A DNA stretch of 64,000 bases from Effusibacillus dendaii (GTDB lineage: Bacteria; Bacillota; Bacilli; Tumebacillales; Effusibacillaceae): positions 1 to 64,000 of the forward strand of contig NZ_AP023366.1 of assembly GCF_015097055.1 (NCBI RefSeq). Direction: 5' to 3'. The number at the start of each line of letters is the position of its first letter. Position 1 is the first letter of the stretch. The notes under the pieces are model-generated. The model was not told the DNA's origin. It made no database searches and saw nothing but the letters and a program-made list of their open reading frames with translations. Shown in pieces: positions 1-64,000 of the stretch. The translations under genes and the position numbers were made by a program.

Positions 1-1
1 A

Positions 2-2236
2 TTGGAAACAGATCTTCATAAGGCGCTGGAGCGAGGAGAATTCGTTGTGCTCTATCAACCGCAAGTGGATCTCCTTACAGGAAAAATAATGGGTGCGGAA
101 GCGCTGATTCGTTGGCAACATCCTGAAAGAGGCATAATTTCCCCGGCCACATTTATCCCCTTGGCTGAAGAAACAAGTCTAATTATGCAGATAGGTGAAT
201 GGGTTTTACATACGGCCTGTTTGCAAAACAAAGCATGGCAAGATATGGGACTAGCTCCGATGGTTGTATCCGTCAATTTGTCGCCGCGTCAGTTTCTCCA
301 GTCAGACATCGTGAATACCGTTCGGCGGGTATTGGAAGAAACGGGACTTCAACCCCAATATCTTGAATTGGAAATTACGGAAAGCATGACGATGGATGTG
401 AATAGAACAATTTCGATCCTGCAAGAATTAAAGGGATTAGGAGTAAAAATTAGCCTCGATGATTTTGGGAGTGGGTACAGTTCGCTTAGTTATTTAAAGA
501 AGTTTCCGATCGATAAATTGAAAATCGATCAATCCTTTGTACGTGATAGTACGACGGATCTCAACGTTGCGACAATCGTAAAAACGATTATTGAGATGGC
601 CCATAGTTTAAACCTTCATGTCATTGCGGAAGGGGTCGAAACCAAGGAGCACTTGTCTTTTCTTCAATACAATTTGTGTGATGAAGTACAGGGTTATTTG
701 TTCAGTAAACCATTGCCGGCTAAGGAATTTGAAAAGCAATTTACGGAAATCGAAAAAATTGCCCGAATGAAGGGGATCTCACAGGGTGCGAGCCACAATA
801 TTCGAATCGAAGAAGAATTGCGGATCATTCGTCAGGATCTTCAGGACACCGTCCGGCAACAGCAAGGCATGATTTTCAAATTTACCAGACAAGACGGCCG
901 TTTTATTCATACGTTATGTGACGGTGAACTGCTTTATCGGATGGGGCTGGTCCCTGGACAAGTTGTTGGGAAAGCGTTGACTGACTTCTTGCCCCCGGAT
1001 GTCGCCGCTGTTAAAACGAAATATTATGAAACGGCATGGCAAGGAAAAGAAAATGTCTCTTATGAAGGCTCAATTAACGGGATTGTCTACATAGCCACGT
1101 TGCGACCGGTTATTCGAGGCGGATTCGTTACTGAAGTGATCGGGTCTTGTATAGACATTACGGAAAGAAAGCAAGTGGAGGAGGCCCTGCGTAAGAGTGA
1201 AGAAAAATATAGGTTAATAGCGGAAAATATGAATGATCTTATCGGTGTTTTAGATATAAACGGGGTGGTCTTATATGCCTCCCCTTCTCATCAAACAGTC
1301 TTAGGTTTATCCCCTTCAATGTTGGAAGGGAGAATGGCCTTTGAAAGGGTTCATCCGGATGATGTTCAGGACATAAAAAAACAATTTGCCAGGATGGTTT
1401 CTTCAAAAATGCCCTGTCAAGTGGAATTTCGCTACATTCATTGTGATGGTCACGAGGTTTATGTGGAAGCGAATGGAAGTCCTGTCATCGATGAGTTTGG
1501 GGAGTTAACTCACATTGTTGTGGTTTCTCGTGATATTTCGGAGCAGAAAAGGACAGAAGAGTTTCTGCGCAAAACGGAAGGGCTTTCCACTGTCGGGGAA
1601 TTAGCGGCAGGTGTGGCGCACGAGATTCGCAACCCGCTAACAACTATTAAAGGATTTGTGCAACTTCAACAGCAGGGGGCATTCAAGCCAACATATTTAG
1701 ATATTATGTTGAATGAGGTTAACCGGATAGAAACGATTATCAATGAATTCTTGATACTTGGAAATTCTCAAGAAGTACATATTGAGAAAATAGACATCGG
1801 AGGGTTATTGCAGCAGGTTAAGGAATTACTCGCAGCGCAAGCAATATTGAAAAATATTCAAATTCATTGCGATAGTAAACCTAAACTGCCATTTATAAGA
1901 GGGAATGAAAGCAAGCTCAAACAGATGTTTGTTAATCTATTGAAAAACGCTATCGATTCCATGAATGATGGCGGTGACATCCGTATCGAAGCTGGAAAAC
2001 AAGATTATGATAGTATCCTCATACGGATTATCGATCAAGGGTGCGGGATGGATGAGGAACGGATAAAAAGGCTGGGCGAACCCTGTTACAGTACGAAAGA
2101 GAAAGGGACGGGGGTGGGGTTAATGGTGAGTTACAAGATCATTAAGGAACATCATGGAACCATTGATTTTCAAAGTGAAATCAACAGAGGGACTACCGTT
2201 ACGGTAAAATTGCCTATTAGTGGAACAGATATTTAG
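2..2236 (+). CDS. EAL - PAS - PAS - histidine kinase hybrid (5' end cut by window)
   Basis: The frame is open from the first bases, so the true N-terminus, possibly a GGDEF domain, lies outside the window. The visible 744 residues start with a c-di-GMP phosphodiesterase EAL domain (about 10-250). It has EAL at 33-35, ELEITES near 122, DDFGSG near 153, KLKID near 174 and AEGVE near 209, so the catalytic set looks intact. Two PAS domains follow (about 290-390 and 400-520). A HisKA dimerisation domain has AHEIRNP with the phospho-accepting His near 540. A HATPase has the N-box NLLKNAIDS near 645 and a glycine-rich GTGVGL loop. The kinase half resembles sporulation kinases of the KinA/KinE type. 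Inference: it links c-di-GMP turnover to a phosphorelay, perhaps toward Spo0F/Spo0A. No transmembrane segment is seen in the visible part. Confidence 0.9.
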
Positions 2237-2249
2237 TGGAGGTATATTC

Positions 2250-2560
2250 ATGTTTCCCAAAGCGTTCATAGCACGAATGGAACACCAATTTCATGCAACA
2301 ATTTTTCAACCAGATTTCTGATATCGTTGTCCGTATGAAAGTGGAGACTGAAAACCGATTCCGTTACGAGATGGCCAATGAGTCTGTCCTGCAAAAAGGA
2401 AGTGTTTCTAGGAATCAATTTGGGAAATTGGTTGAAGAAGTCCATCCCAAAGAGTATGCATCCTTTCTGAATCAAAAATATTCCCAGGTATCTTTTGCAA
2501 AAACCTCCATTACCTTCGAAGATGAAAGTACTGTTCCTGTCGGCAGGGTAATAGGGCAAG
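2250..2560 (+). pseudogene. PAS-domain protein remnant, cut by IS3 element
   Basis: A good ribosome site (GGAGG) precedes an ATG at 2250, but that frame stops after about 22 codons. The sequence continues in another frame from 2293 as a PAS-like stretch (DIVVRMKVETENRFRYEMAN, later GKLVEEVHPKEYASFLNQKY). That is the pattern of the small PAS domains in Bacillus EAL/GGDEF proteins. The frame runs into the left end of an IS3 copy at 2561. It looks like the 5' part of a sensor gene that was frameshifted and truncated. Confidence 0.6.
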
Positions 2561-2989
2561 TGGATCGGCTACACTTAACTGGACAGAAATTTTAAGGTCA
2601 AGTAGATTTATACTATTACATGATAGGGAGTATCTACATGACTCGATCAGAACGAAGAACGTTTACAGACGAATTCAAAAAACAAATGGTACAGCTGTAC
2701 GAAAACGGGAAACCCAGGAAGGATATCATTCGGGAATATCAACTCACTCCCTCCGCTTTCGACAAATGGATTAAACAAAGCCGTTCATCAGGTTCTTTTA
2801 AGGAAAAGGACAACCGGTCCCCACTTGAAATTGAAGTAGCAAAGCTTAGAAAAGAAAATAAGCAACTATTGATGGAGAACGACATTTTAAAGCAAGCCGC
2901 GCTGATCATGGGACGAAAGTAATCTGAGCCCCATTGAATATAAACTTGAACACCTTAAAAATAGTGTCTAATTTTGTGTTGACAATCCA
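2561..2989 (+). mobile_element. IS3-family remnant with orfB deleted (429 bp)
   Basis: The two ends are related inverted repeats. The left end begins TGGATCGGCTACAC and the complement of the right end begins TGGATTGTCAACAC, with roughly 27 of the first 38 positions matching. Between them lie an intact orfA and only the last 17 codons of orfB (2921-2971, ending NLSPIEYKLEHLKNSV). The whole DDE catalytic domain is missing. No short target duplication is visible at the borders (AAG left, TCT right). The result is a small non-autonomous copy that could only move with a transposase supplied in trans. Confidence 0.85.
2638..2922 (+). CDS. IS3-family transposase OrfA
   Basis: This 94-residue protein is the DNA-binding OrfA of an IS3 element. 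It has an N-terminal helix-turn-helix (FTDEFKKQMVQLYENGKPRK, then IIREYQLTPSAFDKWIKQ) and a C-terminal leucine-zipper-like coiled coil (EIEVAKLRKENKQLLMEND). An in-frame ATG exists at 2629-2631 region upstream, but the AGGGAG ribosome site lies just before ATG 2638, which sets the start. In intact elements OrfB is made by programmed frameshifting from OrfA. Here orfB is gone, so the protein could at most bind ends and act as a regulator. Confidence 0.85.
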   Translation: MTRSERRTFTDEFKKQMVQLYENGKPRKDIIREYQLTPSAFDKWIKQSRSSGSFKEKDNRSPLEIEVAKLRKENKQLLMENDILKQAALIMGRK

Positions 2990-2990
2990 T

Positions 2991-3302
2991 CTAAATCTCT
3001 AAAATTGTTGCGTAGAAATCAAGGTACATTATGTATAGACTCCCATCTTCAAGCTCGCGAGGAAATATCCCTAATACACTCCACGTCTTTATAATAGCGG
3101 AAGCTAGAAGCCGAAGGTCATCTATAGAACTCCAATTAGGATAAATCATATGCAATCCTTGGAGTGCATATCTAAGATCCTTCCATACATCCTTAAAATA
3201 GCTTTCACCGAATACTTTCTCTTCAATCTCAAAAATGCCATCATGATTTCGCAGGCGAATCCCATCAATGTAACCATGTACAGTCGCAGCTATGCGTAAC
3301 AT
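2991..3302 (-). CDS. hypothetical protein, C-terminus abutting the IS3 right end
   Basis: An open frame of 103 codons reads away from the integrase region toward the IS3 right end, and its stop lies two bases outside the element. No family is recognised. The protein is mixed alpha/beta in character with several aromatic residues and no signal peptide. No clear ribosome site precedes the ATG at 3302. Because it ends exactly at the insertion, the original C-terminus was probably replaced, so this may be a truncated gene rather than a functional one. Confidence 0.35.
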   Translation of the reverse strand: MLRIAATVHGYIDGIRLRNHDGIFEIEEKVFGESYFKDVWKDLRYALQGLHMIYPNWSSIDDLRLLASAIIKTWSVLGIFPRELEDGSLYIMYLDFYATILEI

Positions 3303-3489
3303 TCTGATTGAGAGGATTTCACGCTACTTCCCCATCAAAATCCTCGGCTTAGAACACATCATGTTTCAGGATATTTCCGATGAAATAGGGGATACTAAGA
3401 AAAGGATATTGATTGGCAAATTTTGGTGCAAGGCGGTATAACTTGAACATGATAAACTGATGGTGAAACTTATTTTTGAGTTGAAATAT

Positions 3490-3513
3490 GTCGTACAATG
3501 CATGTTGTTCGAC
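3490..3513. repeat. Left inverted core-like site of a tyrosine-recombinase unit
   Basis: The sequence is an imperfect palindrome: arms GTCGTACAA and TTGTTCGAC around the 6-bp spacer TGCATG. This is the architecture of a tyrosine recombinase crossover site. A 22-bp stretch of it (3492-3513) recurs exactly, in inverted orientation, at 4532-4553 on the other side of the decayed recombinase gene. The roughly 300 bp between the hypothetical gene at 3302 and this site show no other gene. Confidence 0.6.
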
Positions 3514-3602
3514 ATTATTTGTTAAAATACGACTCGATTAGATAATTTTTTCATATTATACCCCATAAAAAAAATATTGGCTACGAAATTATAATCTAGC
3601 AA

Positions 3603-4510
3603 CTAAAGGATGTCTTTTAAGTAGTCTTCCACGAAATCAGGCGCTGCTTTTTTCATTTGTTCTACTGTATGTAGATAACGTTGGGTGGTGGTGATCTGGG
3701 CATGTCCAAGGGTCTCCTGAACTTGTTGCAATGAAGCTCCATGAAGTAGAGCTAGCGTGGCGTTAGTATGCCGTAACCAATGAGGAGATACTTTTTTCTG
3801 TATGTTGCTTTGTTCACGAGCTTTTTGAATAATACGTTCAACTTGTCTAACCGTGAGAGGGAAAATTCGTTGATCCGGGTCTTGAGAGATGTTTCACTTC
3901 AATGTTGCACAAGCTGAAAGAAGACAAGGAGAACAGTGATTCCATCTAATTGCAGCACTTTTACTTCACGCTGTTTTTCCTTCAATGCACATAGATCCGC
4001 GGATCTATGTGCATTGAAGGAAAAACAGACATGAAGTAAAAGTGCGATGCATTAGATAACAGTTCTCTTGTTTTTTTAGTTGTGCAACAGTTGAGTAACC
4101 TCTCTTTTGGTCAGAATGATTTTTGCTATTTATCGGCACTTTGGGTGTATGTACAGAGGTTGTCGGATTATGAGAAAAAACGCCGATATTGGAGTCACTT
4201 CCCCATTTATATAGGGATCGCAACGGAGCGATGAGACTGGCTACGGTGCAGGAGCCAGAGGTTTGCAACTCTTGCTCAAAAACCCTTGCTCTAAGGCAAT
4301 CTTATACACTTCAAATTCCCGCCATGTCACTTCACGCAATGGTTTGAAAGTAATAAATTGACGGAATTGGTCAATAGCTCGGCTGTAGTTCCGACGTGTG
4401 TACTGAGAACGATGGCCTATGGTTAAGAACATGCTGATGATTCGTTATCTGAATATTCGATGCGATCGCAATTGATCTTAGGTGTCATGATTTCTTGAGG
4501 CAGCATTACA
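3603..4510 (-). pseudogene. Tyrosine recombinase (phage integrase family), decayed
   Basis: On the minus strand the N-terminal core-binding part is readable from about 4432 (YTRRNYSRAIDQFRQFI) to about 4120. The C-terminal catalytic part is readable from about 3887 to 3603: HWLRHTNATLALLHGASLQQ with the H-x-x-R motif, then LGHAQITTTQRYLH with the second His and the nucleophilic Tyr. Between them the segment that should carry the first catalytic Arg and the Lys is disrupted by a large palindrome and by stops. A further frameshift separates an upstream start (MLPQEIMTPKINCD, with GGAGG site near 4525) from the readable N-terminus. The gene cannot make a full recombinase. Confidence 0.8.
3955..4045. 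repeat. Large near-perfect palindrome inside the recombinase pseudogene
   Basis: The two arms (3955-3999 and 4000-4045) are reverse complements with only a few mismatches and no loop; the axis is in CCGCGG at 3997-4002. Weaker inverted similarity continues outward to roughly 3895 and 4105, where the two arms look like diverged copies of the same integrase segment in opposite orientations. The structure could extrude a cruciform. Confidence 0.85.
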
Positions 4511-4531
4511 TGTTTTTTCCTCCTCGTTTAT

Positions 4532-4555
4532 GTCGAACAACATGCATTGTACGAA
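4532..4555. repeat. Right inverted core-like site of the tyrosine-recombinase unit
   Basis: This is the inverted partner of the site at 3490-3513: GTCGAACAA, spacer CATGCA, TTGTACGAA. The pair delimit a unit of about 1.07 kb that holds only the recombinase pseudogene. Confidence 0.6.
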
Positions 4556-4611
4556 CTTAATTTTACGATTTTTAACATATTTCGCTAAAGAGATCACAGG
4601 ATGATTGTTCA

Positions 4612-5562
4612 ATGTATACATCCGTACGAGAGAGGGTAGAAACCTTGAATGATCTGGATCATCTCAAGAAACAGATAGAGGATATAAGGAATCAACTTCA
4701 TGCTGCTTTTCAAGGCAAGTGTAAATTTTCCGATCCGGAGGTGCATCGTCTAAGCGTACAACTTGATCGTGTGCTTTTTGAGTATCAGAGCTGTCTCCAA
4801 TCAAGTTTCATGAGACAATTTAGATGTGAAGTCATAAACCCGGTTTTGTGGAGAGACATCGAATTATTTCCTCTATACCAACAAATTGTGAGATTAACGG
4901 AGCCTTCAACAGAATTCGCCTACGAAGCGACTATTCGGGGGAAGACACCTTCGGGAAAGCACATACCACCTTCAGTTTTATTCAGACAAGCAGGGCAAGA
5001 GCAGATGCTTCTGGACTATATAGCACGTCATATTGCAATTCGAGAGGCAGTTCCGCTGATAAAAGACTCCTCTCTCCTGTTTCTTAACTGTCATGTTTTG
5101 TCACTACAAGCAGGATTTATTTTTGAAGATGTATCAAAGCTTGAAGTGCCGATCACTCAACTGGTATTAGAAATAACAGAACAAACACGAATTAAAAATG
5201 TGGCGGTTTTAAAACGGGAGTTAGACACGCTTCGGAAACAAGGTTTAAAGATCGCTCTTGATGATTTTGGAGCTGGATTTTCAAATTTTGGGTTGGTCGA
5301 AGCATTTCAACCTGACTATATTAAATTAGACCGTTCAATCATTTCATCATTAGATCACTCGGATCAGTCACGTAGAGTTATGGAAGGCATGGTGGCGTTT
5401 GCTGAAAAAGTCAAGACCATCCTGATCGCTGAGGGTATTGAACGAGAAGAACAAAGAAACATTTTAGTAGAATTGGGTGTTACGTATGGACAGGGATTTT
5501 TTCTTGGTTATCCGTTTATACTTACAAAAAAACGACATCATCAACGGAAGAGGGATTCTTAA
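4612..5562 (+). CDS. Spo0E-like phosphatase domain fused to an EAL domain
   Basis: The 316-residue protein has two parts. Residues about 13-64 form a helical hairpin with the spacing of Spo0E-family aspartyl-phosphate phosphatases, including SVQLD (48-52) where the family has SQELD, and DPEVHRLS before it. Residues about 84-310 form an EAL domain: YEATIRG (105-107 EAT instead of EAL), ITEQ, LDDFGAGFSNF, DYIKLDRS and IAEGIEREE. Most metal and general-base residues appear present, so c-di-GMP hydrolysis is possible though not assured. Spo0E proteins dephosphorylate Spo0A-P. The fusion therefore suggests that nucleotide binding or breakdown controls a Spo0A phosphatase. It is a single gene between the recombinase remnant and the STAS operon, with no membrane segment. 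Confidence 0.8.
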   Translation: MYTSVRERVETLNDLDHLKKQIEDIRNQLHAAFQGKCKFSDPEVHRLSVQLDRVLFEYQSCLQSSFMRQFRCEVINPVLWRDIELFPLYQQIVRLTEPSTEFAYEATIRGKTPSGKHIPPSVLFRQAGQEQMLLDYIARHIAIREAVPLIKDSSLLFLNCHVLSLQAGFIFEDVSKLEVPITQLVLEITEQTRIKNVAVLKRELDTLRKQGLKIALDDFGAGFSNFGLVEAFQPDYIKLDRSIISSLDHSDQSRRVMEGMVAFAEKVKTILIAEGIEREEQRNILVELGVTYGQGFFLGYPFILTKKRHHQRKRDS

Positions 5563-5899
5563 ATAACTGGCTACTTGGATGTTAATTGCGAATGTTCATT
5601 ATAGACATTAGGGACATGATAATCCCGAATTTCGAAAGTTCTTAATGGAGAGTCTTGTTTCGGTTCGGGATCTAGGTGGAGTTGGCTGTGAACTGGAAGC
5701 AGTTTTACATGATTTGGTAATCCTCACTTGTTTTAGGGCACACTTTCCCCCTCCCCACAGGTGCGGGCTATTGCATTTTCCATTAAGTTTTTTCCCAATT
5801 CACTCCAGAAGGGCCAGCCGTCTCATCATCTGCTCCAAAACCCAGCGATTGCTGAATGTTGAAATTAGTCGAAATAACAAGTGAAAAGAAGGTGAAGAT
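5563..5899. other. Intergenic 337 bp, no convincing gene
   Basis: A short plus-strand frame (5645-5884) has no ribosome site or recognisable content and is not called. The stretch could hold the promoter of the operon starting at 5900, but no clear consensus -35/-10 pair is seen. Confidence 0.5.
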
Positions 5900-6211
5900 A
5901 TGGAGTTATCAATTGAAAGTTTTGAAATTTCGGTGGGAAAGGCGCTTATAAAAGCAAATGGAGATATAGATATTGCTACGGTGGAGCTTTTGATAAATGC
6001 AATTGATAAACAGGAAAAGAAACTGATTGTGCTCGATTTAAGCGGCGTAACATTTATTGATTCGACGGGTGTAGGTTTAATTGTGCACAAAATATTAGAA
6101 AGTCGTGAAAGGGGAATGGAAGTTAAATTGGAGTCGATTCCCGAGCCCATTCACAACGTTTTGGAGGAAATGGGGATTTATGAAATATTGAATGAGCTCG
6201 AGGGAAGGTAA
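5900..6211 (+). CDS. STAS-domain anti-sigma factor antagonist (first copy)
   Basis: The 103-residue single-domain protein matches the SpoIIAA/RsbV fold. It has LIVLDLSGVTFIDSTGVGLI with the phosphorylatable Ser in DSTG, then an alternating beta/alpha C-terminal part. In this family the unphosphorylated form binds an RsbW-type kinase and frees its partner. A ribosome site GAAGGTGA precedes the ATG. The PP2C phosphatase starts 5 bp downstream, so the two are co-translated, which is the usual pairing of substrate and phosphatase. The gene heads the plus-strand partner-switching/pterin operon. Confidence 0.92.
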   Translation: MELSIESFEISVGKALIKANGDIDIATVELLINAIDKQEKKLIVLDLSGVTFIDSTGVGLIVHKILESRERGMEVKLESIPEPIHNVLEEMGIYEILNELEGR

Positions 6212-6216
6212 TCTCA

Positions 6217-7023
6217 ATGAGAACAAACGAACTCAACTATCAATTTGAAAAATATATTTCCAATGTCCAAAATGCAGCGGAAGAAGTGCTGGCAGCCCAG
6301 ACGATTCAACAAATGCTCCTCTATGATAATGTTCCGGAATGCAGTGCGCTTTCCTGTATAGGAATCTCAATTCCTGCTTATCGCCTGAGTGGAGACTATT
6401 ACGATTTTATTTACGATGAACTTAACGGGAAATACTGGGTGTTTATCGGCGACGTGATGGGAAAGGGGATTCCTGCCTCCTTAATGATGGTCATGTTGCG
6501 GACGGCAGTTCGATGCTTGGTACGCATAAGTGACAAACCCAGTGAGCTGCTTTCTAAATTAAACAACATATTATATAAGGACTTGAGCCGCCTGCGAGCA
6601 TTTTCGACACTTTTTTGCGGGATGTTTGATATTAAGAGCGGGGAGTTGATCTACTCTTCTGCGGGCCATCCCAGTCCTGTTTTAATGAGGCAAGATAGAC
6701 GAGCGGCAGAACGGTTGGGAGGAAAGGGGACAGTAATCGGAATATTGAAAGATCGGAAATACAATGATTTCTCCTGTCAGCTGACTGGGGGAGATCTGAT
6801 TATCTTCTGCACGGATGGCATTTTGGAAGCGATGGATTCGGAGAAAAAACAGTACGGGTATGAACGGCTTTTGAAAGTCATCGCGAAGAACAAATTTCAA
6901 GACCCAGGCAGCTTAATTCAGATTATCACGAATGACGTGAAAAGATACTCTGATGACTTTCGACGGGATGATGTGACGCTTGTCGCTGTTCGATTTGAAA
7001 GGAAGGAGGCCGTTTCGTGTTAG
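6217..7023 (+). CDS. PP2C-family serine phosphatase (RsbU/SpoIIE type)
   Basis: The 268-residue protein is almost entirely an SpoIIE-type phosphatase domain. Motifs with metal-binding acidic residues are SGDYYDF, FIGDVMGKGIPASLMM, SSAGHPSPVLM, FCTDGILEAMD and RRDDVTLVAVR. A short N-terminal helical segment (about 1-35, AAEEVLAAQTIQQMLL) resembles the linker in RsbU, but no sensory domain is fused, so activation must come from another protein. The expected substrate is a phosphorylated STAS protein, two of which lie in the same operon. Its stop overlaps the GTG start of the next gene by 7 bp. Confidence 0.92.
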   Translation: MRTNELNYQFEKYISNVQNAAEEVLAAQTIQQMLLYDNVPECSALSCIGISIPAYRLSGDYYDFIYDELNGKYWVFIGDVMGKGIPASLMMVMLRTAVRCLVRISDKPSELLSKLNNILYKDLSRLRAFSTLFCGMFDIKSGELIYSSAGHPSPVLMRQDRRAAERLGGKGTVIGILKDRKYNDFSCQLTGGDLIIFCTDGILEAMDSEKKQYGYERLLKVIAKNKFQDPGSLIQIITNDVKRYSDDFRRDDVTLVAVRFERKEAVSC

Positions 7024-9089
7024 AGGGTATTGTCAGTTACGGCAAAACCGTCGACGAAGCTGTTCGCAAAGCCGCAGAACAATTAAAAATTTCAACAGAA
7101 GAAATTGATTATGAAGTGGTGGATTCAGGGTATCGCAGTTTCTTTTTTTATCGCCCTGTCGTTATCCAAGCCCGAATACGGGAAAGTAAAATACACTCTG
7201 AGCAGAGATACCAGGATAAGGTTGACCGGCAGTCTTTTTCGGTTCAGGAATTGGATCCGGCCGAAGCAAACAAAGAAAATCATGCAGTCGATAACGAAGG
7301 GACCTCCGTGTCGAGAATGTACACGCCGATACCTGCAAAAGGAACCGCTTGGGTCAAGGACGGAAAAGTTTTCTGCAAGAACGGCGAACACCAGTATGCA
7401 CTAGTTACCCCATGCAAGGGAGTTACGATGACTATTAATGGACAGGTTGTCACTGGAACTTCAATTATAACGGAAGACGATGTAATTGAGATTCAGATTG
7501 AAAAAGAGATGGTTGACTCCGAGTACACCCTTACCATTTCAGACGATAAGATGCAGGTCCTAATGGAATACGTCCCCGGGTATTGTATTGTCAGAGAATT
7601 GGACGATTTACCACCCAGTCGGGATCTGGTTCTTTCTGTTACGGAAACAAAATTAGTGAAACCGGACTTAAAAGAGTTGCAAGTTTTGGAGGAACTAAAG
7701 CAGCTTGGGGTAAAGTTTGGCGTCAATTATGATGAGATTCTATCTGTTTGTCAGTCTCAAGAGCCTGTTAAAAGTGTAGTGGCAAGAGGAGTTGAACCTA
7801 TTCCCGGATTGGATGGCGGATTTGAGTTCTTCCAAACTAAGCGAAAGCAACAAAAGGACCAGTTCACCCTCTCTGAAAAAACCGATTGGAAAGAGCGATT
7901 CAGTTTGCCGACGGTCCATGCGGGGGAAGTTATTGGTCGACCGATTCCTGCCAAGCCCGGGACTCCAGGAAAAAACGTGTTTGGGGAAGTTGTACCCGCA
8001 CCGGAGGTTAAAGAGATTACGATATTGGCGTCTGAAGGAACCACTTTGCACGGAGTAGACCAAAAAGTCGTCGCAACTTCTTCCGGTCGAGTTAAGGTCG
8101 ATGAACGTTCGAATAACACTCTTTGTTTCAGCATTTTACCGCAATATGTGCATAACGGAAATGTAAACTTTCAATCGGGGAACATTCGATTCCGCGGAGA
8201 TGTCTATATTATAGGGCACGTAGAGGACGGGATGACTGTGGAAGCGGGGGGCAACCTGCATATTGCGGGGAGAGTTTCAAATGCTATCGTTCGCACGGGT
8301 GGGGACGCCGTTATTACCGGTTCGGTCGTCGGATCAACCATAATCTGCGGATATTCAAATTTGATTTGGGATAAAATACTTCCCTCATTTAAAGCGATAC
8401 GGGACGACTTAATACTCGTTATAAGGGCCATAAAACAACTGGAATCCAATCGTTCTTTTTCAAAAAGTGATCTGGGTAAAGGGGGGTTACAGCCCTTGCT
8501 GAGACTGTTGGCTGAAAACAAATTTCAGGATTTGCCGGTTCGAATCCGGGAGATCTGTTCAAAAGTTAAGAGTAACAAAAACGGATTTGATGCGGATACC
8601 CTTAAGATAATGGATTTTTTGGAAAAGGCGTTTTTGTATTACCATCCATTAGTTACAAAATTGGAACAACTGGATTCTCTAGTGATATATATGGATCATG
8701 TGATTTCTGCTGTTGAATATGACTCAAACAAAAAAATGAATATTCAAGTTCAGAGCTTGACCAACAGTTCGATTATGTCTGCCTGGAATGTAAAGATTGA
8801 CCGTTTTTCTTATGGTTCGGACATTTACTGTAAGGGTGGATTGCAAGTAAATGAGACGATTCGCGGAGGATCAATTCGATCAGGCGAATATGTGATGGCA
8901 GGAGAAATCGGTTCCTCCAGAGGCAGTCATACCGAAGTCGACGTAATGAGTTCGGATGGATTTATAAAAGCCGATGTCGTTTGGGCGGATACCATACTCA
9001 AAGTAGGCGGAGTTGCGACAAAGCTGAAGGATCAAGAAGACCGTCTTCACGTCAGGCTAAATGGTAAAAGAGAGCTTATCCTGAGATAG
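7017..9089 (+). CDS. FapA-like protein: Jag_N domain plus DUF342
   Basis: The 690-residue protein begins at GTG 7017 inside the end of the phosphatase gene. Residues 1-55 resemble the Jag N-terminal domain (GKTVDEAVRKAAEQL, later SGYRSFFFY). Residues about 110-690 match the DUF342/FapA family: the repeated glycine-rich beta-helix with VIGRPIPAKPGTPGKNVFGE, then VEDGMTVEAGGNLHIAGRV, and a second set late in the protein after a helical insert (about 460-560). FapA-type proteins are cytoplasmic and have been tied to flagellar assembly and to cell-surface or polarity functions. No flagellar gene lies here. Its position between phosphatase and STAS suggests a scaffold or effector of the switch (inference). 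Confidence 0.85.
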   Translation: MLEGIVSYGKTVDEAVRKAAEQLKISTEEIDYEVVDSGYRSFFFYRPVVIQARIRESKIHSEQRYQDKVDRQSFSVQELDPAEANKENHAVDNEGTSVSRMYTPIPAKGTAWVKDGKVFCKNGEHQYALVTPCKGVTMTINGQVVTGTSIITEDDVIEIQIEKEMVDSEYTLTISDDKMQVLMEYVPGYCIVRELDDLPPSRDLVLSVTETKLVKPDLKELQVLEELKQLGVKFGVNYDEILSVCQSQEPVKSVVARGVEPIPGLDGGFEFFQTKRKQQKDQFTLSEKTDWKERFSLPTVHAGEVIGRPIPAKPGTPGKNVFGEVVPAPEVKEITILASEGTTLHGVDQKVVATSSGRVKVDERSNNTLCFSILPQYVHNGNVNFQSGNIRFRGDVYIIGHVEDGMTVEAGGNLHIAGRVSNAIVRTGGDAVITGSVVGSTIICGYSNLIWDKILPSFKAIRDDLILVIRAIKQLESNRSFSKSDLGKGGLQPLLRLLAENKFQDLPVRIREICSKVKSNKNGFDADTLKIMDFLEKAFLYYHPLVTKLEQLDSLVIYMDHVISAVEYDSNKKMNIQVQSLTNSSIMSAWNVKIDRFSYGSDIYCKGGLQVNETIRGGSIRSGEYVMAGEIGSSRGSHTEVDVMSSDGFIKADVVWADTILKVGGVATKLKDQEDRLHVRLNGKRELILR

Positions 9090-9103
9090 AGAGGAGGATT
9101 TAC

Positions 9104-9403
9104 ATGTTTGATGTCAAGACAGCAATAAAAAACGAAACCTTGGAAGTGAAGTTATCCGGATCTCTGGATATTGGGGGAGTTGACTTGTTTGAAGAGGTCA
9201 CTTCGCAGCTGGACTCAAACTCCTTTAAAAGTGTCTGTATCGACATGCAAAATATGATTTTCATGGACTCTACCGGTATTGGAGCCCTGATTTCCTTCAA
9301 ACGCGAACTGGGGGATAAAAACTTTCAATTTACAAACGTGAACGAAGATATAAAAGAGATTTTTTCGATTATTGGAATCGAAGATCTGTTTACAAATGAA
9401 TGA
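9104..9403 (+). CDS. STAS-domain anti-sigma factor antagonist (second copy)
   Basis: The 99-residue protein has the antagonist fold with the phospho-Ser motif FMDSTGIGALISF. It differs enough from the first copy that the two are not a recent duplication. A GAGGAGG site lies just before ATG 9104. Two antagonists beside one phosphatase and one kinase-like ATPase suggest a branched or two-input partner switch. It is followed almost at once by folE, so it sits at the joint between signalling and pterin genes. Confidence 0.92.
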   Translation: MFDVKTAIKNETLEVKLSGSLDIGGVDLFEEVTSQLDSNSFKSVCIDMQNMIFMDSTGIGALISFKRELGDKNFQFTNVNEDIKEIFSIIGIEDLFTNE

Positions 9404-9418
9404 ATGGGAGGCTTCCAA

Positions 9419-9982
9419 ATGTCGATAGTTACAAGCAAACAAGCAATGCTGGAAGAACATATTCGGGCGATCCTGGAATTGATAGGTGAAGATCCCAACC
9501 GTGAGGGATTACTGGATACTCCTAAACGTGTTGCAAAAATGTACCAAGAGGTCTTTGCGGGTGTAGGAGTAAACCCGAAAACTGCCTTGACCACCACGTT
9601 TGAGGAAGAGTATGACGGGCTTGTTGTTGTAAAAGACATCAATTACCACACTTTCTGTGAGCATCACTTGATTCCTTTTTACGGCAAAGTTCACGTTGGG
9701 TATCTCCCTAAGGGAAGAATTGTAGGTTTAAGCAAATTCGCTCGTTTAGTGGAACTGTTAGCGCAGAGACCGCAAGTTCAAGAGCGAATGACGCAACAAA
9801 TAGCAGATGCAATCATGGAGGCTCTTGAGCCTAAAGGAGTCATTGTCAAAGTGGCAGGGGTTCACCTCTGTATGTGCGCGCGCGGTGTAAAGAAGCCCGG
9901 AACGGAAACTGTAACTTTGGTCAAGAAGGGTATCTTTGCGGAGAATGATTTGTTGGTGCAAGAATTCGAACAGTCCCTCTAA
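9419..9982 (+). CDS. folE: GTP cyclohydrolase I
   Basis: FolE converts GTP to 7,8-dihydroneopterin triphosphate, the first step to folate, tetrahydrobiopterin and queuosine precursors. The 188-residue length is typical. Zinc ligands are visible as Cys80 and the CEHH pair (His82/His83 region) and the C-terminal Cys in HLCMCARG (151/153). The substrate-binding GRIVGLSKFARLVELLAQRP is intact. The upstream ATG at 9404 overlaps the GGGAGG ribosome site, so ATG 9419 is the start. It sits directly between a STAS gene and the PTPS gene, rather than with folate genes, which points to a dedicated pterin product. Confidence 0.96.
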   Translation: MSIVTSKQAMLEEHIRAILELIGEDPNREGLLDTPKRVAKMYQEVFAGVGVNPKTALTTTFEEEYDGLVVVKDINYHTFCEHHLIPFYGKVHVGYLPKGRIVGLSKFARLVELLAQRPQVQERMTQQIADAIMEALEPKGVIVKVAGVHLCMCARGVKKPGTETVTLVKKGIFAENDLLVQEFEQSL

Positions 9983-10007
9983 GGCAGCCAAGAGGAAGGT
10001 GATTCTA

Positions 10008-10826
10008 ATGATCTATATGTCCAGGAGAGTGGACTTTTCCGCTGCACATGTGTACAGGAAAGCGTCTTGGAGCAACGAGAGAAACGTTCGGGTGTTTGGT
10101 GCATGCAGCAATCCGAACGGTCATGGCCATGATTATGTATTGGAAGTTATGGTTAGGGGTCATTTGGATGCCAGATCCGGGATTGTCGTCAACATCGTTG
10201 ATATAGACAGGATTGTTAAGGGAATCATCCGTAACGAATTGGACGGGAAGTTTTTGGATCGCGAACACTCTTATTTTAAAGAAAAAATACCCACAACGGA
10301 AAATATCGTCGAATATCTCTGGTCCAGATTCGATGGCGCTTTTCCAAATTGCGAACTTTATAAAATTCGCTTACAGGAGAATCCGTTCCTATTTTCGGAA
10401 AAAGAGGGAGAATCAATGGTTACATTGACAAGGAAATATCACTTTAGCGCCGCTCATCGGCTCCATAGCGATTTTTTGACGGAAGAAGAAAATGCAGCTA
10501 TATTCGGGAAATGCAACAATCCTCATGGGCATGGCCATAATTATCGTCTTGAAGTTACTGTTAGCGGGAGTCCAGATCCCGAGACCGGAATGATTGTGAA
10601 TTTGACCGATCTGGATCGAACCATTGAACGCGTTGTTCTGGATAAATTTGACCATAAGCATTTGAATCTCGATACGGAGGAGTTCAAAAACCTGAATCCA
10701 ACGTCCGAAGTGGTTGCGTTGGTTATATGGAATATGCTTGAGCCGCACATCCCAAATCTTTATAAAATCGGGCTTTGGGAGACGGAGAAAAATTATTTTG
10801 AATACTGCGGACCGGTAAAGGAGTAA
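10008..10826 (+). CDS. Tandem 6-pyruvoyl-tetrahydropterin synthase (two fused copies)
   Basis: The 272-residue protein is two PTPS/QueD domains in a row (about 1-135 and 137-272). Both keep zinc histidines (FSAAH at 11-14 and 147-150; HGHDY and HGHNY) and the catalytic Cys (GACSNP, Cys33; GKCNNP, Cys169). The second copy keeps the Asp-His pair (FDHK, 215-216) and LWETEKN, very like eukaryotic PTPS. The first has LDGK, so its His is replaced by Gly80. A GAGGGAG site at 10404-10410 lies 5 bp before an internal ATG (10416), so the C-terminal copy may also be made alone. GGAAGGTGA supports the ATG at 10008. Expected product from FolE's product: 6-pyruvoyl-tetrahydropterin or 6-carboxy-tetrahydropterin. 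Confidence 0.9.
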   Translation: MIYMSRRVDFSAAHVYRKASWSNERNVRVFGACSNPNGHGHDYVLEVMVRGHLDARSGIVVNIVDIDRIVKGIIRNELDGKFLDREHSYFKEKIPTTENIVEYLWSRFDGAFPNCELYKIRLQENPFLFSEKEGESMVTLTRKYHFSAAHRLHSDFLTEEENAAIFGKCNNPHGHGHNYRLEVTVSGSPDPETGMIVNLTDLDRTIERVVLDKFDHKHLNLDTEEFKNLNPTSEVVALVIWNMLEPHIPNLYKIGLWETEKNYFEYCGPVKE

Positions 10827-10830
10827 GAGT

Positions 10831-11559
10831 ATGTTTGATCTTAATAGCATACGCGGGAAAACAATTGCAATCACTGGTGCAAGCCGTGGAATTGGGAAGG
10901 AAACTGCACAATTACTTGGGAGCCTTGGCGCCAATCTCGTGTTGGGAAGTCGCAATGTCCCGGATCTCACGAAAGTATCCAGTCAAATCCAAGCTAAAGA
11001 CGCGAGTGTGTTGGCAGTTCAACTGGATGTTACAAATGAGTCGTCTGTCCGCCATTTTCTCGATGCTTCCATCAGTCAATTTGGAGCAGTTGACGCGTTA
11101 ATAAACAGTGCGGGCGTAGGTACGTTCGCAAGCATCATTGATTTATCCTCGGATGATTTCGAGAACATGCTGGCAGTTAACTTGAAAGGAACATTCCTTT
11201 GCTGCAAATACTTCGGACAGCATATGGCCGCTCGGAGGAAAGGTCAAATTCTAAATATGGTGTCGATTGCAGGTACAACAGCTCTTCCGGGGTGCGGGGG
11301 GTATTCCGCTTCAAAATTTGGGGTTCTCGGATTTACCCGTGTATTACAAACCGAACTGCGTGACAAGGGGGTTCGTGTCACATCCGTACTGCCTGGTGCG
11401 GTTGACAGCCCGTTTTGGGAGAAAATCAGCCAAAAACCGGACACGGCTGACATGATTCCTTTGCAGGTTATGGCACGTCACATTGTGTATTTACTTACTC
11501 AACCTGATGGTGCAGTTGTAGACGAAATTACAATAATGCCTCCTTTTGGAATTCTGTAA
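10831..11559 (+). CDS. Short-chain dehydrogenase, candidate sepiapterin-reductase-like enzyme
   Basis: The 242-residue protein is a classical SDR: NAD(P)-binding TGASRGIG near 16-23, NSAGVG, catalytic MVSIAG and YSASKFG (Tyr-x-x-x-Lys), and a LPGAVDSPF segment. It starts 4 bp after the PTPS gene. In tetrahydrobiopterin synthesis the enzyme after PTPS is sepiapterin reductase, also an SDR, so gene order supports that role. The sequence alone cannot prove the substrate, and FabG-like or other ketoreductase activity remains possible. Confidence 0.85.
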   Translation: MFDLNSIRGKTIAITGASRGIGKETAQLLGSLGANLVLGSRNVPDLTKVSSQIQAKDASVLAVQLDVTNESSVRHFLDASISQFGAVDALINSAGVGTFASIIDLSSDDFENMLAVNLKGTFLCCKYFGQHMAARRKGQILNMVSIAGTTALPGCGGYSASKFGVLGFTRVLQTELRDKGVRVTSVLPGAVDSPFWEKISQKPDTADMIPLQVMARHIVYLLTQPDGAVVDEITIMPPFGIL

Positions 11560-11571
11560 TGAGGTGGAGCG

Positions 11572-12501
11572 GTGGATGTTCGTGGCTTGTTCAACAAGAT
11601 GTTTCAACGCCAGGACAACAGTCCGCATGATCAACGGATTGTTAATCCGGTGCTGCCTAGACTTTCCCTTGAGTTTGTTAAAGAAAGAGCGATTATCGGC
11701 TGGATGGCCAATCGAATGGGGGAGTACCTGTCCTGGAATAAAGGGGCAAGGGATTTTTTGTTTTTCAAGTCATTTCTAAGTAAAGAGGAAAGCGACGAGA
11801 ATGAACTTCTGAAATTATCTGAATTAATGTTTCAGTGGTGTACGAAAGGTGAAAATGTCCCGGAAAAAATCAAACATAAACGTTTGGCGCCTTCTTTAGA
11901 AACGGCTTTCTTAAATGTGTATCGGGAATATAGCGAATATTGTAAAAGAGTGAATTCTGAGCCTGCAGTTATCGCACAGAACGATCCGAATGGGGATTTG
12001 AACATGTGGGGAGTGTATCGGGACGTTATGTACGCAGCCACGCAGAGAAGGTTTCTGCTTATCTCGAATGATGAGCTGGAAGTGTATATGCAGGGTACGA
12101 TTCTCCTCGAACAAGAAGTGAAAGAGCGGGCGGATATTGCGGTTTGCCGGGAGAAAACGAAGGATGTTTTTCAAACGCTGGGAATCGAACCCTCGACAAT
12201 TATGAGTTGGCAGTTGGCGATCAGTGAAGCGGTCACTAATATTCTGAAACATGCCGAATATGGCAGGATGTCTGTCATGGAGAATGGGGAGGAAATTCAA
12301 GTCATCATCATGGATAAAGGACCGGGGTTTGCGCTTAACGAACTGCCGAACACAGTTCTGATGGCGGGATATTCCACCAAAAAATCACTTGGACAAGGGT
12401 TTACTCTAATGATGAAAATGACCCATCAGGTCTTATTAAACACCACCCCGAACGGTTCGACCATCATACTAATTTTCAAGAAGGCAGGGCGAAGGAAATG
12501 A
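11572..12501 (+). CDS. RsbW/SpoIIAB-like ATPase with long N-terminal extension
   Basis: The 309-residue protein starts at GTG 11572 after a GAGGTGGAG site. Residues about 200-305 form a HATPase of the anti-sigma kinase type: N-box ISEAVTNILKHA, G1 box MDKGPGFAL, and a glycine loop STKKSLGQGFTLM. The first roughly 190 residues are helical with no family recognised and could bind a target or sense a signal. Such ATPases phosphorylate STAS antagonists, and the operon encodes two with intact Ser. No sigma factor gene is seen in the window, so the controlled partner is unknown. Confidence 0.85.
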   Translation: MDVRGLFNKMFQRQDNSPHDQRIVNPVLPRLSLEFVKERAIIGWMANRMGEYLSWNKGARDFLFFKSFLSKEESDENELLKLSELMFQWCTKGENVPEKIKHKRLAPSLETAFLNVYREYSEYCKRVNSEPAVIAQNDPNGDLNMWGVYRDVMYAATQRRFLLISNDELEVYMQGTILLEQEVKERADIAVCREKTKDVFQTLGIEPSTIMSWQLAISEAVTNILKHAEYGRMSVMENGEEIQVIIMDKGPGFALNELPNTVLMAGYSTKKSLGQGFTLMMKMTHQVLLNTTPNGSTIILIFKKAGRRK

Positions 12502-12615
12502 GTGAAACGATGAGGAACTTGCCAAAAGTACTCCTCTTCAATCGGGACAAACCGGGATGCTCTGATGGGTCAGATGATTCTTATCTTTACCAAAAAGGCG
12601 TGAGGTGCGAAGTAA
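12498..12615 (+). pseudogene. Short overlapping frame, possible duplicated remnant
   Basis: An ATG overlaps the stop of the ATPase gene (ATGA-type coupling) and opens a frame that runs on into the next gene. Its early part (PKVLLFNRDKPG) and, in another frame, MILIFTKKA resemble the last residues of the preceding ATPase (VLLNTTPNG..IILIFKKA). This suggests a degenerate duplication of that gene's 3' end. It may equally be chance or a tiny coupled peptide. Confidence 0.25.
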
Positions 12616-14238
12616 ATGAAACGGAAAACCGTAATGTCCCAAATGATATTAAAAATTGGAATTGTGCTGTTTTTAGTTGGTTCAGTGACAATCTCCCTTA
12701 TTTATTATTTCGTAGCTATACAGATTAATCAAGTTGAAAAAGAAGAAGTTAGCACTGTGACTAAAATTGTCTCTAATACTATGGAATCCACTCAAACTTC
12801 CACTAAAATAATAGAAAACCTGATTACTCAAAAACTATTGACAGCATCCAAAGGAATCGCAAAGGAATTGCAAGGAAAGTCCATTGAACAAATTACTACG
12901 GAAGATCTTATTAAACTCAAAGAGCACTGGAACCTTTATGACATTACATTATTTATGAAAAAAGGGGATGATATTGTCGCTGTCAAATCCTCTCAACCCA
13001 AAGAGATTGGTTTGAGTACTAAGGGCTGGGGCTTCTGGTATCAAGCTTTTGATCAATTGTTGTCAGGTAAAAAAGTAACTGTTTCAGAAGGGTACTCAAC
13101 TGACCACTTTTGGGCTGGTCCAATTTCATTGTCTGAGTGGGAAGGTAAATATATTTTATATGGATATTTTAATGATGGAACTACACCTTTTTTGATTAAT
13201 CCCTACATTTTGGATCAAGATATTTATAATATTACTTATAAATCTGGTCCGAATCAGATGATTGAAAAATTAAAGAATGAAATGAACAGTGTTGAAGAAA
13301 TATCAGTCATTAATGTGCCTGCATGGTTGAAAGGTAAGGAGAATAAAGTTGTTTATCCGGAATTCGATGAGCCTCTCCTGTATGGAACCCATTCGTTTTC
13401 TCTACCCATGGATAATGAGATTTTGAAAAAAGTAATGGAAAATAAAAAAGAATTAAACGTGCATTTTAAATCTGGTTCAAAACAATTAACCGAATATTTC
13501 ATACCTTTTCCGCAGGATAGGGTATTGACAATAGTTTTAAACTCTCAATTTTACGAGAACATACAGAAAAAGTTATTGATATTCTTGATCTTTGACTTTT
13601 TAGTTTTGTTTTTAGTTATATTTACATTAATTAGAATCATTGCCAAACGTCAGTTGAAACCGTTGCAAAAAATAATCGCTCATTTGCGTCAGTTGTCCAG
13701 GGGAGATATGACCGAAAAATTGGACATTAGAGAAAATAACGAATGGGGATGGCTTGCAATACAAATCAACGAAATGACTGACAAAGTAAGCATGCTGATT
13801 TCCGATTTGAAAAAAGAAGTAAGATCCTTGAATTTTTTATCTTATTCATTGACGGAACGAGCGCAGTCATCTTTGGAAACGATGAGTAATTCTAGTACCT
13901 CCTTGACCGTTCATGCTCGTACAGTGTTTGCGGAATTAGGTTTTCAAATTGAAACGCTGATGCGGGATCTTGATATATTGGTTAATACGGTTTCTGGCTT
14001 GGAAGTAGATTCGAATCTAAAAACAAATTTAAAAGATTCTATATTGAATATTGGCTTAAAGTTGTCACAAATGGACGATTTAATGAAGTCAGATGCTCAT
14101 AGTGTTACAGAGTTAGGTATGATGTTTTATGACACATTAAATGAAATCACAGAGGCCATAAACCATTTAAATAACTCAACTATGGATTTGCAAAGTAAAG
14201 CAGAAGTGTTTCAAATCGATGAAGACGAAATAAATTAA
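12616..14238 (+). CDS. Membrane receptor with large extracytoplasmic domain and HAMP, no MCP signalling tip
   Basis: The 540-residue protein has a first membrane helix at about 12-34 and an extracytoplasmic domain at about 35-320 that resembles the Cache-type sensor of chemoreceptors. A second membrane helix lies at about 323-345 and a HAMP domain at about 345-400 (RQLKPLQKIIAHLRQLSRGD). A helical cytoplasmic tail follows. The highly conserved hairpin tip of methyl-accepting proteins is absent, and no kinase or cyclase domain is fused. The likely role is the input module of the upstream partner switch (inference from position). It is the last complete gene of the run and is notably AT-rich. 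Confidence 0.8.
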   Translation: MKRKTVMSQMILKIGIVLFLVGSVTISLIYYFVAIQINQVEKEEVSTVTKIVSNTMESTQTSTKIIENLITQKLLTASKGIAKELQGKSIEQITTEDLIKLKEHWNLYDITLFMKKGDDIVAVKSSQPKEIGLSTKGWGFWYQAFDQLLSGKKVTVSEGYSTDHFWAGPISLSEWEGKYILYGYFNDGTTPFLINPYILDQDIYNITYKSGPNQMIEKLKNEMNSVEEISVINVPAWLKGKENKVVYPEFDEPLLYGTHSFSLPMDNEILKKVMENKKELNVHFKSGSKQLTEYFIPFPQDRVLTIVLNSQFYENIQKKLLIFLIFDFLVLFLVIFTLIRIIAKRQLKPLQKIIAHLRQLSRGDMTEKLDIRENNEWGWLAIQINEMTDKVSMLISDLKKEVRSLNFLSYSLTERAQSSLETMSNSSTSLTVHARTVFAELGFQIETLMRDLDILVNTVSGLEVDSNLKTNLKDSILNIGLKLSQMDDLMKSDAHSVTELGMMFYDTLNEITEAINHLNNSTMDLQSKAEVFQIDEDEIN

Positions 14239-14275
14239 GAAGAGAAGACCACAGGGTGGTGCTCCTCTTAACAAC
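14236..14275 (+). terminator. Possible hairpin after the receptor gene
   Basis: AAGAG-AAG-ACCAC faces GTGGT-GCTC-CTCTT just after the stop codon. There is no T-run, so intrinsic termination is uncertain. Confidence 0.3.
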
Positions 14276-14328
14276 CCTTGTCATGGCGTTTTTAAAAATA
14301 TACTAACATGTTGAAAGGTGAGCGCCAA

Positions 14329-14572
14329 TGGTTGAGTTTTCTTCTGTTAAAGAAAGGAAATGGAAGAAAAATACTGCCAATTGTTCCATAACTCCAATGA
14401 TGCTTTATATCTGTATGAATTGACAGAATATGGAGTTCCTTCTCCTTTTACTGAAATCAACAATGTCGCTCTAATAAGGATGGGGTACAGTAAGGAAGAA
14501 TTCAATACGATATCTATCCTGGAACTTACGAGTCCGGAATTTACCGATGAACTCCTCCGAATGCTTGTATGA
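14329..14572 (+). pseudogene. PAS-domain sensor gene, 5' fragment with frameshift
   Basis: The start MVEFSSVKERKWKK (from ATG 14329, with GAAAGG-type site) is out of frame with the PAS sequence that follows from 14360: YCQLFHNSNDALYLYEL, FTEINNVALIRMGYSKEEF and ILELTSPEF. These are hallmarks of the start of a PAS-bearing kinase or diguanylate cyclase. The frame ends at 14572 and meets a fragment of an unrelated gene on the other strand. It is a truncated, frameshifted relic of the sensor type seen at the window start. Confidence 0.7.
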
Positions 14573-14658
14573 CGAGGACCCGAAGCATTACGGATACACC
14601 AATGACGCCAATTAATGCTCCAATCCAGTCATACAGGTCAGGTGTTTTCTTATTAGAA
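14573..14658 (-). pseudogene. YnfA/UPF0060 membrane protein, C-terminal fragment
   Basis: The minus strand reads KTPDLYDWIGALIGVIGVSV followed by ML. This matches the conserved last segment of the small YnfA (UPF0060) membrane proteins (consensus PDRxDWIGAxIxLxGVxxI). Only this end is present. It abuts the PAS fragment, marking a deletion or insertion junction. Confidence 0.55.
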
Positions 14659-14733
14659 TATTACATGAATAGTAAGACTATATTTTATATAATGGGAATA
14701 GGTAATTACCAATTTAAACGGGAGGCATTTGGA

Positions 14734-15399
14734 TTGCAGAACATTAAAGCCATTGTATTTGATGCATACGGTACCTTGTTTGATGTACATACAGTAGTTG
14801 AAAAATGTGAACAATATTTCCCCACCCAAGGGAAGGTGATCAGTCAAATCTGGAGGCAAAAACAACTAGAGTATACATGGTTAAGATCACTTATGGGACG
14901 ATATGAAGACTTTTGGCATGTAACTAGTGATGCTTTAACCTTTACTTTGAAAGAATTAGGATTAGAGACAAATGATGATATTTGTACGGATATTCTTAAA
15001 GAATATCTCTATTTAAAACCATATCCTGAAGTCCCTTATGCATTAAATGAACTAAAAAACCATACTTTAGCTATCCTTTCCAATGGTTCGCTCGAAATGT
15101 TAAATGATATGGTTCAGAACGCAGGGCTAAGAGAAGTATTTTCTAATGTAATTAGCGTCGATGAACTGAAAATTTTTAAGCCTTTCATGGGAGTTTATCA
15201 ATTAGCCCCCGCAAAACTTGGAATTCGCAAAGAAGAAACATTATTTATCTCGTCAAATTCATGGGATGCTACAGGAGCAAAAGTATTTGGTTTCCAAGTT
15301 TGTTGGATCAACCGCTTTAATAAAACCTTCGATGAATTAAATACTCGTCCTGATCTCATTATCAAGAGTTTAGATGAATTAGTTACCTATATAAGATAA
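14734..15399 (+). CDS. (S)-2-haloacid dehalogenase-type HAD hydrolase
   Basis: The 221-residue protein follows haloacid dehalogenase type II closely: nucleophile Asp in FDAYGTLFD, LSNGS, Lys in IFKPFMGVY, and SSNSWDATGAK with the acidic pair replaced as in dehalogenases. The family hydrolyses L-2-haloacids to D-2-hydroxyacids through an aspartyl ester; the real substrate is unknown. A longer frame exists upstream, but GGGAGG at 14720-14725 sets the TTG start at 14734. The MaoC gene follows closely. Confidence 0.85.
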   Translation: MQNIKAIVFDAYGTLFDVHTVVEKCEQYFPTQGKVISQIWRQKQLEYTWLRSLMGRYEDFWHVTSDALTFTLKELGLETNDDICTDILKEYLYLKPYPEVPYALNELKNHTLAILSNGSLEMLNDMVQNAGLREVFSNVISVDELKIFKPFMGVYQLAPAKLGIRKEETLFISSNSWDATGAKVFGFQVCWINRFNKTFDELNTRPDLIIKSLDELVTYIR

Positions 15400-15425
15400 G
15401 AGTGTCTATCAGGAGGTGGTATCCC

Positions 15426-15860
15426 TTGTATTTTGAAGAATTTGAGGTTGGTCAAAAATTCCAACTTAAAACCATTACTTTAACGGAAAAAGAAATTTAT
15501 GAATTTGCAGAGAAGTTTGATCCTCAACCGATACATATTGATGAGGAGTTTTCAAAAAGGAGCATCTTTAACGGCATCATTGCTTCAGGTTTCCATACCA
15601 TGAGTGCGGTTTGGGGGCAATGGATTCGCGCCAATAAGTTCGGCACTGAAATTATCGGGGGAATCGGATTAGACTATATGACATGGAAGTCCCCCGTGAG
15701 ACCAAATGAACAATTACAAACTATTGTAGAAGTGGTAGAGAAAATACCTTCTTCTAAAGGAGGAAGGGGGATTCTGGTTTTGAAATTCACTGTTATGAAT
15801 CCAATCGAACAAGTAGTATTGGATACACAAGCCAGAGTGATAATAAAAAGTAAAATATAA
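15426..15860 (+). CDS. MaoC-like (R)-hydratase domain protein
   Basis: The 144-residue hot-dog-fold protein has the hydratase motif FAEKFDPQPIHIDEEF (Asp and His of the catalytic pair), the ASGFHTMS segment and IGLDYMTWKSPVRPNEQL. These proteins hydrate enoyl-CoA or related thioesters. An in-frame GTG at 15402 is possible, but AGGAGGTGG at 15411-15419 places the start at TTG 15426. It is coupled to the HAD gene upstream. Confidence 0.85.
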   Translation: MYFEEFEVGQKFQLKTITLTEKEIYEFAEKFDPQPIHIDEEFSKRSIFNGIIASGFHTMSAVWGQWIRANKFGTEIIGGIGLDYMTWKSPVRPNEQLQTIVEVVEKIPSSKGGRGILVLKFTVMNPIEQVVLDTQARVIIKSKI

Positions 15861-15868
15861 TGAAATAA

Positions 15869-15898
15869 GCCCTTCTTATTACAAAGGGCATATTTTTT
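15869..15898. terminator. Bidirectional terminator between MaoC and OsmC-like genes
   Basis: GCCCTT and AAGGGC form a stem followed by ATATTTTTT on the plus strand, and by TTATTT on the minus strand. It serves the converging genes on both sides. Confidence 0.7.
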
Positions 15899-15903
15899 AA
15901 ATT

Positions 15904-16374
15904 CTATTCTTCCGTTATAACCCAAGAATGATCAAATTGGATACATCCTTTCAATGTTTGAGCAACAGGACAACCACGTTCAAATACGGATAAAGCGCGT
16001 TCTGCTGCTTCACGCGAACCTTTTGGGACAATGATTTCATAATGACAACTTATTTTAGTGATTTTTAAAACTCCTTCGGGAGCTTCAATTGTACCCTGAA
16101 TTTCAGCACGCAGCCTGTTGGGGGATGTGGGGATTTTACGCGCTTCCAGCGCGCCGGCTAGAGTTCCTACGAGTCAGCCACCAGCGGCAGCTACGATATG
16201 ATCTAAGGTGGATGGATATTCTACCTCTGGTTGTACTCCGTAGAATTGTTTTACTCCTCCGTGAACACCGTAATATACAGGTTGTTCAAAATCGCCAATA
16301 TAAGCACGTCTGATCTTATTGGCTGTATCTTCTTGTATAATGGTGATTTTCGTTAATTCAATCGGTTGACTCAA
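15904..16374 (-). CDS. OsmC-family protein, probable selenoprotein (in-frame TGA as Sec67)
   Basis: The reading frame is open on both sides of one TGA at 16174-16176. Together the halves give a full-length OsmC/Ohr-like protein of 156 residues. The TGA falls in IVAAAGG-U-LVGTLAGALEAR, exactly where OsmC proteins have their peroxidatic Cys. The second redox Cys is kept (RGCPVAQ, Cys135). The family reduces organic hydroperoxides. OsmC-like selenoproteins are known from metagenomic surveys. A stem-loop 20-34 nt after the TGA could be the SECIS. The start is TTG 16374 after AAGGAAGGTGA. The alternative, a nonsense-mutated pseudogene, is less likely because the downstream half is perfectly conserved and a second such gene exists at 40 kb. 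Confidence 0.8.
16139..16153 (-). promoter_or_regulatory. Putative bacterial SECIS of the OsmC-like gene
   Basis: On the minus strand CGCGC-TGGAA-GCGCG forms a 5-bp GC stem with a UGGAA loop. The loop begins about 25 nt downstream of the UGA and has G early in the loop. This fits the loose rules for bacterial SECIS elements that bind SelB. Confidence 0.6.
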
Positions 16375-16440
16375 ATGACTCACCTTCCTTGCTATTGGAT
16401 AGTGTTTCAATAATGAAAGGATACAATTAAATCCGATATC

Positions 16441-16602
16441 ATGCAACTGAATGAATGGAATCAGGGGTATATAACTACCACCGTATCTCCCATTCACTCG
16501 CATTTTGTATTCTGCCCTCGTTATCGAAGAAAATTATTAGTTGAACAGGTGGAAACTCGATTCAAGGAACTGTGGGCTGAAATATGCCAAAAGAATGCAT
16601 GC
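16441..16602 (+). pseudogene. IS200/IS605 TnpA transposase, N-terminal fragment
   Basis: The frame begins MQLNEWNQGYITTTVSPIHS and contains HFVFCPRYRRKLL and VETRFKELWAEICQKN, the N-terminal pattern of HUH (Y1) transposases of IS200/IS605. The catalytic tyrosine half is missing. The sequence degenerates after about 16600 into a region with GTATAC repeats. Confidence 0.7.
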
Positions 16603-16631
16603 AGCGTATACAGCTATAACGTATACAGATC

Positions 16632-17033
16632 TTATGAAATACTGGTTCTTCCGCTATACCTGTGAGTATGGGGAATTCGGCCGTTAACTGTAGTGACCCC
16701 TTCAAACAAATGGCAATGTCCACCCGTTGGCAGCGGTATGTCCGGTCCTGTTCGTCCCTGAATGGTATGCGTGTGTCCATCGTTGAATGAGGTTACTGTG
16801 TAATATCCGTGAGTATGAGGGACGCCGATGGGGGCGGGTTCCGTGGTACCCGCGTACTGATGGGAATGTCCTATATCAAAAGATGTAGTACCGGCAAAAT
16901 TGTGTACGTGCAGTACACGACCGTCCCACGTGATCAAATACATATCGTGAGAATGTTCATCACTCAAATTTTGATTGTCAGTATGCAACAAAATCCCTCG
17001 AATTACATGCTCTTCTTTCTTCTTCTCCTCCAT
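16632..17033 (-). CDS. ymaF: YmaF-family histidine-rich protein
   Basis: The 133-residue protein has many His pairs spaced along it (HSH, HVH, HSHQY, PHTHGY, HTHT, GHCH, PHTHRY) typical of the YmaF family in Bacilli, whose function is unknown. The pattern suggests metal binding or a beta-repeat surface protein. A CAAGGAGAGG site before ATG 17033 sets the start over the longer frame. It stands alone, converging toward the IS200 fragment. Confidence 0.85.
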   Translation of the reverse strand: MEEKKKEEHVIRGILLHTDNQNLSDEHSHDMYLITWDGRVLHVHNFAGTTSFDIGHSHQYAGTTEPAPIGVPHTHGYYTVTSFNDGHTHTIQGRTGPDIPLPTGGHCHLFEGVTTVNGRIPHTHRYSGRTSIS

Positions 17034-17335
17034 TTTCCCCGTATCCTCTCCTTGTTTAAGAAGTAATAGACCGTCAATCGCCCGCCGCTGCCAGACCAAC
17101 TGACATTAATTTTATTTCTACAGCGTATGGAACTTTAAAAAGCGGATGAACGGTATTTGCCTTAACTCTCGCATCTTTTTTCTGATTCCAGGTAATCTTC
17201 ATCTATGTCTTGCCGCAAATACTTACGGGAAATCACACACGAATTAAATTCTTTGTCTCGTACGCAACAGCCGCTTCTCTTGATTTAACCGTTACATACC
17301 TTACAGAAGATTGGAAAATGAGGAGGTGTTACGGA

Positions 17336-17428
17336 ATGGCATTTGGCGCATACACCCGTTGGGCTGTAGTGTTTCTCATCATTTTCGTTTTGTTTATCCT
17401 GATTGTTCCGGATGGAGCTGGCTATTAA
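17336..17428 (+). CDS. Small hydrophobic YjcZ-like peptide (first)
   Basis: A 30-residue peptide, MAFGAYTRWAVVFLIIFVLF and a short tail, is preceded by a perfect GGAGGTG site at 7-8 bp. It is one membrane helix with a glycine-aromatic N-terminus, like the YjcZ-type sporulation peptides of Bacilli. The region 17100-17335 upstream holds no other gene. Confidence 0.7.
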   Translation: MAFGAYTRWAVVFLIIFVLFILIVPDGAGY

Positions 17429-17452
17429 TCAATTAAGAGGGAGGACGGAAGG

Positions 17453-17572
17453 GTGTACGGACAATTCGGTTATTACACTCGTTGGGCGGTAGTGTTTCTG
17501 ATCATTTTTGTCTTGTTCTTCTTGCTGGTTCCCGGTTATACCACGGTTTGCAAGACAGTACCCACTTACTAA
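17453..17572 (+). CDS. Small hydrophobic YjcZ-like peptide (second)
   Basis: A 39-residue peptide starts at GTG 17453 after GAGGGAGGACGG. Its core YTRWAVVFLIIFVLF repeats the first peptide almost exactly, with a different tail ending VCKTVPTY. The two are a tandem duplication in one transcript, closed by a strong terminator. Confidence 0.7.
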   Translation: MYGQFGYYTRWAVVFLIIFVLFFLLVPGYTTVCKTVPTY

Positions 17573-17610
17573 ACAGAATCTTCCCCGCCAGACAGCCGGC
17601 AAATTGTTGA

Positions 17611-17642
17611 AAAGCACCGTTTTTGCGACGGTGCTTTTTCCT
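17611..17642. terminator. Intrinsic terminator between YjcZ-like pair and cyclase
   Basis: AAAGCACCG pairs with CGGTGCTTT and is followed by a T-run on the plus strand; A-rich flanks let it act for the minus-strand cyclase as well. Confidence 0.85.
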
Positions 17643-17664
17643 GATAATTTTCATTCCTATCGGT

Positions 17665-19569
17665 TTACGACGGACCTTCTTTTAGTTGCCGCGCGGATGT
17701 ACGGTAATGAGCCAGGGCGATAAGCGGCCAAATTTTTGGGTATACATGATATCGAATATGCAACGCACCTGGGAAAGCCGAACCCGTTGGCATATCCTCT
17801 GTCCATATGACGCCGTGTGGCTCTGCATCGTGGTTCGCGTGATGCAATAACCAGTCTGCAGCCTTGCCACAAGCCTCCCATAACCGTTCTCGCTCCGATT
17901 GATCCGGTTCGATTTCATGCAGGTGCAAAAGCGCATCCAATCCCCAAGCCGTCTGGGTAGGAACGCCGTCAGTCAGCGGCACAAACCGCCCTTGCAAATC
18001 ACTCTGACAAGACTCACCGAAACTCCCGTCTTGATGTTGAATATTCAAAAGCCACTCCTTTGCCTTTGAGACGCTTCGATGGTCACTTGACAGTTTTGCT
18101 GCCGCAAGCGCTTTTATCGCACACCATGTTCCATAAATGTATGTCGTACCCCATCTGCCAAACCAGCAACCCTCCGGTTCCTGATGACGGAGCAACCATC
18201 TTAAGGCACGACGTACCTTGCTGTCATGTAAGGGCAATACTTGTTTGCGAAGCAAAAACTCCAGAACTCTCCCCGTGATATCAGGTGTAGACGGATCATA
18301 CATGGTTCGCCGCATGTCATTCGCCGGAATCCATTCGAGCCAACGTTTGTTGGAATTCTTCTCGAACGCTGACCACCCACCGTTCCGGTTCTGCATACTC
18401 AGCAACCAGTTTACGCCTTTCCGCCAGGCTTCTTCATATTTCATTCGAAATGGGTACAAGGCTTCCAGGCACGCGACCGTATCATCCGTATCCGGATGCC
18501 TGGTGTTGTTGCTTGAAAATCCCCAACCGCCTGCTTGAAGAGGGGCATGGTGCTGCTTGGACAGCAAATATTGGACCGCTCGCTGGATGGTGGGCGAATC
18601 AATGTCCGGGTCGGCTGTCAACAACGCGTTTGTCACCAAGGCCGTATTCCATACATGGGCATTGCAAGTCTGTTGGTGAACGTACGCTGTAAGAGGGTCT
18701 TGATACGCATTCCTCCGAATGGCCTGTAACGGCACCTGGATTTCCGGGTGGGTTATATTATATCCCAAGGAACGCAACGCAAAGATAAGCAAAAAAGTGG
18801 ACGAATGATAGCTCCCTGCCGTTCCATCTTCTTCCCGCTCATCCAACATCCAATCCAGGCATCGGATCAACCTCTGCAGCATAAATGGCGAGAAATTCAA
18901 TCTCCGGATGACCGGGACGGCGTCCTGCGTGTGGTAGTTTTCTTCTGTTGAAGTTAGCAGTTCACTCAAAACAGGCTCATGAACGCCTTTTTCGACAAAC
19001 TGTACGGACGATAACAGCAGTATGGGAGCAATGTGCAGACGTGTAAACGTCACAATATCCGAAATGGCAACTGGAAACCAACGTGAAAACAACAGGGAAT
19101 AAAGACCTGGGGAAGGCAACCATGTCCAAGGAATTTCGCCGCCGATGGCCAAAATCACCTTGGTGAGATTGCGGCATTTTCGTAGTCCGCCGTGCTGTAA
19201 GATAAATTGCTTTGCCAGCTCCTGGCGCTCTCTGTGGTCAAACCAGCAATGATAGAGGTCCAATGCATAATAACATTCTACTGTCGTCGACAGATCTCCT
19301 TCATCACCCGGATAGACCCCCCAGGAGCCGTCGACCCGCTGCGCCGCCAGAATCCGGTTGAGGAGCGGCTCTATCCACTCTGGGTCTGATACGTCAAGTA
19401 AAAATAAACAGATCGCTGTATGGGCATCTGCCATCACGCCGGTGTCAAAGCAATCTGTCCAGCAACCCTCCGAACTCTGGCTGTCCTTTAATCGCTGTAC
19501 TGCAAGTTTAATTGTCGCATCCAACCGTGTTTCTGCATCGGCCATGTCCAATTTGAAATCGTCCTCCAT
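17665..19569 (-). CDS. sqhC: Terpene cyclase, tetraprenyl-beta-curcumene / squalene-hopene cyclase family
   Basis: The 634-residue protein has the alpha-barrel QW repeats of this family (for example QRVDGSWGVYP, GCWFGRWGTTYIYGTW, QHQDGSFGESC). The protonating DxDD motif is present as HPDTDDTVAC near 358-361. Several segments resemble B. subtilis SqhC more than hopene synthases (HGGLRKCRNLTK, SMQNRNGGWSAFEKNSN, DPSTPDITGRVLEFL, IRYHVYP). I therefore favour sporulenol-type cyclisation of tetraprenyl-curcumene over hopene synthesis. Such C35 terpenes protect spores from oxidation. AAGGAGTTGAGGGGG precedes ATG 19569. It is a single gene with no prenyltransferase nearby. Confidence 0.88.
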   Translation of the reverse strand: MEDDFKLDMADAETRLDATIKLAVQRLKDSQSSEGCWTDCFDTGVMADAHTAICLFLLDVSDPEWIEPLLNRILAAQRVDGSWGVYPGDEGDLSTTVECYYALDLYHCWFDHRERQELAKQFILQHGGLRKCRNLTKVILAIGGEIPWTWLPSPGLYSLLFSRWFPVAISDIVTFTRLHIAPILLLSSVQFVEKGVHEPVLSELLTSTEENYHTQDAVPVIRRLNFSPFMLQRLIRCLDWMLDEREEDGTAGSYHSSTFLLIFALRSLGYNITHPEIQVPLQAIRRNAYQDPLTAYVHQQTCNAHVWNTALVTNALLTADPDIDSPTIQRAVQYLLSKQHHAPLQAGGWGFSSNNTRHPDTDDTVACLEALYPFRMKYEEAWRKGVNWLLSMQNRNGGWSAFEKNSNKRWLEWIPANDMRRTMYDPSTPDITGRVLEFLLRKQVLPLHDSKVRRALRWLLRHQEPEGCWFGRWGTTYIYGTWCAIKALAAAKLSSDHRSVSKAKEWLLNIQHQDGSFGESCQSDLQGRFVPLTDGVPTQTAWGLDALLHLHEIEPDQSERERLWEACGKAADWLLHHANHDAEPHGVIWTEDMPTGSAFPGALHIRYHVYPKIWPLIALAHYRTSARQLKEGPS

Positions 19570-19775
19570 CCCCCTCAACTCCTTTTCCCAAGCCGAAATG
19601 GAAGACACACTTCAGGGTATTCCTGGACAAGGTACAAAGTGTCGGCAGTTGGCCCGTGGAGGTTCACCAATTTGTACTTGCAGGAAGGGTAGAGGAGGCA
19701 GTTACAAATAAGTTAAAATCGTGGGTGCCTCTAACGCAACGTAATCCCTTACGGTAGGTTCAGGAGGTGATCACG

Positions 19776-20090
19776 GTGGCCTATACAGTAAAGGAAGTTT
19801 CAAATCTGTCCGGTGTGAGCATCAGGACGCTTCATTACGACGAAATCGGTTTGTTAAACCCCGCTTTTTACGGGGAGAACGGGTACCGTTATTACGAACA
19901 GGAGCAGTTGTTGCAGCTTCAGCAGATTTTGTTTTTTAGGGAATTGGAACTCCCGTTGGAAGATATTCAAACCATTTTGGAAAGCAACGCGTTTGAACGA
20001 GTGGAAGCGTTGCAATCCCATAAGCGTATTTTGCAAAAAAGGCGGAGCGTCTGCATGAATTGATGCGAACGATTGGTAAAACGATCCATT
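19776..20090 (+). pseudogene. MerR-family regulator, frameshifted
   Basis: GTG 19776 after AGGAGGTGA starts a typical MerR N-terminus: YTVKEVSNLSGVSIRTLHYD, EIGLLNP, NGYRYY, and LQLQQILFFRELELPLEDIQ. At a run of six A (20035-20040) the frame is lost and hits a stop at 20063. Restoring one base would continue as AERLHELMRTIGKTI, the expected linker helix. The effector-binding part is then replaced by unrelated sequence. It is a decayed TipA/BltR-like regulator unless the A-run is a sequencing error. Confidence 0.75.
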
Positions 20091-20335
20091 TGGCAGACTA
20101 TGAATTTCTGGATAAACAGACGAAAAGCTACAAAATTACAGAACTGAAAGGGCCCTATGAAGGTTATCATGATGGAAACAGAAAAGGAAATTACCAGGTG
20201 GTGGTTTCTTGCGATTGTACGTATTCGAAACTCTATGAAGGTCAGGGAAGAACGAGCGGACCTAATTTGTATGTTGTCTATCTGGATCATAATGCCAGGG
20301 GCTGGTCGGTTGTAAGTGTCGGCAGCGGTCCATAA
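20091..20335 (+). pseudogene. Fragment of unrecognised protein fused to the MerR remnant
   Basis: The frame after the MerR linker reads YEFLDKQTKSYKITELKGPY and ends WSVVSVGSGP. It does not look like a MerR effector domain; it resembles the C-terminal beta-rich end of a secreted or lipoprotein domain. It probably joined the regulator by deletion. Confidence 0.4.
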
Positions 20336-20382
20336 CCGGGAGGTTCATTTTGCTGCAAAGTTGGCGAAACTAAAATCAGGAT

Positions 20383-20790
20383 ATGGAATCAGGTGTATCA
20401 CGCATTTACTCCGTTGACAGCCGGTTCCGGCAATCCGCTTTTATTGGGGACCCACCAGGGGGAAGGCTATCCGATTTGAAAAGTTACCTGTACCTGAAAC
20501 CGCTTCTGTTGTGGAAAGACCCGTTTTATTGGTTTCCGATTTTTCATATCGATTCCGATTGGTTAAAGTCGATCTTTCCGGCGCTGGTCAAAGCGGGAAT
20601 AATCGGATTGCTGGTCGCTATGGCGGGGTTATCCAAACATCGCAAAGACAGTTTGTTGATCACGTGTGTGCTGGTGTATTTCACACTTTTGTACAGCATG
20701 TATTTTGTCATGGATCGGTACAACGAACCGTTGATGCCTTTAATCTTCCTGGGAATGGCGTTGGGAGCACGGGTTGTCTTGAGATGGTGA
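20383..20790 (+). pseudogene. Polytopic membrane protein fragment (glycosyltransferase-39-like C-terminus)
   Basis: A frame with three or four hydrophobic segments (LVKAGIIGLLVAMAGL, LLITCVLVYFTLLYSMYFV, PLMPLIFLGMALGARVVL) and DRYNEPLMP resembles the C-terminal helices of ArnT/PMT-type membrane glycosyltransferases. Upstream codons that would continue it (NPLLLGTHQGEGY) are in another frame, so the gene is truncated and frameshifted. Its end overlaps the converging methyltransferase. Confidence 0.45.
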
Positions 20791-21564
20791 TTTCTCACAT
20801 AGCACCATCCATTCATCGACTTGCAGGGATTGAATCTGTCCCTCGTGCATGATCACTGAAAAATACTGCTGCAGTTTCTGGCTGCCCTCTTTCATAAACT
20901 GTTTGACGCATTCCGCCTGTTCCGAATCGTTAGCCATGCGTGTCGCCCAGACCGGAAAGTCGTATGTCTTTTTTCGCGTACGTGAATTTGCTTCCCGTAA
21001 ACCGACTGATTGGAACAACTCTCGCCACTCTTTGATCGACAGACAACGGACATGGCTTTCATCCCGCAGTTTTTCAAACGTATTCATAAAATCGGCCAAT
21101 TCAGGATCAGACGGGGCCACGTTATCAATCAGCAGAAATTTCCCTTTTGGCTTTAACACTCGCTCCGCTTCGCGAACAAATTGATCGGGGTTCGGAAAAT
21201 GATGCGGCGCGAGGCGGCAGGTGACAACATCAAATGTGCTGTCCAAAAAGGGGAGCGATTCGGCGTCCGCCACCATGTACCAGATGTTGTGGAAATGTGG
21301 CTTGAGGTGTGCTGCCGTATTTTCCAACATTTGACGGGTGAGATCTGTGGAAAAAACAGACTGAACATGCGGAGCCAACGTTTTGGCGACATGTCCGCCG
21401 CCCGTTGCAATGTCCAGCACGACCCAATCCGGTTGCGGATTCAGCCATTCGAGCAGCAGGGTGAGGTCATCCGCTTTGGCGTGCGATTCGCTTGTCACGT
21501 ATTTTTCAGCGTTTTTGGCAAACTGTTGTTTGACTGTATCCTTAATCGTTTTGTCGTTTTCCAA
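20740..21564 (-). CDS. Class I SAM-dependent methyltransferase (UbiE/Methyltransf_11 type)
   Basis: The 274-residue protein has the SAM-binding LDIATGGGHVAKTLA, acidic motif VFSTDLT, ADAESLPFLDSTFDVVTCRL and the post-motif VLKPKGKFLLIDN, typical of small-molecule methyltransferases. The substrate is unknown. The C-terminus (SPSQDNPCSQRHSQED) overlaps the decayed membrane gene and may be a readthrough extension. It lies 45 bp downstream of an SDR on the same strand, so the two may be co-transcribed. Confidence 0.85.
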   Translation of the reverse strand: MENDKTIKDTVKQQFAKNAEKYVTSESHAKADDLTLLLEWLNPQPDWVVLDIATGGGHVAKTLAPHVQSVFSTDLTRQMLENTAAHLKPHFHNIWYMVADAESLPFLDSTFDVVTCRLAPHHFPNPDQFVREAERVLKPKGKFLLIDNVAPSDPELADFMNTFEKLRDESHVRCLSIKEWRELFQSVGLREANSRTRKKTYDFPVWATRMANDSEQAECVKQFMKEGSQKLQQYFSVIMHEGQIQSLQVDEWMVLCEKSPSQDNPCSQRHSQED

Positions 21565-21609
21565 TGGTTCCCCTCCTCATGGGACAGGTTTGTCTGATTG
21601 GATAGCGGC

Positions 21610-22365
21610 CTATCGTTTGAACGCGGCGGCACCATCGTCAACACAATAAATATGTCCATTCAGAAAAGAGGCGTCTTCACTTGCCAGGAAGGCGACTACT
21701 TTCGCCACTTCCTCCGGTTTGCCCGCCTTGCCGCGCATTTGCGCCCGCTGGATTTTGTTCCAAAGGGCTTCGTCCCCTTTCCACCTGGTGACGATTCCGG
21801 TGTCAATCAGCCCTGGTGCGATCCCGACTACCCGGATGTTGAATTTGGCCAGATCGAGAGCGGCCGCTTTCGTCATGGAAACAACCGCCCCTTTGCTGGC
21901 ATGGTAAGGGATCTTGCCGCGGTCGGCAATATAGGCATAAATCGATGCGGTATTGATGATTACGCCGCCCCGTTCTTTCATCGCATTGCCAGCCGCCTTG
22001 ATTCCATAAAACACGCCATGCTGGTTAATGCTCACAACCTTCAGATACTCATCTACCGGCATATCCAGCACATTGTGCAGAGGACTGCCAACGCCCGCGT
22101 TGTTAAACATAATGTCCAACCGGCCATACTGTCCCACCGCCTGGTCAACCAGTGATTGCACACTTTCATAGGACGAAGTGTCCGTCTCGATAAAAATTGC
22201 TTCACCGCCTTCTGTTTTGACGGCAGCGACTGTCTGCTCGCCGCCTTCCCGATTCACGTCAGCCGCCACCACTCTTGCTCCGCCGCGCGCAAACTCCAGT
22301 ACGGAAGCGCGTCCGATGCCGCTCGCCGCTCCGGTTACGATTGCCACTTTGTCTTGAAATCTCAT
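21610..22365 (-). CDS. Short-chain dehydrogenase/reductase
   Basis: The 251-residue classical SDR has TGAASGIGRAS, FNNAGVGS, IINTASIYAY and the catalytic YHASKGA, plus SFLNGHIYCVDDGAAAF at the end. The substrate cannot be read from sequence; the family is close to glucose/3-oxoacyl dehydrogenases. A GGGGGAGC site lies before ATG 22365, favoured over the upstream in-frame start. It precedes the methyltransferase on the same strand. Confidence 0.88.
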   Translation of the reverse strand: MRFQDKVAIVTGAASGIGRASVLEFARGGARVVAADVNREGGEQTVAAVKTEGGEAIFIETDTSSYESVQSLVDQAVGQYGRLDIMFNNAGVGSPLHNVLDMPVDEYLKVVSINQHGVFYGIKAAGNAMKERGGVIINTASIYAYIADRGKIPYHASKGAVVSMTKAAALDLAKFNIRVVGIAPGLIDTGIVTRWKGDEALWNKIQRAQMRGKAGKPEEVAKVVAFLASEDASFLNGHIYCVDDGAAAFKR

Positions 22366-22534
22366 TTTTCGCTCCCCCTTTAGGACTGTCATCCGTTAAT
22401 TCTTGACAGAATTCTGCAAGCCAATAAAAAATCCTCTTTTAATTCACGCGATTCCATCCATGCTATGTAGGATTTTCCCTATATAGAATAGAAGTAGAAC
22501 GATACAATTCTGATTTTGGAAAGGATGAATCGCA

Positions 22535-23848
22535 ATGGGATCTGTTGATCAGTCAGAAGCTCTGGAAACGGTCTATGTCAACACGTTTACAAACGGAATT
22601 TTGGATCCGTCGCAACCGATGCTGGGACCGGTCAAAGATGGCGGGCATATCGTTGCCAACACGACGCCCGGTTGTTGGGGGCCGATGATTACTCCGAGTC
22701 TCAGGGGCGGGCATGAGGTGACTCAGCCGGTGTTTGTGGAAGGGGCGGCAGTGGGGGATGCGATTGCCATCCGCATCAAATCGATCCGCGTTACATCGAT
22801 AGCTACCGCCTCGGGGAACGATCAGACGATAGAGGGCCGTTTCTTGGGCGACCCGTTTGTGGCGGCCAAATGTCAAAACTGTGGAACGATGTACCCGAAA
22901 ACGAAAATTGAGGGGATCGGGCCGCAAGCGATCCGCTGTGTGGTTTGCGGGGCGGATGCGACTCCGTTCGTTTTTACAAATGCGTATACGATCGCATTTG
23001 ACGCCAACCGGCAGATCGGGGTGACCTTAAACAAAGAAGCGGCTGAACAGATCGCCCGTGACGGACGGGCTTATATGGCGACTCCGGCCAACTCCTGTCA
23101 GAACCCGATTGTCACCTTTGCGCCGCATGATATTGTCGGGGCGGTGGCGAGAGTCCAGCCATTTTTGGGACAGTTGGGGACCACGCCGAGTCGGCCGATT
23201 CCGGATTCGCACAACGCGGGTGATTTCGGATCGTTCCTGATTGGAGCGCCGCATGAGTATGCATTGACGAAAGAGCAGTTGGAAGACCGGACGGACGGAC
23301 ACATGGACATCAATCGAGTGCGGGAAGGGGCGATTTTGCTCTGTCCGGTGAAAGTGCCGGGGGGAGGCGTCTACTTGGGCGATATGCACGCCATGCAGGG
23401 AGACGGGGAGATTGCCGGTCATACGACTGATGTGGCGGGTATTGTAACGTTGCAGGTGCATGTGATCAAGGGTTTGAAGTTGGAAGGACCGATACTGTTG
23501 CCTGTTTATGAGGATTTGCCCTATCTGGCCCGGCCGTTGACTTCCCAGGAAAAAGAAAAAGCGTTGCAGGTAGCCCGCAGCTGGGGTGTTGAAAAGCTAG
23601 AAGAAACAGCACCCGTCTCTTTTGTCGGCACCGGTGCAAACCTGAATGAGGCAACGACAAACGGCATGCAGCGGGCCGCTGATTTACTTGGCATGACGGT
23701 GCCGGAAGTGATGAATCGCGCCACGATCACCGGGGCGATTCAAATCGGACGGCATCCGGGCGTTGTGACCGTTACGTTTTTGGCTCCGGTTGACCGGTTG
23801 GAACGATTGGGGATTGTGCCGTTAGTGCAAGATCAGTACGCGTTGTAA
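22535..23848 (+). CDS. Acetamidase/formamidase family protein with zinc-ribbon insert
   Basis: The 437-residue protein matches the FmdA/AmdA family: DGGHIVANTTPGCWGPMITP, NSCQNP, the GGGVYLGDMHAMQGDGEIAG core and a C-terminal DRLERLGIVPLVQDQYAL. A CQNC...CVVC pair (about 113-136) inserts a rubredoxin-like knuckle not present in the short family members. Members hydrolyse formamide or acetamide to ammonia and the acid, but specificity here is open. GGAAAGGATG precedes the ATG. It stands alone; the TauE/SafE gene downstream could export an acid product. Confidence 0.85.
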   Translation: MGSVDQSEALETVYVNTFTNGILDPSQPMLGPVKDGGHIVANTTPGCWGPMITPSLRGGHEVTQPVFVEGAAVGDAIAIRIKSIRVTSIATASGNDQTIEGRFLGDPFVAAKCQNCGTMYPKTKIEGIGPQAIRCVVCGADATPFVFTNAYTIAFDANRQIGVTLNKEAAEQIARDGRAYMATPANSCQNPIVTFAPHDIVGAVARVQPFLGQLGTTPSRPIPDSHNAGDFGSFLIGAPHEYALTKEQLEDRTDGHMDINRVREGAILLCPVKVPGGGVYLGDMHAMQGDGEIAGHTTDVAGIVTLQVHVIKGLKLEGPILLPVYEDLPYLARPLTSQEKEKALQVARSWGVEKLEETAPVSFVGTGANLNEATTNGMQRAADLLGMTVPEVMNRATITGAIQIGRHPGVVTVTFLAPVDRLERLGIVPLVQDQYAL

Positions 23849-23998
23849 CAACGAAAATCAAAGTCTTGCAGTCTTAGCGCTATGCCTGCTACAGGTGTGG
23901 CGTTTCATTTGTGACAGTGGTTGCAAATTGTAACAGAATTGTTGAAAATGGAAATGTGATTCAATCGGTTTAGACAACTTAGGAAAGAAGCGAATTTA

Positions 23999-24748
23999 AT
24001 GATCTTATTGACGATGTTTGTATTGGGGCTATTACTGGGATTTGGCGGCGGTGGCGGCGCCGGTTTTGTGCTGGCGTTGCTGGTGACGGTGTTTCACATT
24101 CCCGTCCACACCGCATTGGGAACATCGATAACGGCGATGATTTTTACGGTGTTGTCCGGTGCGATCAGCCATTATCGGGAAGGAAACGCGGTTTTAAAAT
24201 TTGGGGCATCGACCGGCTTGTTCGGAGCGATTGGGGCGTATCTGGCGACTTTTGCCGCACGAATCATGCCGGAACATGTGATTCTCTGGATTGCGGCGAG
24301 TATGCTGTTTCTCTGTTCGTTTTTGATCTGGCTGCGGACACAGCCGAAAATGGCCGAATTAACCAATAAGTTTACGGTAGATGTAACGAAAAAAAGCCAT
24401 TTCTGGTTGGCCAGCGCGGGAGTGGGTCTGATCACCGGCGGTTTGTCCGGTCTCTGCGGAATTGGGGCAGCGCCGATGATTCAGTTCGGACTGTTGGCTG
24501 TCCTGGGCTTGCCTCTGCGGCAAGCGGTCGGAACTACATCCGTAGTGATTCTGCCAATTGCAGTATTCGGAGCGATCGGTTATCTGCAAGCCGGTTTTCT
24601 CGACTGGCTGCTGTTGCTGCAGATTCTGGTCGGCACGATGACAGGGTCCTTTATCGGAGCCAAATTTACGAAGCGGGCACCCGTTCTAATTTTGCGCTCT
24701 GTGGTAATCGGTATGCCGCTTGTGGCAGGTTTCCTGATGCTGGTGTAA
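23999..24748 (+). CDS. TauE/SafE (TSUP) family membrane transporter
   Basis: The 249-residue protein has about eight hydrophobic segments arranged as two repeats of four, each with a glycine-rich start (GFGGGGGAGFVLALLV and GGLSGLCGIGAAPMIQ). These are hallmarks of TSUP sulfite/organo-sulfonate/acid exporters. The substrate is unknown. GAAAGAAGCG lies before the ATG. It converges with the methyltransferase at 24775. Confidence 0.88.
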   Translation: MILLTMFVLGLLLGFGGGGGAGFVLALLVTVFHIPVHTALGTSITAMIFTVLSGAISHYREGNAVLKFGASTGLFGAIGAYLATFAARIMPEHVILWIAASMLFLCSFLIWLRTQPKMAELTNKFTVDVTKKSHFWLASAGVGLITGGLSGLCGIGAAPMIQFGLLAVLGLPLRQAVGTTSVVILPIAVFGAIGYLQAGFLDWLLLLQILVGTMTGSFIGAKFTKRAPVLILRSVVIGMPLVAGFLMLV

Positions 24749-24774
24749 ACACGGCCCGAACTTGTATTTGATTC

Positions 24775-26211
24775 TTACGGTATGCGAAGCCCTTTTGGAT
24801 AATGGTTTTTCAGTTGTCCGCCGCTCGCTTTGCCCCATCCTAACGGGAAGCGGTCGACGGTTACCAGCACCCAACCAGGATCCCCCTCATAGGGAAGCGT
24901 ATCACCGTGCAGATAAGTTTCGATAAAGGCGCGATCATCCGGCTGGCGGCTGTCAAGATCGTATGTACGGCGGACTTCTTCTGCCCGCAGCGACAGGGCA
25001 AGGGCGTGTGACGGTTCAAACCGGTCTTTTTTGACGGTCCCTAAATGCCAGCCGGGCCGGATCACTTTTACCTTTTCCAAATTGGGCACCGATTCGGGCA
25101 GCAAATACAACTGGTCACCAAACAGAAACAGCCGCTCGAAACCTGCAGGCGGCATTTCGATGCGCAAATGTTCAGCGGAAAACTGTTGAAACAGGCGCCA
25201 AGCGACAGTTGTATCAGGACGGGCTTTCGGCTGTTTGTTTTTCTTCTGAGTTCTGGTTCCGCTTGAAAGGGGCGACTCACCGATCACCGTCTTTCGTCGC
25301 AACAATGCCAGGAAGTGGCCTTCTCCCCGCAAGCGGTGCGGCCACAAGCGGCAGCAGAAATGCAGGGGGAAATCGGCCTTGTTCGTCCCTGCAGCCCACT
25401 CCGTCCGTCCGGGCATAAAATAGGCTGCCTGCGGCACCGGAATCAGTTCGTAATCGGAATGCTCCCACAAGAAACGCAGGATTGTCTGCTCATTCTCTTC
25501 CGGTGAAAACGTGCAGGTGGAATATACCATCGTTCCTCCAGGTTTGAGCATGCCAGCCGCATAGCGAAGGATTTCATCCTGTCGGAGCGCGCATCGTTCC
25601 ACGTTTTCCTGCGACCACTCTTCGACCGCCGTATCGTCTTTGCGAAACATTCCTTCTCCGGAACAGGGGGCATCCACAATCATTTTGTCAAAAAAAGCGG
25701 GAAATCGCTGGGCCAGCCGATCAGGCGGCTCGTTGGTCACAATCGCATTGCGAATTCCCATTCTCTCGATATTTTCCGATAAAATTTTGGCCCGTGCGGG
25801 GTGAATTTCGTTAGCGACAAGCAAACCTTGTCCCTGCAAGGCTTGTCCTGCTTGCGTCGCTTTGCCGCCCGGGGCTGCCGCCAAGTCCAGCACCCTGTCG
25901 CCCGGTTCGATCTGCAGCACTTCTGCAACCGCCATGGCGCTCGGTTCCTGTATGTAATAGACGCCTGCCGCATGGTACGGGTGTTTGCCGGGGCGAGACG
26001 ATTCATCATAATAAAAACCGCTTTCACACCAAGCTACGGGTTCGACGGAAAAAGGGGAGCGGGCGGCAAATTGGTTGGCAGACAGTTTCAGCGTGTTCAC
26101 GCGCAACCCGTGCAGGCGGGCCTGCTGATAGCTGGTGAGAAACGCATCTGCTTCTTCACCCAATAAATGGGACATTTTTTGTATAAACGATGCAGGTAAT
26201 TGATTGGTCAT
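24775..26211 (-). CDS. RsmF/YebU-like rRNA (cytosine-C5) methyltransferase
   Basis: The 478-residue protein has the NOL1/NOP2/Sun core: VLDLAAAPGGKATQ for SAM, then MIVDAPCSGEGMFRKD and YSTCTFSPEENE with the two catalytic cysteines. A PUA-like C-terminal domain follows (about 350-478; RPGWHLGTVKKDRFEPSHALA). Enzymes of this type make m5C in 16S rRNA. The gene is monocistronic on the minus strand. Confidence 0.9.
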   Translation of the reverse strand: MTNQLPASFIQKMSHLLGEEADAFLTSYQQARLHGLRVNTLKLSANQFAARSPFSVEPVAWCESGFYYDESSRPGKHPYHAAGVYYIQEPSAMAVAEVLQIEPGDRVLDLAAAPGGKATQAGQALQGQGLLVANEIHPARAKILSENIERMGIRNAIVTNEPPDRLAQRFPAFFDKMIVDAPCSGEGMFRKDDTAVEEWSQENVERCALRQDEILRYAAGMLKPGGTMVYSTCTFSPEENEQTILRFLWEHSDYELIPVPQAAYFMPGRTEWAAGTNKADFPLHFCCRLWPHRLRGEGHFLALLRRKTVIGESPLSSGTRTQKKNKQPKARPDTTVAWRLFQQFSAEHLRIEMPPAGFERLFLFGDQLYLLPESVPNLEKVKVIRPGWHLGTVKKDRFEPSHALALSLRAEEVRRTYDLDSRQPDDRAFIETYLHGDTLPYEGDPGWVLVTVDRFPLGWGKASGGQLKNHYPKGLRIP

Positions 26212-26300
26212 AAGAACCCCCGTGTGCGTTCAATCTAGGGAAAACAGGTGCAGTCGTCCTCCAAACATGGCCTGTCCAGGATGTTATTATACCGGATTTT

Positions 26301-26337
26301 TCAAAAAGAAGCCGCCTCCTGTGTGGGGGCGGCTTTC
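26301..26337 (-). terminator. Terminator of the substrate-binding protein gene
   Basis: On the minus strand AAGCCGCC pairs with GGCGGCTT and is followed by CTTTTTGA; it sits directly after the stop at 26349. Confidence 0.8.
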
Positions 26338-26348
26338 GTACATTCCTG

Positions 26349-27386
26349 TTACTTCACCAGTTGTTTCGCCTTTTCCGCGAATGTGGTATTGACCAGTTTA
26401 TCGTAAGGGGCAGCAGCTTTCAGTTCGCCTGCCTGCTGGATAATCGTCTGCAGATTATCCCATTCTTCTTTGTCGATGATCGGGTCTTTTGCCCAGGCAT
26501 CCGCTTTTTTGTAGCGGTCTGCCACCATGGTCAAAATGTCCTTTCTGACATCAGGGAAATAGGCGGCGATCATGTCTGCAATTTCAGCGCCGCTTGCGCT
26601 TTGAATCCAGTTTTGTGCTTTCTGGACGGCGTTTGTAAACTTCTGGATCGTTTCCGCATTTTTTTGCATATAGGTTTGTTTTGCCATAAACACGGTATAG
26701 GGAAGCTTGCCGCTGTCTTCGCCAAAATAGGCCACTACATATCCCTGCCCCTGTTTCTCCAGGATCGAGGCGGCCGGTTCGAACGCTTGATAAAAATCGC
26801 CCGTGCCGGAAGCAAAAGCACTGGTTTGCGTGTCAAACGAGATGTTTTGAATGATCTGGTTATCTGTTTTAGGGTTGATCTGATGTTTACGCTGCACGAA
26901 TTCACTTACCATTTCCGGCATCGAACCGGAACGTGAGCCAATCAGGGATTTGCCTTTTAGCAGCGACCAGTCAAATTTGTCGATTTTCTGGCGGGCTACC
27001 AGGAAGGAGCCGTCTCGTTGCGTGACTTGCGCAAAATTGACGACCGGATCGGGCGACCCCTGCTGGTTGACAAAGATGGTGGTCTCCGCACCGACCAACC
27101 CGATGTCTGTCTGATCGGACAACAGGGCGGTCATCACTTTGTCACCGCCCCACGCGGTGGTCAGTTCAACATCCAGTCCCTGTTCCTTAAAAAACCCTTT
27201 CTGCAATGCCACATACTGCGGTGCGTAAAAAACGGAACGGATCACTTCGCTCACTCGAACTTTTGTCGAATTGGCTGCAGGGTTACTGTCCGATGGTGTA
27301 TTTGACGTCTGTTTGGTGCCGCCGCAGCCGACCGAGAACAACAGGATACCGGCCAAAACCAGTCCGGCAAAGGACTTCCATTTCAT
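26349..27386 (-). CDS. ABC transporter substrate-binding lipoprotein (NMT1/SsuA-like)
   Basis: The 345-residue precursor has a lipoprotein signal (MKWKSFAGLVLAGILLFSVG then Cys21) and the NMT1/ThiY/SsuA fold: QYVALQKGFFKEQGLDVELT, GVLLSDQTDIGLVGAET-type segment, GSRSGSMPEMV. Members bind aliphatic sulfonates, nitrate or thiamine precursors; the ligand here is unknown. AAAGGAGG precedes ATG 27386, ruling out the upstream in-frame start. No permease or ATPase gene is adjacent, so it is an orphan binding protein in this window. Confidence 0.88.
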   Translation of the reverse strand: MKWKSFAGLVLAGILLFSVGCGGTKQTSNTPSDSNPAANSTKVRVSEVIRSVFYAPQYVALQKGFFKEQGLDVELTTAWGGDKVMTALLSDQTDIGLVGAETTIFVNQQGSPDPVVNFAQVTQRDGSFLVARQKIDKFDWSLLKGKSLIGSRSGSMPEMVSEFVQRKHQINPKTDNQIIQNISFDTQTSAFASGTGDFYQAFEPAASILEKQGQGYVVAYFGEDSGKLPYTVFMAKQTYMQKNAETIQKFTNAVQKAQNWIQSASGAEIADMIAAYFPDVRKDILTMVADRYKKADAWAKDPIIDKEEWDNLQTIIQQAGELKAAAPYDKLVNTTFAEKAKQLVK

Positions 27387-27491
27387 TTCTCCTTGACCTC
27401 CTTTACGGCTCATGATTTACATCCTATGCGTCCGCCCGGTTTTGGTGAAAATTGTTCATAAAGTCTTAAAAACAGCCTTTTCAGAACAAGT

Positions 27492-27520
27492 TTCGAATTT
27501 TGATGAATTAGTGGTATAAT
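27492..27520 (+). promoter_or_regulatory. Candidate promoter of the hem operon
   Basis: A perfect -10 TATAAT (27515-27520) lies 17 bp after TTCGAA, a weak -35. It is about 30 bp upstream of hemA. Confidence 0.45.
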
Positions 27521-27548
27521 AATTCGGAATGAGAACGGAGGTGTCAAC

Positions 27549-29060
27549 ATGGTGATCCTCGCAATCGGATTAAACTACCGTACGGCTCCTGTCGAGGTCC
27601 GTGAACGGTTTAGCGTGTCTGACCAGGTTTTGAACGGCGCGCTGCACCAGTTGGCCATGTCTGACAGTTTGGCGGAGACAGTGCTTGTTTCTACCTGTAA
27701 CCGGACGGAAGTCTATGTGGTAACAGATCAGGTGGAGGCGGCCAAGGCAACCATATTTAATTTTCTGGCAGACGCCTCAGGGATAGACCGCGAGGTCTTT
27801 TTGCCATACCTTTATATATACAGCATGGATGATGCGGTTCGTCATCTGTTCCGTGTGGCGTGTGGGCTGGATTCGATGGTGCTTGGCGAAACGCAGATTT
27901 TGGGCCAGGTGCGGGACGCCTTTCTGCGGGCGCAGGAATCAGGTGTAACAGGGCCGATTTTTAACAATTTGTTTAAGCGTACGGTAACGCTGGCCAAACA
28001 GGCCCATTCAGAGACGGAAATCGGCCGTCATGCGGTGTCGGTGTCCTATGCGGCTGTGGAACTGGCGAAAAAAATATTCGAAGAGCTCAACAATAAAACG
28101 GTGCTGATTGTCGGAGCCGGAGAAATGAGCGAATTAACGGCAAAGCATCTGTATGCATCGGGTGCGCGCCGGGTGCTGGTCGTCAACCGCACGTTCGAGC
28201 GGGCGAAAGAGCTGGCTGACAAATTTGAAGGCCATGCGCTGGAACTGAAATCGATCGACCTGGCGCTGAAAGAAGCGGATATTGTCATTTCGTCGACAGG
28301 CGCGGAAGGATATGTCATCAGCAAACTGCAGGTGTCCAATGCCATGAAGCAGCGCCGCTACCGCCCTTTGTTTCTGATCGATATTGCGGTGCCGCGCGAT
28401 TTGGACCCGTCCATTAATAAATTGGAAAATGTGTTTTTGTATGACATAGATGATTTGCAAGGCGTTATCGCCGCGAATTTTGCCGAACGGAAAAAAGAAG
28501 CCGCCAAAATTGAAGGGTTTCTGGAACTGGAACTGGTGGCTTTTAAACAATGGCAGACGGAACGGGCGGCGATTCCGCTGATTTCCGCTTTGCAGAAGAA
28601 AGCGGGCGGCATTCGGCAGGAGATTATGGAGAGTTTGCAAAACAAGCTGCCGAACCTGTCTGAACGGGAATTGAAGCAGTTGGAAAAACACACGTCAAGC
28701 ATTGTGAATCAAATGCTGCGGGAACCGATCCAACAGTTGAAAGAAATGGCAAAAGAGCCACAGGCGGAACAGTATCTGTCTCTTTTCTCCCGGATATTTG
28801 GCATCCCTTCCGTGACAGACTCGGCACGCAGGGTGGAAGCGGCGGGGCGGACAGGGGAACCGGCAAGCGACCGGACAAGGGAATCGGCAAATGAACCGGT
28901 AAGCGAATCGGCAGACAAAACAGGCCGCTCGCAACCGGTCGTTCGGCATTCTGCCGCTGTCCCGCATACAGCCGTATTTGATGATGGCGGCCGATCGGAT
29001 CATGCGGACGGCCAGAAAGTTACGGTAGAAGCCCAATGGTTGGGTGGATTGACGCGGTGA
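27549..29060 (+). CDS. hemA: Glutamyl-tRNA reductase
   Basis: HemA reduces glutamyl-tRNA to glutamate-1-semialdehyde, the first committed step of C5-pathway tetrapyrrole synthesis. The catalytic Cys is in VLVSTCNRTEVYVV (near residue 50). The NADPH domain has VLIVGAGEMSELTAKHL, and the helical dimerisation domain lies at about 320-420. GGAGGTG precedes the ATG. The protein is 503 residues, some 50-80 longer than usual. The extra C-terminus is a low-complexity tail (SDRTRESANEPVSESADKTG) of unknown role. It leads the hemA-ccsA-like-sirC-like-hemC-cobA/hemD-hemB-hemL operon. Confidence 0.96.
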   Translation: MVILAIGLNYRTAPVEVRERFSVSDQVLNGALHQLAMSDSLAETVLVSTCNRTEVYVVTDQVEAAKATIFNFLADASGIDREVFLPYLYIYSMDDAVRHLFRVACGLDSMVLGETQILGQVRDAFLRAQESGVTGPIFNNLFKRTVTLAKQAHSETEIGRHAVSVSYAAVELAKKIFEELNNKTVLIVGAGEMSELTAKHLYASGARRVLVVNRTFERAKELADKFEGHALELKSIDLALKEADIVISSTGAEGYVISKLQVSNAMKQRRYRPLFLIDIAVPRDLDPSINKLENVFLYDIDDLQGVIAANFAERKKEAAKIEGFLELELVAFKQWQTERAAIPLISALQKKAGGIRQEIMESLQNKLPNLSERELKQLEKHTSSIVNQMLREPIQQLKEMAKEPQAEQYLSLFSRIFGIPSVTDSARRVEAAGRTGEPASDRTRESANEPVSESADKTGRSQPVVRHSAAVPHTAVFDDGGRSDHADGQKVTVEAQWLGGLTR

Positions 29061-29073
29061 AGGGGGGCTTCAG

Positions 29074-29892
29074 GTGAACGGAAGTGTCCTTTTGTATGAT
29101 CTGATGACGTTTATTTATGCAATTTCGGTATTTTTGTATTTCATTGATTTTATTCAGCCAAACCGGAAAGTGAACCGTACAGCCCTTGTGCTGCTGCTCG
29201 GCGTGTGGGTAATTCAGACGGTCTTCTTTGTGCTTCGCATGATGGAGCTTAATTACGTGCCGGTGTTGACCACGTTTGAAACGATGATTTACTTCTCGTG
29301 GGTGTTGATCCTATTCTCGCTGGTGATTAACTTTTTTTATAAAATCGATCTGTTTACATTCTTCACAAATGTAATCGGGTTTGCCGTTGTAGCGTTTGTC
29401 ACGTTCAGCGATAAAGGGGCAGCGCAACTGTCAGCCTCCTTGCAGGGAGATTTGCTGATTCTGCATGTTACAATGGCATTGTTAAGCTATGCCTGCTTCC
29501 TGCTGGCGACCATTTTTTCGATTATGTATTTGATTCAGGAAAAGTTGCTGAAAGAAAAAAGATGGAACGACCTGTTTCGCCGTTTGCCGGCACTTGATCA
29601 ACTCGAGCAGTTTTCCTATCGGCTGATCGTATTTGGCTTTCCGTTGCTTTTGATCGCTGTGATCCTGGGGGCGATCTGGTATAACGCCCGTTTTAACTCG
29701 GTGTTGATTCTCGATCCGAAACCGGTTGTATCGCTTGCTCTGTTGATCCTGTACGGGATTTACCTGTATTTGCGCGTTTCGGCCGGGTGGTTGGGCAGAA
29801 AACTGGCGTGGATCAACATTTCGGCGTTTGTGGGTGTGATCGTGAATTATCTGGTAGTCGGTCAGTTTTTCTCGCATTTCCATAATTGGTAA
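29074..29892 (+). CDS. hemX: HemX/CcsA-family membrane protein
   Basis: The 272-residue protein has about eight membrane helices and belongs to the cytochrome c assembly (CcsA) family, as does B. subtilis HemX, which occupies the same place after hemA and lowers HemA level. Start is GTG 29074 after AGGGGGGCTTCAG, 13 bp after hemA. The tryptophan-rich heme motif of true CcsA is not evident, favouring the HemX role. Confidence 0.85.
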   Translation: MNGSVLLYDLMTFIYAISVFLYFIDFIQPNRKVNRTALVLLLGVWVIQTVFFVLRMMELNYVPVLTTFETMIYFSWVLILFSLVINFFYKIDLFTFFTNVIGFAVVAFVTFSDKGAAQLSASLQGDLLILHVTMALLSYACFLLATIFSIMYLIQEKLLKEKRWNDLFRRLPALDQLEQFSYRLIVFGFPLLLIAVILGAIWYNARFNSVLILDPKPVVSLALLILYGIYLYLRVSAGWLGRKLAWINISAFVGVIVNYLVVGQFFSHFHNW

Positions 29893-29909
29893 GAAAAAGC
29901 GGTGACAGA

Positions 29910-30557
29910 ATGGGAAAAAATTGGTTTGGTGCCTTCCTCGATATGTCCGGGCAGCTTTGTGTAGTGATAGGCGGCGGTCAAGTGGCGGAACGGCGCGTGC
30001 AATCTGTCCTCGTCCGCAACGCGAAGGTGAGGGTAGTTTCTCCCAATTTGACGGAAAAATTAACCGTGTTGGCAGAACGAGGGCAGATTGAACATATCCA
30101 CCGTTCCTTTCAACCGGGGGATACACGGGGTGCGTTTCTGACAATTGCAGCCACCAATTCGTCCTCTGTGAATCGACAAGCGATCACAGAGGCGAGATCG
30201 GAGGGACGGTTGGCAAATGGGGTTCATGCGGCGGACGAGGGAAATCTCCTGTTTCCGGCCGTTCTGGAAAGAGGTCCGCTGCAGGTGGCGATTACCACCT
30301 CCGGGTTGGGGCCGGCGCTGGCTCGCCTGATTCGGGAGGAGTTGGAATCCTATTTTGGCGATGAATATGGAACGTATTTGGATAAATTGGCTTCTGTTCG
30401 GGAGAGGTTGCTGCAAACGATTGACGAGGAACCAATCCGAACGGAGATACTGCGGCAAATTGTCCGGTCTGATGTACGGGAATTGTTGCGCGAGAGGAAT
30501 GCGGCGGAAGCGGACCGCATCATTCAATTGATCATCGAGGGGCGGGAAAAGCAATGA
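29910..30557 (+). CDS. Precorrin-2 dehydrogenase / sirohydrochlorin ferrochelatase-like (CysG N-terminal type)
   Basis: The 215-residue protein has the Rossmann start LCVVIGGGQVAERRVQSVL, then AATNSSSVNRQAI and FPAVLERGPLQVAITTSGLGPALA, matching Met8p/SirC. It oxidises precorrin-2 to sirohydrochlorin and may insert iron. Together with the CobA part of the fusion downstream it gives a siroheme branch inside the heme operon. ATG 29910 is preferred over the longer frame. Its stop overlaps the hemC start (ATGA). Confidence 0.88.
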   Translation: MGKNWFGAFLDMSGQLCVVIGGGQVAERRVQSVLVRNAKVRVVSPNLTEKLTVLAERGQIEHIHRSFQPGDTRGAFLTIAATNSSSVNRQAITEARSEGRLANGVHAADEGNLLFPAVLERGPLQVAITTSGLGPALARLIREELESYFGDEYGTYLDKLASVRERLLQTIDEEPIRTEILRQIVRSDVRELLRERNAAEADRIIQLIIEGREKQ

Positions 30558-31480
30558 GGCATTTGATCGTGGGTACAAGACAAAGTTCCCTGGCACTGAC
30601 ACAGACAAATTGGGTATGTTCGCAGTTGGCCGAATTCGATCCGGATGTAAAAATCGAGACCGAACATATCGTGACTCGAGGCGACCGGATTTTGAACGTG
30701 ACATTGTCAAAAGTAGGCGGCAAGGGGCTTTTCGTAAAAGAGATCGAACAGGCCCTGTTTGACAAAAAAATCGATTTTGCCGTCCACAGCATGAAGGACA
30801 TGCCCGCAGTCATCCCGCCGGGATTGGTGATTGCAGCGGTGCCGGAGCGGGAAGATCCACGTGACGTGCTGGTTAGCCGCGACGGCCGGAATTTTACGGA
30901 ACTGCCGAAGGGAGCCAAAATCGGCACCAGTTCGCTGCGGCGGTCTGCGCAGCTGCAGGCAGCCAGACCTGATCTCGAAATCGTACCCCTGCGGGGAAAC
31001 ATCGATACCCGTCTGCGAAAGTTGGAGGAAGATGGGCTGGATGCGATTGTGCTGGCAGCCGCTGGACTATCCCGGATGGGATGGCTGAACCGGGCGACGG
31101 AACGGCTTTCGGTCGACATTTGCATTCCGGCGGTTGGCCAGGGAGCGTTGGCGATCCAATGCCGGGAAGATGATCAGGAAGTGATCGACTTTTTGGCACA
31201 GATGGACCACCCTGTGACCCGCCTGGAAGTGACGGCGGAACGAGCATTTCTGGACCGGATGAACGGGGGCTGTCAGGTGCCGATCGGAGGTTACGCGGAA
31301 CAAATGGACGATTGGTTGTCTTTGCGGGGCTTTGTTGGTTTGCCGGACGGTTCCGTCCTGTTAAAAGAGTTTGCGGAAGGCAAACAGCCGCGTGAATTGG
31401 GCATCCAGGTGGCAGAAAAATTGATCGAAAAAGGGGCTCGCGAGATTCTGGATATGTTTGGCGAGGAGCAAAATTCGTAA
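30554..31480 (+). CDS. hemC: Porphobilinogen deaminase (hydroxymethylbilane synthase)
   Basis: The 308-residue enzyme joins four porphobilinogens into hydroxymethylbilane. Visible are GTRQSSLALTQTNWV, VHSMKDMPA, IGTSSLRRSAQL, LRGNIDTRL and the Cys that carries the dipyrromethane cofactor in MNGGCQVPIGGYA (near 241). It overlaps the preceding stop by 4 bp and its own stop overlaps the next ATG, so translation is coupled. Confidence 0.97.
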   Translation: MRHLIVGTRQSSLALTQTNWVCSQLAEFDPDVKIETEHIVTRGDRILNVTLSKVGGKGLFVKEIEQALFDKKIDFAVHSMKDMPAVIPPGLVIAAVPEREDPRDVLVSRDGRNFTELPKGAKIGTSSLRRSAQLQAARPDLEIVPLRGNIDTRLRKLEEDGLDAIVLAAAGLSRMGWLNRATERLSVDICIPAVGQGALAIQCREDDQEVIDFLAQMDHPVTRLEVTAERAFLDRMNGGCQVPIGGYAEQMDDWLSLRGFVGLPDGSVLLKEFAEGKQPRELGIQVAEKLIEKGAREILDMFGEEQNS

Positions 31481-33000
31481 TGGCTGGCGGCAAGGTCTAT
31501 CTGGTCGGCGCCGGGCCCGGCGACCCGAATCTGATTACCGTTAAAGGATTGCAGGCGATTCAGGCGGCCGATGTGATCGTTTATGATCGGCTGGTATCAC
31601 CCCGCTTGCTGGCAATGGCTCCTGCCGAAGCGGAACGGATTGATGTGGGAAAGTCGCCTGCTGCCGCAAAAATTCCGCAGGAACAGATCAACCTGCTTTT
31701 GGCGGAAAAGGCGAAGCAGGGTAAGACAGTGGTCCGCTTAAAAGGGGGCGACCCGGCCGTTTTCGGGCGTGTTGGCGAGGAAATGGCGACACTGGCGGAA
31801 CACGGTGTAGAATATGAGGTAATCCCCGGTATCTCTTCCGCGATCGGCGTGCCGATCCATGCGGGAATTCCGGTTACATATCGTGGCATAGCCGCTTCTT
31901 TTGCTGTAGTAACGGCGCATGACGCTGCGGACGATGATCACTCCGGGATTCATTGGGAGCAGTTGGCAATGGCAGCCGATACGTTGATTTTTCTGATGGG
32001 GGTCGGTCGGCTGTCAGCTATTGCCGAACGATTGATGCGGTATGGCCGATCTCCGGAAACGCCGGCAGCCCTGATCCGTTGGGGTACATGGGCGGAACAG
32101 GAAACCATTGCGGGAACACTGGCTGACATTGCGGAGCGAGCCGCACAGGCGAATTTTCAAAATCCGGCCATTATCGTGGTAGGGAACGTGGTCCGTTTGC
32201 GTGACAAACTGGCCTGGATGGAAAAAAAACCGCTGTTCGGCAAGCGTGTTTTGGTTACCCGAGCACGCTCTCAGGCTGGCGAATTGGCTTCCAAAATCGA
32301 GCAATTGGGCGGCGAGGTGTATGAGTTTCCAGTTATTCGTTTGGCGCCGCCAACCGATTGGCAGCCGGTTGATCAGGCGTTAAGCCGTCTGGAATCGTTT
32401 GATTGGCTGATCTTTACGTCTGTCAACGGTGTTGAGTTTTTCTTCGGCAGAATGCGGGAAACCGCTATCGATATCCGCCGACTGCGGGGCAAAATAGCGG
32501 CGGTGGGATCGGTTACCGAGCAGGCGCTGCGGCAGCGGGGAATAATCCCCGATCTGATGCCCGATCAGTTTATTGCGGATGAGTTGTTGACCGTAATGCA
32601 AAACAAACTGCGGCCGGGAGACCGAATTCTGCTGCCGACGGCCGACATCGCAAGGAAAACGCTGCCTGACGGTTTGCGGCAACTGGGGGGCGAAGTGACC
32701 GAGATTGACGTATATCAGAACCAGGCTGTGGCGGACGATGCAGAAGCAGTGGCAGAGATGCTGGCAAATGGGCGCATTGATGTCCTGACATTCACCAGCT
32801 CTTCCACGGTTAAGAATTTTGTGAAAGCGATGCAGGGGCAGGATTTGCCCAAATTGCTGGCTCGCGTTCAGGTAGCTTCGATTGGTCCTGTGACAACCGA
32901 AACGGCTGCCAAATTGGGTGTTCGTGTAGATGTACAGGCAGAGCCGCACACGATCGACGGTTTGGTTGAGGCGATTGTGAATGGTTTTCGCTGGGCTTAG
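31480..33000 (+). CDS. cobA-hemD: Fused uroporphyrinogen-III C-methyltransferase and uroporphyrinogen-III synthase
   Basis: Residues 1-245 are a SUMT methyltransferase: VYLVGAGPGDPNLITVKG, VIVYDRLVSP, VVRLKGGDPAVFGR and VTAHDAADDD. Residues about 250-506 are HemD: FGKRVLVTRARSQAGELA, FTSVNGVEFF, VGSVTEQAL and FTSSSTVKNF. The protein both makes uroporphyrinogen III and methylates it to precorrin-2, the branch point to siroheme. Such fusions occur in Clostridia and some Bacilli. The start codon overlaps the hemC stop (TAATG). Confidence 0.95.
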   Translation: MAGGKVYLVGAGPGDPNLITVKGLQAIQAADVIVYDRLVSPRLLAMAPAEAERIDVGKSPAAAKIPQEQINLLLAEKAKQGKTVVRLKGGDPAVFGRVGEEMATLAEHGVEYEVIPGISSAIGVPIHAGIPVTYRGIAASFAVVTAHDAADDDHSGIHWEQLAMAADTLIFLMGVGRLSAIAERLMRYGRSPETPAALIRWGTWAEQETIAGTLADIAERAAQANFQNPAIIVVGNVVRLRDKLAWMEKKPLFGKRVLVTRARSQAGELASKIEQLGGEVYEFPVIRLAPPTDWQPVDQALSRLESFDWLIFTSVNGVEFFFGRMRETAIDIRRLRGKIAAVGSVTEQALRQRGIIPDLMPDQFIADELLTVMQNKLRPGDRILLPTADIARKTLPDGLRQLGGEVTEIDVYQNQAVADDAEAVAEMLANGRIDVLTFTSSSTVKNFVKAMQGQDLPKLLARVQVASIGPVTTETAAKLGVRVDVQAEPHTIDGLVEAIVNGFRWA

Positions 33001-33058
33001 GAGACACGGTTACCGTCTGCACGCAGTAGATAAACAAATACGATAAGGAGTGACCCTT

Positions 33059-34039
33059 ATGCAACTGCCAACCGGTTTTCAACGGCTCCGCCGTCTGAGA
33101 AGAACGGCGGGAATCCGCTCGATGGTACGGGAACATGTATTGAACACCAAAGATTTTATCTATCCGTTGTTTGCGGCACATGGCACCGGTGTCAAGGAAG
33201 AGATTGCTTCCATGCCGGGGGTGTACCATCTTTCGATTGAGTTGTTAAAGCGTGAAGTGGAGGAAATCTCAGAATTGGGCATTGAGTCGGTCCTCCTGTT
33301 CGGGGTTCCCGCCCATAAGGATGAACACAGTTCGGAAGCGTATGCAGAGCAGGGCATTGTTCAGCAGGCGGTGCGAGCGGTCAAGGACGTCAATCCCGAC
33401 ATGACGGTGATAACAGACGTTTGTCTGTGTGCATACAACCCGGATGGACATTGCGGAATTGTCCGGGACGGGCAAATTGTGAATGACGACTCTCTCGTTT
33501 TGTTAGCCAAAACGGCTGTTTCACACGCGCATGCGGGTGCCGACATTGTAGCGCCGTCCGACATGATGGACGGTCGGATTGCCGCATTGCGCGCCGCGCT
33601 TGATCAGGCAGGTTTTCTCGATATTCCGATCATGTCCTACTCGGTGAAATATGCATCCGCGTTTTACGGACCGTTCCGGGATGCGGCTCACTCGGCTCCT
33701 TCATTTGGCGATCGCAAAACATATCAGATGGACCCGGCCAATTCGCGTGAGGCGATGCGGGAGTCGATGGCTGACGTGGAGGAAGGGGCCGATTTTCTGA
33801 TGGTGAAACCGGCCATGGCGTATATGGATATTATTCGCCAGGTACGGGACAATTTCGATCTGCCGTTAGTGGCCTATAACGTATCGGGTGAGTATTCGAT
33901 GCTGAAAGCGGCTGCCCAAAATGGCTGGATAGACGAACGGCAGGTTGTGCTCGAATTGTTGACCGGTTTTAAGCGTGCTGGCGCGGATCTGATTATTACC
34001 TACCACGCGAAAGAGGCGGCACAGTGGCTGCGGGGATAA
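33059..34039 (+). CDS. hemB: Delta-aminolevulinic acid dehydratase (porphobilinogen synthase)
   Basis: The 326-residue enzyme condenses two aminolevulinates. The zinc cysteines are in TDVCLCAYNPDGHCG, the Schiff-base lysines in YSVKYASAFYGPF and FLMVKPAMAYMDII. AAGGAG at 33043 region is spaced for ATG 33059, not the GTG at 33050. It follows the cobA-hemD fusion by 58 bp. Confidence 0.97.
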   Translation: MQLPTGFQRLRRLRRTAGIRSMVREHVLNTKDFIYPLFAAHGTGVKEEIASMPGVYHLSIELLKREVEEISELGIESVLLFGVPAHKDEHSSEAYAEQGIVQQAVRAVKDVNPDMTVITDVCLCAYNPDGHCGIVRDGQIVNDDSLVLLAKTAVSHAHAGADIVAPSDMMDGRIAALRAALDQAGFLDIPIMSYSVKYASAFYGPFRDAAHSAPSFGDRKTYQMDPANSREAMRESMADVEEGADFLMVKPAMAYMDIIRQVRDNFDLPLVAYNVSGEYSMLKAAAQNGWIDERQVVLELLTGFKRAGADLIITYHAKEAAQWLRG

Positions 34040-34072
34040 AACCGATCGAAGGCGAAAGCAGAGGGGATCTCG

Positions 34073-35362
34073 ATGCATAAAGGGTATGAAAAATCGCATG
34101 CTGCTTTTGAAGAAGCGAAAAAACTGATTCCAGGCGGCGTCAATTCACCTGTCCGCGCGTTTCGGGCGGTTGGCGGCGACCCCATTTTTATCGACCGGGG
34201 CGAAGCAAGCCGCGTATACGATATTGACGGCAATGCGTATATCGACTACGTGTTGTCCTGGGGGCCGCTGATTTTGGGGCACGCTCATCCGGAAGTCACG
34301 GAAGCGATCATCGATTTTACCAAAAAAGGGACTTCCTTCGGCGCACCTACCCTGTTGGAAACGGAAATAGCGCGTTTGGTGACGGAGATCGTTCCCTCCG
34401 TGGAAGTGGTGCGGATGGTCAATTCCGGAACGGAAGCGACAATGAGCGCCCTTCGGCTGGCACGCAGCTACACGAAACGCAACAAAATCGTCAAGTTTGA
34501 AGGATGTTATCACGGTCATGCGGATAGTCTGCTGATCAAAGCGGGATCAGGTGTTGCCACTCTGGGACTGCCCGATTCGCCCGGCGTACCGGAGTCGGTG
34601 GCGGCGCAAACGTTGACGGTTCCTTATAACGACATCGAGTCTTTGCAACTCGCCTTTGAAAAATTCGGCGAACAGATTGCCGGTGTCATCATTGAACCGA
34701 TCGCTGGCAATATGGGGTGTATTTTGCCAAAACCAGGTTATTTGCAAGCTGTTCGGGAGATTACGGCACAATACGGGGCTCTGCTGATTTTTGATGAAGT
34801 GATGACCGGGTTTCGGGCGGCTTATGGCGGTGCACAGTCGCTCTATGGAATCACACCCGATTTGACGACTTTGGGAAAAGTGATAGGCGGCGGTTTGCCA
34901 GTGGGCGCTTACGGCGGAAAACGGGAAATTATGGAAATGGTGGCCCCGGCAGGACCGATGTACCAAGCAGGCACGTTGTCGGGAAATCCGCTTGCGATGA
35001 TCGCGGGTTATACAACCTTGAAACTGTTGGGCCGGCCTGGCGTGTACGAGGAATTGGCAGCCAAGTCAAAACGCCTTACCGACGGATTGGCCGAAGTTAC
35101 ACGCGAACGGGGAATCCCGTCATATGCCGTTTATGCGGGAGGCATGTGGGGCTGCTTCTTTAATCAGCAGGCAGTTGTGGATTACGAGACGGCGAAGCGT
35201 TCTGATTTAGAGCGGTATGCCGCTTTTTTCCGGGGAATGTTGCAGCGCGGTGTGTATCTTGCCCCATCGCAACTGGAGGCCGGGTTTATGTCTCTGGCCC
35301 ACTCCTATGCGGATATCGATCATACGGTGGAAATGGCGAGACAAGTATTGGCCGATATGTAA
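34073..35362 (+). CDS. hemL: Glutamate-1-semialdehyde 2,1-aminomutase
   Basis: The 429-residue PLP enzyme converts glutamate-1-semialdehyde to 5-aminolevulinate. Seen are [42 protein letters not shown] and the PLP-lysine segment [18 protein letters not shown]. It is the last hem gene; a hairpin follows. Confidence 0.97.
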
Positions 35363-35368
35363 GTGTCA

Positions 35369-35396
35369 CAACCCTCGAATGTGTCGGGGGTTTCTT
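35369..35396 (+). terminator. Terminator after hemL
   Basis: AACCCTCGA pairs with TCGGGGGTT (one G-U) and is followed by TCTTT. Confidence 0.6.
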
Positions 35397-35446
35397 TACT
35401 ACACGGGGATGTTCTGTCGACCCGCAAATGAGAGGGGGATTGTCCG

Positions 35447-37594
35447 ATGGAGGAACTTGTCACTGTCACCGTTTATAGGCCGCTGCCGGGAGCTGTGGTA
35501 CCGATCGAACAGGTCCCTGACAAAGTGTTTGCTGACAAATTGTTAGGAGATGGCGTGGCCGTTCAGGCAGAGGACGGGTGTGTCCACTCCCCGGTCGAAG
35601 GGGAAGTCGTTCTGCTTTTTCCGACACTGCATGCGCTTGCGATCCGAACCGAACACGATCTGGAAATTATGATTCATATCGGCTTGGACACCGTGCATCT
35701 GCAGGGAGAAGGATTTACGGCACTTGTCAAAGTCGGTGATCGTGTGCAGATCGGACAGCCTTTGATCCGTTTCGATTTGCAGCAGGTGGCAAAAACCCAC
35801 TCCCTGCTGACCCCGGTTCTGGTGGCCAATATGGAAAGAGTAGAGCGGATTGAGCAAGGAACGGGAGACGTATTGTTCCATGTCTTTGTAAAGCGGGAGC
35901 GAACTTTGCAGGGACTGCCGATTTCGGAAGGAATTGCGATGGGAACCGCCTTTGTAATTCGTCCCTCACACAATGTGAAACGCTATCTGGTTGACGATCC
36001 GGCTGCAGAAACAGAACGTTTTCGCAACGCGGTGCTAATGGCTAAGGAAGAAATGGGAAAACTGATCCAAACCGCCACTACGCGCCTGTCCGCACAAGAG
36101 ATTGAGATCCTGTCTGCGCAGGAACTTTTGTTGGAAGATCCATTGCTGATGGATGAAGTGCTGCAGGGAATCTGTGAGCGGGGAACGAACGCCGAATGGT
36201 TGGTTTGGGATGTGATGCAGCATTGGATTCAGGAGTTTTTCGCCATGGAAGACCCCTATATGCGGGGGCGTGCCATCGATTTGATTGATGTGCGTGACCG
36301 TCTGTTGAAAGCGTTGGAAGGGCGAGCGCATACGATCGAGGATTTGATCGATGCGCCAGGTGTATTGGTGCTTGATGAAATACCTCCGAGCATTGCAGGG
36401 GAGCCCTATATTTCCTATATTCTCGGGATTGTCACTGTGCGCGGAAATGAGACAAGCCACGGCGCCATTATCGCCCGGTCACTAGGGATTCCGGTGGTGT
36501 CCGGATTGGGTGACGAGGTGCTGCAGATTGAACACGGCGATTTTTTGATTGTGGATGGTGTCAGCGGACAGGTGGTTCAACATCCGACGCAGGATTCACT
36601 TGATCATTTTCAGCAGAAACTGATCGATCAAATGGCGGCGGAAAAGGAACTGCTGATTTGGAAAGATCGGAAAGCGTTGACGAAAGACCAATTTCCTGTA
36701 TCGATGGGTGCCAATATTGGCGGGTTGGAAGACACCAAACGGGTTCGTAAATACGGAGCGGATGAAATTGGATTGTTCCGTACGGAAATTCTGTTTATGA
36801 GTTATCAGCATTGGCCGACGGAAGATGAGCAGTTTACGGCGTATCAGCGGATTTTGCAGGAAATGGAAGGGCGGCCGGTTATCTTTCGGGTGCTGGATAT
36901 TGGAGGCGACAAACCGCTTCCCTATTTTTCGATTGAGGAACAAAATCCGTTTCTTGGTTACCGGGGGATTCGCGTTCTGTTCGATCAAAAGGAGAAGTTT
37001 CGCAGCCAACTGCGCGCCCTGTATCGTGCCTCCCGCTTTGGTCCCGTCAAAATCATGTTTCCGATGATTCATTCGATCGAAGAATGGCAAGAGATCCAGT
37101 CCATCTGTGAGGAGGTTCGGAAAGAAACGGGTGTGGAGAGCGTACCGCTGGGATTGATGGTGGAAACGCCGGCGGCCGCCTTGTTGATCGACTTTTTTGT
37201 CGAATATGTGGATTTCGTCAGCATTGGAACAAACGATTTGACCCAATACACGTTGGCTGTGGATCGCCAAAATGATCGGGTGAAAGAGTTGTACGATCCA
37301 TTTCACCCGGCCGTTTTACGACTCATCCAGTATGTGGTCCGGGCGGCAAAGGCAAAAGACAGATGGGTCGGCGTCTGCGGGGAACTGGCTGGTGATGAAC
37401 GGATGCTGCCGTTTTGGATCGGGCTTGGTGTAAATGAACTGTCGGTCAACCCCAGCCGAATTCTTTGGTTGAAAAAAAGGATATCCGAGCTGACGGCAGA
37501 GCAGGCGAAACTGTTGGTTGACCGTCTGCAGACCGCCCGCACGAGAGATGAAGTGATCCGTGTACTGCAGGAACATGAACATTTGTTGTCATAG
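35447..37594 (+). CDS. PTS EIIA(Glc)-Enzyme I fusion protein lacking HPr
   Basis: The 715-residue protein has an EIIA(Glc)-type domain (1-145: VHSPVEGEVV, phospho-His77 in IMIHIGLDTVHL, second His62) joined directly to a full Enzyme I (about 150-715: GLPISEGIAMGTAFVI, phospho-His338 in NETSHGAIIARSLGIPVVSG, GLFRTEILFM, VLDIGGDKPLPYF, SIGTNDLTQYTLAVDR, VCGELAGD). Known multi-phosphoryl proteins usually carry HPr between these parts; here there is none, so HPr must come from elsewhere or the unit has a regulatory role. AGAGGGGG precedes the ATG. It sits alone between hemL and spoVID with no sugar permease. Confidence 0.9.
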   Translation: MEELVTVTVYRPLPGAVVPIEQVPDKVFADKLLGDGVAVQAEDGCVHSPVEGEVVLLFPTLHALAIRTEHDLEIMIHIGLDTVHLQGEGFTALVKVGDRVQIGQPLIRFDLQQVAKTHSLLTPVLVANMERVERIEQGTGDVLFHVFVKRERTLQGLPISEGIAMGTAFVIRPSHNVKRYLVDDPAAETERFRNAVLMAKEEMGKLIQTATTRLSAQEIEILSAQELLLEDPLLMDEVLQGICERGTNAEWLVWDVMQHWIQEFFAMEDPYMRGRAIDLIDVRDRLLKALEGRAHTIEDLIDAPGVLVLDEIPPSIAGEPYISYILGIVTVRGNETSHGAIIARSLGIPVVSGLGDEVLQIEHGDFLIVDGVSGQVVQHPTQDSLDHFQQKLIDQMAAEKELLIWKDRKALTKDQFPVSMGANIGGLEDTKRVRKYGADEIGLFRTEILFMSYQHWPTEDEQFTAYQRILQEMEGRPVIFRVLDIGGDKPLPYFSIEEQNPFLGYRGIRVLFDQKEKFRSQLRALYRASRFGPVKIMFPMIHSIEEWQEIQSICEEVRKETGVESVPLGLMVETPAAALLIDFFVEYVDFVSIGTNDLTQYTLAVDRQNDRVKELYDPFHPAVLRLIQYVVRAAKAKDRWVGVCGELAGDERMLPFWIGLGVNELSVNPSRILWLKKRISELTAEQAKLLVDRLQTARTRDEVIRVLQEHEHLLS

Positions 37595-37653
37595 GTGCCT
37601 GCCCCAAAACATAGAGTGAACTGATGCAGGAGAACGTGGAGGAGGGAGTATGC

Positions 37654-39639
37654 GTGGCTCTTGGGAATCAGCATCCGTTCATTCAGGTCCAAGTAGACCA
37701 ACAGTTGTCGATTGCATCCGGCGTTAGGGGCAGAGTGGCGGATGATGCGACTGTTGCGACTGAAATCACGTATTTTGACAGATTGGGAGACACCTATGTA
37801 TTGGAAGGGGTAATTGACTTTTCGGGAGCGGTTGAAACAGAGTCGGATACTGCCGACTCGTTTGAAAAAAGGGTTGCTCCATTAACCTGTCGGCTCCCTT
37901 TTGCGTTAAGGGTTCCAATCAGCGCCCAGCCCAATTTTTTGGAAGTGAATACGCGGATTGGCCAATGGACTGTCATCCCGATTGACGCGGAAACGGTCCA
38001 GTTGCGAACAGACTTGTCTATTATGGGCCTCAACGGCAAAAAAGGTTATTCATTTTATTGCGGTGAACAGGAAGTTGTGGTCACGGCGGAGGAAGCGGCA
38101 GCTAGTGGCGTCGGCATGCAGCAGGAATCGGCTGAACAACCGGAGATGCCTGCAGCCGAGCCGGTTCGTTCCGAACCGGAAGACAGCACGTTCGACGAAA
38201 AGGAATGGATGATCGAATCGAACCCGTCCGCCGACGAACAGGATACGATTGTGTATAAACCGGATTCGCAGTGGCTGGAACAGTTGAATGAAGCGTTGAC
38301 GCACAGCACGGCATCCGATTTTAACGGCCACGACACGTTCAGTGAGAGCGCTTTGCAAATTGACGGTATGCAAAACGCAGACACCGATACTGTGTCGGAA
38401 GCCCGCACATCTGAACCGGAAACAACGACTGTAGAAGAGGCAACCAGCGATCAGGCAAACATAAGCGCACCGGAAGCGATAGCAGAACCCGAGGCAGCTG
38501 TTGAGCCGGAAGCCGTTACAGTACGGGGGGAAACTGTCGAACCGGAAGCCGTTGTAGGACAGGAAACCGCTATCGAATCGAATGTTGTTGCAGAACCGGA
38601 AGCGGTCGTTGAGCCGGATGCCGTTGCCGTACGGGCAGAAACTGTAGAATCGGAAGCGCTAGCGGAACCCGAGGCAGTCGCCGAACTGGAAACCGTTGCG
38701 GAATTTGAAGCATCTGTTGAACGGGAAGCTGTTGCGGAATCTGAAGCATCTGTTGAACCGGAAGCTGTTGCCGAACCGGAAACGAGTGTCGGACAAGAGA
38801 CAGCGGAAGCGGAACAACCGCGCGGTGAGCAGACGGAACAGTCACAGGAAGAAGAAACTTTTCAATTTGAGGCGATTGCTGGAGAAACGGCACCCGATAC
38901 AGCAGTACCAGTTGCTTCTGCAGCCGATTTGGCACATAAGGTGATCGCCGAACTAAAAAAAGAGGCTGATGTTGAGATAAAAGCGGAAGTTCCCGAACTG
39001 AAAATCGGCGGTTACGAAGTGAAGAAAGAAACGGTCACTGTCGAACAGGAAACGGTCGGAGAACCGGATGAGGACAGCAATGACGCGATTGTCGCCGCGA
39101 CAGACTCAGCATCGGTTCCAGTTGCGGAAGCGGACGGTGCGGATAAAGAGGCGGCAGGAAAATTGAAATTTTCGCTCGGGGTGAAGCAGGAAGATCTTAC
39201 ACCGGTCAAACTGTCCGGCTTGCTGTACGGTTCGGTGACGAAGGACGCGGTTCCCGAATCGGTTGAGCCCGAAATCCGAAACGAAGAGACGCAGATAGAA
39301 GATGTTTCAGTACCGAATTATCTCCAATCCGAGCCGATTGTTACAGAATCTGGCGGTACGGAAAGCGACCAGGTGGCGCAGGCGGAGACTGGAAACGAAG
39401 AATCCGTGCAGGAGGAAAGTGGTGAAACGGCTCGTCCGTCGATTTGGGGCAGATGGTTAGAGAAACAAATGGAAAGCAAATATACAATCAAATTCCGGAT
39501 TGTGCAGGAAAGCGATTCGTTGGATCAGTTGGCAGCCAAATATGAAACCCCAATTGAAAATCTGATGCGGGCTAACGGTTTGACAAACGAACAGATTGAT
39601 CCGGGCCAGGTAATCCGAATTCCCTTAAAGCGGCGATAA
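37654..39639 (+). CDS. spoVID: SpoVID-like spore coat morphogenetic protein with LysM
   Basis: The 661-residue protein has an N-terminal SpoVID-like beta domain (about 5-155; FIQVQVDQQLSIASGVRGR, LPFALRVPIS) and a long acidic low-complexity middle with degenerate EPEAVAEPEA-type repeats (about 265-390). A C-terminal LysM follows (about 605-655: DSLDQLAAKYETPIENLMRA). SpoVID directs coat encasement of the forespore and uses its N-terminus and LysM for targeting. Its position between hemL and valS matches Bacillus. Start is GTG 37654 after GGAGGAGGGAG; an upstream ATG overlaps that site. Confidence 0.85.
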   Translation: MALGNQHPFIQVQVDQQLSIASGVRGRVADDATVATEITYFDRLGDTYVLEGVIDFSGAVETESDTADSFEKRVAPLTCRLPFALRVPISAQPNFLEVNTRIGQWTVIPIDAETVQLRTDLSIMGLNGKKGYSFYCGEQEVVVTAEEAAASGVGMQQESAEQPEMPAAEPVRSEPEDSTFDEKEWMIESNPSADEQDTIVYKPDSQWLEQLNEALTHSTASDFNGHDTFSESALQIDGMQNADTDTVSEARTSEPETTTVEEATSDQANISAPEAIAEPEAAVEPEAVTVRGETVEPEAVVGQETAIESNVVAEPEAVVEPDAVAVRAETVESEALAEPEAVAELETVAEFEASVEREAVAESEASVEPEAVAEPETSVGQETAEAEQPRGEQTEQSQEEETFQFEAIAGETAPDTAVPVASAADLAHKVIAELKKEADVEIKAEVPELKIGGYEVKKETVTVEQETVGEPDEDSNDAIVAATDSASVPVAEADGADKEAAGKLKFSLGVKQEDLTPVKLSGLLYGSVTKDAVPESVEPEIRNEETQIEDVSVPNYLQSEPIVTESGGTESDQVAQAETGNEESVQEESGETARPSIWGRWLEKQMESKYTIKFRIVQESDSLDQLAAKYETPIENLMRANGLTNEQIDPGQVIRIPLKRR

Positions 39640-39652
39640 GCTGCTTTTTTTG
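39627..39652 (+). terminator. Terminator overlapping the spoVID stop codon
   Basis: AAGCGGC, loop GATAA, GCTGCTT, then TTTTT; the stop codon lies in the loop. Confidence 0.7.
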
Positions 39653-39814
39653 CTATGGGGTGGCAATCATCAGCATAACCATCACAAAGGACAGCATCAT
39701 GAGAATCAGAATGTCAAACGCATTCGGAAACAGGATAGCCCGTAAAAATAAGAGCGTAATAGCAATCGCCAATACCAGCTTGACAAACTTGGCAAGTGCA
39801 ACTAAAAAAGCCAT
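39653..39814 (-). CDS. Small two-helix membrane protein (53 aa)
   Basis: An open frame begins MAFLVALAKFVKLVLAIAIT and ends LMIATP, with two hydrophobic segments around a short FPNAF turn. GAGGGGGTTGCC lies directly before the ATG. No family is recognised. It lies downstream of the selenoprotein gene on the same strand and ends inside the spoVID terminator region. Confidence 0.6.
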   Translation of the reverse strand: MAFLVALAKFVKLVLAIAITLLFLRAILFPNAFDILILMMLSFVMVMLMIATP

Positions 39815-39887
39815 GGCAACCCCCTCTTGATCGTTGACCGCTTCATGAGAAGCTTTTTATCAACGTATGAGAAGGGGGGCGCAGACG

Positions 39888-40430
39888 TTACGACTGCTTG
39901 TAAAACCCTTGCGAGGTCACCCGTAATGCCCGATTGAATTTGCTGGAAAAATTCTCCCAGGCGATCACCGCCGTGAGTTCCACCAACTGGTCGTCTGTAT
40001 AATGTTTCCGTAATTCGGCAAACAATTCATCGTCTACATCCTGGTCGGTAAACGTAATCGCATCTGTGTACTGTAGAGCGAGTCTCTCTGCTTCAGTGAA
40101 AAGAGGACTGGTTTTATATTGCGACAATTGGCCGAGCTTCTCGCTTGAAATCCCCAGTTCACTGCCGACGGCAGCGTTGATGTCTTGTCAGAACGGGCAC
40201 TCGTTGATACTCGCCACCCGAATGTTGATCAGTGTTTGCAGAGGGGCGTCGATCAGGCCTGATTTGTCCAGCGCTCCCCACATGCCGCGCACCGCTTTAA
40301 AAATCGACGGGCGCCTGGCGTACAGTTTGTGGTTTTCCAGCACCTCTCCAAATTGTGCAAGCTGCTTTTCAAATACTTCGCGTACAAAACCTTCCGCCTG
40401 TTCCGGTGTAACGCCTGGTATGCGCGTCAT
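39888..40430 (-). CDS. AhpD-like / carboxymuconolactone decarboxylase-family selenoprotein (CxxU, Sec81)
   Basis: Two in-frame halves are joined by one TGA at 40188-40190 and give a 180-residue AhpD-fold protein. The TGA is at the second position of the redox motif: NIRVASINECPF-U-QDINAAVG, so CxxC becomes CxxU (Cys78, Sec81). The rest is typical (HKLYARRPSIFKAVRGMW early, QYTDAITF later). The CxxC of AhpD is the peroxidase/reductase centre. AhpD-like selenoproteins with CxxU are known. A GU-looped hairpin follows at the right distance. GGGGGGATTGAG precedes ATG 40430. A plain nonsense mutation is unlikely given the site, the hairpin and the second example at 16 kb. Confidence 0.88.
40160..40176 (-). 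promoter_or_regulatory. Putative bacterial SECIS of the AhpD-like gene
   Basis: On the minus strand CGCTGCC-GTC-GGCAGTG forms a 7-bp stem (one G-U pair) with a three-base loop starting GU. The loop is 18 nt after the UGA. This is close to the classic SelB-binding hairpin of E. coli fdhF type. Confidence 0.75.
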
Positions 40431-40614
40431 GTCTCAATCCCCCCGCCATGCCGTTTTTTACATCTGTCTCCCAATAAGCAGAGTCTAAAAATTGTTCACA
40501 GTTTTGTCAATAGATACCACGCCACATGCAGGGTAATCGATCCACCGGACGGAAAAAATGAAAACAGTTGCAACCTGTTGAACGATATCACTGCAAACGA
40601 AAGCGGGTGAAACG

Positions 40615-41961
40615 ATGTTTACGGCACCTGAAATCCTGTTTCAATTTTTGTGGTTGGCAGCAGGCATCGTACTTACCGTAATTCTCTACGTAAGTTGGCC
40701 GAGAAGCGAGTCAGAGGATACAAACACAACCAAAACCGCCCGGCCGGCAGTTTTTTTGCAAAGCCGCCTAGTCTGGAACAATCTGTGGCGGAAACCGTTT
40801 CGTTCCACGCTTTTGATCCTGTCTTCGGCTATAACAGCCGCTATGCTGTTCCTTAGCTATTTTTTCATCAACAGCATGGACCGCAGTCTGTCTGCCGCAG
40901 CTAACCGATTTGGTGCGGATGTGATGGTTGTGCCAAAAGGCTATGCGTCCGTTGCTCAGCAGATGCTGTTGACCGGCACCGCCAGCTCGTTTTACATGCC
41001 TGAATCGGTAGTTGAAAAAATCCGCTCGATTCCGGAAGTTCAATCCTTATCACCGCAATTGTATCTGGAGACCTTTTCCGGTTCCTGCTGTCAGGTGGAA
41101 GGCAACTTTCCTGTTGTGGCGTTCGATCCGAAAACGGATTTTACATTGAAGCCCTGGTTGTCCGATGTGGGGCATCGCTTTATGCCCAACTCGGTGATTC
41201 TTGGCAGCGAAGCGGGCGGCAAAAACGCGATCGGTCACCTGGATAATTCGGCTTACCGCGAACAGATTCACCTGTTCCATCATCCGTTTGTCGTATCGCA
41301 GGTATTGTATCCAACCGGTTCGGCGGCGGACCACACGATTTATATGGATATTAACAAAATCCGCGAGCTGCGCAGTTCATTGCACAGTCCGCTCCAATTT
41401 CCGGAACATTCCGTTTCGGTCGTACTGGTGAAAACGCGGCCGGGCGATGAGGAGTTTGTCAAACACAAAATCGAACGGATGCTGCCGGATGTATCTGCCG
41501 TTACCGGGGTCAGCTTGCGGGAGACGGTTAACCAGCAACTGCTGCCGCTGCGGATTTTTTCGTATCTGATGATCGGGATTGTGATTTTGATGACCGGATT
41601 GCAGGTGATGACCCTGTTTTCGGCGGTTGTCTCAGAGCGAAAACGGGAAATCGGCATGTTTCGCGCTTTGGGGGCTTCCACCCGAACCGTTTACCGTTTC
41701 TTGCTGCAGGAGGCAGGATTAGCCGGATTGCTGGGGGGAGCGGCAGGAACGATTGTGACATTCGTGCTGCTTTATGATAACCGTCTGTTGATTCGCAAGC
41801 TGATTCATTTGCCCCTTTTGTTCCCATCCTGGGGATTGGCGGTTCTCATCGCAACGGCGACTATCGGGGTGACATCCGTACTCAGCATTTTAGCCGCAAC
41901 GGTTCCGGTCCATCCAATTGTCAAACAGGAGCCGTATGCGGCGATCCGGGAGGGAGAATAA
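40615..41961 (+). CDS. ABC transporter permease, FtsX/MacB family
   Basis: The 448-residue protein has an N-terminal helix, a linker with a second helix (STLLILSSAITAAMLFLSYF) and a large extracytoplasmic MacB_PCD-like domain (about 90-300). Three C-terminal helices form the FtsX domain (SYLMIGIVILMTGLQVMTLF, then SERKREIGMFRALGAS). Such type VII ABC permeases act as mechanotransmission exporters or lipoprotein extractors. The ATPase gene follows directly. The start is moderately sure (GCGGGTGAAACG before ATG). Confidence 0.88.
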   Translation: MFTAPEILFQFLWLAAGIVLTVILYVSWPRSESEDTNTTKTARPAVFLQSRLVWNNLWRKPFRSTLLILSSAITAAMLFLSYFFINSMDRSLSAAANRFGADVMVVPKGYASVAQQMLLTGTASSFYMPESVVEKIRSIPEVQSLSPQLYLETFSGSCCQVEGNFPVVAFDPKTDFTLKPWLSDVGHRFMPNSVILGSEAGGKNAIGHLDNSAYREQIHLFHHPFVVSQVLYPTGSAADHTIYMDINKIRELRSSLHSPLQFPEHSVSVVLVKTRPGDEEFVKHKIERMLPDVSAVTGVSLRETVNQQLLPLRIFSYLMIGIVILMTGLQVMTLFSAVVSERKREIGMFRALGASTRTVYRFLLQEAGLAGLLGGAAGTIVTFVLLYDNRLLIRKLIHLPLLFPSWGLAVLIATATIGVTSVLSILAATVPVHPIVKQEPYAAIREGE

Positions 41962-42669
41962 TTGATTCAACTGCAGCAGGTGTCGAAAACGTTTAAAACC
42001 GGGCAGGGAAAAGTTGCCGCTCTAGAGAATATTAATCTTGCAATCAAGCAAGGAGAGTTTGTCGTGATGACAGGCCCATCCGGATCAGGCAAATCGACGC
42101 TTCTTTCGCTCATCGGTTTGCTCGTGGCGCCGAGTGAAGGTACGCTGCGGATCGGGCCGCATGAGACGAGCCGTTTAAATGAACGGGACAAAACAGAACT
42201 GCGCAACCAAAAAATTGGCTTCGTTTTTCAGTTTCCCGGTTTGGTCAACACCTTAACGGCGCGTGAAAATGTGCTGCTGCCAAAATTGTTTAACGGGAAA
42301 CTGACGGCAGAAGACGGCAGACGGGCCGATGAACTTCTGGCGGAAGTGGGGCTGTCCGATAAGAGCGACCGTCGTCCGCATGAATTGTCGGGCGGCGAAC
42401 AGAGGCGGGTGACGCTGGCCCGGGCGCTGATTAACGACCCGGATCTGATTTTGGCGGATGAACCGACAGGTGCTCTTGACAAGGGAAACAGCTACCGGAT
42501 TATGGAGCTGTTCCTCCGCTTCCACCGGGCAGGGAAAACGATTTTTATGGTTACGCACGATCCGGAGCTGATTGCGTATGGAAATCGGCGACTGGAGTTG
42601 CAAAACGGGAGGATACGTTATGACAACCGGGCAGAATCAACAAATGGGACAATCGCCCCAACGATTTGA
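41962..42669 (+). CDS. ABC transporter ATP-binding protein (LolD/MacB type)
   Basis: The 235-residue ATPase has Walker A GPSGSGKST (38-46), Q-loop VFQFPGLVNTL, signature ELSGGEQRRVTLARAL, Walker B LILADEPTGALD and the switch His in MVTHDPEL. It starts at TTG 41962 immediately after the permease stop, preceded by GGGAGGGAG. With the permease it forms a two-gene export or remodelling unit. Confidence 0.93.
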   Translation: MIQLQQVSKTFKTGQGKVAALENINLAIKQGEFVVMTGPSGSGKSTLLSLIGLLVAPSEGTLRIGPHETSRLNERDKTELRNQKIGFVFQFPGLVNTLTARENVLLPKLFNGKLTAEDGRRADELLAEVGLSDKSDRRPHELSGGEQRRVTLARALINDPDLILADEPTGALDKGNSYRIMELFLRFHRAGKTIFMVTHDPELIAYGNRRLELQNGRIRYDNRAESTNGTIAPTI

Positions 42670-43117
42670 ATGGAAACTTTTTTGGCTGACAGGTTTGATC
42701 CTTGGAGTACTGGGGGGAGTGTTCAGTTTATTTGGAAAAAACTGGTTCAATTTTAGCGTGCCGGGTGGTATGATGATAGCAAGTTGGGTGGCGGTAAACC
42801 GTTCCAAAGGAAAGCGTTTTTGGGCGGGGGTTGCCGCTTCCGCATTAGCCGGAATTGTGGGGTGGCTCCTGTTCCTCGCGCTGCATACCCAATTGCTTTC
42901 ACAAGAAGAGACCACGTTTGGGCAGATTGCGTTGTTTTCCTTGTCGTTTCTCGCTCCCATGTTTCTAATCGTTTGTGTGTTCGGATCCTGGGTGTTTGCC
43001 AATACGCGGGAACGGCAGCTGCACCGGTTAGAACAGCGGAGACAGGCGCAGAAAACGAATCAAAAAGAACGTCCGGTCAACCGACCCAAACGAAAGTATA
43101 AAAAGAAGAAAAAGTAA
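42620..43117 (+). CDS. Membrane protein of unknown function, lysine-rich tail
   Basis: The 165-residue protein starts at ATG 42620 after GGGAGG, overlapping the ATPase end by 50 bp in another frame. It has four hydrophobic segments (about 20-40, 45-60, 68-88, 105-127) and a strongly basic end (PKRKYKKKKK). No family is recognised. The overlap suggests co-expression with the ABC pair. Confidence 0.65.
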   Translation: MTTGQNQQMGQSPQRFEWKLFWLTGLILGVLGGVFSLFGKNWFNFSVPGGMMIASWVAVNRSKGKRFWAGVAASALAGIVGWLLFLALHTQLLSQEETTFGQIALFSLSFLAPMFLIVCVFGSWVFANTRERQLHRLEQRRQAQKTNQKERPVNRPKRKYKKKKK

Positions 43118-43136
43118 CGGTCAAGAGAGGGATCCT

Positions 43137-43445
43137 ATGCGTTGGAAACTGATCGGTCTCATTTTGTTTGCGGTGCTGGTTGCCGCTTTTACATTGTCCA
43201 ATTCGCGGCTGGTGGAAGTCAACTTCCTGTTTGTTAGCGTGCAGATGAACCTGGTGCTGTTGATGTTGATTACACTTTTGCTGGGAATGTGTTTAATGGC
43301 GATTCTATGGTCGATTCGGGCTTGGAAATGGCGCGGCGAAATGAACCGGCTGCGTCAACAGGTAGCGGAGTTGACCGAGCAGGCAAATGTGAAGCGGGAC
43401 GAACATGTGGACGAGGCAAAATCCCCTATGTCAGATCCTATGTAA
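43137..43445 (+). CDS. LapA/DUF1049-family membrane protein
   Basis: The 102-residue protein has two membrane helices (about 4-22 and 38-60) around the conserved LSNSRLVEVNFLF segment and a cytoplasmic coiled coil (RLRQQVAELTEQANV), matching the lipopolysaccharide-assembly-A-like (DUF1049, YqjE-type) family. Function in Gram-positives is unknown. It follows the ABC operon by 19 bp. Confidence 0.8.
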   Translation: MRWKLIGLILFAVLVAAFTLSNSRLVEVNFLFVSVQMNLVLLMLITLLLGMCLMAILWSIRAWKWRGEMNRLRQQVAELTEQANVKRDEHVDEAKSPMSDPM

Positions 43446-43603
43446 ATTCACGCAATCATAAGAGTTTCATCATATTATAAATAAAAATAAATTCTAACAA
43501 CCACCTTTCTTGAATTCTTACATATTATTCCAAATAACACCGGGATTTTAACCAGGGACGGTTGTCTTATTTTAATCAAATAGCGTGAAGAGGAGTGGGG
43601 AAC

Positions 43604-44677
43604 ATGTGGCGAAAAACAAAAATCGCGGAGATTCTGGGTATTTCCTATCCGATTATTCAGGCGGGGATGGCAGGAGGACCGACGACGCCACAACTGGTAG
43701 CCGCCGTATCGGAGGCAGGCGGGTTGGGGACATTGGGCGCCGGTTATATGACACCGGAACAGATCCGATCAGCCGTCCGGGAAATTCGGAAGTTGACCGA
43801 TCGGCCGTTTGCCGTCAATCTGTTCGTGGATGAGCCACCGGTTGTCTTAGAAGAACAATTGGCAAAAGCGAACCAGCAATTGGACCGCTTCCGGAAAGAA
43901 CTTGGCATCGAACTGGGAACTCGGCCAAGCAAGTATGCCGAATCGTATCCGGATCAACTGGCCGCAGTGATAGAGGAGAAAGTGCCCGTTTTTAGTTTTA
44001 CGTTTGGCATTCCTTCGCAGGAACAGATGAAACGGCTTCAGGAGAACGGCATCGTGACGGTTGGAACGGCGACCACCGTACGAGAAGCCGTACAGTTGGA
44101 ACAGGTGGGAGTCGATCTGATTGTCGGCCAGGGGAGTGAAGCAGGTGGTCATCGGGGAACGTTTTTGGCTCCGGTTGAGCACTCGCTCGTGGGGACATTG
44201 GCCTTGGTGCCGCAGATCGTGGACGCCGTGCAGATACCTGTCATTGCAGCTGGCGGCATCATGGACGGACGCGGTGTGGCTGCGGCACTGGCGTTAGGGG
44301 CAGAGGGCGCGCAGTTGGGCACTGCCTTTCTGGCGTGTCCGGAAAGTGGCGCTCACCCTGCGCAAAAGGCAGCGTTGCTGAACAGCACGGACGAATCGAC
44401 TGTGTTGACAACCGCTTTTTCAGGAAGAACGGCTCGCGGCATCCGCAATAGGATGATCACCGAAATGGAGTCGCATCGCGACACAATTGCTCCCTATCCG
44501 GTGCAAAATGCATTGACGCGGGACATCCGGCAGGCGGCCGCCAGACAGAATAAAACGGATTATATGTCGTTGTGGGCAGGGCAAGCGTCCCGTTTGACAA
44601 CAACAAAACCGGCAGCCGATTTGTTTGCCGACCTGGTGCGGGAGACGGAAGAAGTGCTGCGAAAGATTTCGCAGTAA
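43604..44677 (+). CDS. Nitronate monooxygenase (2-nitropropane dioxygenase family)
   Basis: The 357-residue FMN enzyme has PIIQAGMAGGPTTPQLVAAV, VGQGSEAGGHRGTF with the catalytic His, and the flavin phosphate-binding VIAAGGIMDGRGVAAALALG. It oxidises alkyl nitronates, with propionate-3-nitronate the usual physiological toxin. GAGGAGTGGGG sets ATG 43604 over the upstream in-frame codon. It is monocistronic; the T-box leader of valS starts soon after. Confidence 0.9.
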   Translation: MWRKTKIAEILGISYPIIQAGMAGGPTTPQLVAAVSEAGGLGTLGAGYMTPEQIRSAVREIRKLTDRPFAVNLFVDEPPVVLEEQLAKANQQLDRFRKELGIELGTRPSKYAESYPDQLAAVIEEKVPVFSFTFGIPSQEQMKRLQENGIVTVGTATTVREAVQLEQVGVDLIVGQGSEAGGHRGTFLAPVEHSLVGTLALVPQIVDAVQIPVIAAGGIMDGRGVAAALALGAEGAQLGTAFLACPESGAHPAQKAALLNSTDESTVLTTAFSGRTARGIRNRMITEMESHRDTIAPYPVQNALTRDIRQAAARQNKTDYMSLWAGQASRLTTTKPAADLFADLVRETEEVLRKISQ

Positions 44678-44765
44678 GGGAAGCCGCCAAAGTAAGGCAG
44701 GCCGCTAAAAAGCAGACTTCGAATCAGCGGCAGATTCTTACGCCAGATGGACTGCGACGCGAATT

Positions 44766-44793
44766 TTGACAAACAGCGGGTTTTGCGTATACT
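44766..44793 (+). promoter_or_regulatory. SigA promoter of the valS T-box transcript
   Basis: A perfect TTGACA (44766-44771), 16-bp spacer and TATACT (44788-44793). Transcription would begin near 44800, just upstream of the leader's stem I. Confidence 0.8.
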
Positions 44794-44799
44794 AGGTAA

Positions 44800-45196
44800 A
44801 GAACAGTCAATTGGACTAAAAACGAAGACGGGAAAGAGTAGGGTGGATACATCCACAGAGAGGAAAACCGGCGATTGATTGGATAGCCGACAGCATTTGG
44901 CATGTTACAAAGAGCAATCAATCGCGGCTGCGAGGTTTTCCGGAATTGGTTCATCTGAACGTCATCCCTGAGTTGTTTGGCTGAACGGAACGTATGATCG
45001 ATTCGCGAATGCAGGTTGTTGCAGTCGCTTCCGCTAGGTCAATTCCGGTGAAATCCGTTATCTTCCCAAGTGTGCGTCTGACTTGTGAGCATGTCTGGCC
45101 GTGTAACTGTTTTTGTGCGGCGGGTAAGACGCGAAAAAAGGTGGTAGCGCGGAAGCAATCCTTTCGTCCTTTAGAGGGCGGAAGGTTTTTTAATGT
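44800..45196 (+). promoter_or_regulatory. T-box riboswitch, valine-specific
   Basis: The long leader fills the gap before valS. Stem I is visible: GGAAAACC (about 44862) with GGTTTTCC (about 44930), and inside it GCGATTGATTG with CAATCAATCGC. An AAAGAGTAGGG segment lies on the 5' side. The specifier region has CTGAAC-GTC-ATCC (GTC at 44961), a valine codon followed by the usual purine. The T-box AAAGGTGGTAGCGCGG is at 45136-45151 and a terminator follows. Uncharged tRNA-Val(GAC) would stabilise the antiterminator and switch on valS. Confidence 0.92.
45160..45192 (+). terminator. Regulated terminator of the valS T-box
   Basis: CCTTTCGTCC pairs with GGGCGGAAGG (G-U pairs allowed) followed by TTTTTT. 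The stem competes with the T-box antiterminator. Confidence 0.88.
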
Positions 45197-45219
45197 AGAG
45201 TCCAGAGGGGGATTTTGAA

Positions 45220-47904
45220 ATGTCTGAAGACACAACCAATCAAAATCAGATTCCGACTGTCTATGATCCGCAGTCGACAGAACAGAGGCTGTATGATTGG
45301 TGGATTGAGAGCCAATTTTTTAAAGCGACGGGCGATCCGGATAAACAGCCGTACAGTATTGTCATTCCGCCGCCGAACGTTACCGGCGTATTGCACATGG
45401 GGCACGCGCTTGACTGTACGCTGCAGGATGTGCTGATCCGTTACAAACGGATGCGAGGGTTTGACACGCTGTGGCTGCCAGGGATGGACCATGCGGGCAT
45501 TGCGACACAGGCAAGGGTGGAAGCCACGTTGCGGGAACAGGGGATTTCCCGTTACGACATGGGACGTGAGAAATTTCTTGAAAAAGTGTGGGAGTGGAAA
45601 GAAAATTACGCGTCCGTGATTCGTTCACAGTGGCGGAGAATGGGATTTTCGCTCGACTATTCGCGTGAGCGGTTTACGATGGATGAAGGGCTTTCACGTG
45701 CCGTGCGCACCGTATTTGTCGAGTTGTATAAAAGAGGCTTAATCTACCGCGGCAACCGGATTATCAACTGGGATCCGGCAGCCAGAACGGCTCTGTCAGA
45801 CATCGAAGTGGAGTATAAAGATGTCAAAGGGGCGCTTTACCATATGCGTTACCCGTTAAAAGACGGCAGCGGTCATATTACGGTTGCCACCACGCGGCCG
45901 GAAACGATGCTTGGCGATACAGGCGTGGCCGTGCACCCGGATGACGAGCGGTACCGGCATTTGATCGGCCAAACCGTTATTTTGCCGATTATTGGCCGGG
46001 AAATACCGATCGTGGCAGATGAGTATGTCGATCGCGAATTCGGTTCCGGTGCGGTGAAAATGACGCCTGCCCATGACCCGAACGATTTTGAAATCGGCGT
46101 TCGCCATAATCTTGAGATGATCAGCGTGATGGATGAGACGGCAACCATGAACGAAAATGCGGGTCCTTACAAGGGGCTCGACCGGTTCGAATGCCGCAAG
46201 CGGATCGTGGCGGATCTGCAGGAACAAGGCGTATTGTTCAAAATCGAGGAACATGACCATGCGGTGGGCCATTCGGAGCGAAGCGGCGCAGTGGTTGAGC
46301 CGTTTTTGTCCACCCAGTGGTTTGTCAACATGAAACCATTGGCGGAGAATGCCATCACATTGCAAAAAAGCGGTACGCCTGTCCGCTTTGTGCCGGACCG
46401 GTTTGAAAAAATTTACCTGCACTGGATTGAGAACATTCGCGATTGGTGCATTTCTCGCCAACTGTGGTGGGGTCATCGGATTCCCGCTTGGTACTGCCAG
46501 GATTGCGGCGAGACGATAGTGGAATTGGAAGACCCGACCAGTTGTCCGTCATGCGGCAGCCACAACCTGCAGCAGGACGAAGATGTGCTCGACACATGGT
46601 TCTCATCCGGGCTATGGCCGTTTTCCACGATGGGGTGGCCAGACATGACGGATGATATGAAGCGCTATTATCCCACTGATGTGCTGGTAACCGGGTTTGA
46701 CATCATTTATTTCTGGGTGGCCCGGATGATATTCAGCGGGTTGGAGTTTACGGGCGAACGCCCCTTTAAGGACGTGCTGATTCATGGCCTGGTGAGGGAT
46801 GCGGAAGGGCGTAAAATGTCCAAGTCGCTTGGCAACGGCGTAGATCCGCTTGACGTTATCGAAAAATATGGTGCGGACGCTCTTCGCTTCATGTTGATGA
46901 CAGGCAGCACGCCGGGCAATGACCTGCGGTTCCATTGGGACAAGGTGGAGTCGGCGAGAAACTTTGCCAATAAAATTTGGAACGCTTCGCGGTTCGTGAT
47001 GATGAATTTGGGTGATTTCCGTTACGAAGACATCCGTTTCCGCCATGACACGGGCGAACTGTCTGACCGTTTGGGGACGGCTGACAAGTGGATTTTGCAC
47101 CGTTTAAATGAGACGGCGGCGGTTGTCAACGCGGCGCTTGAGCGGTACGATTTTGGTGAAGCGGGACGGCAAATTTACGAGTTTATCTGGAACGAATACT
47201 GCGACTGGTATATCGAACTGGCCAAACTGTACCTGCAAGGCGATGACGAGGAAGCCAAGCAGACCACCAAGTCGGTGCTTGTGTACGTACTGGATCAGTC
47301 CCTGCGTTTGCTGCATCCGTTCATGCCGTTTATCACGGAGGAAATCTGGCAGCATATTCCGCATGACGGCAAGACGATTACACTTGCTGCCTATCCGGAT
47401 TTTGACGACTCTTTGGTCAATGAATCCGCCGCGGACGAAATGGAAGTGTTGATGGACCTGATTCGGGCCGTCCGCAATGTACGGGCAGAAATGAATGTAC
47501 CGCCCAGCCGGCCTGTGACGATGATTATAAAACCGGCAAATGAAACGGCAGAATCGTTGATTCACAGGGGACAACCCTATATCGTTCGATTCTGCAATCC
47601 GGAGCAGCTCATCATTGACCGAAACGCCGCCACCCCGGAAAAATCGGTCACAGCTGTTGTGTCGGGGGCCGAATTGTTTCTCCCGTTGGCCGGATTAATT
47701 GATATCGACGCGGAAATTGCCCGCTTGGAAAAAGAATTGAAACATCTGAATGCGGAAGTCGAACGGGTGGAGAAGAAATTGGCCAATCCGGGATTCACAG
47801 CGAAAGCACCGACAGAAGTTGTGGAAGCGGAACGGGCAAAAGGGCTTGATTACGCCGAAAAACGTGACAAGGTGAAGGCTCGCATTGCAGAGCTTCGCGG
47901 GTAA
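45220..47904 (+). CDS. valS: Valyl-tRNA synthetase
   Basis: The 894-residue class I synthetase has [15 protein letters not shown] (HIGH motif as HMGH, near 60), the editing domain (about 190-350), SCPSCGSHN zinc knuckle-like Cys, [18 protein letters not shown] (KMSKS near 532), an anticodon-binding domain, and a C-terminal coiled-coil arm ([20 protein letters not shown]). Length is normal. GAGGGGG precedes the ATG, and expression is set by the T-box. Confidence 0.98.
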
Positions 47905-47973
47905 TATCTGACCATGAACCCGAACGGCCGGTGGTACAAACCTTGCAGTGTCCATCTGCCGTTTGTTTGCGCG

Positions 47974-48036
47974 CGTAACGCACCGGTGGATGTGCAGCGG
48001 ACTGTACAGAGGCCGTAACGCACCAGTGGGGGTGCT
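47974..48036. repeat. Two imperfect direct repeats in the valS-folC gap
   Basis: CGTAACGCACC-(G/A)GTGG-xx-GTGC occurs at 47974 and again at 48014, each able to fold on itself. Function unknown. Confidence 0.5.
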
Positions 48037-48047
48037 CGTACGAAAGT

Positions 48048-48080
48048 CAAGGGTGCCACCAATAGCGAGGTGGCACCTTG
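48048..48080 (+). terminator. Strong hairpin after valS
   Basis: CAAGGGTGCCACC pairs with GGTGGCACCTTG (one bulged G), but the T-run is poor. Confidence 0.5.
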
Positions 48081-48132
48081 TAATTAGAATCAAATGAATC
48101 ACTTTCGGAATACGATAAAGGACTGATGGCGA

Positions 48133-49431
48133 TTGCTGCTCGAATGGATATCAAGTTTTCCCCGATTTGACGGAAGATGGGGCATCAAACTGGGGTTGGA
48201 ACGAATGGAGGCGCTGCTTGAGCGGCTAGGCAATCCGCATCGGCAGATGCGTTTTCTCCATGTGGCGGGGACGAACGGCAAAGGTTCCACCTGCGCCTAT
48301 TTGGCCTCGATTTATCAGCAAGCGGGTTACCGAGTGGGCCGTTACACATCTCCTTACATTATGCATTTTTATGACCGGATTTCGATTAACGGGCGAGATG
48401 CAGAAGAAGAAAAACTGGCTGTTTGCGCCGAAAAGCTGAAGCCGCATATCCGGGAAATTTCAGAAACGGAATTGGGGCAGCCTACCGAATTTGAAGTGAT
48501 TACGTTATTGGCCATTCTTTATTTTCTCGAACAGAAGACAGATCTTGTCGTATGGGAAACAGGGCTTGGCGGCAGGTTGGATGCGACAAACGTCGTAACA
48601 CCCCTGATTTCCATTATTACAAACGTCGGCTTGGATCATGTGTTGCTGTTGGGGCCTACGATCGAAGCGATTGCAGCCGAAAAGGCAGGTATTGTAAAAA
48701 ATGGCATACCGGTGATTACGGCCGCTGTGTCGCCCGCTTTGGAGGTCATAGCGGAACGCGCCAAAGAGGCCCAGGCACCCCTGTTCGTATTAAGCCGCGA
48801 TTTTACGTATAACCGTCTCCGGTATTCGCTTGCGGGGCAGGCATTCGATTTTCGGTCGGCGAATAGTGAATTTAAACAATTGGAAATTGCAATGCTTGGC
48901 GAACATCAATGCCAAAATGCCGCATTGGCAGTCCAAGCAGTGCTGCTTCTTGCAAAAAACGGTCAGCTGCCCGTGAGCGAACAGGCGCTCCGGGAAGGTT
49001 TGCAAAACACGCGCTGGCCCGGCCGTTTGGAAATTGCAGGTCAACAACCGCTTGTGCTGCTTGATGGCGCCCATAATCCGCATGGGGCAGACGCTTTGGC
49101 AAATGCGCTGGGTGAGCTGTTAGAAGGTCGGAAAGTACGATTGGTGATTGGGATTTTGCAGGATAAACTGCTGCCTGGTGTAGTGGATCCGATTTTGCCA
49201 TTTGCTGAGTCCATTGTGGTTACTGCCCCGAATACGCCGCGGGCCGCTACTGTACAAGAGGTAGCCGCATTTTTGCGCGAACGGACGGATGTCCCGCTGC
49301 GACAGATTGCACGGGTGGCGGATGCGGTTAAGGATGCGGTGGATTCGGCAAAACCGGAGCATATCGTCCTGGTGACAGGCTCCCTGTATACGATTTCGGA
49401 AGCGAGACAATTTGTCTGCGGGAAAGGATGA
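48133..49431 (+). CDS. folC: Folylpolyglutamate synthase / dihydrofolate synthase
   Basis: The 432-residue Mur-ligase-family enzyme adds glutamate to folates. It has WGIKLGLERMEALLERLGNP, the P-loop HVAGTNGKGSTCAYLASI, the carbamylated-Lys region, ITNVGLDHVLLLG and LLDGAHNPHGADAL. The TTG at 48133 is the only in-frame start near AAGGACTG; it gives a slightly short N-terminus. Gene order valS-folC is as in Bacillus. murC follows after 6 bp. Confidence 0.95.
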   Translation: MLLEWISSFPRFDGRWGIKLGLERMEALLERLGNPHRQMRFLHVAGTNGKGSTCAYLASIYQQAGYRVGRYTSPYIMHFYDRISINGRDAEEEKLAVCAEKLKPHIREISETELGQPTEFEVITLLAILYFLEQKTDLVVWETGLGGRLDATNVVTPLISIITNVGLDHVLLLGPTIEAIAAEKAGIVKNGIPVITAAVSPALEVIAERAKEAQAPLFVLSRDFTYNRLRYSLAGQAFDFRSANSEFKQLEIAMLGEHQCQNAALAVQAVLLLAKNGQLPVSEQALREGLQNTRWPGRLEIAGQQPLVLLDGAHNPHGADALANALGELLEGRKVRLVIGILQDKLLPGVVDPILPFAESIVVTAPNTPRAATVQEVAAFLRERTDVPLRQIARVADAVKDAVDSAKPEHIVLVTGSLYTISEARQFVCGKG

Positions 49432-49437
49432 CATCGG

Positions 49438-50811
49438 GTGAATCAGCCACAACATGTTCATTTTGTCGGAATTGGCGGTTATGGAATGAGTGCGATTGCG
49501 CGTGTGATGTTGGATCTTGGATATCAGGTTTCAGGTTCCGATGTAACTCGGCAGGAGGCGGTCGACCGGCTGCAGTTGCTTGGTGCCACCATTTACATCG
49601 GACATGACCGGTCTAACATAACAGGCGCTGATTGCGTAGTGTATTCAACAGCTGTCAAACCAGATAATCCGGAACTCCTGGCGGCTGCAGAAGCGAGCAT
49701 TCCGGTCCTGCACCGTTCTCAGATGTTGGCTAAATTAATGGGAGAACGTACCGGCATTGCTGTATCCGGCGCTCACGGCAAAACCACCACCACCTCAATG
49801 ATCTCCTATATTTTGCAGGAAGCCAATTTACAGCCGACTTATATTATCGGCGGCGTATTGACGAACGTGGGAGATAACGCGCGGGCGGGCAGCGGACCTT
49901 TCCTGGTTGCAGAAGCGGATGAAAGCGACGGTTCCTTTATCCATTACCGCCCGCACTATGCGGTGGTCACCAACATTGAGGCAGACCATTTGGAGAATTA
50001 TGACGGCGATTTTGAAAAATTGAAACAAGCCTACCGCCGCTTCTTTTCGAATTTGGATGTCGACGGTGCGATTGTAGCGTGCTGGGATGATCCGGTTGTG
50101 CGGGAACTGTTGACAGATGCAAAGAGGAATGTACTAACTTACGGCCTCTATGCCGAAACGGAGATGACAGCCGATCAAATCGCTTTGTTGCAGCGCGGTT
50201 CCCGCTTTACGGTGATTCGGAAAGGACAGCCGCTCGGTACTGTGGAACTGGTGATCCCGGGTATTCACAATGTGTACAATGCGCTCGCGGCGACGCTTGT
50301 TTGCTTGGAGGCGGGCGTTTCGTTTGCAGATATTGCGGCCGCCCTGAAAAAATTTACCGGTGCCAAACGCCGGTTCCAAGTCCACTGCGATACCCCTCAG
50401 CTGTTGGTAGTCGACGATTATGCCCACCATCCGACTGAAATCAGAGCTACGATCGCTGCCGCCAAAGCAAGCGGCAGACGGGTAGTTGCTGTTTTTCAAC
50501 CGCAGCGGTACTCCCGCACCTTCTACTTTTTTGAGGAATTCAGCCGTGCATTCGCGGAAGCGGACGAAGTGGTGTTGACAGACATCTACTCCCCGGCTGG
50601 TGAGGCGCGTATTGAAGGCATTTCATCTGAAAAATTGGCTGCCCTGATCGCGCAAAACAGCAGGATACCGACCCGTTTTCTGGCAACAAAAGAGGAAGTG
50701 TTGGGCTATTTGCTGCACCATAAACAGGCGGGCGACCTGATTTTGACGATGGGGGCGGGCGACATCTACAAAGTGGCGGAACAGTTGGTACAGGCGCTGG
50801 CGGCCTCTTAA
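49438..50811 (+). CDS. murC: UDP-N-acetylmuramate--L-alanine ligase
   Basis: The 457-residue enzyme adds L-Ala to UDP-MurNAc. Motifs: FVGIGGYGMSAIARVM, SGAHGKTTTTSMISY, EADESDGSF, TNIEADHLENY, VDDYAHHPTEIRATI and FQPQRYSRT. It starts at GTG 49438, nearly touching folC, so the two are probably co-translated. In B. subtilis murC is elsewhere in this neighbourhood, so placement here is a local variation. Confidence 0.96.
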   Translation: MNQPQHVHFVGIGGYGMSAIARVMLDLGYQVSGSDVTRQEAVDRLQLLGATIYIGHDRSNITGADCVVYSTAVKPDNPELLAAAEASIPVLHRSQMLAKLMGERTGIAVSGAHGKTTTTSMISYILQEANLQPTYIIGGVLTNVGDNARAGSGPFLVAEADESDGSFIHYRPHYAVVTNIEADHLENYDGDFEKLKQAYRRFFSNLDVDGAIVACWDDPVVRELLTDAKRNVLTYGLYAETEMTADQIALLQRGSRFTVIRKGQPLGTVELVIPGIHNVYNALAATLVCLEAGVSFADIAAALKKFTGAKRRFQVHCDTPQLLVVDDYAHHPTEIRATIAAAKASGRRVVAVFQPQRYSRTFYFFEEFSRAFAEADEVVLTDIYSPAGEARIEGISSEKLAALIAQNSRIPTRFLATKEEVLGYLLHHKQAGDLILTMGAGDIYKVAEQLVQALAAS

Positions 50812-51146
50812 GGCGCCTTGTTTTCAGGCGACAGGAAATGGTGGATTTTATAGATAGTCGAAGATGTTCGCAGCAGATTCGGACAAGCGATTGGAAGTTC
50901 TTGTCTTTTTTTAACAGCTTAGAAAGTATAAAAATGTGATATTCCATCACCATTTTTATACTTTCGGCTGTCGAAAAAGGCTTCCTCTATTAGACGCTGC
51001 TTTTCCTTGAATATGCTTCGGTAGAAGCCTTTTTTAAGACTTTTAAAAATTTTGGACTTGTAACCAATATTTTCATCCGATATACTAATAATTAGGTCTA
51101 TGGAAAATTTAACTAGTGGGGGAATGAAAAGCTAAGGAGTGATCGG
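50812..51146. other. Intergenic 335 bp with two strong hairpins
   Basis: No gene is seen. The gap holds a long AT-rich hairpin (50922-50965) and a second inverted repeat, AAAAAGGCTTC / GAAGCCTTTTTT (50977-51038 region), with a loop of about 45 nt; the latter can terminate on either strand. The promoter of the downstream 3D-domain gene is probably near 51080-51110 (ATACTAATAATTAGG), not clearly a SigA type. Confidence 0.6.
50922..50965. repeat. Near-perfect 44-bp AT-rich hairpin
   Basis: GAAAGTATAAAAATG-TGAT pairs with ATCA-C-CATTTTTATACTTTC, with one bulged base and loop ATTCC. It has no flanking T-run and is longer than a usual terminator. Confidence 0.75.
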
Positions 51147-52115
51147 GTGAGTAAATTCAGTCGAAGATCAATCTCATTATTGGCGGCAGCCCTGACCGTA
51201 ACTGCAGCCGGAAGCGGTACGGCACTATCCCTGCATAAGACGGTCCAGTTGAACGTTGACGGTCAGAACAAGCGAGTTTCCGGTTTTTTTAGAGGCTCTA
51301 TCGAACAGTTCTTGCATGAGCAAGGTATTGCTGCCGGTGGACAGGATATGGTGCAACCGCCCAAAAACTTCAAGGTGGCTGACGGGATGAGCATCATCGT
51401 ACGACATGCCCGTGAAGTAACGATTCAGGACGGCGACAAGCAACCGCAAAAGCTGGTTACGACAGCCACATCGGTGGCAGATTTGCTTAAACAGGCAGGT
51501 ATCCAACTCGGCAAAGAAGACCGGGTGAACGTGGAACTCTCCTCCGTTCCAACCGCCAATCAGACGATTTCTATTACAAGACGCGAAGTTCAAGTTGCAG
51601 TAACAGAAGAACCCATACCTTTTCAGACCGAACGCCAGCCTGACCAGAGTATAATCAGGGGGCAAGAAAAAACGCTGACGCCCGGTGTGGAAGGGTTAGC
51701 AAAAGTGACAACCCGCATTGTAATGGAAAATGGAATCGAACAAGAACGTCATGTCGATAAAGAAGTGATCAAAGAACCTGTCAACGCAGTAGTTGCATAC
51801 GGAACAAAACCGATGGTGGTGGCGTCCCGTTCCGGCGAATCATTTGCGGCTGCGCGGCAAATGTATATGTCGGCCACCGGCTATGTCGGAGGCGGACGAA
51901 CGGCGACCGGTCGGGTTGCCGAATATGGCATTGCAGCTGTCGATCCGAACGTAATACCGCTTGGCACCAAATTGTACATTGAAGGATATGGGTATGCATT
52001 GGCGGCGGATACGGGCGGAGATATTCGGGGAAATCGAATTGATCTCGTATTTAACTCGATGGGAGATGCACTGCAGTTCGGACGTCGTCAAGTCACCGTG
52101 TATATCGTCGAATAA
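51147..52115 (+). CDS. YabE-like cell-wall protein: DUF348 x2, G5, 3D domain
   Basis: The 322-residue protein has an N-terminal signal/membrane segment (about 8-28), two DUF348 repeats (about 32-75 and 90-130), a G5 domain (about 140-215; VEEPIPFQTE-like start, VDKEVIKEPVNAVVAYGTK end) and a C-terminal 3D domain with its Asp residues (IAAVDPNVIPLGTKLYIEGY, AADTGGDIRGNRIDLVF). These are autolysin/resuscitation-promoting-factor relatives that cut peptidoglycan, often in spore outgrowth. AAGGAGTGATC precedes the start codon GTG. Confidence 0.92.
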   Translation: MSKFSRRSISLLAAALTVTAAGSGTALSLHKTVQLNVDGQNKRVSGFFRGSIEQFLHEQGIAAGGQDMVQPPKNFKVADGMSIIVRHAREVTIQDGDKQPQKLVTTATSVADLLKQAGIQLGKEDRVNVELSSVPTANQTISITRREVQVAVTEEPIPFQTERQPDQSIIRGQEKTLTPGVEGLAKVTTRIVMENGIEQERHVDKEVIKEPVNAVVAYGTKPMVVASRSGESFAAARQMYMSATGYVGGGRTATGRVAEYGIAAVDPNVIPLGTKLYIEGYGYALAADTGGDIRGNRIDLVFNSMGDALQFGRRQVTVYIVE

Positions 52116-52345
52116 TCGAATCGAATAACCGCCTGCACGAAGCCATCCATCGATGGATGGCAAGCTTATTGCGATACGTATGAAAAATTGCTTGACCTGT
52201 ACTCGCAATCCTCGATGCCGCAGATGCGGCAGGAGTATCTGGAGAAACTGAAAAAACGGCTCCCACGTGGGCGACAGCCATTGAAAATCGGGAAGGCATT
52301 CATGGCTAGGGTGAAATGCCGGGTGACCCGTTATACAATAGTTGC
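52116..52345. other. Gap with an unassigned short frame
   Basis: A plus-strand frame without a clear start reads CDTYEKLLDLYSQSSMPQMR and ends VRVTRYTIVAPFGG-like near 52362. It is helix-forming but unrecognised and may be a remnant. No other gene is seen. Confidence 0.3.
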
Positions 52346-52425
52346 CCCCTTTGGGGGGTGACTCAAAGCGTTGCAGAGTAGACCGCTGAGTTGTCAGTTC
52401 AAGGGCGGTCTATTTCTTTTTCTTT
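52311..52425 (+). ncRNA. Candidate antisense antitoxin RNA
   Basis: A possible promoter (GTGAAA 52311, 17 bp, TACAAT 52334-52339) is followed about 45 bp later by a strong terminator: TAGACCGC ... GGCGGTCTA then TTTCTTTTTCTTT ending about 52425. The short RNA would overlap the 3' end of the convergent peptide gene at 52410, the arrangement of TxpA/RatA and BsrG/SR4. Confidence 0.5.
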
Positions 52426-52493
52426 CCCGACAGGAATAGAGCGACCAACACACCGAAAGAAATCATGAGGGAGATCGCCTCATAAACCGTCAT
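52410..52493 (-). CDS. Putative holin-like type I toxin peptide (27 aa)
   Basis: The peptide begins MTVYEAISLMISFGVLVALF and ends LSGKKKK: a single membrane helix with a basic tail. This matches the family annotated as putative holin-like toxin (TxpA/BsrG-type). AAAGGGGTGATGCC lies before the ATG. Such peptides depolarise or disturb the membrane unless an antisense RNA blocks translation. The converging terminator on the plus strand supports that reading. Confidence 0.7.
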   Translation of the reverse strand: MTVYEAISLMISFGVLVALFLSGKKKK

Positions 52494-52699
52494 GGCATCA
52501 CCCCTTTCTTTCGGGGATCAGCCCCAACCGCCCTTGTTCCATGAGCATAAATTTGTGAATATCCTATAGCAGCTTCTTTTCTTCAATTCTCTATATTGTT
52601 TAGCCTGCCATTGCTATGAATTCTGCTGCGAGAATCATATGTTCGGGCTAAATGTCATACATTAGTTAAAAATGATAGAGCGCGGAAGGAGAAGCCGGA

Positions 52700-53635
52700 A
52701 TGGACAAGTCCCGTATGACATTTACCTTTCGTCCCCCGCAAAGAAAAAAGATGGATATGAAACCGTTTCGCGATCGGCGACCGTTTGAATTTACCGGAAC
52801 GCGGAATCGTAAGGAGTTGCCAATCGATCGGAACCCGTCTGATAAACGGCGGATGAAATCTTTCTGGAAGAACGGTGTTTGGCTGATGCCGATGGTCTTG
52901 GCCGCTTGTACTGGACTTATACTGGGGTTCGGGATTCTGTACGTTTTTAAAAACACACCTGCTCCCATGCAACAGCCTACTGTAACGACCGTGCGGCCCT
53001 TACCTTCCGCCACGTCAGCGTCTGCGACAGCGCAAAGCTTTCCTGGAATGGACCTGTATGTCTATCAACTGGGTGTTTACTCAAATTTGGACAGCGCGGC
53101 GAAAGGGATGGCCGAATTTGAAAAATTGGGTCTCAAACCGGTGGTCCATCGCGCGGATAAACTTCAACTTTGGGCGGGAGTAGCCGCCAGCAAAGCGGAG
53201 GCCCAGATTTTGGCGGATCGGTTGCAGCAGTTGGGTGTCCCCAATTACGGAAAGGACTATCAGATAACAGCCAAAAAAGGTGCCATACAAAACGTCGCCA
53301 TGAAAGATGCGGCTACATTGTCGAGTGTGTTGACCCAGTATGTGCAGGTGATAAAGGATGGAATCACGTTGGCGAACCAATCCTCTCCCGCTAAACAGGA
53401 GGCGGATGCCTGGAACAAACGGATTCAGTCGGTTGCCGATCAGGCGGGGTTGGCGCGGGCCGTTTTTGAAAAAGCGAACCGTAAAGAAGAACTGAAACTT
53501 CTGGATGACATGAATCAGCAGTTGATCGATTCGGGACAAGCGCTAACCGCCGGGAAAGGTCTGCTCGACGTGCAAAAAAGTTTGACGCAATCCGTTGTCG
53601 ATTATGAGCAACTGCTGGCCTACCTGCTCCCATAA
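52700..53635 (+). CDS. spoIIB: SpoIIB-like protein with SPOR domain
   Basis: The 311-residue protein has a basic cytoplasmic N-terminus, one membrane helix (about 58-82, LMPMVLAACTGLILGFGILY), and an extracytoplasmic SPOR-type domain (about 115-190, LYVYQLGVYSNLDSAAKGMA) that binds denuded septal glycan. A helical C-terminal region follows. SpoIIB of B. subtilis has this layout and lies between folC/comC and maf, as here. It helps septal thinning and engulfment. Sequence identity to SpoIIB is low, so the name rests on architecture and position. Confidence 0.75.
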   Translation: MDKSRMTFTFRPPQRKKMDMKPFRDRRPFEFTGTRNRKELPIDRNPSDKRRMKSFWKNGVWLMPMVLAACTGLILGFGILYVFKNTPAPMQQPTVTTVRPLPSATSASATAQSFPGMDLYVYQLGVYSNLDSAAKGMAEFEKLGLKPVVHRADKLQLWAGVAASKAEAQILADRLQQLGVPNYGKDYQITAKKGAIQNVAMKDAATLSSVLTQYVQVIKDGITLANQSSPAKQEADAWNKRIQSVADQAGLARAVFEKANRKEELKLLDDMNQQLIDSGQALTAGKGLLDVQKSLTQSVVDYEQLLAYLLP

Positions 53636-53728
53636 TACGGCGGTGTTTGCAGGAATACCGTAATTTTCAAACGGTCTCCTGGGCATGCTACCTACATCAA
53701 ATCCGACGCTTGGCAGGGGGACATGTAT

Positions 53729-55153
53729 ATGGCAGCAGTGCGAACGGAGAAGGATCTGTTAGGAACAAGAGAGGTTCCGCTTGACGCCTATTATGGAATT
53801 CAGACGTTGCGGGCGGTTGAGAATTTTCCGATCACAGGAATTCCGCCTCATAAGGAATTGATTCGCGCCTTGGCGACAGTCAAGAAAGCGGCGGCCATGG
53901 CAAATCAGGAAATCGGAACACTCAAAAAAGAGATTGCGGACGCTGTTATTCAAGCAGCGGAAGAAGTGATATCGGGCAAGCTGCATGATTTTTTTATTGT
54001 GGATTCGATTCAGGGCGGGGCAGGAACCTCGATGAACATGAATACGAATGAAGTAATCGCAAATCGGGCGATTGAACTGCTTGGCGGCAAGAAAGGGGAT
54101 TACCTGCTCTGCTCGCCCAATACGCATGTTAACATGGCGCAATCGACCAACGATGTGTTTCCGACCTCTATTCGGATCGCCTCCCTCCGGCTGGCGCAAG
54201 GTGTTCTGGAATCGTTGGCCGGGCTTCAGAACGCGTTTGCAAGGAAGGCAGAAGAGTTCGACTCGGTGATCAAAATGGGCCGTACTCATTTACAGGACGC
54301 AGTGCCGATCCGAATGGGGCAGGAATTTACCGCTTACTCTCGGGTCATTGCTCGTGACATCGAACGAATTGAACGATCGCTGGAAAATCTCCGTCAAATC
54401 AACATTGGGGCAACGGCTGTCGGTACCGGGTTAAACGCCATGCCCGAATACAGCGCAAAAGTGGTGAAACACCTGCGGCAAATTACCGGATTGGACTTGA
54501 CGCACGCCGAAAATTTGGTCGATGCCACACAAAATACGGACGCCTATACAGAAGTATCTGGCGCCTTGAAAATCTGTGCGGTCAATCTAACCAAAATCTG
54601 CAACGATATTCGGTTGATGGCGTCCGGTCCGCGCACCGGATTTGCCGAGTTGAAACTGCCGCCGCGGCAGCCGGGCTCCTCGATTATGCCCGGCAAAGTA
54701 AATCCGGTGATGGCAGAAGTCGTCAATCAAGTGGCTTTCCAGATTCAGGGCAACGATCAAACGATTTGTCTGGCGTCGTCGGCCGGGCAGTTAGAATTAA
54801 ACGTGATGGAACCTGTGCTGGTATTTAATTTGCTGCAGTCACTCTCGATTTTGCAGAATGCGGTAAGAGTGTTTACCCTCCATCTGGTGGAAGGGCTGCA
54901 GGCCAACGTGGAACGCTGCAAAGAACTTGTGGAAAGAAGCGTTGGGATTGTAACGGCGATTAACCCGCACGTCGGGTACGAAACCGCCACTTCGGTCGCC
55001 AAAGAGGCACTGGAAACAGGGCGTTCCGTGCGGGAAGTTTGTTTGGAACGCGGTATACTGACGAAAGAAGAGTTGGACGTCATTTTGAATCCGATGGAAA
55101 TGACATCACCGGGCATTGCAGGGTCCCGTTTACAGTTGGCCCTGCAAAAATAA
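53729..55153 (+). CDS. aspA: Aspartate ammonia-lyase
   Basis: The 474-residue enzyme turns L-aspartate into fumarate and ammonia. It has YYGIQTLRAVENFPITG, GGAGTSMNMNTNEV, THVNMAQSTNDVFPT and the fumarase/aspartase loop PGSSIMPGKVNPVMAE. AGGGGG is spaced for ATG 53729, not the ATG at 53723. It is inserted into the sporulation/division gene block and is likely monocistronic. Confidence 0.93.
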   Translation: MAAVRTEKDLLGTREVPLDAYYGIQTLRAVENFPITGIPPHKELIRALATVKKAAAMANQEIGTLKKEIADAVIQAAEEVISGKLHDFFIVDSIQGGAGTSMNMNTNEVIANRAIELLGGKKGDYLLCSPNTHVNMAQSTNDVFPTSIRIASLRLAQGVLESLAGLQNAFARKAEEFDSVIKMGRTHLQDAVPIRMGQEFTAYSRVIARDIERIERSLENLRQINIGATAVGTGLNAMPEYSAKVVKHLRQITGLDLTHAENLVDATQNTDAYTEVSGALKICAVNLTKICNDIRLMASGPRTGFAELKLPPRQPGSSIMPGKVNPVMAEVVNQVAFQIQGNDQTICLASSAGQLELNVMEPVLVFNLLQSLSILQNAVRVFTLHLVEGLQANVERCKELVERSVGIVTAINPHVGYETATSVAKEALETGRSVREVCLERGILTKEELDVILNPMEMTSPGIAGSRLQLALQK

Positions 55154-55204
55154 GGTAACACGGCGCAAACATAATGAAATGATGAGAGAGGGGCAGCCTT
55201 TTTT

Positions 55205-56422
55205 TCAAGCGAACCTCTCTTTCGCCACGACAGCAGCTTCCAATTCATTTAATCCCAGACAAAAAAGATGGTTCATGCTGCAGGCAGCGGGTGGGGCAAA
55301 CGGTTCGAAAAAATCAAACACCTGCGCCTGCGTATCTGCAAACCAATCAGATTGTTCCAGCGCTTCAAATGGGCGGTCGTCCCAGGCAGATGCAAGTTCG
55401 GGGCTGTAAAAAAGCGCCGCGCCCGATTTTAAACGGCAATTCAGCAGCCGCTGTTCCTTATAATCCCCTGTATGTCGGCGCTCTTTTGAAAACAGATGCG
55501 GCCAAAAATCGGCCCTTGACCCGGTATGGGGCACCTGTTTGGCAAGCTGCAGCGCACCCCGATACACCTCTTGGATGCCAAACAGAATGCTGTATAAGCT
55601 TTTGCCAATTCCAATGCGCTCCTGCAATTCAGTGAACTGCTCGACGGTGACGCCTGCCAACTCGATTTCTTGCCGGGAATCCCGATAATAAGGGAAAACG
55701 ATCTGCGTCAACTGCAGCAGCGCCTGTGCCTGAAATTCGAGCGTCTGGTACACATGTTTTGCAAAATGGGGATGCTTCACCACCCGCCGTTCAATATAAT
55801 GCTGCTCGTTAATGATTAAGGCGACCGTCAGCAAGCGGGAGTCATGTGTCGCCAGGAAGTCCTCCCAGACAGGCATCATGAATCGCGAAACGCCAAACGC
55901 AGGCAGCAGATGGAAATAATTTTTCTGCTGTCGAACGCTTTCTGCATAAAGCAACAGTTGCGGATAGGCGTCATGAAAAATCAGGCTGTTGGCCCGTTCC
56001 AACGACTGGAAAAACGATTCGATTTCGTCTGCCGAAAGCAGGCGCGGAATCAATTCGCCGCGCAGGTCGGTCATGTGATAACCGCCGTTGCGTGATACCA
56101 TATGCGCCAACAATGCCCAATGCAGTTCGGGATGCTGAAAATAAATCTGTCGGTAGGCTTCTGTTCGGGTCACGTTGTTGCGGTTTTTCTGCGAGGTGAT
56201 TCGATCAATGCGGCTAACCAGCCGGTTTTCCTGTTCCGTCAACTGGCGGGGAAACGACCGGTAAACGTTTGAATCAGCCAATTGCAGAGCCCGTTTTTTA
56301 AGTTCATCGATTTGTTTGCCAGAAAATCGGATGGATCGCCAGTTTTCCCGGAGATGCATCTGTCTTCGATTGGTTATATGGATACCAAGCCCGCCTAACC
56401 AAGCCAAAAGATGTTGCAGCAT
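55205..56422 (-). CDS. DUF2515 (YppC-like) protein
   Basis: The 405-residue protein matches the DUF2515 family of Bacilli (function unknown): NRRQMHLRENWRSI near the start, RTEAYRQIYFQHPELHWALL, AHMVSRNGGYHMTDLRG, and INEQHYIERRVV. It looks soluble and helical. GAAGGAG is spaced for ATG 56422. It is transcribed against the flanking genes. Confidence 0.8.
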   Translation of the reverse strand: MLQHLLAWLGGLGIHITNRRQMHLRENWRSIRFSGKQIDELKKRALQLADSNVYRSFPRQLTEQENRLVSRIDRITSQKNRNNVTRTEAYRQIYFQHPELHWALLAHMVSRNGGYHMTDLRGELIPRLLSADEIESFFQSLERANSLIFHDAYPQLLLYAESVRQQKNYFHLLPAFGVSRFMMPVWEDFLATHDSRLLTVALIINEQHYIERRVVKHPHFAKHVYQTLEFQAQALLQLTQIVFPYYRDSRQEIELAGVTVEQFTELQERIGIGKSLYSILFGIQEVYRGALQLAKQVPHTGSRADFWPHLFSKERRHTGDYKEQRLLNCRLKSGAALFYSPELASAWDDRPFEALEQSDWFADTQAQVFDFFEPFAPPAACSMNHLFCLGLNELEAAVVAKERFA

Positions 56423-56602
56423 GTTCCATACTCCTTCTTTCCCGTTCACTTCCAGTATGTCCAAACATTTCCGAATGTTGAACGAGCTTTTTTCTATTTC
56501 CTTAGCAGGACTTGCCGTCTGTTTTGTCGAAATGTTTTTGTCGAAATAACTCGCAACATATTCGGTTGCAAGTGGACATGCAGGTACAAAGGGGGTATGA
56601 TT

Positions 56603-56857
56603 ATGGCGAGATCATCCTCCAACATACGACGATTTGCGATCCTGCTTGCAGGTTTGCTGTTGGGTACTTTGGCGGGACAATTGTTGGGAAAAGCGTTTCA
56701 TCTCGGGTGGTTGACCGATGCGTGGACACCGATTGACTGGCATCCGGCAGGAGATTTAGTATTTGTCAAATATGATCTCGATTTACAGGTCAAACTAAAT
56801 TTGGCAAGCCTAATCGGATTGGTATTAGGCTGGTGGATCTCAAAAAATAGTAGGTGA
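56603..56857 (+). CDS. DUF4321-family membrane protein
   Basis: The 84-residue protein has two membrane helices (FAILLAGLLLGTLAGQLLG and LASLIGLVLGWWIS) around a short polar stretch, matching DUF4321 proteins that commonly precede maf in Firmicutes. AAAGGGGG is spaced for ATG 56603. Function unknown; it probably heads the maf-radC-mreB transcript. Confidence 0.8.
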   Translation: MARSSSNIRRFAILLAGLLLGTLAGQLLGKAFHLGWLTDAWTPIDWHPAGDLVFVKYDLDLQVKLNLASLIGLVLGWWISKNSR

Positions 56858-56862
56858 TGCGC

Positions 56863-57462
56863 ATGCGGAACTTGGTGCTCGCTTCCGGTTCACCCCGCCG
56901 CCGCGAGCTGCTTTCCGGTGTAGGACTGTCCTTTCAGGTGATGGTCTCGGATGCAGATGAAAAGGTCGACAGCGGGTTATCCCCTGATGAAATTGTCCGT
57001 ACCCTCGCATTTCGAAAAGCGTCAGCCATAGCGAATGAGCTTTCGGAAGGGATTGTAATCGGGGCTGATACGATTGTGGTCCTAGAGGATCTCGTGCTGG
57101 GTAAACCGAAAGATGAACAGCAAGCTCGTCAGATGCTGAAACAATTGCAAGGACGCGTACATACGGTCTATTCCGGTGTGGCGGTGATCGATGCCAAAAC
57201 AGGGCAGCAAGCGGTCGGCCATCGGGCGACTCGGGTACATATGCGCCCGCTTTCCGATGCTGAAATTGAAGCGTATGTCAAAACAGGAGAACCGCTTGAT
57301 AAAGCGGGTTCCTACGCTATTCAAGGAATTGGATCGACACTTGTGGAACGTATTGAAGGAGACTATTTCACTGTCGTTGGACTTCCTATGGAATTGCTTG
57401 CTTCGATGTTAACTTCCTTTGACATTCATGTGTTAAAGACGGCAGAGGAAATCAAGAGGTGA
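56863..57462 (+). CDS. maf: Maf-family nucleoside triphosphate pyrophosphatase
   Basis: The 199-residue protein has NLVLASGSPRRRELLSGVG, SDADEKVD, GADTIVVLEDLVLGKPKDE and GSYAIQGIGSTLVERIEGDY. It hydrolyses dTTP/UTP-like or modified nucleotides and is linked to septum control in Bacillus. The start could be 56854 or 56863; the latter fits the ribosome site. Confidence 0.95.
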   Translation: MRNLVLASGSPRRRELLSGVGLSFQVMVSDADEKVDSGLSPDEIVRTLAFRKASAIANELSEGIVIGADTIVVLEDLVLGKPKDEQQARQMLKQLQGRVHTVYSGVAVIDAKTGQQAVGHRATRVHMRPLSDAEIEAYVKTGEPLDKAGSYAIQGIGSTLVERIEGDYFTVVGLPMELLASMLTSFDIHVLKTAEEIKR

Positions 57463-57468
57463 GTCAAT

Positions 57469-58167
57469 TTGAAGAGGGAAGCATCCAACCGGGTGCTTGT
57501 TCGTGAACTGCCGACCGAGGAACGGCCGCGTGAGCGCATGCTGCGCGAAGGGGCCCAAAGCCTTAGCAATGCCGAACTGTTGGCGGTAATGCTGAGGACG
57601 GGTACAAACGGGAAATCCGTCATCCAGGTGGCGGAACAGTTGTTGTCGCACTTTGGAGGACTGCGTTCTTTAATGGAGGCGGACATCCGGGAAATGACCG
57701 AAATTGCCGGTATGGGACCGGCCAAAGCTCTGCAGGTGCAAGCGGCAGTGGAAATTGGAAAACGGATTGCCCGTTTGGTCAGGGAACCGGCAACCGTCAT
57801 TCGCAATCCGCAGGATGTGGTGGATCTGTTTATGGACCGGCTTCGCTTTGAGAAGAAAGAACATTTCATTGCTGTACATTTGGACACCAAAAACCAGGTG
57901 ATTGCAGAAGAAACCGTATCGATCGGATCGCTTGATTCTTCGATCGTTCATCCCCGAGAAATCTTCAAAACCGCTCTAAAGAAGAGCGCAGCTTCGATTA
58001 TTTGCATCCACAATCATCCCAGCGGCGACCCGACTCCAAGCCGTGAAGACATTCTTGTCACCAAACGTCTGGCGGAGGCTGGCCGTATTCTTGGGATTGA
58101 AGTGTTGGACCATATCGTGATCGGTGAACAGCGTTTTGTCAGTTTAAAGGAACAAGGCTTGTTTTAA
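57469..58167 (+). CDS. radC: RadC/YsxA-family JAB-domain protein
   Basis: The 232-residue protein has a helix-hairpin-helix part (IAGMGPAKALQVQAAVEIG) and a JAMM-like site (IICIHNHPSGDPTPSREDI). Despite its name a DNA repair role is unproven. It starts at TTG 57469 after AAGAGGTGAG, 6 bp after maf. Confidence 0.94.
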   Translation: MKREASNRVLVRELPTEERPRERMLREGAQSLSNAELLAVMLRTGTNGKSVIQVAEQLLSHFGGLRSLMEADIREMTEIAGMGPAKALQVQAAVEIGKRIARLVREPATVIRNPQDVVDLFMDRLRFEKKEHFIAVHLDTKNQVIAEETVSIGSLDSSIVHPREIFKTALKKSAASIICIHNHPSGDPTPSREDILVTKRLAEAGRILGIEVLDHIVIGEQRFVSLKEQGLF

Positions 58168-58177
58168 TTCTATCTAA

Positions 58178-59251
<1,074 letters not shown>

Positions 59252-59291
59252 TAACGATATACGTAGACAGAGAAAAGGATGTGGGTGACGG

Positions 59292-60146
59292 GTGGCCCGA
59301 TTCTTCAGTAACAAACGGTTGCTGGCGCTGCTTATCAGTTTAATATTGCTTACAGTTCTTGTATCGTTCACGGTGCGGGAACGGGCGAATGTTACTTGGC
59401 CGGAAAAAATTCTGATTGATGTCACTTCCTGGATGCAAGGCCTGGTCTATCGCCCTGTCAGCCACTTGTCCGGATTTATTGATGATGTGGAACAGATCTT
59501 TTCTCTGTATCAGGAAAATGCCGCTTTAAAGGAAAATCTGCGGGATTATGCAACCCTCAATGCACGGCTTAAAGAGGCGGAACAGCGCAATAAACAACTG
59601 CAGACGATGCTTAATTTCCGGGATGGGGACAAATCCCGTCCTTATAAAATGTATCCGGCGAACGTGACGGGACGCTCTCCGGACAAGTGGAATTCTTCCA
59701 TCGTGATTGACAAAGGGGAGAAGGATGGGGTCAAAAAAGATATGGCGGTGATTGCGCCAGAAGGCGGCCTGGTCGGCAGGGTAATGGAAGTTGGCGAATT
59801 CAGCAGCAAAGTGCTGCTGATTACCGATACGAACCGGATGGGGATTTCCGCCATGGAACAGGAAACCAGAGCGGTCGGCATTGTGAACGGATCCAGCTCC
59901 AGCCCGGGAGCGGTTGAAATGGGACTGATTGATCGCGAAGCACGGCTTGCCGCAGGGCAAACGGTAGTCACATCCAATCTGTCAGATATTTTCCCGCCGG
60001 GGATTCCGATTGGCACGATTACATCCGTTGCGTTAGAAGATACCGGATTAACCAGAAAGGCGATTTTAAAACCGACTGCCAATCTCGATCGACTGGAGGT
60101 CGTGTTTTACCTGGAACGTGACTCGACTCCGGCAAAAGGGCAATAA
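59292..60146 (+). CDS. mreC: Rod-shape protein MreC
   Basis: The 284-residue protein has one N-terminal membrane helix (about 9-28), a coiled coil (about 60-105) and the beta-barrel pair of MreC (GLVGRVMEVG, LLITDTNRMGISAM, GQTVVTSNLSDIFPPGIPIG). It starts at GTG 59292. It links MreB to PBP2 outside the membrane. Confidence 0.96.
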   Translation: MARFFSNKRLLALLISLILLTVLVSFTVRERANVTWPEKILIDVTSWMQGLVYRPVSHLSGFIDDVEQIFSLYQENAALKENLRDYATLNARLKEAEQRNKQLQTMLNFRDGDKSRPYKMYPANVTGRSPDKWNSSIVIDKGEKDGVKKDMAVIAPEGGLVGRVMEVGEFSSKVLLITDTNRMGISAMEQETRAVGIVNGSSSSPGAVEMGLIDREARLAAGQTVVTSNLSDIFPPGIPIGTITSVALEDTGLTRKAILKPTANLDRLEVVFYLERDSTPAKGQ

Positions 60147-60163
60147 GGAGGTCGGGATACGGG

Positions 60164-60673
60164 ATGCGGCCGATATACGTTTTTCTTGTCCTGTTATTCG
60201 CAATGATTCTGCAAGCCACTCTGTTTGTGCAGAAACCGTTCAACTGGGTGCAGCCTTCCTTGACGGTAGTATTAACCGTGTTTATCGCCTATTTTCGCAA
60301 TCAACGGTTGGCGATGGTATTGGGTCTGATGGTCGGCCTGGTACAGGACGTGGTATATGGTACGCTGATCGGCATGCATACGTTTTCGTTGGCGCTTGTT
60401 GGCTACTTTTCAGGCGCGCTGTTCCGGGTATTCCTGAATCGCAGCCTGATCATGCTGTTATTTATGGTGCTTGGCATGACGGTCGGGTATGAATTCCTGA
60501 ATTACGGAATTGCCACCATCTTCGGCCGGCTGCGGATCGATTTGTTGGTTGTTTTAACACATGCGGTGCGTTTGATGATTTTTAACGGAATTTACGGGTT
60601 GCTTCTGTATCCGTTTGCGGAACGATGGCTGCCGGCAAACGAAGACTGGAGATTGGGGGAGGAACAACGCTGA
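60164..60673 (+). CDS. mreD: Rod-shape protein MreD
   Basis: The 169-residue membrane protein has about five to six helices (FLVLLFAMILQATLFV, RLAMVLGLMVGLVQDVVYG) and belongs to MreD. AGGAGG lies just before the ATG, 17 bp after mreC. Confidence 0.93.
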   Translation: MRPIYVFLVLLFAMILQATLFVQKPFNWVQPSLTVVLTVFIAYFRNQRLAMVLGLMVGLVQDVVYGTLIGMHTFSLALVGYFSGALFRVFLNRSLIMLLFMVLGMTVGYEFLNYGIATIFGRLRIDLLVVLTHAVRLMIFNGIYGLLLYPFAERWLPANEDWRLGEEQR

Positions 60674-60694
60674 CCGAACAGGGAGGGTGTTCCT

Positions 60695-62548
60695 TTGCTA
60701 CATCGATCGGGTATGCGGAAAACTCGCTGGTTTTTACTGAAAGTCGTGGTAGTTGCGGCGTTTGTTGCCCTGCTGCTTCGACTTTTTGCTATGCAGGTGA
60801 CACACGGCACCATGTATCGGGCTAAAATCGAACGGGAACGGATTGACCACTTTCCGCTAACCGCTCCAAGAGGGCAGATTTTGGACAGAACAGGAACGTT
60901 GTTGGCGCGCAACGTGCGAGTGTTCAATCTCATTTACCTGCCGGTGGAAGGACGCAATCGGGCAGCCGAAACGGCTCGACTCCTGGCTCCGATTTTAGGG
61001 AAACAGCCGAATGAGGTGCTGCAAACGATGGATGTGGGGGAAGAGCCGAAGCTCCCCTTTACGCTTCCAAGACGCCTGGCATTTGATTTGAATCCGAAAC
61101 AGACCAGTTGGCTGCTGGAAAACCAGGACAAACTGCCTGGCCTTCGAATTATTGTCGAATCGAAACGGGAATACCCGCAAAAGCGGGTGGCTGCCCACAT
61201 ATTGGGTTATCTGAATTCCATCCCGCCGGAAGAATGGGACGCATACCGGCAGAAAGGGTATTCGCTTGATGCCCAAGTGGGCGTTTATGGGTTGGAGAAA
61301 CAGTATGAAAGCTTCCTGAAAGGCAGAGACGGGGCGCTTTTGATCGAGTCAAACGGCAATCCGGGCGGAGGCTTTTCTGTCAGGGAAACAGCTTCCATTC
61401 CCGGTCACAATTTAATTGTCAGCCTCGATCTCAAACTGCAAAGTGCCGTTGAAAAAGCCCTGCGTGAGCAAGTGCAACGGATTAACTCCGACCCGAAGAA
61501 GAAAAAAGTGTCTCATGCGGCCGCTGTTGCGATTCAACCGCAAACAGGCGATGTGCTGGCGATTGCGAGCTATCCTGGATTTGATCCGAACATCTGGGTG
61601 GGCGGCATTTCGCCGTCCGACTATCGCAACTTTCAGCCAGCCCAACAAAATTGGGCTTTGCAGGTGCCGATTCCGCCCGGTTCCACAGTCAAACCGCTGA
61701 CCCTTTTGATGGCGTTGGAGAAAGGGATCGTTTCATCTTATCAGTCTTTGTTCGATCAGGGACGATTGCAGATCGGATGGGAAACAAACGGTGATCCGCA
61801 CTACTTTTATTGCTGGGACCACTCGGGGCATGGAGATGTGGATGCACGCAAGGCGCTTGCTGTATCTTGCAATGTGTACATGTACCAGCTCAGTCTTTGG
61901 TTGGGCAATTATTCCCCGGGGAAAGATGCGACCCGCTGGCTGCAAAACGAATTGCCGATGGCCATTCAATATTTTCGTGATACGCACCGGAAATTCGGAC
62001 TGGGCGTCCCGACAGGAGTGGATCTGGGCGAGGAAGTAAAGGGCCGTTTTCAGACTACAGGACAGTTGGCCGACCTGCCGTTTGCCGCAATTGGACAAAA
62101 TCAGGCCTACACCGCCATGCAGCTCGCCCAGTATGTGGGTACGCTGGCCACAGGCGGTAAACGGATGGAGCCGCATGTGGTAAAAGAAATTCGGGCAGTT
62201 GATGGGAAACTGGTCAAACGAAACGATCCAAAGGTGCTAAACGAAGTGTCGATTCGGTCAGATTGGCTGCAAACGATTCGGGAAGGAATGCGCGATGCGG
62301 TAAACAAACCTTACGGCACGGCGTATTCCACATTCCTTGGAACTCCTTATACGGCGGCTGGCAAAACAGGGACGGCGGAAACCGGACGCGGGGAAGACAA
62401 CGCGTTGTTCGTCGGCTATGCCCCTTTCGAAAATCCGCAGATCGCGATCGCGGTGATTGTGCCGGAGGGCGGTCATGGGTCCGATTCGAGCGTGCCGATT
62501 GCAAGAAAAATTTTTGACGCGTTTTTTTCGGAAGGAAAAAACCGCTAA
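60695..62548 (+). CDS. mrdA: Penicillin-binding protein 2 (class B transpeptidase)
   Basis: The 617-residue protein has a membrane anchor (about 13-33), a PBP dimerisation domain (about 55-230; APRGQILDRTGTLLARN) and a transpeptidase domain with PPGSTVKPLT (Ser-x-x-Lys near 329-332), SCNVYM and GKTGTAE. It cross-links lateral-wall peptidoglycan with MreBCD, with which it is co-transcribed here. GGGAGGGTG precedes the start. Confidence 0.95.
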   Translation: MLHRSGMRKTRWFLLKVVVVAAFVALLLRLFAMQVTHGTMYRAKIERERIDHFPLTAPRGQILDRTGTLLARNVRVFNLIYLPVEGRNRAAETARLLAPILGKQPNEVLQTMDVGEEPKLPFTLPRRLAFDLNPKQTSWLLENQDKLPGLRIIVESKREYPQKRVAAHILGYLNSIPPEEWDAYRQKGYSLDAQVGVYGLEKQYESFLKGRDGALLIESNGNPGGGFSVRETASIPGHNLIVSLDLKLQSAVEKALREQVQRINSDPKKKKVSHAAAVAIQPQTGDVLAIASYPGFDPNIWVGGISPSDYRNFQPAQQNWALQVPIPPGSTVKPLTLLMALEKGIVSSYQSLFDQGRLQIGWETNGDPHYFYCWDHSGHGDVDARKALAVSCNVYMYQLSLWLGNYSPGKDATRWLQNELPMAIQYFRDTHRKFGLGVPTGVDLGEEVKGRFQTTGQLADLPFAAIGQNQAYTAMQLAQYVGTLATGGKRMEPHVVKEIRAVDGKLVKRNDPKVLNEVSIRSDWLQTIREGMRDAVNKPYGTAYSTFLGTPYTAAGKTGTAETGRGEDNALFVGYAPFENPQIAIAVIVPEGGHGSDSSVPIARKIFDAFFSEGKNR

Positions 62549-62608
62549 TTTGGCGAATAAGTACGATTGTACGTCGCGTTATTTGCTATCTAGACAGGAG
62601 GACCTGAA

Positions 62609-63283
62609 ATGCAGGATCAACCCGGCTGCGAGATGCCTCGTACAGTCAAACAAGCGGTAACAATTAAAGGCATCCGTGATGGATTGGTTTTTCTTTTTGA
62701 CGATCAGTGTTCGTTCGCAGAAATTCTTGAAGACTTGCAGGAAAAACTGCACGGCGCACAAAGTCAGCTGTTATCGGGTCCGATTATACGAGTCACGATT
62801 GAAACGGGAAGACGGGTTTTTGATGAAGTACAGAAAGAACAGATCCGTCAATTGTTGAGCATATATGGAAATCTGGTCATTCAAGGTTTTCATTCGGTGT
62901 TGGAAGAAGAATTCCCAAAGCCGCCTCATGTTTTTTTGCACAGAGGAACGGTCCGATCCGGTCAATCTATTGAATTCGACGGGGACATCACGATTATTGG
63001 CGACGTGAACCCCGGCGGACAGGTGTTGGCCACCGGAGATATTTATGTGATGGGCGCGCTGCGTGGAATTGCCCATGCCGGTTGCCGCGGAAACGAGCAG
63101 GCCGTGATCGGAGCGGTCTATTTTCAGCCGACTCAACTGCGTATCGGGTCGGTGATTTCGCGTTCGCCAGATACGTCGGATATACGTTCCGAAGCGGCAG
63201 AAATGGAGTTTGCTTATTTGCGAAACGGACAGATGGCCGTTGAGAAAATGTTCAACTTATACAGCATTCGGTTAAAGAAGTGA
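62609..63283 (+). CDS. minC: Septum site-determining protein MinC
   Basis: The 224-residue protein has an N-terminal FtsZ-inhibiting domain (about 10-105) and a C-terminal beta-helix (GTVRSGQSIEFDGDITIIGD, NPGGQVLATGDIYVMGALRGIAHAG). With MinD it blocks division near poles. AGGAGG precedes the ATG. minD follows after 14 bp. Confidence 0.94.
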   Translation: MQDQPGCEMPRTVKQAVTIKGIRDGLVFLFDDQCSFAEILEDLQEKLHGAQSQLLSGPIIRVTIETGRRVFDEVQKEQIRQLLSIYGNLVIQGFHSVLEEEFPKPPHVFLHRGTVRSGQSIEFDGDITIIGDVNPGGQVLATGDIYVMGALRGIAHAGCRGNEQAVIGAVYFQPTQLRIGSVISRSPDTSDIRSEAAEMEFAYLRNGQMAVEKMFNLYSIRLKK

Positions 63284-63297
63284 GAGGAGGTTCTGGC

Positions 63298-64000
63298 ATG
63301 GGGGAAGCAATTGTTGTGACATCCGGCAAGGGTGGCGTGGGGAAAACCACGACTACCGCCAATATCGGTACAGCGCTCGCCCTGTCTGGGAAAAAAGTCT
63401 GCCTGGTCGATACAGACATCGGGCTTCGCAATTTGGATGTAGTGTTAGGGCTGGAGAATCGAATTGTGTTTGATATGATGGATGTGGTTACAGGCAACTG
63501 CCGTCTCGAACAGGCGCTTGTGAAGGACAAGCGGTTTGATCATTTAAGTTTGCTGCCTGCCTCGCAAACGAAAGACAAAACGGCACTCGATCCGGAAGCA
63601 GCCAGAAAAGTCGTGCAGGAATTGAAAGAAAGCTATGATTTCGTGATGATCGACTGTCCGGCTGGCATCGAACAAGGATTCCAGATCGCCATCGCGGGAG
63701 CGGATCAGGCGATCGTTGTCACCACCCCGGAGAACGCGGCGGTACGGGACGCAGATCGGGTCATCGGGCTGCTCGAAAAGGCAAAACTGCACGGCCCGAA
63801 ACTGGTCATTAACCGGATCCGACCGCATTTGGTACGGCAGGGCGATATGCTCGACATTGACGAAATCGTGTCCGTTTTGGCGATTGATCTGTTGGGAATC
63901 GTGCCGGATGATGAACATGTCATCGCGGCGGCCAACCATGGGGAACCGACCGTGATGAATCCCTCCTCGAAAGCGTCACTCGCCTATCGCAATATGGCAC
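63298..64000 (+). CDS. minD: Septum site-determining protein MinD (3' end outside window)
   Basis: The 234 visible residues have the deviant Walker A TSGKGGVGKTTTTANIG, VDTDIGLRNLDVVLGLENR, MIDCPAGIEQGF and VTTPENAAVRDADR. The membrane-binding C-terminal helix lies beyond the window. GAGAGGAGG precedes ATG 63298. No minE is seen, as expected for Bacilli. Confidence 0.96.
   Translation, partial: MGEAIVVTSGKGGVGKTTTTANIGTALALSGKKVCLVDTDIGLRNLDVVLGLENRIVFDMMDVVTGNCRLEQALVKDKRFDHLSLLPASQTKDKTALDPEAARKVVQELKESYDFVMIDCPAGIEQGFQIAIAGADQAIVVTTPENAAVRDADRVIGLLEKAKLHGPKLVINRIRPHLVRQGDMLDIDEIVSVLAIDLLGIVPDDEHVIAAANHGEPTVMNPSSKASLAYRNMA

Follow-up and report, generated by a model that had tools for sequence, protein, structure and literature searches.

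A predicted selenocysteine-containing OsmC-superfamily protein of Effusibacillus dendaii with a conserved in-frame TGA across Bacillota

The OsmC-like gene of the window, the 64,000-nucleotide stretch of Effusibacillus dendaii DNA analyzed here, occupies positions 15904 to 16374 on the minus strand and runs from a TTG start (16374-16372) to a stop at 15906-15904, specifying 156 residues. Its translation reads LSQPIELTKITIIQ...DHIVAAAGG-U-LVGTLAGALEARK...ERGCPVAQTLKG...ITEE*, the sole in-frame stop before the normal end being the TGA at 16176-16174 (residue 67), and Cys135, the presumed resolving cysteine (15970-15972), sits downstream in RGCPVAQTL. The positions, the residue numbers, the retained Cys135 and the intact frame past the TGA were all correctly given in the original prediction, which had left the strand unstated. 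By direct reading, a Shine-Dalgarno-like AGGAAGGTG is located 6 nt 5' of the start (16381-16389, minus strand), and the common N-terminus of the homologues, MSxPIELT, is in line with the assigned TTG. A terminator-like hairpin 3' of the gene (15869-15889, minus strand; one found versus 0.5 expected) is common to a convergent plus-strand gene, and a sigma-70 promoter scan of the minus strand returned no promoter. With the TGA read as Cys, residues 53-149 match the OsmC domain of Pfam (PF02566, E 4.6e-13) at 49.9 bits, above the gathering score of 27.5 and congruent with the family originally proposed. The TGA aligns with the peroxidatic Cys of OsmC/Ohr proteins (1qwi, 1ukk and 1ml8).

We searched 84,980 species genomes for relatives, using peptide patterns placed outside residue 67, and obtained 58 across Bacillota at 62-81% identity, mostly from Bacillaceae, Planococcaceae (Caryophanaceae) and Thermoactinomycetaceae. 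Residue 67 is TGA in every one of the 58, and Cys135 is present in 57; in the remaining one (L073) a frameshift past residue 67 leaves Cys135 unplaceable. Among the aligned homologues the TGA is found at the same codon in 59/59, a conservation that in this comparison is far beyond chance, and Cys135 is similarly invariant (49/49 in alignment A1, 59/59 homologues). The gene is carried by 13 of 399 genomes sampled from the class, as 14 intact copies and one frameshifted copy (G103), by four more genomes outside the class in a sample of 398 from the phylum, and by 10 of 46 Planococcus genomes, in each case with TGA at the site. Exchange of Cys for Sec at residue 67, which the original prediction had suggested looking for among relatives, did not materialize: every full-length relative has Sec, and no full-length Cys version was detected among the 58 relatives or in the class, phylum or genus samples. 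Next below the intact copies in the class ranking are a 33-residue remnant (G006) and then Cys-type OsmC/Ohr proteins, and the only Cys-type relatives are such distant OsmC/Ohr proteins at about 20-40 bits (<41).

In the tree, the window gene is nested among Bacillaceae sequences, in a clade of 43 supported at 98/93. As it groups there and not with the same-genus copy in G001, to which it is 61% identical, the topology suggests horizontal transfer or an old duplication. Searches of plasmid sequences and viral contigs gave no match to the gene.

A single in-frame stop resembles a decaying gene, and decayed copies are indeed known: L079 (G006) is a C-terminal remnant, and L073 (a Cytobacillus strain) and L094 (G103) are frameshifted. 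That the TGA acts as an ordinary stop, within a pseudogene, through a sequencing error or at the end of a truncated 66-residue protein, is nevertheless very improbable considering its presence at one codon in homologues from many families, and also conflicts with the pattern of substitution. Across the 59 homologues, mean pairwise pN is 0.21 versus a pS of 0.80 downstream of the hairpin described below, and 0.12 versus 0.77 upstream of the TGA. Protein change is thus constrained after the TGA, and therefore the downstream half is translated and selected; the neutral decay named in the original prediction as a possible counterindication gives way to strong purifying selection in the relatives. 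Together, the TGA conservation and the downstream selection lead us to reject a pseudogene or a sequencing error. The stop reading is further contradicted by selA in every carrier and by synonymous freezing at the hairpin.

The hairpin, GCGCGC-UGGAA-GCGCGU (16138-16154, minus strand), was recognized from frozen synonymous sites, pair counts and alifold. Its stem (16154-16149 with 16143-16138) begins 19 nt and its loop (16148-16144) 25 nt after the TGA, confirming the GC hairpin anticipated at about this distance. It coincides with codons 74-79, where pS falls to 0.19 in the 59 homologues, with most other codons near synonymous saturation, and where GCG, CTG and GCG are found at four- and six-fold degenerate codons in 59/59. 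The stem so formed has six pairs and carries a UGGAN loop; at its base the pairs are G-U with C-G (43), G-C with U-G (11) or G-C with C-G (5), so that pairing is kept in every sequence, as is the small apical loop with its G (59/59). The same hairpin recurs at much greater divergence (L115), in the most distant of the four phylum-level carriers (G754, 110.8 bits). Taken as a single sequence the hairpin is moderately exceptional, synonymous shuffles matching it at a frequency of about 0.02. Shuffled versions of the surrounding 86-nt region fold at least as well (z +1.3), so it is the synonymous freezing across homologues that carries the RNA evidence; Rfam at gathering thresholds reported no SECIS at the gene. 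In place and shape the hairpin is what is expected of a bacterial SECIS, and we assign codons 74-79 as the predicted selenocysteine insertion element. Judged by these comparative data, UGA67 is no terminator, with the half beyond it translated, under selection and accompanied by a conserved hairpin 25 nt downstream.

The machinery for selenocysteine was assessed in the host genome (G000, one contig of 3.45 Mb). The sel genes, which the original prediction had proposed as a check, are all present above their family cut-offs: selA (1296725-1298086, 609.9 bits), selB (2810980-2812854, 400.9 bits), selD (1295746-1296675, 421.6 bits) and a tRNA-Sec (1353285-1353377, 66.4 bits against a cut-off of 47) with, by reading, a TCA anticodon. 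Within this set, selD has an in-frame TGA of its own and adjoins selA (L074/L075 region, G000:C1:1295746-1298086), and selB and tRNA-Sec lie elsewhere in the genome. While selB, selD and tRNA-Sec were scored in the host only, selA was scored also in the other carriers, and exceeds its cut-off in 13/13 carriers of the OsmC gene versus 85/399 class genomes overall (hypergeometric P 8.6e-10), and in 4/4 of the phylum-level carriers outside the class. Shared ancestry confounds less within a single genus (Planococcus, judging by sequences that match named loci of the tree exactly), and there selA is found in 24/46 genomes and 10/10 carriers (P 4.8e-4). Both P values assume independent genomes, which genomes are not, yet the direction is uniform.

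The frame would likewise stay open if a general suppressor, or a variant of the genetic code, had UGA67 read as some other amino acid. Against this, the carriers are genomes with selA, residue 67 is aligned with the catalytic Cys, and the codon is followed by the conserved hairpin. A reassigned code would moreover place TGA in many genes, whereas in a scan by eye of TGA-interrupted frames only the OsmC-like gene and an AhpD-like gene stood out. We consider such decoding practically negligible in probability, and selenocysteine decoding at UGA67, as predicted from the combined sequence evidence, close to certain.

The AlphaFold2 model of the window protein (pLDDT 92) displays the OsmC fold, with structural matches to 2onf (Z 14.8), 1nye (E. 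coli OsmC, Z 13.7) and 1ml8 (YhfA, Z 13.4), and with OsmC/Ohr structures matching at Z 13-15 over about 139 residues. A modeled fold in common with OsmC/Ohr does not, however, establish a common function. Sec67 and Cys135 are invariant and occupy both Ohr/OsmC redox positions, and G70 and T71 are also invariant, giving the motif U-L-x-G-T. In Ohr/OsmC proteins a catalytic Glu is located ten residues upstream of the peroxidatic Cys. At this position, placed by extending the alignment to 1qwi without gaps, the family has Leu57 in 49/49, with Asp58 adjacent. Position 22 is Arg or Lys in 49/49, and could either correspond to the catalytic Arg of the N-terminal strands or be unrelated to it. Hence, the organic hydroperoxide reductases of the Ohr/OsmC type resemble the window protein in fold (Z ~11-14) and in the two redox positions, and differ from it, at 12-23% identity, in the Glu replaced by Leu57, in an Arg of unclear equivalence and in Cys for Sec. 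With an invariant Leu57 instead of Glu, the peroxidase chemistry may differ.

The best solved-structure match by sequence profile is E. coli YhfA (1ml8, E 7e-6), belonging to a branch that has both cysteines but neither the Arg nor the Glu close to the peroxidatic one, and is of unknown function (PMC8945050, PMC4069020). The two share the motif (AAGGC in YhfA, AAAGGU in the window protein), a downstream Cys and the absence of Glu from the Ohr/OsmC position; they are set apart by Sec versus Cys, an identity of about 17% and an N-terminal part that is unaligned by sequence. It is consequently a serious possibility, though one we place somewhat below even, that the protein has the OsmC fold and selenocysteine but performs another thiol or selenol reaction in YhfA-like manner, for example as a disulfide or selenium-compound reductase. 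The YhfA match, the invariant Leu57 and the Sec-only nature of the family fit such a reaction, whereas retention of both Sec67 and Cys135 as in Ohr/OsmC points away from it, as do matches of the NCBIfam OsmC peroxiredoxin model TIGR03562 to 49/49 members, the window protein scoring far below the cut-off of this model. The selenocysteine originally predicted at the peroxidatic cysteine hence stands as a position, by alignment to OsmC/Ohr, while peroxidase activity is something we only infer.

A hydroperoxide is in our estimation the most likely single type of physiological substrate by analogy, at about an even chance. A clue to the substrate is missing from the gene neighborhood because this is not conserved; overlapping artefact frames aside, even the most recurrent flanking gene is seen at 7 or fewer of the 58 loci. 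From established biology, SelA and SelD would make Sec-tRNA(Sec), and SelB carrying it would bind the hairpin of codons 74-79 and insert Sec at UGA67. By homology and fold, Sec67 lies in the long OsmC helix, and its selenolate would act as the nucleophile toward an organic hydroperoxide or related electrophile, reducing it. Cys135 would then resolve the resulting selenenic acid by forming a selenenylsulfide, which may be re-reduced by a dithiol of low molecular weight or of the lipoyl type. By analogy, we hold with good confidence that Sec67 and Cys135 act as a redox pair. The whole explanation, a genuine selenoprotein encoded by an OsmC-superfamily gene, with Sec67 decoding and the proposed redox mechanism, we regard as very likely.

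As the original prediction noted, OsmC-like selenoproteins are known from environmental surveys: a family was reported in 2005 from the Sargasso Sea (COG1765/PF02566), with the motif UxxT and Cys homologues (PMC1088965), and is listed in PMC9312934 and, still as UxxT, in 2026 (PMC13188914). The window subfamily is similar in combining an OsmC domain containing Sec with a bacterial SECIS-like hairpin after the UGA, but has the motif U-L-x-G-T and no Cys orthologue in our searches, whereas the Sargasso family was found through its Cys homologues. NF041052 (OsmC_like_Se), which we take to be the model of the Sargasso family, gives 21 bits for the window protein, short of the cut-off of 95, and weak matches to the 49 members (best E 1.1e-6). 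Indeed, no model of the NCBIfam library fits the window protein above cut-off, and standard annotation therefore probably splits or truncates the gene; prior annotation of this Sec-only UxxGT subfamily elsewhere is possible. The Sargasso Sea pipeline demanded Cys homologues of its candidates, which could explain how a Sec-only subfamily was missed.

Tentatively, and with somewhat less than even confidence, we propose a Sec-obligate OsmC subfamily in Bacillota that has no Cys orthologue and a selenium-dependent chemistry unlike that of the Ohr/OsmC peroxidases, given the lack of the catalytic Glu, and that was possibly overlooked by searches for Sec/Cys pairs and by current family models. The OsmC-like selenoproteins known so far come from a small number of marine metagenome sequences and have Cys homologues, whereas this subfamily is widespread in cultured Bacillota, seemingly in the selenium form only. 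As such occurrence implies that Cys may not easily replace Sec, the subfamily is well suited to asking why proteins retain Sec, and its nearly invariant hairpin offers a clean model of how SelB of Gram-positive bacteria recognizes RNA.

The AhpD-like gene, also named in the original prediction, is found at 40430-39891 on the minus strand, with an in-frame TGA at 40190-40188 in a CxxU motif (CPFU) and a hairpin 18 nt downstream of this TGA. The frame was confirmed, with a TGA-bearing relative of 67% identity in G006, other relatives being mostly stop-free at about 35%. Close relatives are restricted to G000 and G006 among the 399 class genomes, and in G006 the OsmC gene is the remnant. A functional pairing of the AhpD-like CxxU protein with the OsmC selenoprotein was considered and is unsupported, the other OsmC carriers in the sample being without this AhpD-like gene. 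Consequently, of the two recoded peroxide-defense proteins that had been claimed for the window, both TGA genes are real, while the label is overstated, since the function of the YhfA branch is unknown, the Ohr/OsmC Glu is not conserved and the AhpD-like gene is missing from other OsmC carriers; for the OsmC-like selenoprotein, a role in peroxide defense is plausible.

Elsewhere in the window, an Rfam match to BsrG at 52320-52555 on the minus strand (60.6 bits against a cut-off of 55), with the small hydrophobic peptide MTVYEAISLMISFGVLVALFLSGKKKK, looks by sequence like a type I toxin-antitoxin unit. As read by eye, a single plus-strand frame at 9936-10826 apparently holds two tandem 6-pyruvoyl-tetrahydropterin-synthase/QueD-like domains, preceded by a FolE-like gene at 9404-9982.
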